A DNA stretch of 36,781 nt from Vicingaceae bacterium (lineage in GTDB: Bacteria; Bacteroidota; Bacteroidia; Flavobacteriales_E; Vicingaceae), in the NCBI GenBank assembly GCA_019429185.1, contig JAHYJH010000019.1, forward strand, positions 1 through 36,781, read 5' to 3'. The translations under genes and the position numbers were made by a program. Below the pieces are notes generated by a model, which was given only the letters and a program-made list of their open reading frames with translations, ran no database searches and was not told the DNA's origin. How positions within the stretch are numbered: position 1 is the first letter of the stretch; each line of letters begins with the position of its first letter. Shown here piece after piece: positions 1 through 36,781 of the stretch.

Positions 1-42
1 AATAATGAGCAGCTTTTTTCATATTTTTGAATTTTAAATTAT

Positions 43-714
43 TTGGCTAATATAGTCAAAAATTTAAAATCTCATAAAATCTATGAATGTGAGTATTTAA
101 CTAACTACCATCATCTAAGGAGTTCCGAAACTTTTTTAAAGTTATTAGCCGGAAGAACTGGGCAATTGCTCAATTTGAGCGAAATAGGTAATAATGTTGG
201 AGTGGACCATAAAACAATTAAAAAATGGGTATCCGTTTTAGAAACATCATTTATAATTTATTTAATGCAACCCTTTCATAACAATTTTAATAAACGTTTG
301 GTTAAAACACCTAAATTATATTTCTACGACACAGGATTAGTATGTAATTTATTAGGAATTGATGATGAAAAACAGCTAAGTACACATTGGGTTAAAGGGG
401 TGCTTTTTGAAAATTTTGTAATTAACGAGGTAATTAAACAGCGTATAAACAAAGGTGTAAAACCACAAATTTACTTTTGGAGAGATAGTTTAGGCAATGA
501 AGTAGATTTATTGATACAAGAAAATGGAAAAGTAAAAGCAGTTGAAATTAAATCTTCACAAACATACCACTCTGATTTTTTTAAGGGACTTCATTATTAT
601 TCGAAACTATCAAATAGTAATAAAGAAGACTGTTATTTGATATATACAGGTAAAAATGAATTAAAAACTTCGAATGGAGAACTTTTAAATTGGGAAAATA
701 TAAGTAATATATAA
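43..714 (+). pseudogene. C-terminal remnant of AAA-family ATPase with DUF4143 domain
   Basis: The 223-residue reading frame matches the C-terminal DUF4143 part of the ATP-binding proteins common in Bacteroidota. Visible family signatures are AGRTGQLLNLSEIGNNVGV (about residues 36-54), NFNKRLVKTPKLYFYDTGL (about 81-99), and a nuclease-like FWRDSLGNEVDLLI followed by KAVEIKSS near residues 144-172. Full-length relatives are roughly 380-400 residues with an N-terminal P-loop ATPase domain. None is visible here: an in-frame stop (28-30) precedes the only possible start, a TTG at 43, and residues 1-18 do not resemble the usual region before AGRTGQ. Family function is not well established; some members have been discussed as defence or toxin-like ATPases. 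I infer a truncated or frameshifted remnant, although sequence before the window could change this. Confidence 0.7.
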
Positions 715-761
715 ATTAATGTTTACCTCACATTTATCCTATTGTCAGTCGTACCGAAACC

Positions 762-776
762 TCCACCTGAGGTGGA
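762..776. repeat. Short perfect palindrome, REP-like
   Basis: TCCACCT-G-AGGTGGA forms a 7-bp stem around one base. It lies in AT-rich noncoding DNA between the DUF4143 remnant and the inverted-repeat element at 821. The surrounding bases (about 745-815) are richer in G+C than the rest of the gap and resemble the short REP-type repeats scattered through Bacteroidota genomes. That resemblance is an impression only. Confidence 0.4.
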
Positions 777-820
777 TAGCAAAATTACCCCGATAAGTAT
801 CTGGAGAGACATCTTCTTGG

Positions 821-1040
821 TTAACCCGAATTATTCATAAAATTTCTATTACAAACCCAAACCACCTGCTGTCTAAGGAAATGCTCGAAAGCATACACAC
901 AAGACTGGCTCAATGGTCTGCTAGACCATTGCCCTCCTCAAAATTGGGGTAACAATTCCTCAGAAATAAATCCCTGCGATTCCCTTATTCATTGGTGTTT
1001 TGGCTTTTCATGACGAAATTCCATGAATAATTCGGGTTAA
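821..1040. mobile_element. MITE-like element with 18-bp perfect terminal inverted repeats
   Basis: The element starts with TTAACCCGAATTATTCAT (821-838) and ends with its exact reverse complement (1023-1040). After two mismatched bases the match continues for six more (AATTTC), giving about 26 bp with 2 mismatches. Inside are a 9-bp perfect hairpin, CAATGGTCT-gct-AGACCATTG (911-931), and a smaller one, ATGCT-cgaa-AGCAT (881-894). No open reading frame of useful size lies within its 220 bp, so it could only move by a transposase supplied in trans. Both ends read TTAA, which could be part of the repeat or a target duplication. This element and the REP-like stretch before it fill most of the 437-bp gap upstream of the E1 gene. 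Confidence 0.65.
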
Positions 1041-1151
1041 TATTTTAAAACTTTTTACCCCTACTCAACAAAATTCTTCCAGAATAAAAGTAAGTAAAAT
1101 TTTAAATCTATTTACTTAACTTTACCATTCGTAAAAAAAAAGGTTTAAGTA

Positions 1152-3245
1152 ATGGCGATAGCAAAAAAAGAAAAAGAAAAAAGTAAAACAATTTTATCTA
1201 AAGATATTGTACAACAAGCTTTTCAGTTAATGAGTACCGCTAAAGCACTCACCGAATTGTATGAAGCCAACAAAGAAATTACTGCTAAATATGTGCATGC
1301 CACTTCTCGTGGACACGAAGCCATACAATTGGCAATGGGTATGCAACTAAAACCGCAAGATTTTGTTTTTCCGTATTACCGAGATGATAGTATTTTGTTG
1401 GGAATTGGCATGACGCCTTTTCAACTGATGTTACAATTATTAGCCAAAAAAAACGACCCTTTTTCAGGGGGAAGAACCTATTATTCTCATCCTAGTTTAA
1501 ACGATGCGGATAAACCAAAAATACCGCATCAATCTTCTGCAACAGGTATGCAAGCTATTCCTGCTACAGGTGTTGCTATGGGACTTCAATACAAAGAAAA
1601 AGAAGGTTTAGCCGGAGATTACAAAGGCGAAAATCCAGTTGTTGTTTGCAGCTTAGGAGATGCTTCTTGTACTGAAGGCGAAGTTTCTGAAGCTTTCCAA
1701 ATGGCAGTACTAAAAAAATTACCCATTATTTACTTGGTTCAAGATAATAATTGGGATATTTCTGCCAACGCAAAAGAAACCCGAGCTCAAGATATTACCC
1801 ATTTTGCCAAAGGTTTTAAAGGCATGGATGTAAGAACCATAGATGGTACTGCGTTCGATACTGCCTACGAAACGGTTTCTGAAGTGATAGAAATTGTAAG
1901 AAAAGAAAGACGACCTTTTATTATACACGCTAAAGTACCTTTGTTAAATCACCACACATCAGGGGTTAGAAAAGAATGGTACAGAGATGATTTAGAAGAA
2001 GCTGCTAAAAGAGATCCTTTCCCAAAATTAAAAGCCTTAGCCGAAAAATCGGGCATTCAAAAATTTGAATTGTTGGCCATTGAAGGAAAAGCTAAAGAAT
2101 TGGTGGAAAAAGATTACCAAGCAGCACTGAAAGAAGAAGATCCTTCTTCGGAAGATTTAACCACACATTGTTTTGCTCCTACTCCAATCACAGAAGAAAA
2201 AGGAGTAAGAGAACCGGCAGGCAAACAAAAAACCGTAATGGTTGACTCTGCTTTGTTTGCCGTTAGAGAATTAATGAGTAAACACAAAGAATGTCTGTTG
2301 TACGGACAAGATGTTGGTGGCAGATTAGGCGGTGTTTTCCGTGAGGCGGCTACCTTGGCTCAACAATTTGGAGAAAACAGAGTGTTTAACACGCCTATTC
2401 AAGAAGCGTTTATTGTGGGAAGTACCGTTGGAATGGCTGCTGTGGGGTTAAGACCTATTGTTGAAGTTCAGTTTGCTGATTACATTTGGCCAGGACTTAA
2501 CCAACTGTTTACAGAATTAAGTCGTTCCTATTACTTATCTGACGGAAAATGGCCTGCCAGTATGATTTTAAGGGTACCTATCGGAGCTTATGGCTCGGGT
2601 GGTCCTTACCATTCTTCAAGTGTAGAATCTGTAATTACCAACATCAGAGGCGTAAAAGTAGCTTATCCATCAACAGGTGCAGATTTGAAAGGCTTACTAA
2701 AATCAGCTTATTACGATCCTAATCCAGTAGTAATTTTTGAACATAAAGGCTTGTATTGGAGCAAAATAAAAGGTACTGAAGGAGCTAAAACTGTTGAACC
2801 GGATGAAGAATATGTTATTCCTTTCGGAAAAGCCAGAACGGTTATTGAAGCTGATGATGACAAGATTAATAATGGCGAAAGTGTGGTTATTATTACTTAC
2901 GGAAGAGGTGTTTATTGGAGTTTAGAAGCTGCCAAACAATTCAACGGTCAGGTAGAAATTATTGATTTAAGAACACTTAACCCATTGGATGAAGCAGCGA
3001 TGTATGCAGCCACAAAAAAACACAACAAAGTGCTTTTGGTTACCGAAGAATCTGTTGAAGCTTCGTTTACACTTGGATTGGCCGCACGTATTCAGAAAAA
3101 CTGTTTTCGAGATTTAGATGCTCCTATAGAAATTGTTGGTTCGATAGATACGCCTGCTATTCCGTTGAACTCTATATTAGAAGCTACTTTGTTGCCTAAT
3201 GGAGATAAAGTAGCTGCTGCGTTGAAGGGGTTGTTGGCGTATTGA
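1152..3245 (+). CDS. Fused 2-oxoacid dehydrogenase E1 component (alpha + beta), TPP-dependent
   Basis: Thiamine-pyrophosphate-dependent decarboxylase subunit of a 2-oxoacid dehydrogenase complex; branched-chain 2-oxoacids are the likely substrate, from the family only. Residues about 20-345 are an E1-alpha domain with the TPP/Mg motif GDASCTEGE (169-177) ending at DNNW (198-201). Residues about 360-697 are an E1-beta transketolase-like domain (LLYGQDVGG, then GSTVGMAAVGLRPIVEVQFAD). In many bacteria these are separate subunits; the single 697-residue chain is a known Bacteroidota arrangement. The lysine-rich N-terminus (KKEKEKSK) is probably disordered. No E2 or E3 gene is adjacent, so the rest of the complex is encoded elsewhere. 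A TAACTTTA promoter-like motif lies shortly upstream. The ATG start agrees with the family. Confidence 0.9.
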   Translation: MAIAKKEKEKSKTILSKDIVQQAFQLMSTAKALTELYEANKEITAKYVHATSRGHEAIQLAMGMQLKPQDFVFPYYRDDSILLGIGMTPFQLMLQLLAKKNDPFSGGRTYYSHPSLNDADKPKIPHQSSATGMQAIPATGVAMGLQYKEKEGLAGDYKGENPVVVCSLGDASCTEGEVSEAFQMAVLKKLPIIYLVQDNNWDISANAKETRAQDITHFAKGFKGMDVRTIDGTAFDTAYETVSEVIEIVRKERRPFIIHAKVPLLNHHTSGVRKEWYRDDLEEAAKRDPFPKLKALAEKSGIQKFELLAIEGKAKELVEKDYQAALKEEDPSSEDLTTHCFAPTPITEEKGVREPAGKQKTVMVDSALFAVRELMSKHKECLLYGQDVGGRLGGVFREAATLAQQFGENRVFNTPIQEAFIVGSTVGMAAVGLRPIVEVQFADYIWPGLNQLFTELSRSYYLSDGKWPASMILRVPIGAYGSGGPYHSSSVESVITNIRGVKVAYPSTGADLKGLLKSAYYDPNPVVIFEHKGLYWSKIKGTEGAKTVEPDEEYVIPFGKARTVIEADDDKINNGESVVIITYGRGVYWSLEAAKQFNGQVEIIDLRTLNPLDEAAMYAATKKHNKVLLVTEESVEASFTLGLAARIQKNCFRDLDAPIEIVGSIDTPAIPLNSILEATLLPNGDKVAAALKGLLAY

Positions 3246-3628
3246 TTTGTTTTTATATTCCCTTTCAAGTTTACTCCTATTGGTATTTTATACCTCATTA
3301 CCACGCATTAACAGGTTCTTTCTGAATGACCGTTGTAATTAAAGTTTATTTTGTTGAATGATATGGTTTAAAGAGTTTAGAACAGTTTATACCTAAAACC
3401 ATGATTTTCCACACATTTCATTTGATTTATCGTGCCATTTAAATCCATGTTTTATTACTAAAGGTAGTTCAACAAAAAAATTATGATTAGATGTCTTAAA
3501 TAAAAAAATACCAAAAGCCTCGTCTTTGGAAGTTTACTCATTATTTTCTATTGTTTTTTTTTGTAATCGTGATTCGCTTCGCTTAATTCTTTTCAAAGAC
3601 GTTAAAAAAGGTAGTTTTCTTGCAGACA
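3246..3628. other. Noncoding gap between convergent genes with imperfect inverted repeats
   Basis: This 383-bp gap lies between the 3' ends of the E1 gene and the PorP-like gene. I see no gene. Weak symmetry is present: TTTTGTTGAA (3349-3358) with TTCAACAAAA (3468-3477), enclosing ATGGTTT (3363-3369)/AAACCAT (3396-3402); and CGTCTTTG (3521-3528) with CAAAGACG (3594-3601). These may be decayed palindromic elements. No classical hairpin plus T-tract terminator is clear for either gene. Confidence 0.4.
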
Positions 3629-4684
3629 CTATTTAAACCTTACACTATGACCTCTTGAAGGATTCGCTCCAAAATTACCAAAATAGCCAAGCAAAACTTC
3701 ATAACCACCATTTCCATTAGTCGCATCAGATAAATCGGATAAGTTAAAATCATAACTAATTCCCAATGAAATGCCTTGCCAGTTAAATCGGGTAACGATG
3801 TAAGCAGCATCACCAAAACGTAAATATGGACCAATAGCAATAGACATTTCGTTGTGATAGTTTGTGAACTTTGAATTGTCTTTTAACCTAATTTTTGCTT
3901 CAGCACCCAAATTAAAATAACGATTTGGTCCCTGAACACTATAAATGATGTTGGGCAAAACTGAAAACCCATTATTGGTTACTGCTGCGGTTGTAGAACC
4001 TTTTCCTATCTCAGCACCAAAATGAAAAGTGTATTTTTTTAGTAAAGCACTTTCTTCATCATTAAAAGCAACATTAGGAGAATTTAGATGATACATAGAA
4101 ATACCACCAAAATATCTTGAAAAATCTGTAGGAGCATAAAACCAATGAATTCCTGCTGCGACATCCAATGCCGAAACACTAGAGCCACTAAATTGGTCAG
4201 CGGTAGTTATGTTTTGATCAAAATCGACACCGTTCCATTGATCATTGAAAGTTAAATTGCCAAATCCTATGGAGCGTTGAATACTTCCTCCCTGAAAACC
4301 AACAGAGATAAAATGCTTTCCTTTACCACCACTCATATCTAAATGATAAGCTAAGGCTAAACTAAATTTGGTAGTAGAAAATTGAGAATCACCTGCATCG
4401 TCTTTATAAAAATTAAGACCTAACCCAAACATTCCTGCTTTCATTTTCTTTAAAACAGGCATATCAATAGATGCAGCCATAGTGGTAAATGGTTCGCTTA
4501 CTGAACTCCATTGATTTCTGTAAAGCAAACTACCTCTTAAATCTCCATTAAAAGCACCAGCACTAGCTGGGTTAATAGTCATTGGAGAAGCATAAAATTG
4601 TGAAAAATGAATGTCTTGTTGGGCAAGAGCAATGTTGCTACTGATTAGTAATCCAAAACCTAATATAAAGAGTTGTTTGTTCAT
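3629..4684 (-). CDS. PorP/SprF-family type IX secretion membrane protein
   Basis: Outer-membrane protein of the PorP/SprF family, whose members are tied to the type IX secretion system or to the surface anchoring of type B cargo proteins. The 351 residues start with a signal peptide (about 1-21, cleaved after IALAQ). The hallmark QDIHFSQFYASPMTINPASAG follows at about 23-43 (two overlapping parts: QDIHFSQFYASP, MTINPASAG). The rest alternates short strands and ends in FK, as expected of a beta-barrel. It lies 26 bp downstream of the gene for a type B C-terminal-domain protein and is surely co-transcribed with it. Such pairs are frequent in Bacteroidota, and the family member usually serves the cargo encoded beside it. 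That partnership is inferred here from position. This is one of several paralogues expected per genome, so the core porP symbol is not assigned. Confidence 0.92.
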   Translation of the reverse strand: MNKQLFILGFGLLISSNIALAQQDIHFSQFYASPMTINPASAGAFNGDLRGSLLYRNQWSSVSEPFTTMAASIDMPVLKKMKAGMFGLGLNFYKDDAGDSQFSTTKFSLALAYHLDMSGGKGKHFISVGFQGGSIQRSIGFGNLTFNDQWNGVDFDQNITTADQFSGSSVSALDVAAGIHWFYAPTDFSRYFGGISMYHLNSPNVAFNDEESALLKKYTFHFGAEIGKGSTTAAVTNNGFSVLPNIIYSVQGPNRYFNLGAEAKIRLKDNSKFTNYHNEMSIAIGPYLRFGDAAYIVTRFNWQGISLGISYDFNLSDLSDATNGNGGYEVLLGYFGNFGANPSRGHSVRFK

Positions 4685-4710
4685 TGTATTTTAGTTTAAT
4701 TTTTTAATAG

Positions 4711-7401
4711 TTACTTAATTAGAGTAACATTTCCTTTTAACTGTTGACGGCTACCATCTATCATAGTGGCATTAACAGTATAAACAAAAACACCAGGGTT
4801 TAGTTCTTTTCCATTATGTGTGCCATCCCAACCTTTTGTTTTATCAGTTGTAGAAAATATTTCTTGTCCGTATCGGTTATAAATTGAAAAACTTAATGAT
4901 TCAATAACTAATTGACCTCTCACAACCAAGAAATCATTTTTACCATCACCATTTGGAGTGAAAGCACTAGGAACACCAATGTTTAGTTGCATATCAATAA
5001 TCACACGAATGGTATCATTTACCACGCAACCATTTTCGGCTGTATAGGTTACAATATAAGTTCCATCATCTAATGGTTGAATAACTGTTGTTGTTTGGCA
5101 AAGAACGCATGATAAATCAGTTGATGGACTCCATAAATAAGAACCTCCAGTAATTGGATTTCCAGAGCTATCAGTTGCTTGAGAAGTTAAATTAACATTG
5201 TTTCCAATAATTAATAATGTGTCGGGGGTTGAAACCAATACAGGTGATTCGCTCACGGTAACTGTATCCGTTATGGAAGTAGTTCCATTTGCATTAGATA
5301 CTTCTAAAGTAACAATAAATCTGCCAGTTGTATCGCCCCAGCATACTAAACCAGGATTTTGAGCTGATGAAGAAGAGGGTGTTCCTTCTTCAAAAATCCA
5401 ATTGTAAGAAGTGGGTGTCCCTCCTGTTCCTGCATAAGAAAAATCTATGCAACTATTTTTGCATATTTTTCCGTTTGTTACGTCCATTCCAATTCCAGCA
5501 ACAGGAATAGCACAAGCTGTTACAGAAATAGTTATGGTAGTATCTTTAGAACCATTTGCATCGGTTACTTGTAAGTTGATGTTATACGTTCCAGCTGTTG
5601 AGAAAATAACAGTATGAGGCCCTTGCGTGTTTGCTGTTGCAGGATTTCCCCCAGGGAAAGTCCACGACCAAGCGGTAATTGTTAACGAACTAGAGCTGTT
5701 GTCTGTGAAAACAATAGAATCTCCTTCACAAATAGTTAGTGATGAAGCAGTGAATGAAGCCGTTGGTAAGGTGCAATTGTTAACCGTAACAGTTATTTGA
5801 GCCGTACTTTGACATCCATTAGCATCTGTTCCTGTAACAGTATAATTAGTTGTTGCTGTAGGGTTAAAAGGGACTCCATCAATAACTCCATTATCCCAAG
5901 TGTAAGAAACGCCTCCGCTACCCGTAAGTGTAACGGGATCTCCTGCACAAATTGTAGTAGCTGATGCACTTGCAGTTATGGTTGGCAATGGATTAACCGT
6001 AATTGTTATGGTAGTATCGTCAGTACCATTTGCATCGGTAATTTGTAAGTTAATGTTATATGTTCCTGTAGCAGAAAAGCTAACAACATGAGGTCCTTGT
6101 GTGTTAGCAGTTGCTGGTGATCCACCAGGGAAAGTCCAATTCCAATTGGTAATTCCTGATCCTGTGCTGTTGTCGGTAAATGTGATACTGCTTCCAACAC
6201 AGGTAGAAAGGGAGCTTGCCGTAAATGAAGCTGTTGGTTGAGAACAGTTATTCACAGTAACGGTAATTTGAGCCGTATTTTGACATCCATTTGCATCTGT
6301 TCCAGTAACAGTATAAGTGTTAGTAGTAGTTGGGTTAAAAGGAACACCATCAGTAACTCCATTATCCCAAGTATAAGATGATGCACCACCACCTGTTAAC
6401 GTAACAGGATCTCCTGCACAAATTGATATGTTGGTGGCATTGGCAGTAACAGTTGGAAGAGGGTTAACTGTAATAGGAATAACTATACTGTCTGTTCCAT
6501 TTGCATCAGTTACCGTTAAGGAAATATTTTGAGTACCTGCGGTATTAAAAGTTACTGTATGTGGACCAGCTGTATTGGCTGTTGCTGGTGTTCCTCCAGG
6601 GAAAATCCACGCATACGTTGTTGGTGCTGAAGTTGTGCTGGTGTTGGTGAAGGTAATAGAACCTCCCAAACAAACACTTGTTGCTGATGCAGTAAAATTA
6701 GCGGTTGGAGTAGAAGCTGAAGGAACTGTTAAGGTAATATCATCAACCGCAAAAGAAGGGTCTGTTCCAACATTATCATCATTATTAACCCATCTAAATC
6801 CAATTTTAACATTAGCGTTATTATTAGCTGACGCAGGTAAAAGTTGCGAATAGGCAGTCCATGTACCTTGAGGATTGCAAGTTAATGGCGTTTTTACTAA
6901 ATCAATAAGTTGTGTCCAAGTTGCTCCATCAAAATACCAAAGCGTTGCATTATCTATGGTTGTTTGTCCGTTTTCAATATAATTAAAGTTTAACGTAATG
7001 TTTGATTGACCTGTTAAATTAATAGTAGGAGATTCTGCACGGATGTCTGTTTCAGGAAACCAAAAACCAAGACCTCCAGCCAAATAAGAAGCTCCTTGAT
7101 CGCCTAAAACAGATGTATTGCTTCCTACATGTAATGATGGGTCAGTTGCTCCACACACAGAACCACAAGCTCCTGCAGCATTTCCACATTCGGCACCACT
7201 CACATACCAAACATTAGCATCAGCTCCATTCACACCAGTATTTGTAACTGTCCAACTTCCGTTTGTACCAGTATAACCAGTTGCGAGACAGGTAGCTGTG
7301 CAAGCATTTTGAAAATCTTCCGTCCAAATAACGGTTTGACTTTTTGCATAGAAAAAGCAAGTTAATAAACTTAATAATAGACTAATACGTGATAATTTCA
7401 T
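4711..7401 (-). CDS. Secreted PKD-repeat protein with type B (gliding-motility-associated) T9SS C-terminal domain
   Basis: Predicted surface or secreted protein of 896 residues. A signal peptide covers about 1-21 (MKLSRISLLL to AKSQ). Residues about 25-226 form a jelly-roll-like region (VIWTEDF, later PSFAVDDITL) rich in Cys-Gly. PKD domains follow at about 232-313, 388-470, 546-627 and 632-718, each with a WxFPGG/WIFEEG and TDANG-type core. Ig-like modules sit at 314-386 and 471-543 (CAGDPVTLTG, YTWDNGV). A SprB-like segment at about 720-805 precedes the type B sorting domain at 808-896 (IGVPSAFTPNGDGKNDF, IYNRYGQEIF, GWDGTHNG, PGVFVYTV). Export through the type IX system is therefore likely. 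No catalytic domain is evident; adhesion or a matrix role is a guess. The PorP-like gene lies 26 bp downstream. Confidence 0.93.
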   Translation of the reverse strand: MKLSRISLLLSLLTCFFYAKSQTVIWTEDFQNACTATCLATGYTGTNGSWTVTNTGVNGADANVWYVSGAECGNAAGACGSVCGATDPSLHVGSNTSVLGDQGASYLAGGLGFWFPETDIRAESPTINLTGQSNITLNFNYIENGQTTIDNATLWYFDGATWTQLIDLVKTPLTCNPQGTWTAYSQLLPASANNNANVKIGFRWVNNDDNVGTDPSFAVDDITLTVPSASTPTANFTASATSVCLGGSITFTNTSTTSAPTTYAWIFPGGTPATANTAGPHTVTFNTAGTQNISLTVTDANGTDSIVIPITVNPLPTVTANATNISICAGDPVTLTGGGASSYTWDNGVTDGVPFNPTTTNTYTVTGTDANGCQNTAQITVTVNNCSQPTASFTASSLSTCVGSSITFTDNSTGSGITNWNWTFPGGSPATANTQGPHVVSFSATGTYNINLQITDANGTDDTTITITVNPLPTITASASATTICAGDPVTLTGSGGVSYTWDNGVIDGVPFNPTATTNYTVTGTDANGCQSTAQITVTVNNCTLPTASFTASSLTICEGDSIVFTDNSSSSLTITAWSWTFPGGNPATANTQGPHTVIFSTAGTYNINLQVTDANGSKDTTITISVTACAIPVAGIGMDVTNGKICKNSCIDFSYAGTGGTPTSYNWIFEEGTPSSSSAQNPGLVCWGDTTGRFIVTLEVSNANGTTSITDTVTVSESPVLVSTPDTLLIIGNNVNLTSQATDSSGNPITGGSYLWSPSTDLSCVLCQTTTVIQPLDDGTYIVTYTAENGCVVNDTIRVIIDMQLNIGVPSAFTPNGDGKNDFLVVRGQLVIESLSFSIYNRYGQEIFSTTDKTKGWDGTHNGKELNPGVFVYTVNATMIDGSRQQLKGNVTLIK
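5773..6708 (-). repeat. Two tandem 468-bp units inside the PKD-protein gene
   Basis: Each unit encodes 156 residues: one PKD domain followed by one Ig-like domain. On the coding strand unit 1 is 6708-6241 (residues 232-387) and unit 2 is 6240-5773 (388-543). Both end at TVTVNNC, and they share long near-identical segments such as TDANGCQ, TAQITVTVNNC, ICAGDPVTLTG and TWDNGV. DNA similarity is also high, which fits tandem duplication. A third, shorter PKD copy follows. Confidence 0.85.
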
Positions 7402-7538
7402 GGTAATTATTTTTTATAATTGATAAAAGTAATATAATTTTAGTTATATCATTTGTTAATGAGGTTAAAAAACATACATTTTTTTCAGTTCTAACAATAG
7501 GTTTAATTAATTTTACATTAAATTTATTTCTATTTCCT

Positions 7539-9068
7539 ATGTTAAATCAACAATTAATTCAACTTATTTCTTCTTTAACAAAGAGTGAAAAAAGATATTT
7601 TAAAGTAAACGCTTCCATCGTCAAGACGAACAAAATGCTGTTAAGGATGTTTGATGTAATAGAAAAAAATAAAAATATTTTGGAAAGTGAGTTGATAAAG
7701 CAATTGAAAATTCCTTCAAAAAGCAATTTAGCTGTAATGGAAAGTCGTCTTCAAACACTTATTTTAAAACATCTGAGAGGTTTTCACTCTAGTTCATCAC
7801 AAGAAATTGAATTGCATCATTTGTTGATAGAAATTGAAATTTTATATACCAAAAGATTGTTTAAAAACTGTGCTAAACAAATTTTAAAAGCTAAAAAGAT
7901 TGCAATAAGTTGTGCTAATCATTTAATACTTTTAGGGATATTAAAGTGGGAATCATACATAGAAAAGGAGCAAGGTAAATACTTGCTCCAATCTCAAAAC
8001 AAATTGAAAGAGATACTAAATGACGAGACTCAATTATTGACCGATTATGCTAAATTGATTGAATATAAATATCACACATTCAATCTTTTATTACTATCTA
8101 AAAACAAAGTGGTTGCTCAATTGCATAAAGAAATTGAGTTTTATGATAAATTAGTGAAAAATGGTTTTTTTGAGATTAAAAGCAACCATACATTTGAAGA
8201 TAAACTCTATTTGTTAAATTTTAAGGGAATGTACTTTATGAGTAAAGGCGACTTATCGAGTTGTTTGTCTATTTATCATAAATTAATGTTGGAAATTGAG
8301 TCTTCAAACAAAAAAAATATTTTGCAATCTAATGAGTATTTTTTAGCTCTTAATAATTTATTATTGCTCGAAGTATTAAACAAGAATTATGATGAATATA
8401 ACAAAACGCTAAATAAAATTTTTAGCCGATTTAGTGGTTTGATAGGGTATAAACCACTTTTGTTTAATGTTACAACTTGTTATGAATTAGGTATTTATTG
8501 TGAAATTGGAGAAGAGAAAAAGGCATTAGCTATGATACCTGAAATAGAGAAAAACTTAAAATTGTACGATACAGAAACGAATGAGATAAATAAATTGCTT
8601 TTCTATCTCAACATTGCGATTGCATATCTTTTTAATGAAAAACATTCAAAATCAATTTATTGGTTAAACATATTTTTAAATGATTATAACATCAAAAAAA
8701 ATGATGTGGGTTCTAATATTTACTATTATGGGCATTTAATAAATATGATAGCTCATTTTGAAGCCAAAAACTATGATTCAATTAATTACCTTTATAACCA
8801 GTCTGTTAATAATTTAAAGAAAATTAGACCTTTAAGCAAATTTGATGAAGCTATCTTAAAATTTATTAAAAAAATAGCTTCTCAAAAAATAGTATTAAAA
8901 AAAGAAGAGATTAATGCGTTTAAAGTGTTAAGAAGTACGTTAGAAGAAATAATAAAAGATCCGAAAGAAACTATTTCGCTGCATTTTTTTGATTTTTTTG
9001 CTTGGATAGATAGTCATATTGAAAATGAAAATATGGCTTTTTTAATTCGCAAAAAGAAATTAGGATAA
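7539..9068 (+). CDS. Conserved Bacteroidota protein of unknown function, helical
   Basis: This 509-residue protein has no signal peptide or transmembrane segment and is probably cytoplasmic. Its N-terminus (QQLIQLISSLTKSEKRYFK, 4-22) resembles a large Bacteroidota family I know only by its LTKSEKRYFK-like opening and which has no assigned function. The rest is almost entirely predicted helix with repeated Leu/Lys/Asn-rich pairs of helices, as in TPR-like solenoids (for example LLEVLNKNYDEYNKTLNKI and AIAYLFNEKHSKSIYWLN). It is Lys- and Asn-rich, as expected in a low-GC genome. The gene stands alone: divergent from the PKD gene upstream, and followed by a terminator-like hairpin before the histidine kinase. 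No catalytic motif is visible. Confidence 0.75.
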   Translation: MLNQQLIQLISSLTKSEKRYFKVNASIVKTNKMLLRMFDVIEKNKNILESELIKQLKIPSKSNLAVMESRLQTLILKHLRGFHSSSSQEIELHHLLIEIEILYTKRLFKNCAKQILKAKKIAISCANHLILLGILKWESYIEKEQGKYLLQSQNKLKEILNDETQLLTDYAKLIEYKYHTFNLLLLSKNKVVAQLHKEIEFYDKLVKNGFFEIKSNHTFEDKLYLLNFKGMYFMSKGDLSSCLSIYHKLMLEIESSNKKNILQSNEYFLALNNLLLLEVLNKNYDEYNKTLNKIFSRFSGLIGYKPLLFNVTTCYELGIYCEIGEEKKALAMIPEIEKNLKLYDTETNEINKLLFYLNIAIAYLFNEKHSKSIYWLNIFLNDYNIKKNDVGSNIYYYGHLINMIAHFEAKNYDSINYLYNQSVNNLKKIRPLSKFDEAILKFIKKIASQKIVLKKEEINAFKVLRSTLEEIIKDPKETISLHFFDFFAWIDSHIENENMAFLIRKKKLG

Positions 9069-9073
9069 CCTCC

Positions 9074-9101
9074 AATTAGTAAACTCAAAAACTAATTTTT
9101 T
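9074..9101 (+). terminator. Rho-independent terminator-like hairpin after the 509-residue protein
   Basis: AATTAGT (9074-9080) pairs with ACTAATT (9091-9097) around a 10-nt A-rich loop and is followed by TTTT. It starts five bases after the stop codon. The stem is only 7 bp and AT-rich, so efficiency is uncertain. Confidence 0.5.
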
Positions 9102-9116
9102 CAATTCGTATTTTTC

Positions 9117-9128
9117 TTACTTTTACGG
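9117..9128 (+). promoter_or_regulatory. Candidate -7 promoter element of the histidine kinase gene
   Basis: TTACTTTTACGG resembles the Bacteroidota -7 element TAnnTTTG imperfectly. It lies 5 bp before the ATG at 9134, so transcription from it would leave almost no 5' leader. The same kind of sequence precedes the genes at 13006, 14858 and 30794. Confidence 0.35.
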
Positions 9129-9133
9129 TTAGT

Positions 9134-10408
9134 ATGAATACCAAAACCATCCGTATCATCATCGTTTTTGCTGTGGTTTCCCTTGTAGGGATGATTGCTA
9201 CTCAAATTTTTTGGGTAAAAAACGCTTATAATTTAGAAGAAAAGCAATTCAACGACAGGGTTCACTTAGCGTTAACCAATGTTACCCGAGAGTTGTTGAA
9301 AATTAACAAAGATGAATCGGTATTGATGAATCCTGTGAAGCAAGTTAGTTCTAATTATTTTACCACCATAATTAATGATACGGTTCATCCTTACCTATTA
9401 GAAACCTTATTAAAAAAACATTTTACTAACCGCAATTTGAATATTGATTTTGAGTATGTGATTTATGATTGTTTCACTGATTCTGTGGTGTTTGGGAATT
9501 ACATTTCCATTGAAGAAACTGATAAAGATGAACTTCAAGCTGTTTCTTATAATATGGAATGGGATAAAGATGGACACTATTTTGGGGTTTATTTTCCCAC
9601 TAAACAAACTTACATTATGAATAAAATGGGGATTTGGATTTTCTCATCTTCCATCATTCTTATTATCATTATGTTCTTTTCTTATACCATTAATATTATA
9701 TTGAAGCAAAAACGACTTTCTGAAATTAAAAACGATTTTATAAACAACATTACCCACGAGTTTAAAACGCCTATTTCTACTATTTCGCTGTCGGCAGAAG
9801 TATTGCTTAACCCAGATATTATAAACCAGCCCGAAAGATTGAAAAACTATGCTAAAATAATACAGGATGAAAATAACAGGTTAAAAAATCAGGTGGACAA
9901 AGTGTTGCAACTGGCAACCATTGAACGAGATAAATTGAAACTAGAAAATGAAGCTATTGATATTCATCAACTCATTACTGAATCTGTGAAAAGTTTTGAA
10001 CTTTTAGTAAATCAAAAGGAAGGCATAATAACTACCAACCTTAATGCAACTAATTTTATTTTTTATGGAGATAAAGTGCATATTTCCAATGCGTTGTACA
10101 ATTTAATTGACAATGCTATTAAATATTCACCTGAAAAACCCGAAATTAGCATTTCCACATCGCCTTATAAAGATGGTATTGAAATTAGTGTAAGAGATAA
10201 TGGAATTGGTATTTCTGATGAAGCTCACAAACAAATTTTTGAAAAATTTTATAGAGAACCAACAGGAAATGTGCATAATATAAAAGGTTTTGGATTAGGG
10301 TTAAACTACGTAAAAACAATAGTTGAAGCCTATAATGGAACAGTTCGGTTAGTAAGTAAAAAAGGAGAAGGTTCTACTTTTATAATTAAGCTACCATTAA
10401 AAATGTAA
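9134..10408 (+). CDS. Sensor histidine kinase, RprX-like
   Basis: Membrane-bound kinase of 424 residues. Transmembrane segments lie at about 7-28 and 166-190 and enclose a periplasmic sensor of about 135 residues with no recognised fold. The HisKA domain carries NITHEFKTP with the phosphorylatable His at 208. The HATPase domain shows the N box (LYNLIDNAIKYS), the G1 box (VRDNGIGIS) and the G2 box (GFGLGLNYVK). All catalytic motifs look intact. The short N-terminal helix running directly into a sensor is typical of the kinases paired with RprY-like regulators in Bacteroidota; the signal is unknown. The response regulator starts within about 30 bp downstream, so the two form one operon. Confidence 0.93.
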   Translation: MNTKTIRIIIVFAVVSLVGMIATQIFWVKNAYNLEEKQFNDRVHLALTNVTRELLKINKDESVLMNPVKQVSSNYFTTIINDTVHPYLLETLLKKHFTNRNLNIDFEYVIYDCFTDSVVFGNYISIEETDKDELQAVSYNMEWDKDGHYFGVYFPTKQTYIMNKMGIWIFSSSIILIIIMFFSYTINIILKQKRLSEIKNDFINNITHEFKTPISTISLSAEVLLNPDIINQPERLKNYAKIIQDENNRLKNQVDKVLQLATIERDKLKLENEAIDIHQLITESVKSFELLVNQKEGIITTNLNATNFIFYGDKVHISNALYNLIDNAIKYSPEKPEISISTSPYKDGIEISVRDNGIGISDEAHKQIFEKFYREPTGNVHNIKGFGLGLNYVKTIVEAYNGTVRLVSKKGEGSTFIIKLPLKM

Positions 10409-10436
10409 CAATGTGAAAATTATCAATTTAAAAAAT

Positions 10437-11144
10437 ATGACTAAAGAAAAAAAAATACACATTTTATTAGCCGAAGATGATACCAATCTTGGATTTGTTG
10501 TGCAAGACAATCTTAAAGCCATTGGTTATGATGTAACTTTGTGTATAGATGGAGAACAAGCCTTAAAAACTTATGTAAATGGCACTTTCGATGCTTGTAT
10601 TTTAGATGTTATGATGCCCAAAAAAGGTGGTTTTGAGGTGGCAGAAACTATCAGAGAAATTAACAAAGAAATTCCTATTATTTTTTTAACTGCAAAATCA
10701 CTTCAACCAGATAAAGTAAAAGGATTTACCATTGGAGCTGACGATTATATTACCAAACCTTTTGATTTCCAGGAATTTTTGCTCCGTTTGGAAGCCGTTC
10801 TCAGAAGGAGTAATATCTTAATTGATAAAGAACAAGAAAAGGTATTGTTTTATACTATTGGAAGATACCAATTTGATGTAAAAAATCAACTTTTAACTTC
10901 AAAAGGGGATGAGCGAAATCTTACTAAAAAAGAAGCTAAAATTTTAACCTATTTATGTCAACATCAAAACGATATAGCTCCACGAGAACTTATTCTAAAA
11001 AATATTTGGGGAAATGATGATTATTTTAGCGGTAGAAGTATGGATGTTTTTATTTCTAAACTTCGAAAATATTTAGCTGATGATGAAACCATTTCTATTA
11101 ATAACATTCACGGAGTTGGATTTAAGCTGGAAGTGAAAAACTAA
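10437..11144 (+). CDS. OmpR-family response regulator, RprY-like
   Basis: DNA-binding partner of the kinase encoded just upstream. The receiver domain covers about residues 5-120, with acidic pocket AEDD, phospho-acceptor Asp in ACILDVMMPK (residue 57 from this start), and FLTAKS containing the conserved Thr and Lys. A winged-helix domain occupies about 135-233 (LTKKEAKILTYLCQH, GRSMDVFISKLRKYL, IHGVGFKL). I place the start at the ATG at 10437 (MTKEKKIHILL), because family members begin a few residues before the first strand; an upstream in-frame GTG at 10413 would add eight unlikely residues. The stop overlaps the stop of the convergent gene by 4 bp. Target genes are not evident. Confidence 0.93.
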   Translation: MTKEKKIHILLAEDDTNLGFVVQDNLKAIGYDVTLCIDGEQALKTYVNGTFDACILDVMMPKKGGFEVAETIREINKEIPIIFLTAKSLQPDKVKGFTIGADDYITKPFDFQEFLLRLEAVLRRSNILIDKEQEKVLFYTIGRYQFDVKNQLLTSKGDERNLTKKEAKILTYLCQHQNDIAPRELILKNIWGNDDYFSGRSMDVFISKLRKYLADDETISINNIHGVGFKLEVKN

Positions 11145-11416
11145 TCAACTGTAGAAGTTTCATTTTCTTTTTCTTCGGCAACACACTCAATATCTTTCTT
11201 GGTAAGATAGTAAATATTGATAATAATAATTGCAGTGTTGGTAATGATAATGGGCCAAGAGAAATCTAAAAGAACTCCATAAGCAACAAAAAGGGTACAT
11301 CCCATGGTGTTTAACATACGTAGTTTTTTTATGTTTTTCATTAAAAATGAACCTAAAACAAGTAAAGAGGCGAAGTATCCAATAAATTCGGTGGTAGAAA
11401 TTCCTAAATTTTCCAT
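11141..11416 (-). CDS. Small membrane protein, YgjV-like
   Basis: A 91-residue protein with about three hydrophobic helices: around 8-26 (FIGYFASLLVLGSFLMKN), 34-52 and 54-70 (PIIITNTAIIIINIYYL). The charged C-terminal tail (ECVAEEKENETS) is probably cytoplasmic. The pattern, with a KNIKKLRMLN loop between helices, resembles the YgjV-type inner-membrane proteins and small PQ-loop-like proteins. No biochemical role is known to me. It converges on the response regulator, overlapping its stop codon by 4 bp, and has its own transcription. The ATG at 11416 gives a sensible hydrophobic start. Confidence 0.7.
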   Translation of the reverse strand: MENLGISTTEFIGYFASLLVLGSFLMKNIKKLRMLNTMGCTLFVAYGVLLDFSWPIIITNTAIIIINIYYLTKKDIECVAEEKENETSTVD

Positions 11417-11444
11417 AAGTAATGTGTGTTATTTATAAAGTTGT

Positions 11445-11567
11445 GAGACTGAACTGTAAAGTTTAAATTCGAGGCTTTCGAAGTTTTGAAAATCAGGAGT
11501 TTACTTTCGTAAATGATTGATTTTTAAAACGAGAATAACGAAGAAGTTGAACTTTACAGACAGACTC
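11445..11567. mobile_element. Full-length hairpin element, 123 bp (copy A)
   Basis: The outer arms GAGACTGAACTGTAAAGTTT (11445-11464) and the reverse complement of the right end (GAGTCTGTCTGTAAAGTTC...) match with few changes. Pairing continues inward through a weaker middle to a perfect TTTAC-TTTC-GTAAA tip (11500-11513). The geometric centre of the element coincides with this 4-nt loop, so the whole element is one imperfect hairpin. Its right end abuts the stop codon of the L-2-hydroxyglutarate oxidase gene. The right-arm segments AAAACGAGAATAACGAAGAA and ACTTTACAG recur at 15514-15612. It encodes nothing and is probably a non-autonomous element. Confidence 0.7.
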
Positions 11568-12790
11568 TAACTAAGGTTAAAATGTTGACTTGCCATATTA
11601 GTTATCTCATCTCCAATAGCAAGGCAGGCTGTAGCTGCTGGAGATGGTGCATTCAAAACATGTATGCTTTTGTTTTTATACTCTATTCTAAAATCGTCTT
11701 TTGTATCACCATTTTCATTGAGCAACATGGCTCTAACTCCAGCTCTCCCAGGTTTAATATCATCCATAGTTAAAGAGGGAATCAAGCGTTGAAGTGTTTT
11801 TAAAAATAATTTTTTTGAAAAGGCTCTTCGGTATTCATTAATAGCAAACTTAGGATTATTGAAAAGTAATTTCCACGTTCCTTTATAGGTAATAGCGTCA
11901 ATAGTATCTATTAAGTTAAAATCAGTTTTTTTATATCCTTCACGTTTAAAAGTCATTACAGCATTCGGTCCACATTCAATGTCTTCTGTTGTCATACGAG
12001 TAAAATGAACGCCCAAAAAAGGAAAATCAGGATTAGGAATCGGATAAATAAGATTTTTAACTTTATGCTTTGCTTTATCCGTTAATTCATAATAATCGCC
12101 TCTAAACCCAACCACTTTTTCTTTTAAATCAACACCATCTTTTATCGCTAATCTATCGGCTTGCAAACCGGCACAGAAAATCATATAATTTGTGATGAAT
12201 TTATTTTTGGTTGTGCTTATTTCTGTAGTTGAATCTCCATGTTTGTAAGAAAGCACTTCTTCTCCTGTAATTATTTCACTTTGGGGTTGTAAATCAACAA
12301 CTAACGCTGCTAATTTTTCGGTTGTAGCTTTATAATCAATGATACCGGTGCATGGAACCCAAATTCCGCCAATACCTTCTACAAAAGGTTCAATTTCTTT
12401 TAATCTTTTAGCATCAATTTTTTCAATTCCTTCGGTATTATTGGCAATTCCATTTTCAAAAATTTTGTTCATAAAAGGAAGTTCACTTTCATTCACAGCA
12501 ACAACAACTTTTCCACACACATCATGCTTAATATTGTGTTCTTTAGCAAAGGCAACCAATTGTTTTCTTCCGTCAACACAAGTTCTTGCTTTTGCGGAGC
12601 CAGGTTTGTAATACAATCCTGAATGAATTACACCAGAATTGTTTCCTGTTTGGTGGCTTGCCAAATGCGTTTCTTTTTCTATTAAGAGTAGTTTTAAATT
12701 TGGAAATTTAAGTTGTAATTTGTATGCTGTTGCAGTACCAACAATACCACCTCCCACTATCGTAATATCGAATTTTTTATTAGGTTGCAC
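11567..12790 (-). CDS. lhgO: L-2-hydroxyglutarate oxidase/dehydrogenase
   Basis: FAD-dependent enzyme oxidising L-2-hydroxyglutarate to 2-oxoglutarate, usually membrane-associated and feeding electrons to the respiratory chain. The 407 residues fit the family. The N-terminal Rossmann motif is ITIVGGGIVGTATAYKL (about 9-25), and it is followed by SHQTGNNSGVIHSGLYYKPGS (family-specific; about 45-65: SHQTGNNSGVIHSG then LYYKPGS). PGRAGVRAMLL near 352-362 and HVLNAPSPAATACLAIG near 382-398 complete the FAD/substrate fold. The start is a GTG (12790), since no ATG fits. It is divergent from etfB-etfA across 215 bp, which suggests a possible functional link to ETF. The stop codon touches the hairpin element at 11445-11567. 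Confidence 0.93.
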   Translation of the reverse strand: MQPNKKFDITIVGGGIVGTATAYKLQLKFPNLKLLLIEKETHLASHQTGNNSGVIHSGLYYKPGSAKARTCVDGRKQLVAFAKEHNIKHDVCGKVVVAVNESELPFMNKIFENGIANNTEGIEKIDAKRLKEIEPFVEGIGGIWVPCTGIIDYKATTEKLAALVVDLQPQSEIITGEEVLSYKHGDSTTEISTTKNKFITNYMIFCAGLQADRLAIKDGVDLKEKVVGFRGDYYELTDKAKHKVKNLIYPIPNPDFPFLGVHFTRMTTEDIECGPNAVMTFKREGYKKTDFNLIDTIDAITYKGTWKLLFNNPKFAINEYRRAFSKKLFLKTLQRLIPSLTMDDIKPGRAGVRAMLLNENGDTKDDFRIEYKNKSIHVLNAPSPAATACLAIGDEITNMASQHFNLS

Positions 12791-12953
12791 AAGAAAGAGT
12801 TGTTAAAATGATACACTTAAAAATAAGAATGCGAATGTATCAACATTTTTTTTATGAAGTGCTATTTTCCTAAGAAATCATTCGTTTTAGATAGTTTTTT
12901 ATTAATTCTTCATTTTTGTCCTTAAAAGTCATTTTATTTTACATTCATTATGC

Positions 12954-12965
12954 TTACTTTCGTAA
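12954..12965 (+). promoter_or_regulatory. Candidate -7 promoter region of etfB
   Basis: TTACTTTCGTAA contains TACTTTCG, one base off the Bacteroidota -7 consensus TAnnTTTG, 40 bp before the etfB start. No clear -33 TTG is seen at the usual 17-23 bp distance. The same 12 bases form the tip of the hairpin element at 11501-11512. Confidence 0.4.
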
Positions 12966-13005
12966 CTCGAAAATTTAGTGCTATATAAACAATAAAATAT
13001 AATAA

Positions 13006-13746
13006 ATGAAAATAGTAGTATGTATTAGTAAAGCCCCTGATACCACTTCAAAAATTGCATTTAAAGAAAATAATACGCAATTTGATGAAGCAGGAATTCA
13101 ATTTATAATTAATCCTTATGACGAGTGGTATGCGTTGGTTAGGGCATTAGAATTAAAAGAAGCTAACGGTGGTAATGTAACTGTTTTAAATGTTGGTGGA
13201 GCAGAAAATGACCCGATTATCAGAAAAGCATTAGCAATTGGAGCTGATGATGCTGCAAGAATTGATGCACCAACAAATGATGCATTATTTATTGCAAAAC
13301 AAATTGCAGCTTATCTAAAAAGTAATCCAGCCGATTTGGTATTTTTTGGTAAAGAAACTATTGATTATAATGGTTCTCAGGTTGGTGGAATGGTATCTGC
13401 TTTGTTAGATTTACCTTATGTTTCACTAGCTTCAAAATTAGAACTTAATGGAACAACAGCTATGCTTGAACGAGAAATTGAAGGAGGAATTGAACTGATT
13501 GAAACTTCTTTACCTTTTGTATTGAGTGCTGCAAAAGGAATGGCAGAAGCTAGAATACCTAATATGAGAGGAATTATGGCTGCCAGAACAAAACCATTAA
13601 ATATAGTTCCCGCTTTTGAAGCATCAAATGCTACAGAAATTAAATCATTCACTTTACCTCCAGCAAAAACAGGTTGTAAATATGTAGATGCTGATAATGT
13701 TGATGAATTAGTTAACTTATTACGTAATGAAGCAAAAGCAATTTAA
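13006..13746 (+). CDS. etfB: Electron transfer flavoprotein beta subunit
   Basis: AMP-binding beta subunit of the ETF heterodimer, which takes electrons from acyl-CoA and related dehydrogenases and passes them to ETF:quinone oxidoreductase. The 246-residue length is normal. Visible features: KIVVCISKAPDT at the N-terminus, NPYDEWYALVRALELKE (about 36-52), DLVFFGKETIDYNGSQVGGM (about 105-124; nucleotide-binding signature region) and the C-terminal VDADNVDELVNLL recognition loop. The etfA gene follows after 111 bp carrying short repeated words, so co-transcription is likely. A promoter-like TTACTTTCG lies 44-52 bp upstream. Confidence 0.95.
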   Translation: MKIVVCISKAPDTTSKIAFKENNTQFDEAGIQFIINPYDEWYALVRALELKEANGGNVTVLNVGGAENDPIIRKALAIGADDAARIDAPTNDALFIAKQIAAYLKSNPADLVFFGKETIDYNGSQVGGMVSALLDLPYVSLASKLELNGTTAMLEREIEGGIELIETSLPFVLSAAKGMAEARIPNMRGIMAARTKPLNIVPAFEASNATEIKSFTLPPAKTGCKYVDADNVDELVNLLRNEAKAI

Positions 13747-13768
13747 ATAAATAATTAAACAATTTTAA

Positions 13769-13842
13769 AATGTAGCAATTTAGCAATGCGTAAAAACTAA
13801 AAGAACAAAATTTTAATTTTTACATTGTTACATTAAACCATT
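13769..13842. repeat. Imperfect inverted repeat of AATGTAACAATG-type words between etfB and etfA
   Basis: The left arm (13769-13798) contains AATTTAGCAATG and TAAAAACT. The right arm (13815-13842) contains AATTTTTACATTGTTACATT, its approximate reverse complement. The same word on the plus strand, AATGTAACAATGTGAAAATT, occurs at 10402-10421 across the histidine kinase stop codon and differs by one base. This looks like a simple-sequence spacer repeat, possibly able to fold in mRNA between the two etf genes. Confidence 0.5.
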
Positions 13843-13857
13843 AATACATTAAAAGTT

Positions 13858-14805
13858 ATGTCAGTTTTAATATATACAGATACAAGCAACGGAGCATTTA
13901 CAAAAAACGCCTTTGAAGCTGCAAATTATGGTTCATTAGTCGCTAAAAACGAAGGAACATCAGCAACAGCAATAGTAATTGGAGAAGCAAAAGATATTTC
14001 AATTTTAGGCACTTATGGTATTACGAAAGTATTGCATTTCAATGAGGCGTTACTTACTAATTTTGACCCTCAAAAAGTGGCACAAATAATTATTGAAGCA
14101 GCAAAAAAAATAAGTGCTACAACCATTATTTTAGCTCATGACTATTCAGGAAAAGCAGTTGCACCAATTTTAGCAGCAAAACTCGATGTTGGTTTAGTTA
14201 CCGGAGCAGTTGCATTGCCAGAGGGAAACACAGTTAAAAAAACAGTTTTTTCAGGAAAAGCATTTGCCACTATTGAAATTAAAACTCCAACAAAAATTAT
14301 TACTGTGTTGCCTAATGCAGTCGAAAAACAAACTTTTTCAGAAACACTAAGTACTGAAGCATTTTCATGCGAAATTCCTTCAACTCGTTTAACAGTGAAA
14401 GAAGTTAAAAAAGCATCGAACGAATTGTCATTAACAGAAGCAGATATCGTTGTTTCAGCAGGTAGAGGTTTGAAAGGACCAGAAAACTGGGGAATGATAG
14501 AGGAATTAGCCAAAGAATTAGGTGCAGCAACAGCTTGTTCCAGACCAGTAGCTGATATTGGTTGGAGACCTCATCATGAACATGTTGGGCAAACAGGTTT
14601 GGCAATTCGCCCAAATTTATATATTGCAATAGGAATTTCAGGAGCTATTCAACATTTAGCTGGAGTAAATGGAAGCAAAGTGATTGTTGTTATCAATACC
14701 GATGCAGAAGCACCATTTTTTAAAGCTGCTGATTATGGCATTGTGGGTGATGCATTTGAGGTAGTTCCAAAATTAATTCAAGCAGTTAAAAAATTAAAAG
14801 CATAA
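13858..14805 (+). CDS. etfA: Electron transfer flavoprotein alpha subunit
   Basis: FAD-binding alpha subunit of ETF, 315 residues, the normal length. The N-terminal domain (1-190) covers the divergent half. The C-terminal domain carries the FAD signature VVSAGRGLKGPENW (about 198-211), CSRPVADIGW (223-232), HVGQTG (about 240-245), PNLYIAIGISGAIQHLAG (about 251-268) and VINTDAEAPFFKAADYGIVGD (in two parts; about 277-297). All are characteristic. It pairs with the EtfB encoded immediately upstream. A strong terminator follows 17 bp after the stop, which ends the etf operon. Confidence 0.96.
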   Translation: MSVLIYTDTSNGAFTKNAFEAANYGSLVAKNEGTSATAIVIGEAKDISILGTYGITKVLHFNEALLTNFDPQKVAQIIIEAAKKISATTIILAHDYSGKAVAPILAAKLDVGLVTGAVALPEGNTVKKTVFSGKAFATIEIKTPTKIITVLPNAVEKQTFSETLSTEAFSCEIPSTRLTVKEVKKASNELSLTEADIVVSAGRGLKGPENWGMIEELAKELGAATACSRPVADIGWRPHHEHVGQTGLAIRPNLYIAIGISGAIQHLAGVNGSKVIVVINTDAEAPFFKAADYGIVGDAFEVVPKLIQAVKKLKA

Positions 14806-14821
14806 GTAGGTATAAATTAAT

Positions 14822-14846
14822 AGAAGGTAGTTTTACCTTCTTTTTT
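14822..14846 (+). terminator. Rho-independent terminator of the etf operon
   Basis: AGAAGGTA (14822-14829) pairs perfectly with TACCTTCT (14834-14841) around a GTTT loop and runs into a T-tract. It is placed 17 bp after the etfA stop. The next gene begins at 14858, so its promoter must overlap this structure. Confidence 0.8.
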
Positions 14847-14854
14847 ACTTTTCG
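14845..14854 (+). promoter_or_regulatory. Candidate -7 promoter element overlapping the terminator T-tract
   Basis: TTACTTTTCG resembles other -7-like motifs in this window but ends only 3 bp before the ATG of the DUF151 gene. If used, the mRNA would be leaderless or nearly so. The alternative is read-through of the etf terminator. Confidence 0.3.
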
Positions 14855-14857
14855 TGA

Positions 14858-15472
14858 ATGGATAAAATAGCATTAGAAATAATAGGACTTTCATATAGCC
14901 AAACTCAAACAGGAGCTTATGCCTTAGTGTTGGGAGAAACGGTAGGAGCAAAACGCAGGTTACCAATTATTATTGGAGGTTTTGAAGCTCAGGCAATAGC
15001 AATTGAATTAGAAGCGATGACACCAAGCAGACCCTTAACGCACGATTTATTTAAAAGTTTAGCCGATTCTTACGAAATTCAAGTAAACGAAGTAATAATT
15101 TATAATTTAGTTGAAGGAATTTTTTATGCAAAATTAATTACTCAACAAGGAGATAAAATAATAGAAGTAGATACAAGAACTTCAGATGCTATTGCTTTAG
15201 CTGTTAGATTCAAATGCCCTATTTTTTCCTATGAATTTATTTTATCAAGAGCTGGAATTATTTTAGAAGAAGGTCATTTAACAAAAGATGTAGAGGATGA
15301 ACTAGAACAAATTGATGAGGAAGAAAATGAGGATAATAAGAAAAAACCATTGAGCTACGAAGAAATGTCTATTTCCGAATTAAATAAAATGCTACAAGAA
15401 GCTATAGAAAGAGAGAATTACGAAGAGGCTTCAAGAATAAAGCTAGAGATTGACAAACGAAATGCTAATTAG
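14858..15472 (+). CDS. Bifunctional nuclease (DUF151) family protein with C-terminal UVR motif
   Basis: The 204-residue protein has a DUF151/bifunctional-nuclease domain at about 1-130. Signatures are GAYALVLGE, LPIIIGGFEAQAIAIELE, RPLTHDLFKSL and VDTRTSDAIALAVRFKCPIF. A charged linker follows (EDELEQIDEEENEDNKKK), then a UvrB/UvrC-type UVR motif at about 166-201 (ELNKMLQEAIERENYEEASRIK). This two-part architecture is common in Bacteroidota. Plant relatives have been described as DNase/RNase; activity in this bacterial form is unproven. The ATG at 14858 gives the standard N-terminus, but lies only 3 bp after a promoter-like motif. Cytoplasmic. Confidence 0.9.
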   Translation: MDKIALEIIGLSYSQTQTGAYALVLGETVGAKRRLPIIIGGFEAQAIAIELEAMTPSRPLTHDLFKSLADSYEIQVNEVIIYNLVEGIFYAKLITQQGDKIIEVDTRTSDAIALAVRFKCPIFSYEFILSRAGIILEEGHLTKDVEDELEQIDEEENEDNKKKPLSYEEMSISELNKMLQEAIERENYEEASRIKLEIDKRNAN

Positions 15473-15491
15473 TGCCTATGTTTGTAATCCA

Positions 15492-15513
15492 ACAAGGGGT
15501 CATGACCCCTTGT
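15492..15513. repeat. 22-bp perfect palindrome
   Basis: ACAAGGGGTCA is followed directly by its exact reverse complement TGACCCCTTGT, with no central loop base. It lies 20 bp after the DUF151 stop and directly before the element relative at 15514. It lacks a T-tract, so it is not a classical terminator. It resembles the stop-proximal palindromes at 24179, 25243 and 34658 in position but not in sequence. Confidence 0.75.
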
Positions 15514-15612
15514 CAAAACGAGAATAACGAAGAACCGAACGAAGTGAGCTCATGAAAACCTATAAAAACAATAACAAAACTGAATAAGTTGGACTTTACA
15601 GGCAGCCTCTAA
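15514..15612. mobile_element. Partial or rearranged relative of the 11445 hairpin element (copy B)
   Basis: Begins with AAAACGAGAATAACGAAGAA (15515-15534), identical to copy A, and ends with GTTGGACTTTACAGGCAGCC and TCTAATTAA, close to copy A's right end. About 50 bp of unrelated DNA lies between these segments and the left arm is missing. It is therefore a half-element with an insertion or a different subfamily. It lies just upstream of the nucleoside transporter gene, so that gene's promoter may lie within it. Confidence 0.6.
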
Positions 15613-15623
15613 TTAATATGTAA

Positions 15624-16925
15624 ATGATTGCAACAATAACTTTCACTTCTCTTTATAAAGGTGCCATAGGAATGGTTTCGCTTATTGCAATAGCATGGCT
15701 TTTTAGCAACAACAGAAAAGCCATTGATTGGAAGTTGGTTGGAAAAGGATTGCTCATACAACTTATTTTTGCACTACTTGTATTAAAAGTAGATTTTGTA
15801 GCTTACGGATTTGAAATAGCAAGTAAAGCATTTACAAAAGTAATTGGCTTCACACAACAAGGCACACTTTTCCTTTTTAAAAATTTTGAATCTGGGTACA
15901 TAGAATCTTCATTAGTCAATTTTGTGATAATGGTTCTTCCTACTGTTATCTTTTTTTCTGCACTAACAAGTTTACTTTATTATTGGGGTATTTTACAAAA
16001 AGTAGTTTATGGATTTGCTTGGATAATGAAAAAAGCCATGCGTCTTTCAGGTGCAGAGAGTTTAGCCGCAGCAGGAAACATTTTTTTAGGTCAAACCGAA
16101 GCACCTCTTTTGGTAAAACCCTATTTAGGTAAAATGACCGATTCAGAATTGATGTGTTTGATGAGTGGAGGAATGGCAACTATTGCAGGAGGTGTATTAG
16201 CAGCTTACATTGGTTTTTTGGGAGGAACAGATGAAGCACAACAAATTTATTTTGCAAAACATTTATTAGCAGCATCTGTAATGTCTGCACCAGCAGCAGT
16301 TGTAGCCGCAAAAATATTGATTCCACAAACTGAAAAAGTCAACGAACGATTAGAAGTTTCTAAAGAAAAAATTGGAGCAAATGCCTTAGAAGCTATCGCT
16401 AATGGAACAACAGATGGAATTAAATTAGCCGTAAACGTAGCAGGAATGTTGTTGGTGTTTATTGCTTTAATGGCTATGGGAAATTACATCTTATTCAAAA
16501 TTGGTGATTGGACTTCCCTAAACCCAATTATTGCTAATAATACTGGATACGATGGACTTACATTCCAGTTTTTACTAGGTTATTTGTTTGCTCCGCTTAC
16601 TTGGCTAATGGGAGTTTGCAAAGAAGATATGGTTCTTGTTGGACAATTGTTGGGTGAAAAAACAATTTTAAATGAATTTGTAGCCTACGTTTCGCTGGGA
16701 GAATTGAAAAATGCAGGAAGATTTGTTGAAGAAAAATCCATCATTATGGCTACTTATATTTTGTGTGGCTTTGCTAATGTAGCCTCCATAGGAATTCAAA
16801 TAGGTGGAATTGGAGCGTTAGCACCAAACAAAAAAGCAACCTTGGCTAAATATGGTTTTCAAGCATTGATAGGAGGCACATTGGCATCATTGTTTACTGC
16901 AGTAATTGTAGGAATGTTGATTTAA
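15624..16925 (+). CDS. NupC-type concentrative nucleoside transporter
   Basis: Inner-membrane nucleoside:cation symporter of 433 residues with many transmembrane helices. Family motifs are LGQTEAPLLVKPYL (about 154-167), the following GGMATIAGGVLAAYIGFLGG (about 182-201), MSAPAAVVAAKILIPQTE (about 221-238), NGTTDGIKLAVNVAGMLLVF (about 260-279) and LGEKTILNEFVAY (about 344-356). The length and motif order match CNT proteins. The gene is followed 12 bp later by a PAP2-family phosphatase, an arrangement that suggests co-transcription. No nucleoside-degrading enzyme is adjacent. The ATG at 15624 is preceded by the partial element at 15514-15612. Confidence 0.92.
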   Translation: MIATITFTSLYKGAIGMVSLIAIAWLFSNNRKAIDWKLVGKGLLIQLIFALLVLKVDFVAYGFEIASKAFTKVIGFTQQGTLFLFKNFESGYIESSLVNFVIMVLPTVIFFSALTSLLYYWGILQKVVYGFAWIMKKAMRLSGAESLAAAGNIFLGQTEAPLLVKPYLGKMTDSELMCLMSGGMATIAGGVLAAYIGFLGGTDEAQQIYFAKHLLAASVMSAPAAVVAAKILIPQTEKVNERLEVSKEKIGANALEAIANGTTDGIKLAVNVAGMLLVFIALMAMGNYILFKIGDWTSLNPIIANNTGYDGLTFQFLLGYLFAPLTWLMGVCKEDMVLVGQLLGEKTILNEFVAYVSLGELKNAGRFVEEKSIIMATYILCGFANVASIGIQIGGIGALAPNKKATLAKYGFQALIGGTLASLFTAVIVGMLI

Positions 16926-16937
16926 AAATAATTCATT

Positions 16938-17705
16938 GTGATACTGAAAATAACACTGATATTTTTAGCAATTTTAGGCTTAAATTTTTCTTTTCTATCC
17001 GCACAAGAAATTATTTCCGATTCTTCTCAAACAACTTCTATAGATTTAAAATTTAAACCCATTTCATTGGTAATCCCTACAATTTTAATAGGTTATGGGA
17101 TTACTGGTATGGAAAGCCATGGTATTAAGAATACAAATTTTGAATTAAAAGAGGAGGTAAATGAAAACATTGATGAAAAAAGAACGGTTGATGATTTTAT
17201 TCAATATGCTCCTTTTACATCAGTCTATTTACTAAATACTTTTGGTGTAAAAGGTAAAAATAATTTTAAAAATAGAACAGTGATTCTTGCTACTTCTTAT
17301 TTGATTATGGGTTCGTCAGTTTTGTGTATAAAATCAGTTTCAAATGTACAACGTCCAGATGGAAGTTCAAAAAATTCATTTCCATCAGGACATACTGCCA
17401 CAGCCTTTATGGGGGCAGAATTTCTTATGCAAGAATATAAGGATGTTTCTATTTGGTATGGAATTGCAGGATATGTTTTCGCTACAGGTACAGGAATGTT
17501 TAGGGTTTATAATGACAGACATTGGGTTACAGACGTTGCAGCAGGAGCAGGTATTGGAATACTAAGTACTAAAATTGCTTATTGGACAAATCCAGTTATC
17601 TCTAATGTTTTATTTAAAAAGAAGAAAGAAACAAAATCGACATCAATGCTCTATCCAATTTATAATGATGGTAAACTTGGCTTAGGAATGGTTGTAAGTT
17701 TTTAA
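16938..17705 (+). CDS. PAP2-superfamily phosphatase, exported
   Basis: Phosphatidic-acid-phosphatase-type enzyme of 255 residues, probably acting on lipid or undecaprenyl pyrophosphate at the envelope; the substrate is not determinable here. A signal peptide occupies about 1-22 (to LSAQ). The three PAP2 motifs are intact: K132-x6-R139-P140, PSGH (149-152), and R189-x5-H195-x3-D199. The hydrophobic stretches are few, so the protein may be periplasmic rather than polytopic. Translation begins at a GTG (16938) 12 bp after nupC-like gene's stop; no in-frame ATG gives a complete signal peptide. The stop overlaps that of the convergent SET-domain gene by 4 bp. Confidence 0.85.
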   Translation: MILKITLIFLAILGLNFSFLSAQEIISDSSQTTSIDLKFKPISLVIPTILIGYGITGMESHGIKNTNFELKEEVNENIDEKRTVDDFIQYAPFTSVYLLNTFGVKGKNNFKNRTVILATSYLIMGSSVLCIKSVSNVQRPDGSSKNSFPSGHTATAFMGAEFLMQEYKDVSIWYGIAGYVFATGTGMFRVYNDRHWVTDVAAGAGIGILSTKIAYWTNPVISNVLFKKKKETKSTSMLYPIYNDGKLGLGMVVSF

Positions 17706-18142
17706 GAACCATTAATTTGATTGCCATGCTTTTTCCAATACCTTGTTCCATAACTACAAAATAACTCTTCGCCTGATTTAATTTTTCGAGTAGCTATGAG
17801 GCAAATGATATTATTATCATTTATTGCTATTTTTGAATTGTTGTTGAGTTTTGTAGTTAAAGTACCTTTAACATCATTGGCATATTTTGCAAAACAATCC
17901 ACGGTCATAGAATCCATAATAGTCCCATCAAGTAAACTAATAAAATAGTGGTCTTTTCTTTTTTCAACTCGATGTTTTATTTGAGACTCCGTTAAAATTT
18001 GTCCTTTAAAAATGGAAATAACTTCATCTTTATAAATGTCTATTGCGGTAAATAATCCATTGCCAGCATTAGGTAGCTGAGATAAGCTAACATATAAATA
18101 ATCAGCTTCATCAGCGTCAATAATAGCATTAGTTTCTAGCAT
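17702..18142 (-). CDS. Small SET-domain protein, putative lysine methyltransferase
   Basis: A 146-residue protein consisting almost entirely of a SET fold. Recognisable parts are the N-terminal PNAGNGLFTAIDIYKDEVI (about 24-42; the usual GxG motif as GNG), KYANDVKG (86-93; the position of RFINH/NHS-type motif), NNSKIAIND (101-109) and GEELFCSYG (124-132; equivalent of GEELTYDYG). No signal peptide or membrane segment is seen, and there is no DNA-binding extension. Bacterial SET proteins are sporadic, and targets are mostly unknown. It converges with the PAP2 gene, overlapping its stop by 4 bp. A terminator-like hairpin lies just upstream of its start. Histidine in the NHS position is absent, so activity is uncertain. 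Confidence 0.8.
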   Translation of the reverse strand: MLETNAIIDADEADYLYVSLSQLPNAGNGLFTAIDIYKDEVISIFKGQILTESQIKHRVEKRKDHYFISLLDGTIMDSMTVDCFAKYANDVKGTLTTKLNNNSKIAINDNNIICLIATRKIKSGEELFCSYGTRYWKKHGNQINGS

Positions 18143-18181
18143 TTTTTGATAATTAATTAGCTTCTCTTTGGGAAAAATAAA

Positions 18182-18216
18182 AAAACAGACGCAACAAATT
18201 ATGAAGCGTCTGTTTT
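18182..18216 (-). terminator. Terminator-like hairpin upstream of the SET-domain gene
   Basis: AAAACAGACGC (18182-18192) pairs perfectly with GCGTCTGTTTT (18206-18216). Read on the minus strand the stem is followed by a T-rich tract, so it would end transcription coming from the DUF3127 gene before the SET-domain gene. Confidence 0.8.
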
Positions 18217-18218
18217 AC

Positions 18219-18411
18219 ACTCAACACACATAGGTTTCTGGAAATTTTGACGAATTTATTTTTTTCTTTATCAAGGCACGGCAAATAGCCAGTGGCTGTT
18301 TGAGCGAGTTTGTGTGTAAGCCAAGCATAGCATTAGTTACGGTTTAAAATTTTAACGCAGAGAAAGAGAAAAAGAAAGAGTGAAAAAACCGAAAAGCTAT
18401 GTGTGTTGAGT
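18219..18411. mobile_element. 193-bp element with 15-bp perfect terminal inverted repeats
   Basis: ACTCAACACACATAG (18219-18233) and its exact reverse complement (18397-18411) bound the element; after one mismatch three more bases match. Inside lies an off-centre hairpin, CAAATAGCCA-g-TGGCTGTTTG (18282-18302, one G-T pair), and a purine-rich tract at about 18356-18386. No reading frame of useful size is present. It separates the DUF3127 gene from the SET-domain gene and fills most of the 291-bp gap. Confidence 0.6.
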
Positions 18412-18433
18412 ATATATGGTAAAGTTATGTTAT

Positions 18434-18799
18434 TTAGAAAGGTAAATCATCTCCTTCTTCTGGAGCATCAGAAATGCTTGGTGTAGCAACAGCTTGAGGC
18501 TGAGAATTTGTTGATTCACTTCCAATTGTAGAAATTTTCCAAGCATCTAAGTTGTGATACCATTTTCCATTAAATTCTCGAGATGAAAGATTAAAGAAAA
18601 CTTCTATTTCTTGACCGATACTGAAGTTGTCTAACATAGCAATTTTGTCTTGCCCAAAAAAACTAAAACATACATTTGGATTGTATTGATCTCCATTGTC
18701 AATGACAAAACTTTGTTTTCTCCATTCTTTACCTGCTTTGCTTGTGCCTGATTCGACTTCTAATATTGAAGCTAATTTTCCTTTTATTGATAAACTCAT
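18434..18799 (-). CDS. DUF3127 protein with OB-fold-like domain and SSB-like acidic tail
   Basis: A 121-residue protein. Residues 1-90 match the DUF3127 family of Bacteroidota (MSLSIKGKLASILEVESGTS, WRKQSFVID, FSFFGQDKIAMLDNFSIGQEIEVFFNLSSREFNGKWYHNLDAWKI split over the strand pattern of an OB fold). A short Ser/Gln/Ala-rich linker follows, then an acidic tip EEGDDLPF (114-121). This ending closely resembles the DDDIPF tail by which SSB recruits repair and replication proteins. Function of the family is not established to my knowledge; single-stranded nucleic-acid binding is an inference from fold and tail. It has its own transcript, bounded by hairpins at 18844 and 18182. Confidence 0.8.
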   Translation of the reverse strand: MSLSIKGKLASILEVESGTSKAGKEWRKQSFVIDNGDQYNPNVCFSFFGQDKIAMLDNFSIGQEIEVFFNLSSREFNGKWYHNLDAWKISTIGSESTNSQPQAVATPSISDAPEEGDDLPF

Positions 18800-18843
18800 A
18801 ATTTATATTGTTTTTATTTTATAGATGACGAAGTTAATAAATC

Positions 18844-18879
18844 AAAAAAAAAGAATCTAATTTATGCAAGATTCTTTTT
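18844..18879 (-). terminator. Terminator after the SPOR-like protein gene
   Basis: AAAAAGAATCT (18848-18858) pairs with AGATTCTTTTT (18869-18879) around a 10-nt loop. On the minus strand the stem is followed by a run of nine T (complement of 18844-18852), a good intrinsic terminator for the gene ending at 18902. Confidence 0.8.
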
Positions 18880-18901
18880 AACAAAATCTATTATTTGTTT
18901 T

Positions 18902-19690
18902 TTACCTTGTTTGCTTTTCTATTGACAATGCTTTTTCTATGGCTATTTTTTCTCCATTAAGCAATGCAATAATAAAAGCATCATATCCTTTTTCTTTTAT
19001 GGTTTTTTTTGCTTCTGAAGCTGTTTTGTAAGAGGTAAATCCATCTATTGAATACCGCCAAACGCCTTTTTCAACTTCTTCAAACAGTACTGTAAAGTCA
19101 GTACCAAAATAATTAGCTTTAATTTTTTTTCTAAACAAACCAAGTTGAACTTTATAAATTAATTCAGGTGCTTTTTCTATAACAGGTGTGGCTTCTTCAA
19201 CTTTTTGGTTAGGTGAAGATGAATTAATTGGAAAAATTCGACCATTGTTCAGTTCTATTGAAGCTTGGTATGCATCCACAATGGCATTGTTAATAAAATA
19301 CAATGCTTCTTTTGGTGAATATTGATTTACAAGTTCTTCACTCAAAGCAGTAAATTCTTCTAATATGATAATGGTTTTTTCCAGATTGTTTAGTGCGTTT
19401 TTTAAAACTATTTTAGCTGCTTTTTCGGAAAAAGAGCTATCATTTATGTTGTTGATGGCACTATCACTAAAAACGATTGCTTTTTCGCAAGCAATAAGTG
19501 CGTCATTGTAATTTTTTAATAAATCGGCAGAAGTATTTTCCTCAGTTAAATTTTGAGTTAAAAAAAATGCAGCTTGTTTACTCTGTTCGGCAGAAGCAAT
19601 AGCAAGTTTACTCAAATTAATTTCTTGAGCTACAATAAAATGGGTAGCTACTATCAAATAAATAATAAAAAGATGTTTTAAAAATCTCAT
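18902..19690 (-). CDS. Exported helical protein with C-terminal SPOR-like domain
   Basis: A 262-residue protein with a signal peptide at about 1-22 (ending IVAQ), then predicted helices rich in Ala, Asn and Glu (about 25-150; many EKAxxxxxxA-type heptads), a linker (SSSPNQKVEEATPVIEKA), and a C-terminal region (about 172-240) that begins ELIYKVQLGLFRKK and continues WRYSIDGFTSYKTASEAKKTI. The latter has the pattern of SPOR domains, which bind denuded peptidoglycan glycan strands. The N-terminal half is not recognised. Probably periplasmic, with a cell-wall role inferred only from the SPOR-like domain. It is divergent from the alpha-2-macroglobulin gene across 90 bp. Confidence 0.65.
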   Translation of the reverse strand: MRFLKHLFIIYLIVATHFIVAQEINLSKLAIASAEQSKQAAFFLTQNLTEENTSADLLKNYNDALIACEKAIVFSDSAINNINDSSFSEKAAKIVLKNALNNLEKTIIILEEFTALSEELVNQYSPKEALYFINNAIVDAYQASIELNNGRIFPINSSSPNQKVEEATPVIEKAPELIYKVQLGLFRKKIKANYFGTDFTVLFEEVEKGVWRYSIDGFTSYKTASEAKKTIKEKGYDAFIIALLNGEKIAIEKALSIEKQTR

Positions 19691-19780
19691 ACATCAAAAA
19701 TACAATTTATTATTTATGGAATATATTTTTTTGTTGCATCCAACGAGAAAATTATTTACAAACAACAAAAATATATCGTT

Positions 19781-22700
19781 ATGAAAAATCTAAAAATCAA
19801 ATCCGTTAAAAGTCTGATGATAGCTGTTATCGCTTTCGCAGCATTAGGTTCATTTATTTCCATTTCGTTAACCAACGAATATAAAATGAATGACTTTTTA
19901 AAATCATTAAAAACAAAATTGACTAATTTCAATAACGAATATCCGGAGGATAGGGTGTATGTGCAATTAGATAAACCTTTGTATAAACCCGGAGAAACCA
20001 TTTGGCTGAGTGCTTTTATCAGAAATGCTTCAAACATGAAAGCTTCCGATAAAAGTGATATTTTATATGTTGAATTAATTGACCCTAAAGGAAATGTTAG
20101 TCAAAAACATCAATTAATAGCTCGCAAAGGAAAAACCAATGCAGATTTTTTATTGGATGAAAACGTGATGGGTGGAATTTATAAAGTGAAAGCTTACACC
20201 AATTGGCAAAAAAATACCAACAATTTTTTTGAGAAAGAAATTCAAGTGCAGAAAGTGGTGTTACCTCGCTTAAAAATGAAAATGGAGTTTTTGAAAAAAG
20301 CTTACGGGCCAAGTGATGAAGTGGTAGCCAAAGTTGATTTACAAACATTAGAAAATCAACCATTATCAAATTATGCTGTGAAATACATCGTACAATTAAA
20401 TGGGCAAAAACTGACTGCAAGTAAATTAATAAGCGACAATGAAGGATTGGCTTATGTGAAATTTCAGTTGCCTAATGAATTAACAACCAACGATGGTTTA
20501 CTAAATGTGATGATAGATTATGAAGGAAGAACAGAAAGTATTTCTCGTTCTGTACCCATTACGTTGGGAAATATTGAGTTGGGGTTTTATCCCGAAGGTG
20601 GAGATTTAGTAGATGGGTTAATTTCTAAAATGGCTTTTAAAGCTCTAAACGAATTTGGCAAACCTGCCGATATTAAAGGTGTAATTAAAGATAATGATGA
20701 TAATACCATTACCAATTTTGAAAGTTTTCATAATGGAATGGGAGCTTTTGAGTTGAAGCCTAAAATCGGGAAAACCTATTATGCAGTAATTACTCATCCC
20801 AAAGGAATTAATAAAAAATATAGTTTGCCAAAAAGCTTAAAAAGAGGTTGGACAATAAATGTAAATAATTCCGACAATGAAAAATTGGCAATTACCATTC
20901 AATCTACAGAAACAGAAACCATGTCGTTGGCTGCTCAAGTAAGAGGCGAAATGTATTTTGCGAGCGAAATAAATGTTGCCAGAGGAAAAAATGAAATAGA
21001 AATTCCTACCAAAGATTTTCCTATGGGAGTAGCTCAAATTACCTTATTCGACTCTAAAAATATTGAAAGGGCTGAGCGTTTGGTTTTCGTAAATAAAGAC
21101 AAAAAATTGAACATTTCTTTAAAAACAGACAAAGCTCAGTATTTACCAAGAGAAAAAGTAAAAATGGATATTGAAGTTACAGACGAAAGAGGTTTGCCTA
21201 TGCCTGCCAATCTTTCTTTGGCTGTGGTTGATGATAAATTATTGAGTTTTGCTGACGATAAATCGAGTACTATTTTGTCTTCTTTATTGTTGGAAAATGA
21301 CTTAAAAACTAAGATAGAAGAACCTCAATTTTATTTTAATGATAAAGAAGCAAAAGCTGATGAAGCCTTAGATTATTTATTAATGACTGATGGTTGGAGA
21401 AGATTTACATGGGAAAAAGTGATGAATGAAGATTTTCCGGGCATTACATTTCAAGGTGAAAAAGCAATCATAAAAGGTAGCGTGTTAGATAGTCAAGGGA
21501 AAGCGATAAAAGATGCAGTTCTTAAAAATTTAACTACAAAGAAAAGTTATAAAACTGATGCGGATGGCTATTTCGCTATTGATAATGTAGATTTATATTA
21601 CCCTATTTCTGTTCAGGTTATAGCTAGTGGATTTCTTCAAAACACGCTAATGGTATATAATTATACTCAGAATAATGTGGTGTATTTGTATGGACAAAAC
21701 GAAATGGCTTACAAATCAGCGAATAGAAACAAACAAAGAGCAGGAAATAATAATCTACCAGCACCTGCAATAAATGGAATAGAATTATTTGAAGTAGTTG
21801 AAGAAGAAATGGTTCAAATAGATGCTCTTGAAGATGATCCAATGCCAAAAGATAATAATTTTAAAAAATTACCAAGAAAGGAAGAAGAAAAGAATGAAAA
21901 AGTTAAAAAAGACTTAGCCAATATTAATAATGATAAAGATGCTGAACAACTGGATGAAGTAGAAATTGTAGGCAATGCTCAGGGAAGAGTTTTTGCCAAT
22001 CAATTGGTAGCAAAAGACCAAAAAATCATTCCAATTGTTACTTATTACAGAGCTAGAGAATTTGCTGCCCCAAATTATACCAACAATCAAGAAGTAGATG
22101 TAAGAACAGATTTTCGTTCTACTATTTTTTGGGATGGAAATATTGAAGTGGGGAATAACGGACAAGCAACAGTAGAATTTTACAATAGTGATGAAGTAAC
22201 TTCATTCAGAACCATAGTGGAAGGTGTTGGAGTTGGTATGATAGGAAGAGCTGAATACACACACTTTACACAATTGCCATTTTCTATGACAGTGAAAGTG
22301 CCTTCGCAAGTGATTTTTGGTGATGTGGTAGAAATTCCTTTAACCTTAAAAAATACGACTAACAAAAATTTGGTAGGCAACTTAATGGTAAAATCACCTA
22401 AAGGATTTAAAGTGTTAAATTCCGAAAATGGAAACCAAATGTTGGCTGCTAACACTACAAAAACGATTTATTTAAACTACGAAGTGTTAAATGAAATAGG
22501 AGAAGATAACTTAGAAATCAGCTTTAAAGCCAACGGATTGAAAGATGCTTTTGTGCAACCCATCAAAATTGGACCAAAAGGATTTCCTGTTTCCATTGCA
22601 TTTTCAGGACAAGATTTGAGTAAAACGTACAGTGTTTCTATTTCAGATGTAGTAGATGGTTCTTTACAAGCTTCACTTACAGCTTATCCTAATGTGGTAA

Positions 22701-24160
22701 ATGATTTAATGAAAGGAATAGAAAGCATCATCAGAGAGCCATCAGGTTGCTTCGAGCAGACTTCTATGAGTAATTATCCTAACATTATGGCAATGAATTA
22801 TATGAAAGAAACTGGAATGGATAATCCTGAGTTGTTTGCCAGCATCGACCAAAAATTAGACAGAGGTTATAAAAAATTAACTTCTTATGAAACCAAAGAA
22901 AATGGTTACGAATGGTTTGGTTCATCTCCCGGACATGAAGCATTGACTGCTTATGGATTGATGCAGTTTAATGACATGAAACATGTGTATGCCGATGTGA
23001 GCAATGAAATGGTAAAAAGAACATCTAAATGGTTGATGAGCAGAAAAGACGGCAATGGCGGGTTTAAGAAAAACCCAAGAGCGTTAGACCAATTTGGTAG
23101 AGCAAGCGAAGAAGTTACTAATGCTTACATTGTTTATGCACTTTCAGAAGCGAATTATGCTGAAATAAGCAAAGAGTTAGAGGCAGCATATTCTTCTTCA
23201 ACAGCTTCAAACGATGCTTACCAATTGGCTTTAATGACTAATACTTTGTTCAACTATAAAGATAAAAGAGCTGAAAGTGTGCTGAAAGCATTATTGAAAT
23301 TGCAAGAAAAAGACGGTAGCTGGAATGCAAATCATTCTATAACTCGTTCGGGTGGAGTTTCACTCAAAGTAGAAACGACAGCCTTAGCCATGTTAGCGAT
23401 GTTAAAAGCTGATAAAAAAGATATGGCAGCAATTACCAAAGCCGCAGCGTTTTTAGTTTCTTCAAGGTCGGGTAGCGGAAGTTTCGGCTCAACACAAGGA
23501 ACAGTATTAGCACTTAAAGCCCTAACTAATTTTGCCAAATTTTCTAAACAAACCAAAGAATCTGGAATGTTGGAATGTGTGATTGACGGAAAAGTAGTAG
23601 CTTCTAAAAAGTATGAAGCAGGAGAAAAAAATGCGATTGAATTTAAAGATTTAGATAAATATTTAAAAACAGGAAATCAAAAAATAGAAATTCGTTACAA
23701 AGACACTAAAAATGCCTTACCTTATACGATGAGTATTGATTACAACACGACCTTGCCTTTATCTTCTAAAGAGTGTAATGTGGAAGTAGAAGCTGCGTTG
23801 AATACTAAAACAGTTCAGGTGGGAGAAACTGTGCGATTAACTACCAAAGTAAGCAATAAACAAGATAAAGGAATGCCAATGACTATGGCTGTTGTAGGAA
23901 TTCCATCGGGATTATCAGCACAACCTTGGCAGTTAAAAGAGTTGCAAGAGAAAGGAACGATAGGTTTTTATGAAATTACCGACAATTTTGTAGTGTTTTA
24001 TTTTAGAGATTTAGCTCCTAATGCTTTTCATACTATCAATTTGGATTTAAAAGCAGAAGTACCAGGAAGTTTTGAAGCTCCTGCAACATCTGGCTATTTG
24101 TATTACACCAATGAATACAAATGTTGGAGCAATACAGGAAGTATAACTATTAAAAAGTAA
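19781..24160 (+). CDS. Alpha-2-macroglobulin-family protein with thioester motif and carboxypeptidase-regulatory-like module
   Basis: Exported protein of 1459 residues; relatives trap proteases. A signal or anchor segment lies at about 1-30 (MIAVIAFAALGSFISIS). An MG2-type domain starts DRVYVQLDKPLYKPGETIWL (about 52-71). A carboxypeptidase-regulatory-like domain (KGSVLDSQGKAI to VYLYGQ, about 562-640) is inserted, followed by a charged disordered stretch and LDEVEIVG (about 725-732). The A2M domain then continues (FRSTIFWDGNIEVGNNGQA split; about 769-787). The thioester motif is intact as GCFEQ: Cys990, Glu992, Gln993, followed by a helical thioester domain (about 985-1280; HEALTAYGLMQF) and a receptor-like C-terminus. 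No lipobox is seen. Unlike the enterobacterial yfhM type, no PBP1C gene is adjacent. Covalent trapping activity is inferred. Confidence 0.9.
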   Translation: MKNLKIKSVKSLMIAVIAFAALGSFISISLTNEYKMNDFLKSLKTKLTNFNNEYPEDRVYVQLDKPLYKPGETIWLSAFIRNASNMKASDKSDILYVELIDPKGNVSQKHQLIARKGKTNADFLLDENVMGGIYKVKAYTNWQKNTNNFFEKEIQVQKVVLPRLKMKMEFLKKAYGPSDEVVAKVDLQTLENQPLSNYAVKYIVQLNGQKLTASKLISDNEGLAYVKFQLPNELTTNDGLLNVMIDYEGRTESISRSVPITLGNIELGFYPEGGDLVDGLISKMAFKALNEFGKPADIKGVIKDNDDNTITNFESFHNGMGAFELKPKIGKTYYAVITHPKGINKKYSLPKSLKRGWTINVNNSDNEKLAITIQSTETETMSLAAQVRGEMYFASEINVARGKNEIEIPTKDFPMGVAQITLFDSKNIERAERLVFVNKDKKLNISLKTDKAQYLPREKVKMDIEVTDERGLPMPANLSLAVVDDKLLSFADDKSSTILSSLLLENDLKTKIEEPQFYFNDKEAKADEALDYLLMTDGWRRFTWEKVMNEDFPGITFQGEKAIIKGSVLDSQGKAIKDAVLKNLTTKKSYKTDADGYFAIDNVDLYYPISVQVIASGFLQNTLMVYNYTQNNVVYLYGQNEMAYKSANRNKQRAGNNNLPAPAINGIELFEVVEEEMVQIDALEDDPMPKDNNFKKLPRKEEEKNEKVKKDLANINNDKDAEQLDEVEIVGNAQGRVFANQLVAKDQKIIPIVTYYRAREFAAPNYTNNQEVDVRTDFRSTIFWDGNIEVGNNGQATVEFYNSDEVTSFRTIVEGVGVGMIGRAEYTHFTQLPFSMTVKVPSQVIFGDVVEIPLTLKNTTNKNLVGNLMVKSPKGFKVLNSENGNQMLAANTTKTIYLNYEVLNEIGEDNLEISFKANGLKDAFVQPIKIGPKGFPVSIAFSGQDLSKTYSVSISDVVDGSLQASLTAYPNVVNDLMKGIESIIREPSGCFEQTSMSNYPNIMAMNYMKETGMDNPELFASIDQKLDRGYKKLTSYETKENGYEWFGSSPGHEALTAYGLMQFNDMKHVYADVSNEMVKRTSKWLMSRKDGNGGFKKNPRALDQFGRASEEVTNAYIVYALSEANYAEISKELEAAYSSSTASNDAYQLALMTNTLFNYKDKRAESVLKALLKLQEKDGSWNANHSITRSGGVSLKVETTALAMLAMLKADKKDMAAITKAAAFLVSSRSGSGSFGSTQGTVLALKALTNFAKFSKQTKESGMLECVIDGKVVASKKYEAGEKNAIEFKDLDKYLKTGNQKIEIRYKDTKNALPYTMSIDYNTTLPLSSKECNVEVEAALNTKTVQVGETVRLTTKVSNKQDKGMPMTMAVVGIPSGLSAQPWQLKELQEKGTIGFYEITDNFVVFYFRDLAPNAFHTINLDLKAEVPGSFEAPATSGYLYYTNEYKCWSNTGSITIKK

Positions 24161-24165
24161 AAACC

Positions 24166-24211
24166 AAACCTCCAAATTAAACCTTGGAGGTTTTTAAAAC
24201 CTCCAAGGTTT
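24166..24211 (+). repeat. Three-arm palindrome with alternative hairpins, including a 33-nt palindrome
   Basis: Arm 1 AAACCTCCAA (24166-24175) and arm 3 (inside AAACCTCCAAGGTTT, 24197-24211) can each pair with the middle arm AAACCTTGGAGGTTT (24179-24193). The 24179-24211 pairing is a 33-nt palindrome with 16-bp arms and a single unpaired T. It lies between the alpha-2-macroglobulin stop (24160) and the next start (24223). It could act as a terminator, mRNA stabiliser, or simply be a REP-like repeat. Confidence 0.75.
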
Positions 24212-24222
24212 CCTTAAAAGAA

Positions 24223-25239
24223 ATGAAACAACTTTTATTCATCATTATTATTTGGAGCAGCAACTTACAAGCTCAGTACCTTCAGAATACATCTTTTGAG
24301 GGTAAGTCGCAAGTAGGATTGCCACAAGCTTGGTTGCCTTTCGGACAAGCAAGTTCGCCCGATACACAACCCGGAATATGGAATGTACAACAAGTAGCTT
24401 CGCATGGAAATAGTTATATCACCATGGTAGCAAGAGGTTTTAGTATTATTGACAGCTATTTGTGGGAAGGATGTTATCAAAAGTTTCAACAACCATTATT
24501 GAGCAATCAAACCTATCATTATAGTTTGGATTTGGCTTTTGCTCCTGAATTTTTGGCTGATACCGTTCATTTCAATCGTCCTATACAATTAAAAGTATAT
24601 GGGATGAATGCTATTTTTGAGAAAGAGTTGCTTTGGGAATCAGGAAGTGTAGAAAACACCGATTGGGAAACCTATTTTTTTGAAGTGCAACCAACCATGC
24701 TTACCGAATATTTGTTGTTAGAAGCGTATTATTTAGAGCTACCCAAGTACAACGGAAATATCCTTATTGATAATTTACAGTTTTATCCTAATGGTTTTCC
24801 TGAAGAAAAAAAAGAACCTCTGATAATATTAGAAGAACCAGAAATTAAAAATCCGTATGAAATGGTAGTGACTATGGATGGAAAAGTGGATAGTGTGAAT
24901 GGAAGAGATGTAAAACTTAGAAAAACTTTACATTTTAACAGCGATGAAATTACTTTTACGGTTTGGGATAATCAATCTTTTGATGGAGATATTATTTCTT
25001 TGTTTTTGAATGAAAAATGTGTGCTGGATAACTACTTGCTCACCAAAGAAAAGCACAGTATTACTATACTGCTTGATAACACATCGGAAAATAGGCTAAT
25101 ATTATATGCCCATAATGTAGGCAAAATACCTCCCAACACTGTATCTCTATGGGTAAGTGATGGGACTACTAAAAAACGGATAACACTTTCATCTTACCTT
25201 ACCAGTTGTAGTGCTGTGGATATTGTGATTGGGGAATGA
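24223..25239 (+). CDS. Secreted protein of unknown function with beta-sandwich-like regions
   Basis: A 338-residue protein from the ATG at 24223, giving a clean signal peptide (MKQLLFIIIIWSSNLQAQ). An upstream TTG extension (24184) falls within the palindrome and is an artefact. Residues about 20-190 contain FEGK, IWNVQQVASHGNSYITM and FEVQPTMLTEYLLLEAYY, with the pattern of a carbohydrate-binding-like jelly roll ending ILIDNLQFYP. Residues about 225-338 (GKVDSVNGRDVKLRKTLHF, ITFTVWDNQSFDGDIISLFL, IVIGE) form a second beta-rich domain that I recognise from other Bacteroidota secreted proteins but cannot name. No catalytic residues stand out. It follows the alpha-2-macroglobulin gene by 62 bp and may be co-transcribed. 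Confidence 0.75.
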   Translation: MKQLLFIIIIWSSNLQAQYLQNTSFEGKSQVGLPQAWLPFGQASSPDTQPGIWNVQQVASHGNSYITMVARGFSIIDSYLWEGCYQKFQQPLLSNQTYHYSLDLAFAPEFLADTVHFNRPIQLKVYGMNAIFEKELLWESGSVENTDWETYFFEVQPTMLTEYLLLEAYYLELPKYNGNILIDNLQFYPNGFPEEKKEPLIILEEPEIKNPYEMVVTMDGKVDSVNGRDVKLRKTLHFNSDEITFTVWDNQSFDGDIISLFLNEKCVLDNYLLTKEKHSITILLDNTSENRLILYAHNVGKIPPNTVSLWVSDGTTKKRITLSSYLTSCSAVDIVIGE

Positions 25240-25242
25240 AAA

Positions 25243-25275
25243 AATCCTAACAGGTTTTTAAAACCTGTTAGGATT
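25243..25275. repeat. 33-nt palindrome just after a stop codon
   Basis: AATCCTAACAGGTTTT and AAAACCTGTTAGGATT form 16-bp arms around one T. It starts 3 bp after the stop of the secreted protein gene. The centre GGTTTTTAAAACC is identical to that of the palindrome at 24179, but the outer word is CCTAACAGG rather than CCTTGGAGG. It may work as a terminator or 3' end stabiliser. Confidence 0.8.
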
Positions 25276-25326
25276 AAAAAGTAGTTCAATTATTAATAAG
25301 GACTAATACGTTCTAATTTTTCCTAA

Positions 25327-25486
25327 AGGGTCTGTAATGAAATAAACTATACATTTAGCCTTGCTCTTTTGCTCGCTAATTGCGTTGAAAATACTCGCCA
25401 TAGCGTTGCTATGTCTGTGTTTTTCGTCTTATTAGCAAACAAAATAACTTCGCCTATTCTGTACACTTTATTTCATTACAGACCCT
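25327..25486. mobile_element. 160-bp full-length hairpin element
   Basis: AGGGTCTGTAATGAAATAAA (25327-25346) and its exact reverse complement (25467-25486) form 20-bp perfect ends. The middle also pairs imperfectly (for example TTTTGCTCGCTAAT against its opposite arm) and ends in a perfect tip, CATAGC-gtt-GCTATG (25399-25413), at the exact centre. The whole element therefore folds into one hairpin with a 3-nt loop. It encodes nothing. It fills most of the 256-bp gap between the secreted protein gene and the 3' end of the MFS gene. Confidence 0.75.
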
Positions 25487-25495
25487 AAGTGGTAG

Positions 25496-26779
25496 TTAAA
25501 GTTGCGACAAGTTTTTTGTATTCTGATTTTGAACCTTTTGTTTTATTCTTAAGAGTAATAAAAAACCAATGACAAAGAAAATAAGTAACATCAGCACGGA
25601 GGTGCGAATACTAAAAAAACCTTCGATAAGCCCAAAGAAGAAAGTACCTATTACAACGCCCATTTTTTCAAGTACGTCATAGAAACTAAAATAGGAAGTG
25701 GTATCTGTGGTATCGGGTAGCATTTTTGAATAGGTTGAGCGTGATAACGATTGTATTCCCCCCATCATTAAACCAATTACCCCTGCAATGATATAAAAAT
25801 GAAGCGGTGTGTAAACAAAACTATAGGAAACAATGCAAATCATTGCCCAAATAAACACTACAATTTGAAGTGTTTTTATGTTGCCAATACGTTGGGAGAT
25901 GTGAGCCATTAAATGTGCTCCAACTATTGCAATAAATTGGATTACTAAAATACTAATGATTAACCCTGTTTGCATTTCTGCTTCGCTTTTCCATGCAATT
26001 TCCTTAGTCCCAAAAAAAACTGCCATCAGCATTATTGTTTGAACGCCCATGCTGTAAATAAAAAAAGCGGAAAGGTATTTTTTTATTGTGTGTTGATTTT
26101 TCAATTGTTTGAATACGAATGCAAGTTCTTGAAATCCTTTTTTTAATCTATTTCCTGTTGGTTTTTTATTGAATGTGTTGGTTGGTAAGTGTTTGAATGT
26201 GATTTGACTAAATCCTATCCACCACATTCCTGTTAACACAAAAGTGTATTTTGCTTCTATTCCAACAACTTGTATCAATACCAAACAAATAATAAGTAGT
26301 AGGGAACTTCCTATATATCCTCTGCCAAAACCTGTTGCGCTAATTTTATCGTGCATATCGGGAGGTGCAATTTCTGGTAAATAGGCATTGTAAAAAACCA
26401 AACTACCTGAAAAACCAACACTTGCAAGTAAAACAGACAACATACTCCATTCCAAGTTTTCTACATTAAAAAAATACAAACTCATGCAGGAGGTTGCTCC
26501 TAAATAGCAGAAAAATTGCATATATTTTTTTTTGTTTCCCGAATAATCAGCCATACCAGATAATAATGGAGATAGAAAAGCTATGATGATAAAGGATAAT
26601 GAAACTACATAAGAATACAACTCTGTGTTGATAAATGTTTTGTTAAAGAACATCACTTCTTCGGTTGTGATGGTGTTATAAAAAATAGGAAAAATAGCAG
26701 TAGTGATAATGAGCGGATAAACAGAGTTTGCCCAATCGTACATTATCCAAGCGTTAATAATCTTTTTTTGTTGAGACAT
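25496..26779 (-). CDS. UMF1/Atg22-type MFS transporter
   Basis: Inner-membrane permease of 427 residues with about 12 transmembrane helices. The N-terminus carries the family mark WIMYDWANSVYPLII (about 12-26), and the loop AGMADYSGNKKKYM (about 75-88) is the MFS loop 2-3 signature. The domain corresponds to the vacuole effluxer Atg22-like/UMF1 family, found widely in bacteria with unknown substrate. The second half includes LMMGGIQSLSRSTYSKMLP (about 341-359). It is last in a minus-strand run of five genes (30638 to 25496), 56 bp after a lipoprotein gene, so it may export or import a component of the same envelope pathway. The assignment is by family; the substrate is unknown. Confidence 0.9.
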   Translation of the reverse strand: MSQQKKIINAWIMYDWANSVYPLIITTAIFPIFYNTITTEEVMFFNKTFINTELYSYVVSLSFIIIAFLSPLLSGMADYSGNKKKYMQFFCYLGATSCMSLYFFNVENLEWSMLSVLLASVGFSGSLVFYNAYLPEIAPPDMHDKISATGFGRGYIGSSLLLIICLVLIQVVGIEAKYTFVLTGMWWIGFSQITFKHLPTNTFNKKPTGNRLKKGFQELAFVFKQLKNQHTIKKYLSAFFIYSMGVQTIMLMAVFFGTKEIAWKSEAEMQTGLIISILVIQFIAIVGAHLMAHISQRIGNIKTLQIVVFIWAMICIVSYSFVYTPLHFYIIAGVIGLMMGGIQSLSRSTYSKMLPDTTDTTSYFSFYDVLEKMGVVIGTFFFGLIEGFFSIRTSVLMLLIFFVIGFLLLLRIKQKVQNQNTKNLSQL

Positions 26780-26835
26780 CAGAAATGTGGAAATAAGTGG
26801 AGTAAAACTAACTAAAAGTATTTACAATGAAAAAA

Positions 26836-27291
26836 TTACGCTTTAATAAAAGTAAGCAGTGTTCGATGAAGCTTAAATTCAGGGGTGTTGTTTTTGATTA
26901 GATTTATTTTGATGATATACACTCCATCTTTTTTTGCGATAAAATTACCTTCTAGTTTTCCTTTAAAGCTTAGGTTGGTTTTGTTATTCAGTTTTTCAAT
27001 TTTATAGTCCTTTTTGGGTGTGGCATTGAATGGGTCTAATCCTCCTTCAAAAAGAAAGTTATCTTCTTCAAAAAATTTAAAGCTATAAACGATAAGTGGC
27101 GTGTTTTCATACTCCATATCAATATCTACCCAAAAGGTAATTGTTTCGTCTTTTTTTAGTGGAATTTTTACTTCACAATAGTTAGTAGTAAGTAGGTTTG
27201 CGGTTGCTACTTCTTTTTTGCAAGAGAGTAAAGAAATCCAAATAGAAATGGTTACAACGACAATTTTTAGTATGATTTTTTTATTTTCCAC
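26836..27291 (-). CDS. Small predicted lipoprotein of unknown function
   Basis: A 151-residue protein with a lipoprotein signal: hydrophobic about 7-20, then LLSC with the lipid-modified Cys at 24. The mature part alternates short strands (EVKIPLKKDETITFWVDIDM, SFKFFEEDNFLFEGGL, GVYIIKINLIKN) like a small beta-sandwich. Its size and pattern recall GldH-type lipoproteins, but I see no decisive match. Translation starts at a GTG inside the last codons of the upstream sugar-transferase gene (11-nt overlap), which implies translational coupling and a linked role. Asp/Lys replaces the usual +2 residue question: the residue after Cys is Lys, so outer-membrane transport is plausible but unproven. 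Confidence 0.65.
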   Translation of the reverse strand: MENKKIILKIVVVTISIWISLLSCKKEVATANLLTTNYCEVKIPLKKDETITFWVDIDMEYENTPLIVYSFKFFEEDNFLFEGGLDPFNATPKKDYKIEKLNNKTNLSFKGKLEGNFIAKKDGVYIIKINLIKNNTPEFKLHRTLLTFIKA

Positions 27292-28696
27292 TTCCTTTAA
27301 TTACAATTAAAACGGTATAAATAAGAATTTTAAAATCTACCAGCAACGACATATTTTCAATATAAAGTATATCAAATTTTAAGCGTTCAATCATTTGTTC
27401 TACATTTTCGGCATAGCCATATTTTACTTGCCCCCAAGAGGTAATTCCTGGTCTAACCTTGAGTAAATGATTAAAGTGTGGTGCTTTTTCAATGATTTGG
27501 TCAATAAAAAATTGTCGTTCGGGACGAGGACCAACTAAACTCATATCACCAATTAAAACATTAAAAAATTGAGGTATTTCATCCAACCTAACTTTTCGCA
27601 TAAATTTACCAAAATTGGTTATTCTGCTATCGTGTTGGCTAGAAAGGGCTGGTCCATTTTTTTCGGCATCTTGCACCATTGAGCGGAATTTATAAATCGT
27701 AAAGGGCTTACCATGAATTCCAATTCGTTCTTGAGCAAAGAAAGCGCCTCCTTTTGTGGTTGTTACAACAATGATTGCGGTTATGATATAAAGTGGAGAA
27801 AATAAAATCAACACAATGGATGAAATAAAAATATCTATCATTCTTTTTACGGAACGCTGCCAAGCAGGCATAATTTCGTTTTCAATAACAATTAATGGTG
27901 TTCCGAAAATTGCACTCATCTTAACCGATCCAGAAACTATTGCATACATATCTGGAATTATTTTTATAATTACAGGTGTTGCTTCTAATTCGTTGATAAT
28001 GTTAACTAATTTAGGATGTTCTTGTTGTTCGGGGGCAATAATAACCTCTTCAATTTTGTTGTTAGAAATTACTTCTTTAATATCAACACAGTTGCCAAAG
28101 TGAGGAAGAAATTTACTTAAAGGATAAAAATTATTTTTTGAGATATGAGTAAATCCAATAATTTTATTTCCAGAAGAATATCGTTGATTTTCTAGTTCTT
28201 TATATAAATCAATAGCGTGTTTGTCTGAACCAATTATAAGTGTGTTAAAACCAATCTTCCTGTTTTTTATTTGAAGTCCAGTGTAGGTGGTAAGAATAAA
28301 CCTAACCATAGCCGTTGAGAAAAAATGAAGTGCAAATAATGATGTGTATAACTTATAGTATTCTTTATAAGAAAGTACTTCGTCATCTAAAAGAAGGACA
28401 AAAAATAAAACGATTGTTCCAATTATAGAAATTAAAAGCGTTTGCCCAAATTCTTTCAACCTCGATTTTCGGTATATATTGTTGTATGTTCCTGTGATGT
28501 AGTAAAGAAGAATCCAATAGAGAGGTATGAATACTAATGCGTAGTAAAAATTATCATCGAAAGTTAAAGGTATTTCATGTCCAAATTTAATTGGTTCTAT
28601 GAATTTTTTTCTGAAAATAAAAAATAATGTCCAAGCAAGAATTGCTGCAAAAATATCTAAAAAAACATACCTGAAAATTTGTAATTTTTTATTCAT
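27281..28696 (-). CDS. Undecaprenyl-phosphate sugar phosphotransferase (WcaJ/WbaP type)
   Basis: Initiating glycosyltransferase that moves a sugar-1-phosphate from a nucleotide sugar to undecaprenyl phosphate at the inner membrane. The 471 residues have the full-length architecture: four N-terminal transmembrane helices (about 8-135), a nucleotide/CoA-binding-like cytoplasmic domain (about 145-270; NTLIIGSDKHAIDLY), a membrane helix (about 285-310), and the catalytic bacterial sugar transferase domain (about 280-471). Its signatures are FTIYKFRSM, LDEIPQFFNVLIGDMSLVG (then PRPE) and VRPGITSWGQVKYG. The family serves exopolysaccharide, O-antigen or glycan biosynthesis. No flippase, polymerase or other glycosyltransferase is adjacent, which is unusual. 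The downstream lipoprotein gene overlaps its 3' end by 11 nt. Confidence 0.93.
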   Translation of the reverse strand: MNKKLQIFRYVFLDIFAAILAWTLFFIFRKKFIEPIKFGHEIPLTFDDNFYYALVFIPLYWILLYYITGTYNNIYRKSRLKEFGQTLLISIIGTIVLFFVLLLDDEVLSYKEYYKLYTSLFALHFFSTAMVRFILTTYTGLQIKNRKIGFNTLIIGSDKHAIDLYKELENQRYSSGNKIIGFTHISKNNFYPLSKFLPHFGNCVDIKEVISNNKIEEVIIAPEQQEHPKLVNIINELEATPVIIKIIPDMYAIVSGSVKMSAIFGTPLIVIENEIMPAWQRSVKRMIDIFISSIVLILFSPLYIITAIIVVTTTKGGAFFAQERIGIHGKPFTIYKFRSMVQDAEKNGPALSSQHDSRITNFGKFMRKVRLDEIPQFFNVLIGDMSLVGPRPERQFFIDQIIEKAPHFNHLLKVRPGITSWGQVKYGYAENVEQMIERLKFDILYIENMSLLVDFKILIYTVLIVIKGSGK

Positions 28697-28772
28697 CTAT
28701 TTAATTCTATTCTATCATTGGATTTTTCACAACATATTACTATAACTCCTAAAATTTCATTAATTTGATTCA

Positions 28773-29654
28773 TTAAAAATGAACAACCTTTAGATTGTCA
28801 ACGTATATTTGTGGATTTTGATTAATAAAAGGAGATAGACCTGTTGATTGTAGTCCAAAAAAAACTCTGAAATTAGAGTTTGGTGGTTTAGAATTTATGG
28901 CAGAAGTAAGGTTTATATAAATTTTCTTCCAAGTGCTAGATGGAACAAGGCTAACTAAACCAATTTTATCGTCATCAGTTAATAAGCCTACTAAAACAGA
29001 TTCATTGGTTTTGAAATTAAGTTCAAGGTAAACAGGAGTTCCGTTTGATGAAACATTTTTAAAAACAGGTGATTGAGCTTCAAAAAAATCCATCGTTGGT
29101 AACATATATGCTTTACCAGAATAATTTCCCTCAAAAACGCCTGTGTTCGTTTTGTTTATTATTGTATCGCTGTCAGCATGGTATGAAAAAGAGGTGGAAG
29201 CTCCTTCAAAATCTTCTATCCAAGCAAATTTAGCATCTAGATTGTATGAAATTGATGGGGAGATAGTTATTTCTTTTCCTGCAACTAAATTAACTTGCTC
29301 TTCGTGAGGTGCATACAATAAATACCTTCTTCTTAGTTGACTAACACCATTTTCTTTAATACCTGCATAAATTTTTATGGTAAAAAGACCTTCTTTAATT
29401 ACTGGAAAACGGGCAGGAAGTTCATAAGTTCCAATTAAATCATCGTTAATAAACACCCACGCATCAGTAATGTTTTCGGAATTAGAGCCTTGTGTTGCAA
29501 AGTTTGTTGACAAGGTAAATTTATCAATTGATAAGTAGGACGGTATTTTTGCTTCAAATTTATCTTTTGAACAAGAAAAAACAATCAAAACTATAAAGAA
29601 AAAACTATAGTATTGACTGTTAGAAAGAAACTTATTTTTATACTGTTTTTGCAA
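28773..29654 (-). CDS. Predicted lipoprotein of unknown function
   Basis: A 293-residue protein beginning with a lipoprotein signal: FFFIVLIVFSCSKDK, lipid-modified Cys at about 28. The mature region includes IPSYLSIDKFTLST, then a beta-rich segment (TDAWVFINDDLIGTYELP, FTIKIYAGIKENGVSQLRRRY) and a jelly-roll-like C-terminal half (WIEDFEGAS, VYLELNFKTNESVLVGL, IYVDNLKVVHF). That ending resembles carbohydrate-binding modules. Start is a TTG at 29654, as no ATG precedes the signal region; the exact start is uncertain. It sits between the Gfo/Idh/MocA gene (57 bp upstream) and the sugar transferase (76 bp downstream). A glycan-related surface role is inferred from position. Confidence 0.7.
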   Translation of the reverse strand: MQKQYKNKFLSNSQYYSFFFIVLIVFSCSKDKFEAKIPSYLSIDKFTLSTNFATQGSNSENITDAWVFINDDLIGTYELPARFPVIKEGLFTIKIYAGIKENGVSQLRRRYLLYAPHEEQVNLVAGKEITISPSISYNLDAKFAWIEDFEGASTSFSYHADSDTIINKTNTGVFEGNYSGKAYMLPTMDFFEAQSPVFKNVSSNGTPVYLELNFKTNESVLVGLLTDDDKIGLVSLVPSSTWKKIYINLTSAINSKPPNSNFRVFFGLQSTGLSPFINQNPQIYVDNLKVVHF

Positions 29655-29711
29655 GTTGGAAATAATCTCTTAACGGTTACTTAATGTAATTATTGCACAA
29701 AAGTATTATTC

Positions 29712-30638
29712 TTAGGTTAAAGAGAAATTTATTTTTAACTTTTCTGATATTTTAAATGTAATATCAAGAATTTTATACATGGTATGTAAATCTATGGCAA
29801 GTTGCTTTTGTTGCATAATTCCAAGGTGTAATTCCGAAAATTCTTGCTCTATTTCACTTGTTTTCAGTAAAATTATATTTTGCTTCTGCGTAACATTAGA
29901 AGCCTCATTGTGTGTTAATAAACTAATGTTATTGTCTAAAAAATCGAGCAAAATGGTACTGTTATTTTCGAAAAAACGCACGGTTTTTTTGTCGTCTTCT
30001 GCAATTGTATTAATGGTAATGTTGGCTATGCATCCATTATCAAACTCTAATTTTACATGAATTAACTCGGGCGATGAATTAATTACGTCTATTCCAACGG
30101 TTGAAATTCTCTTTAAGTTAGATTTAACGGTATTAATTATTAAACAAATATCATCACATAATAAATCAAAAATTGCATCAGATGATTTGTTTTTATAATG
30201 GATGTGTGTAATTGCTTCTATATATGTTGGGCATGAAATGTAATTTTTGGCTGACTTAAATAAGGGTGTAAAGTAAGAAATGTTAGATATTTGTACTTTT
30301 ACTCCTGCTTCTTCTGCTAATTCTAATAATTTTCGTGCTTCTACAGTAGTTTTAATATTCGATTTATCAATTAATACGTGTTTAGATGATTTAAGACTTT
30401 TAACAATTAATTCTATTCTTGATTGTTCGGGTAAGTTTAGGATGAATACAACATCTACTTTATGGAGAAGCTCTTCTAACGAATTTACTTTAAGAGATAG
30501 GTGGTTTTTTGGAATAGTGGTCGATTTGTTTTGATGCGTATCAAAAAAACAAATGAATGTATAATCGGAAAGACTTTGAAGCGATTTTATATGCTTTTCA
30601 ATTAAATAACCAGATCCTATTAAACCTATTCGTAACAT
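29712..30638 (-). CDS. Gfo/Idh/MocA-family oxidoreductase
   Basis: NAD(P)-dependent sugar or sugar-nucleotide oxidoreductase-like protein of 308 residues. The N-terminal Rossmann motif is IGLIGSGYLIEKHIKSL (about 4-20), then VDVVFILNLPEQSRIELI (about 60-77) and KHVLIDKSNIKTTVEARKLL (89-108; dinucleotide-fold helix with the usual EKP replaced by DKS). The C-terminal beta-sheet domain includes VKLEFDNGCIANITINTIAE. The missing Pro and the changed EKP motif make catalytic identity uncertain. It is first in the minus-strand run with the sugar transferase and may modify the sugar used there. Divergent from pcm. Confidence 0.82.
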   Translation of the reverse strand: MLRIGLIGSGYLIEKHIKSLQSLSDYTFICFFDTHQNKSTTIPKNHLSLKVNSLEELLHKVDVVFILNLPEQSRIELIVKSLKSSKHVLIDKSNIKTTVEARKLLELAEEAGVKVQISNISYFTPLFKSAKNYISCPTYIEAITHIHYKNKSSDAIFDLLCDDICLIINTVKSNLKRISTVGIDVINSSPELIHVKLEFDNGCIANITINTIAEDDKKTVRFFENNSTILLDFLDNNISLLTHNEASNVTQKQNIILLKTSEIEQEFSELHLGIMQQKQLAIDLHTMYKILDITFKISEKLKINFSLT

Positions 30639-30767
30639 TTATATCAAAAAATATAAGCAAATTTAAACGATTGAACCTATTTTAGTTTTACTAAAATAAA
30701 TTCTTATTAACACTCAAATTTTAATAATATACTCGTTACTTTCCTAAAAACTTCTCCTAAAGAATAC

Positions 30768-30775
30768 TTACTTTG
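30768..30775 (+). promoter_or_regulatory. Candidate -7 promoter element of pcm
   Basis: TTACTTTG lies 18 bp before the pcm start and is close to the Bacteroidota -7 element TAnnTTTG (here one base shorter). It would give a short leader of roughly a dozen bases. Confidence 0.4.
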
Positions 30776-30793
30776 CAGCAATATTAATAATAG

Positions 30794-31444
30794 ATGATGG
30801 ATACATACAGACATAAAGGATTACGAAAAAAATTAGTCCAATTATTAGAAGAAAAAGGTATTACAGATAAAAAAGTGTTGAAAGCTATTGAAACTATTCC
30901 CCGTCATTTGTTTATTAATGATACAGCACTTCATCAATTTGCTTATGAAGACACCGCTTTTCCGATAGGTTCTGGACAAACAATTTCGCAACCTTATACA
31001 GTTGCTTTTCAAACTCAAACTTTAGCTATTCAACCCCGTGATAAAGTGCTTGAAATTGGTACTGGTTCTGGCTATCAAACTGCTGTTTTATTGGAGTTAG
31101 GAGCAAAAGTTTTCTCAATTGAAAGACAAAAAGCACTTTTTGATAAAACGAAGATGTTTTTGCCTAAGTTGGGGTATAATGCAAAGTTGTTTTATGGAGA
31201 TGGTTATTTGGGCTTACCTTCTTTTGCTCCATTTAATAAAATTATTGTTACAGCGGGAGCTCCTTATGTTCCTGAAAATTTATTAAATCAATTAGCAATT
31301 GGAGGAATTATGATTATTCCTGTTGATAATGATGACTATCAAATTATGAAAAAAATAGTAAAAATTGATGCGTCTAATTTTGAAACAACTGATTTAGGTT
31401 CTTTTAAATTTGTTCCTTTGCTTAAAGAAAAAGGAAAAGATTAA
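30794..31444 (+). CDS. pcm: Protein-L-isoaspartate O-methyltransferase
   Basis: Repair methyltransferase that uses S-adenosylmethionine to methylate isoaspartyl residues in damaged proteins. The 216 residues have normal length. Signatures: MDTYRHKGLRKKLVQLLEEKGI, IETIPRHLFI (about 37-46), YEDTAFPIGSGQTISQPYTV (about 56-75), the SAM motif VLEIGTGSGYQTAVL (about 92-106), and the post-motif KIIVTAGAPYVPENLLNQL (about 147-165). Cytoplasmic. The ATG at 30794 is followed by a second Met, so the true start may be either. Divergent from the Gfo/Idh/MocA gene. Confidence 0.95.
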   Translation: MMDTYRHKGLRKKLVQLLEEKGITDKKVLKAIETIPRHLFINDTALHQFAYEDTAFPIGSGQTISQPYTVAFQTQTLAIQPRDKVLEIGTGSGYQTAVLLELGAKVFSIERQKALFDKTKMFLPKLGYNAKLFYGDGYLGLPSFAPFNKIIVTAGAPYVPENLLNQLAIGGIMIIPVDNDDYQIMKKIVKIDASNFETTDLGSFKFVPLLKEKGKD

Positions 31445-31566
31445 TTAGAGTTTGTCCATAATGCCAGATTTATTCAAAGTATCTATTGTTTTTAAAGGTT
31501 ATTTTTCGGAATTATCTCTAAGGGAAACTAATTACGTTTTTTAGTAGTTAGTTATCATTTTATTTC

Positions 31567-31574
31567 TATTTTTG
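31567..31574 (+). promoter_or_regulatory. Candidate -7 promoter element of pntAB
   Basis: TATTTTTG matches the Bacteroidota consensus TAnnTTTG and lies 133 bp before the pntA start. Transcription from it would include the short reading frame at 31596 and a hairpin. Confidence 0.5.
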
Positions 31575-31595
31575 CCGTCATAAAAAAGGAAATTT

Positions 31596-31649
31596 ATGAG
31601 AACTAAATGCCTTTATAAAAGAAAAAGCAATAGTTTGCTTTGCTTATAA
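31596..31649 (+). CDS. Possible 17-codon leader peptide upstream of pntA
   Basis: ATG to TAA encodes MRTKCLYKRKSNSLLCL. It is preceded by AAAAAAGGAAATTT, a plausible ribosome binding site, about 20 bp after the TATTTTTG promoter-like motif. Its 3' half overlaps an AT-rich hairpin in which AAAGCAA pairs with TTGCTTT (31624-31641) inside flanking TTATAA boxes. A regulatory leader is possible, but such short frames also occur by chance. Confidence 0.3.
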   Translation: MRTKCLYKRKSNSLLCL

Positions 31650-31706
31650 AATTTTAATTAAAGACTTTTTTAAAGTTATAATTATCTCAAACTAAATAAT
31701 AAATTT

Positions 31707-33248
31707 ATGGATATGAAAGTTGGAATTCCTTCGGAAATAAATCCTAATGAGCTTAGAGTTGCTGCTACTCCAAAAACAGTACTGCGGTTAATAAAACAGG
31801 GGTTTTCTGTATTTATTCAAAGTAATGCAGGTATAAAAGCAAATTTTTCAAATGCTGAATTTGAAGAAGCAGGAGCAACAATAGTCAACACAGCTGCTGA
31901 AATATACAGTAACTCAGATATTGTGTTAAAAGTATTAGGACCAACGCCCGAAGAGGTGGATATGATGAAAGAAAATTTGGTGTTGTTGAGCTACTTATGG
32001 CCTGCACAAAATCCCGAATTACTTCAAAAACTTGCCGATAAAAAAGTAAATGCCGTTGCTATGGATTCCATACCTCGTATTTCTAGAGCACAAAAAATGG
32101 ATGTTTTATCTTCTATGGCAAACATAGCAGGATACAGGGCTGTAATTGAAGGAGCCAATTATTATGGTAAATTTTTAAATGGACAAATTACTGCAGCAGG
32201 AAAAGTTGATCCAGCAAAAGTGTTGGTTGTTGGGGCAGGAGTTGCTGGTTTGGCATCGATAGGAGCAGCAAATTCATTAGGAGCAATTGTTAGGGCTTTC
32301 GATACCAGAAAAGAAGTTGCCGAGCAAATCGAATCTATGGGAGCAACATTCCTTACTGTTGAAATTGAGGAAGATGGAGCCACAGCCTCAGGATATTCTA
32401 AAGTAATGAGCCAAGAGTTTATTGATGCTGAAATGAAATTGTTTTTAGAACAAGCCAAAGAAGTTGACATCATCATTACTACCGCTCAAATTCCAGGAAG
32501 AGAAGCCCCAAAATTAATTTTAGATTACCACGTTGCAGCAATGAAACCGGGTTCTGTAATCATTGATTTGGCAGCTTCAACTGGTGGAAATTGTGCTTTA
32601 ACTAAAAATGGAGAAGTTTATACAACCGAAAATGGAGTTACTATTTTAGGCAAACTTAGTCAATTGCCAAATCAGGCTTCACAATTATATGGAAACAATC
32701 TTTGTCATTTATTAGATGATATGGGAAAAGGTGAGAACTTTAAAATTGATATGGAAGATGATGTGGTTTCACGAGCCATGGTTACCTATAATGGGACAAT
32801 AAATTGGCCTCCAAAACCATTACCTGTAAGTCCTCAAAAACCAAAACCAGAAGTAGTTGAAATTGAAGACCCAAAAATAGCAGCAGCAAAAAATGCTAAA
32901 AAAGAAGCAACATCAATGATAATTAAACTTGCTGTAATTGGAGGAGTGTTACTCGTGTTAGGGCAGTTTGCTCCAGCTGAGTTTATGCAGCATTTCACTG
33001 TTTTTGTATTATCTGTATTTATTGGTTGGCAAGTGATTTGGAATGTTTCACACTCCTTACACACTCCTTTAATGGCTGTTACCAACGCAATTAGCGGAAT
33101 TATAATAGTGGGAGGTTTATTACAAACCACTTCTGATTTATCAAGTCCGATGACTATATTAGCTTTTGTAGCAATTTTAGTTGCTAGTATTAATATTGTA
33201 GGAGGATTTTTAGTTACTCACCGCATGTTGAAAATGTTTAAAAAATAA
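31707..33248 (+). CDS. pntA: NAD(P) transhydrogenase subunit alpha, Re/Si-specific
   Basis: Alpha subunit of the proton-translocating transhydrogenase, which uses the proton-motive force to reduce NADP with NADH. The 513 residues contain the NAD(H)-binding dI domain (about 1-370; [36 protein letters not shown] split, [23 protein letters not shown] split; family Rossmann motif GAGVAG) and a C-terminal dII part of about four membrane helices (about 405-505; [19 protein letters not shown]). This matches the E. coli two-subunit type with alpha1 and alpha2 fused. The ATG at 31707 gives MDMKVGIP; the second Met (31713) is an equal candidate. pntB follows 5 bp after the stop, in one operon. Confidence 0.95.
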
Positions 33249-33253
33249 ATAAA

Positions 33254-34648
33254 ATGATAGAAATTGGAATTCAAACAGCAGCATATTTATTTGCAAGTAT
33301 TCTGTTCATACTTAGTTTAGGCGGATTATCTTCGCAAGAATCTGCAAAACGAGGCGTATTTTATGGAATTATTGGTATGGCAATCGCTATTTTAGCCACA
33401 GTTTTAGGACAAGAAGTAGAAGGTCATGTTTACATTATTGTTGCCATTGCCATTGCAGCCGTTATAGGCACTATGGTGGCTCGTAAAGTTGAAATGACTT
33501 CTATGCCTCAGTTGGTTGCTATATTGCACAGTTTTGTTGGATTAGCAGCAGTTTTGGTTGGCTTTGGTTCATATTTAGATGTTCATACACAATCACTTTC
33601 AGGAACTGAGCATACCATTCATTTAGTAGAAGTTTTTATTGGTGTTTTTATTGGAGCAATTACTTTTACAGGTTCTATTATTGCCTGGGGAAAACTCGAT
33701 GGCAAGGTAATGAGCAAACCATTATTATATCCAGGCAGACATATCGTAAATATAGTATTATTGATAGCTTGTTTTGTGTTGGGTTATTTATTTACAGTAG
33801 CCCCTGGATTAGATGGAATGCTTTATTTATATATCATGACAGCAATAGCATCTTTCATTGGAATTATGCTCGTAATGGCAATAGGTGGAGCAGATATGCC
33901 AGTTGTTGTTTCTATGCTAAACTCTTATTCGGGTTGGGCAGCAGCAGCAGCAGGTTTTATGTTAGGAAACGATTTACTAATTGTTACAGGAGCATTGGTT
34001 GGTAGTTCTGGTGCTATTCTTTCAATTATTATGTGTAAAGCCATGAACAGATCATTCATCTCTGTTATTTTAGGAGGTTTTGGAGCAGTTACATCAGGTG
34101 TTGCACAAGAAATGGAAGGAGAAGTTACTGCTTTGAATCATGAAGCGGTTGCTGAATTATTGAAAGAAGCTAAATCTGTGGTTATTGTTCCCGGATATGG
34201 AATGGCAGTAGCAAAAGCTCAATATCCAATTTTTGATATGGTTCAAAACTTAAGAAAAGAAGGAAAAGACGTGAAATTTGCCATACATCCAGTGGCTGGT
34301 CGTTTACCAGGCCACATGAATGTATTGTTGGCAGAAGCCAATGTTCCTTATGATATCGTTATGGAAATGGACGAAATTAACCCTGATTTACCAAACACTG
34401 ATGTAGTAATGGTAATTGGTGCAAATGATGTGGTAAACCCTGGAGCTCAAGATGATCCTGCTAGTCCAATTTACGGAATGCCAGTTATTGAAGCATGGAA
34501 AGCAAAAACAGTTATTGTAATGAAACGTTCAATGGCTGTTGGTTATGCGGGAGTAGAAAACCCATTATTCTACAAACCAAATACCGAAATGCTTTATGGT
34601 GATGCTAAAGATAGTGTTGATAAAATATTAGGATTTTTGAAAGGATAA
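33254..34648 (+). CDS. pntB: NAD(P) transhydrogenase subunit beta
   Basis: Beta subunit of the transhydrogenase, 464 residues. About nine membrane helices (dII) occupy residues 1-270 (for example [37 protein letters not shown] then AAAAGFML). The NADP(H)-binding dIII domain covers about 290-464: [72 protein letters not shown] and TEMLYGDAK. All expected motifs are present. It lies 5 bp after pntA. A 33-nt palindrome followed by a T-rich stretch ends the operon. Confidence 0.96.
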
Positions 34649-34657
34649 AAAAACGCC

Positions 34658-34697
34658 AAACCTCCAAGGTTTCCAAAACCTTGGAGGTTTATAATTT
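34658..34697 (+). terminator. 33-nt palindrome and T-rich tract after pntB
   Basis: AAACCTCCAAGGTTT (34658-34672) pairs with AAACCTTGGAGGTTT (34676-34690) around CCA, and is followed by ATAATTTTTTTT. It lies 10 bp after the pntB stop and so can end the pnt operon. The tryptophan 2,3-dioxygenase gene converges on it. Same outer word as at 24179, with the arm order reversed. Confidence 0.75.
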
Positions 34698-34700
34698 TTT

Positions 34701-35624
34701 TTAATACTCAGTTGCCCAATTTTCTAATTCTTCCTTGCTCCAAATAGCAGGAAAAAATACCCTTCGTTGGTATTTAGGATGTAAGTACTTTTGCCAATCA
34801 CTACCTCCTGTTGCTTCTGTAACAGTATCTTTAGAAAGTAAATATGCATTAGCTGCATTTAAGTGAACAATAGGCCATTTTATATTAAATTCAATATCTA
34901 AATCTTTCATTGCTTGAATTAACTCAGGATTGTTTTTTTCTACTTCAGGCATAGCGTTATATCTTTGCCAAATATTTTTATGTTTGTGTGTATTTGCAAG
35001 CTCTATAAAACGAGTTAAATATTTTTCTTCAAAGTGTTGAAGTGTTACTGATTTTTTTCCTGTTTTAGGATCTTTACCCGCTGCTTGCCAATAAATATTT
35101 TCAAATAAAAATTCCATATCGTATTTTTCTGGCAGATTAAATTTTATTCTAGCGTCTAACAGATTTTCAATGTCTGTGGCATAAATTTCAGAAAATCGGA
35201 ATGAAGCACATTGAAATCCACTAGCTGGAGTTAGTGTAAACCGAAATTGGTTGTATTGTTCGGGATTCATTCCCAAACGCATCACATCAAAAGAGTTGGC
35301 TAACATCTGAATATAACGATTAATTCTACCTAATTTTTCAATAAAAAAAGAAGCAGTAAGTATTTCACTATTACAAATTTGCTTCATTTCATGTGTCATC
35401 ATATTTAGCAACAATTCTGTTACTTGATGATACATTATAAAAACCATTTCATCAGGAAAATCAGTTCTAGGTTTTTGTAAACTCAATAAAGATTCAACTT
35501 CTATATAATCCCAATAATCAATAGGTTTTGCATGAAGCAATCCTTTAAGGTAAGCCTCAGGATCTTGATCTAATTTTTTATATTTCTCTTCAATTTGATG
35601 CAGTAATTCTGTATATTTTTCCAT
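34701..35624 (-). CDS. Tryptophan 2,3-dioxygenase family protein
   Basis: Haem enzyme opening the indole ring of tryptophan to N-formylkynurenine. The 307 residues carry family marks: FIMYHQVTELLLNMMTHEM (62-80; His66 at the active site), RFTLTPASGFQCASFRF (128-144, the substrate-binding SGFQ), His254 in WPIVHLNAANAYL as the expected haem ligand, and ATGGSDWQKYL (271-281) in place of the usual GTGGSSG. Some residues differ from well-studied enzymes, so activity may be altered. No other kynurenine-pathway gene is adjacent. The gene is convergent with pntB. Cytoplasmic; kynA is the usual symbol, but I leave it blank because of the divergence. Confidence 0.88.
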   Translation of the reverse strand: MEKYTELLHQIEEKYKKLDQDPEAYLKGLLHAKPIDYWDYIEVESLLSLQKPRTDFPDEMVFIMYHQVTELLLNMMTHEMKQICNSEILTASFFIEKLGRINRYIQMLANSFDVMRLGMNPEQYNQFRFTLTPASGFQCASFRFSEIYATDIENLLDARIKFNLPEKYDMEFLFENIYWQAAGKDPKTGKKSVTLQHFEEKYLTRFIELANTHKHKNIWQRYNAMPEVEKNNPELIQAMKDLDIEFNIKWPIVHLNAANAYLLSKDTVTEATGGSDWQKYLHPKYQRRVFFPAIWSKEELENWATEY

Positions 35625-35735
35625 GACTGAATGATTTTAGTTTTCAAAGCAATGTTAACCATTTATTTTTTAATTTAGAAAATCATTTTTCAATCTATCG
35701 GGATTATCATATTACACCCTTTTAACTTCTTAATG

Positions 35736-35766
35736 TTGCTATGGTATCCTTTTTTTTATATCTTTG
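35736..35766 (+). promoter_or_regulatory. Bacteroidota-type promoter of the DUF4421 gene
   Basis: TTG (35736-35738) and TATCTTTG (35759-35766) are separated by 20 bp. They match the -33 TTG and -7 TAnnTTTG consensus with the expected spacing, 20 bp before the ATG. This is the clearest promoter in the window. Confidence 0.7.
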
Positions 35767-35785
35767 ATTTTTAATTTCATAGCCT

Positions 35786-36661
35786 ATGAAAAACATTATC
35801 TTTTTAATATTAACCTTATTTTTCTTTAAATTAGATGCTCAAGAGTTAAGTATTGACACATCAAAAAAGGATACCATTAAAAAAGAGTATTATATAGATA
35901 TGTCCGATCAGTTGTTGGTGAAAGTTTTCGCTTCTACTAGTTTTTTGAAATTAGGTATAAATAATAAGATTTCTCAAAATAAAATTGAAATGGCACCATT
36001 AGGAATGGTAAATGTTGGTGCAGCATTTAATCATAAATGGTTGGGTATAGGAGCAACATTAGGATTGCCTTCCAATGATTTGGAAGTTGCTAAAAAAGGA
36101 AAAACAACCCGTTTAGATTTAATGCTAAATATCTATAACAAACGGTTTGTTATAGATGGATTTTATCAAAATTATAGCGGATATCATTTGAGTAATGCTG
36201 CAAATGTTGCTGAATGGAACTCTGATACACTTCCTCAGTTTAGTAATTTTAGGCAAGAAGCATTAATCATTTCCGGTCTTTATATTGTAAACCACAAAAA
36301 ATTTTCTATAAAATCAGCATTTGTAAAGAACGCAATTCAACTTAAGAGTGCAGGAAGTATTGTCGCTGGTTTCTTTTTTAATTACGATGCTGCAAGAAAT
36401 TCTTCTGGGTTTTTAGATAATGATAGTATAAAAACTGAGTTAAAAATGGACTTTCCGTTCACAGCTTATTCAGCCGCTACGCTTGGTTCTTCTGTAGGTT
36501 ATTCCTATAATTTTGTGTTTTCAAAATATTGGTATGCAAATGCTACGCTTTCATTTGGTTTTGGGATGAATCAATTCAATGCAGATACCTTGGGTTATTC
36601 AGACTCAACGCAAACAATAATTTCTTCGGGTTCAAAAAGTAAGGCATTGATAGGTGATTAG
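35786..36661 (+). CDS. DUF4421-family outer-membrane-type protein, possibly cut short
   Basis: A 291-residue protein with a signal peptide at about 1-18 (MKNIIFLILTLFFFKLDAQ), then KKEYYIDMSDQLLVKVFAS and KIEMAPLGMVNVGAAFNHK, the typical opening of DUF4421 proteins, predicted outer-membrane beta-barrels of unknown role. Paired strands continue (LDLMLNIYNKRFVIDGFYQ, FSIKSAFVKNAIQLKSAGS). The end, SGSKSKALIGD, does not read like a barrel's last strand, and full-length members that I recall are longer. The stop (36659-36661) lies next to the inverted repeat at 36683-36741, so an insertion may have cut off the last strands. The window ends 120 bp later, and this cannot be tested here. Confidence 0.7.
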   Translation: MKNIIFLILTLFFFKLDAQELSIDTSKKDTIKKEYYIDMSDQLLVKVFASTSFLKLGINNKISQNKIEMAPLGMVNVGAAFNHKWLGIGATLGLPSNDLEVAKKGKTTRLDLMLNIYNKRFVIDGFYQNYSGYHLSNAANVAEWNSDTLPQFSNFRQEALIISGLYIVNHKKFSIKSAFVKNAIQLKSAGSIVAGFFFNYDAARNSSGFLDNDSIKTELKMDFPFTAYSAATLGSSVGYSYNFVFSKYWYANATLSFGFGMNQFNADTLGYSDSTQTIISSGSKSKALIGD

Positions 36662-36682
36662 TTTCACTACGTTGTTCCCTAT

Positions 36683-36741
36683 TTTCATTCTTTTTCTTAC
36701 GAAATGGAGCGTAGCGAAATGAAGTAAGAAAAAGAATGAAA
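36683..36741. repeat. Inverted repeat with 18-bp perfect arms beside the DUF4421 stop
   Basis: TTTCATTCTTTTTCTTAC (36683-36700) and its exact reverse complement (36724-36741) enclose a 23-nt loop that itself contains GAAAT repeats (GAAATGGAGC and GCGAAATGAA). It starts 22 bp after the stop of the DUF4421 gene. It may be a terminator-sized hairpin or the end of a longer element. The remaining 40 bases to the window end are AT-rich and show no gene. Confidence 0.65.
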
Positions 36742-36781
36742 CCTTGTTTATATTTGTTAATCTAAAAAACAAAAATATGCA

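Follow-up and report, generated by a model that had tools for sequence, protein, structure and literature searches.

The window analysed here is a stretch of 36,781 nucleotides from the draft genome of a Vicingaceae bacterium, and positions 25327–25486 within it lie between a plus-strand ORF without a Pfam match (24184–25239) and the 3' end of an MFS-type transporter gene on the minus strand (25496–26779; ATG22/MFS_1 by Pfam). A preliminary description had read these 160 nt as one long foldback with perfect arms of 20 bp and a CATAGC-gtt-GCTATG tip, and this reading was borne out: the arms are present at 25327–25346 and 25467–25486, and the fold runs through all 160 nt. Folded as single-stranded DNA, the segment reaches a minimum free energy of −28.5 kcal/mol, compared to −10.3 ± 2.5 kcal/mol for shuffled sequences (z −7.2; none of 200 shuffles as good), and the foldback is thus real and far beyond chance. 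No ORF of at least 80 aa overlaps it, so that, as far as we could see, it indeed encodes nothing. Towards the inside the arms are imperfect; since the bulges are conserved in relatives, these imperfections are not mere decay. Just behind the upstream gene lies a separate, terminator-like perfect 16-bp palindrome (25243–25275), of which no other occurrence was seen in the stretches analysed.

While the foldback occupies the bounds first proposed for it, the mobile unit is one nucleotide shorter on each side (Table 1). The outermost A/T pair is assigned to the target site because three other copies (L004, L020 and L024) differ there in the copy alignment. The 19-mer end of the resulting 158-bp unit occurs twice in the window, against 0.04 occurrences expected.

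Table 1. Positions of the hairpin elements in the window and of their parts.
Feature	Position	Strand	Evidence
Mobile unit, GGG..CCC, 158 bp	25328–25485	− (strand with the conserved fold, the model strand)	Copies end here; covariance model R1 matches 25328–25485 on the minus strand, 161 bits
Left terminal inverted repeat, GGGTCTGTAATGAAATAAA	25328–25346	+	76 exact occurrences in the own genome, and 16 others with one or two mismatches
Right terminal inverted repeat, perfect complement of the left	25467–25485	−	19-bp perfect pairing
Left target-site side, AAA; imperfect duplication, one letter off TAA	25325–25327		
Right target-site side, TAA	25486–25488		
Structured core	25351–25460	−	Match to the end-free covariance model R2 at 92.9 bits, E 3.6e-15; R2's 23 rows include the window copy
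Hairpin tip, CATAGC-gtt-GCTATG	25399–25413		TAG/CTA of the tip nearly invariant in 85 cores
Second, divergent member, ends TACACTCAA/TATACTCAA, with an extra stem-loop module	18216–18414	+	R1 E 2.6e-9; R2 E 1.3e-9
Extra module CACGGC-stem-CCAGTGG-stem-TGAGCGAG inside the second member	18277–18320 (approximate bounds)	+	

The element is multicopy and duplicates its target

A search of the element's own genome (a draft of 3.66 Mb in 232 contigs) placed the 160-mer at a minimum of 40 sites, with 25 copies at full length and 98–100% identity and many others cut by contig ends. A perfect 3-bp duplication, mostly TAA/TTA, flanks 23 of the 27 two-ended copies, four of which (L006, L016, L021 and L028) share one site within a larger repeat and so do not count as independent insertions; the window copy, with AAA/TAA, is one of the four exceptions to perfect duplication. 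Filled and empty versions of the same site were found for L014 (against L006/L028/L021) and for L017 (against L086), with the triplet single across the aligned junction; these pairs are repeats within the own genome rather than sister strains. The larger repeat shared by L006, L016, L021 and L028 has a palindrome of its own, CC(C/A)GACCTTAAGGTC(G/T)GG, with a paired change in one copy.

Matches were confined to four of the 60 relatives searched, a set that includes the own genome; in the other three of these four the ends are different. The pattern that the preliminary description had named as speaking for ordinary spacer DNA, namely a single copy lacking covariation and lying at the same place in all relatives, is therefore excluded, and the copy number and the empty sites rule out a single-copy palindrome. 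The exact end gave three matches in a database of genome contigs, all in unrelated taxa and taken as chance (the records of the own genome seemingly lie outside that set), and gave none in viral contigs; no hairpin was matched among the plasmid sequences searched.

Taken together, the element displays the features of a miniature inverted-repeat transposable element (MITE): it is 158 bp long, non-coding and multicopy, has perfect 19-bp terminal inverted repeats, and shows both target duplication and an empty site. The window's class has GG(N)3TG ends and a TWA duplication (TWA-GGGTCTGTAATGAAATAA). Internal-deletion forms of 70, 113 and 147 bp also occur, as do about a dozen single ends, CTWA-GGGTCTGTAATGAAA (L066–L076 and L065:1987), joined to unrelated unique DNA at differing points, which are perhaps leftovers of hairpin deletion. 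Several of these single ends lie at gene 3' ends. An AAA_14/DUF4143 gene beside one end in L065 was weighed as possible cargo; this was rejected because the other end at that place belongs to a different hairpin.

Compensatory changes preserve the fold of the core, with fixed bulges

Three elements from other genomes (L060, L062 and L063) form the same 159-nt hairpin as the window copy with other end letters. Across these four sequences, which constitute covariance model R1, 17 of 58 pairs are changed on both sides, and none of 500 shuffles scored as high. R1 found members in 9 of 46 family genomes and, in the own genome, many further members whose ends are quite different (TATACTCAA and GAAGTTGTTTGAA, among others). 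A second model, R2, was made from 23 cores that had been stripped of their ends and whose alignment (A6) used only the sequence.

In A6, 93.4% of cells pair and both partners change in 19 of 25 pairs, with a covariation score of 0.539 as compared to 0.186 when shuffled and at most 0.206 with the partner slid; as in alignment A4, the letters were aligned by sequence alone, though the structures were predicted from these alignments. Among 85 cores (from 84 stretches, picked out of a longer list of matches rather than being all members), both-side changes affect 24 of 25 pairs and the score is 0.686 against 0.189 shuffled, this alignment (A7) having been fitted to the model so that its pair counts lean to structure; none of these pair counts takes account of relatedness among members. 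The suggestion that compensatory changes along the imperfect arms would reveal selection on the structure itself is supported by both the sequence-only alignments and the 85 cores.

The unpaired letters show very little variation: the A of column 39 is present in 85 of 85 cores (100%), the AA of columns 98–99 in 94 and 98% and the G of column 101 in 96%, and the T and A of the tip occur in 85 of 85. On the window's minus strand the core reads 5' ..TTTT..stem..YRAGRC..stem..ATAGC loop GCTA..stem..AACGAAG..stem..AAAAGA.. 3'. The fold is thus kept by compensatory changes with fixed bulges, and the fixed CAAGGC/AACGAAG internal-loop motif points to a predicted binding partner. Hairpins of 38 stretches gave no Rfam match at a family's gathering score, and a known RNA family was rejected on this basis; L142 and L163 are overlapped by a few chance matches below that score.

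Related cores carry unlike ends

The preliminary description had taken the hairpin to be unrelated in sequence to the other elements of the window. At the level of structure this is wrong: 18216–18414 is a divergent member of the same family with other ends. TA flanks most members of the TATACTCAA class to which it belongs, a candidate class of IS630/Tc1-type MITEs, though only an empty site would separate a TA target duplication from the end letters.

Six elements of group A (L062, L063, L194, L178, L158 and L186; compared without the window copy and the near-duplicate L138) have cores that are 85–95% identical and terminal 12 letters that are 42–79% identical, with the exception of the close pair L178/L186, whose ends are 92% identical. 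Within each of the six the two ends agree with one another, and the window core is 69–72% identical to their cores. Several unlike end classes thus occur on related cores, and seven or more end types were encountered across the class. Mapped onto a tree of 105 cores, the end labels require 30 changes, as against a possible minimum of 8 and 70 for shuffled labels; this outcome is rough, the tree being weakly resolved and the labels crude, with some classes misread (e.g. L258, L281, L288, L289 and L292). It suggests that an end class is for the most part passed on together with its core, with some switches, and that end changes are not frequent.

The core is dispersed over Bacteroidia

R2 matches 10 of 46 genomes of the order and 41 of 395 sampled genomes of the class, the latter corresponding to 23 of 196 genera with the own genus included (E ≤ 1e-4 per genome, E-values of both R1 and R2 being rough and the genomes mostly drafts). 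The match lists of the two models count some places on both strands and do not give copy numbers. Because R2 contains no ends, the ends of its matches provide an independent check: an inverted 12-mer match of 11–12 letters was found in 47 of 63 flank pairs and in 27 of 600 swapped pairs, and a TWA duplication beside inverted ends in 26 of 63 R2 matches and in 16 of 600 swapped flank pairs. The genera that carry the core have unrelated ends and differ in GC content (e.g. L244). We found no account of such a family in the literature searched, although one may exist. The initial reading of one long foldback element stands; it had missed the conserved bulged core, the class-wide spread, the variability of the ends and the other member at 18216–18414.

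We consider it highly probable that the element belongs to a Bacteroidia-wide superfamily of non-autonomous transposable elements (MITEs), in which a structured hairpin is carried by several transposases. MITEs are usually read as remnants of insertion sequences (IS) in which only the ends are important. An ordinary family of this kind, consisting of IS deletion derivatives with functionless interiors, would suit the window copies, which are typical MITEs, and its long inverted ends could be kept complementary by template-switch repair of quasi-palindromes. Because template switching rewrites the two arms together, it imitates compensatory change. Such repair would, however, remove bulges, yet the bulge letters are among the most conserved of the element in genera whose ends are unrelated and whose GC content differs, and cores that are more alike than ends are the reverse of a decaying interior; we accordingly regard this explanation as quite unlikely.

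One strand folds better, and insertions show no orientation bias

The model strand was compared with its complement in 71 representatives of 119 elements and gave the better fold in 69, by a mean of 12.5 kcal/mol. Composition-matched shuffles show a strand difference of 5.0 kcal/mol as well (62 of 71), so that part of the observed difference is composition. Mismatches on the model strand comprise 221 GA/AG/GG, 135 GT/TG, 93 AC/CA and 30 CT/TC/CC; the bias of purine-purine over pyrimidine-pyrimidine (221 vs 30) is clearer than that of GU over AC, though relatives share ancestry. On sequence alignments of three classes GU outnumbers AC by 131 to 49, with 33 to 26 in group A alone, and in folds made without GU by 32 to 17 elements (p 0.04). 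GU versus AC was therefore demoted from proof of strand to support. From these sequence comparisons, the evidence favours, without proving, a model strand that functions as RNA or ssDNA.

Insertions lie close to gene ends (87 elements: 27 copies of the 158-bp form and 60 others), and no orientation bias relative to neighbouring genes was detected among these 87, several of which have no neighbour in their stretch. A 3'-UTR or terminator role was rejected on this ground, the lack of bias giving no indication of a cis role in mRNA. The position near gene ends and the better folding of the model strand would both fit a hairpin that acts mainly in transcripts, as reported for Correia/NEMIS and ERIC, where it would place an RNase III or stability signal in nearby mRNAs and be kept for that. 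Given the missing orientation bias, and the share of the strand difference that recurs in shuffles, we judge this explanation unlikely.

A candidate helper transposase

On a plasmid of Pontibacter actiniarum, an IS5-family element with the inverted ends GAGCATGTTTAAATTTT and GAGCGTGTTTAAATTTC, separated by about 880 bp, encloses a transposase gene (WP_025603907.1; DUF4096 and DDE_Tnp_1 by Pfam). The hairpin L256, from a genome of the class, has ends GAGCATGTTTAAATTT and GAGCGTGTTTAAATTT, the first 16 letters of which equal those of the Pontibacter element at both ends, in a comparison between different genomes; L255, L267 and others have the end GAGCCTGTTTAAAT. Judged by these letters, the end class GAGCNTGTTTAAAT is plausibly that of the Pontibacter IS5-family element, making it a candidate helper. 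The latter's own flanks, TAA/TTA, are not an exact duplication, and it contains no hairpin core. For GGGTCTG ends we found no IS5-family counterpart, and short end queries of two other end classes against plasmids gave chance-like matches only.

Within the genus no helper was found, including any transposase of IS5 or Harbinger type, although a collapsed repeat may be missing from a draft of 232 contigs. A MITE usually, if not in every case, shares its ends with an autonomous element of its own genome. PF13359 is absent from the own genome (0 of 1) and PF13340 from the genus genomes (0 of 6), while six PF01609 matches all lack the element's ends. The own genome has no group A end pair about 1 kb apart around a transposase, and neither paired GAGCCTG ends in 10 genomes nor the ORFs next to single ends revealed a parent IS in this genus.

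The lack of a helper in the genus is also what one would expect if the core itself were recognised, a hairpin-specific recombinase rather than an IS transposase moving the folded single strand in the manner of integron cassettes and leaving the ends free to vary if paired. The wide variation of ends that still pair around a constant core and the strand-biased mismatches agree with such a process. TWA duplications and fixed end letters within classes are nonetheless the traces of a DDE transposase, and one end class equals an IS5-family end, which makes a recombinase very unlikely. From the ends, the duplications and the Pontibacter parallel we instead infer mobilisation in trans by a DDE transposase.

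A model for the element and its relation to known systems

Under the MITE reading, each member would be one imperfect hairpin of about 160 nt, whose outer 20 bp or so would serve as terminal inverted repeats cut and joined by a DDE transposase encoded elsewhere, and whose insertion would duplicate 2–3 bp of target (TWA for the window's class). Helper transposases would act in trans, and members may change helper by changing both ends together. The core may work as a folded single strand, as RNA or as ssDNA at replication, and some factor may bind it in that form, helping the element to spread or to be tolerated. A bolder proposal, which we put forward only tentatively, is that the core is a selfish structured nucleic acid, an RNA/ssDNA parasite of insertion sequences that would have persisted in Bacteroidia by repeatedly exchanging both ends for those of an available transposase, the core, read as one strand, being kept by a putative factor.

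We know of no ordinary miniature transposons that keep a folded middle while their ends change from family to family. The order is thus reversed relative to the usual view of MITEs, with the interior conserved as structure and the ends coming and going. This makes it testable whether non-autonomous elements are selected beyond their ends, and how they outlive the extinction of a helper; it also reveals a large family of structured elements, without an Rfam entry, in a major bacterial class.

IS5-family-type MITEs and Tourist/PIF-Harbinger MITEs have a TWA target and ends of the form GGG/GGC..TG. The window's class resembles them in its TWA duplication and GG(N)3TG ends, whereas other members of the present family have putative TA-type targets and unlike ends. 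Integron attC sites fold with conserved unpaired bases and a free stem sequence. The core described here shares both properties, but the element has a target duplication and inverted-repeat ends in place of integrase core sites.

MITECca01 of Cardinium, also in Bacteroidota, is about 240 bp long, derives from an IS982 element and is confined to one strain (PMC9769881). Like it and other bacterial MITEs, the hairpin is short, without a gene, bounded by terminal inverted repeats, present in many copies and presumably mobilised in trans; unlike MITECca01, it has a folded core that is common to a class and carried by several end classes. CREE is described as combining inverted repeats with a conserved core and as binding RNase III (PMC2649163). 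With Correia/CREE-NEMIS and ERIC the element has in common that all are dispersed, intergenic, imperfect palindromes of about 100–160 bp, and it differs from them in sequence, host group and interchangeable ends. REPINs and the REP-RAYT system (PMC3116915, PMC2817692) are likewise hairpin-forming, non-autonomous mobile DNA in many copies, while the present element forms one long hairpin, duplicates its target and varies in its ends.

An extra module and a hybrid member

The CACGGC/CCAGTGG/TGAGCGAG module of the second window member recurs in hairpins that differ in end class, at several positions within the hairpin, and its stems keep pairing although their letters differ. It measures 40–48 nt, with the three motifs fixed and a variable self-complementary stem (L139, L140, L143, L147, L151, L154, L156, L172, L174, L077, L079 and L080), and in the stretches scanned it was seen only inside these hairpins, L147 having two. 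One hybrid member, L065:3306–3476, has unlike ends, GGGTCTGTAATG and GGAATAGGCATG, yet is flanked by TTA on both sides.
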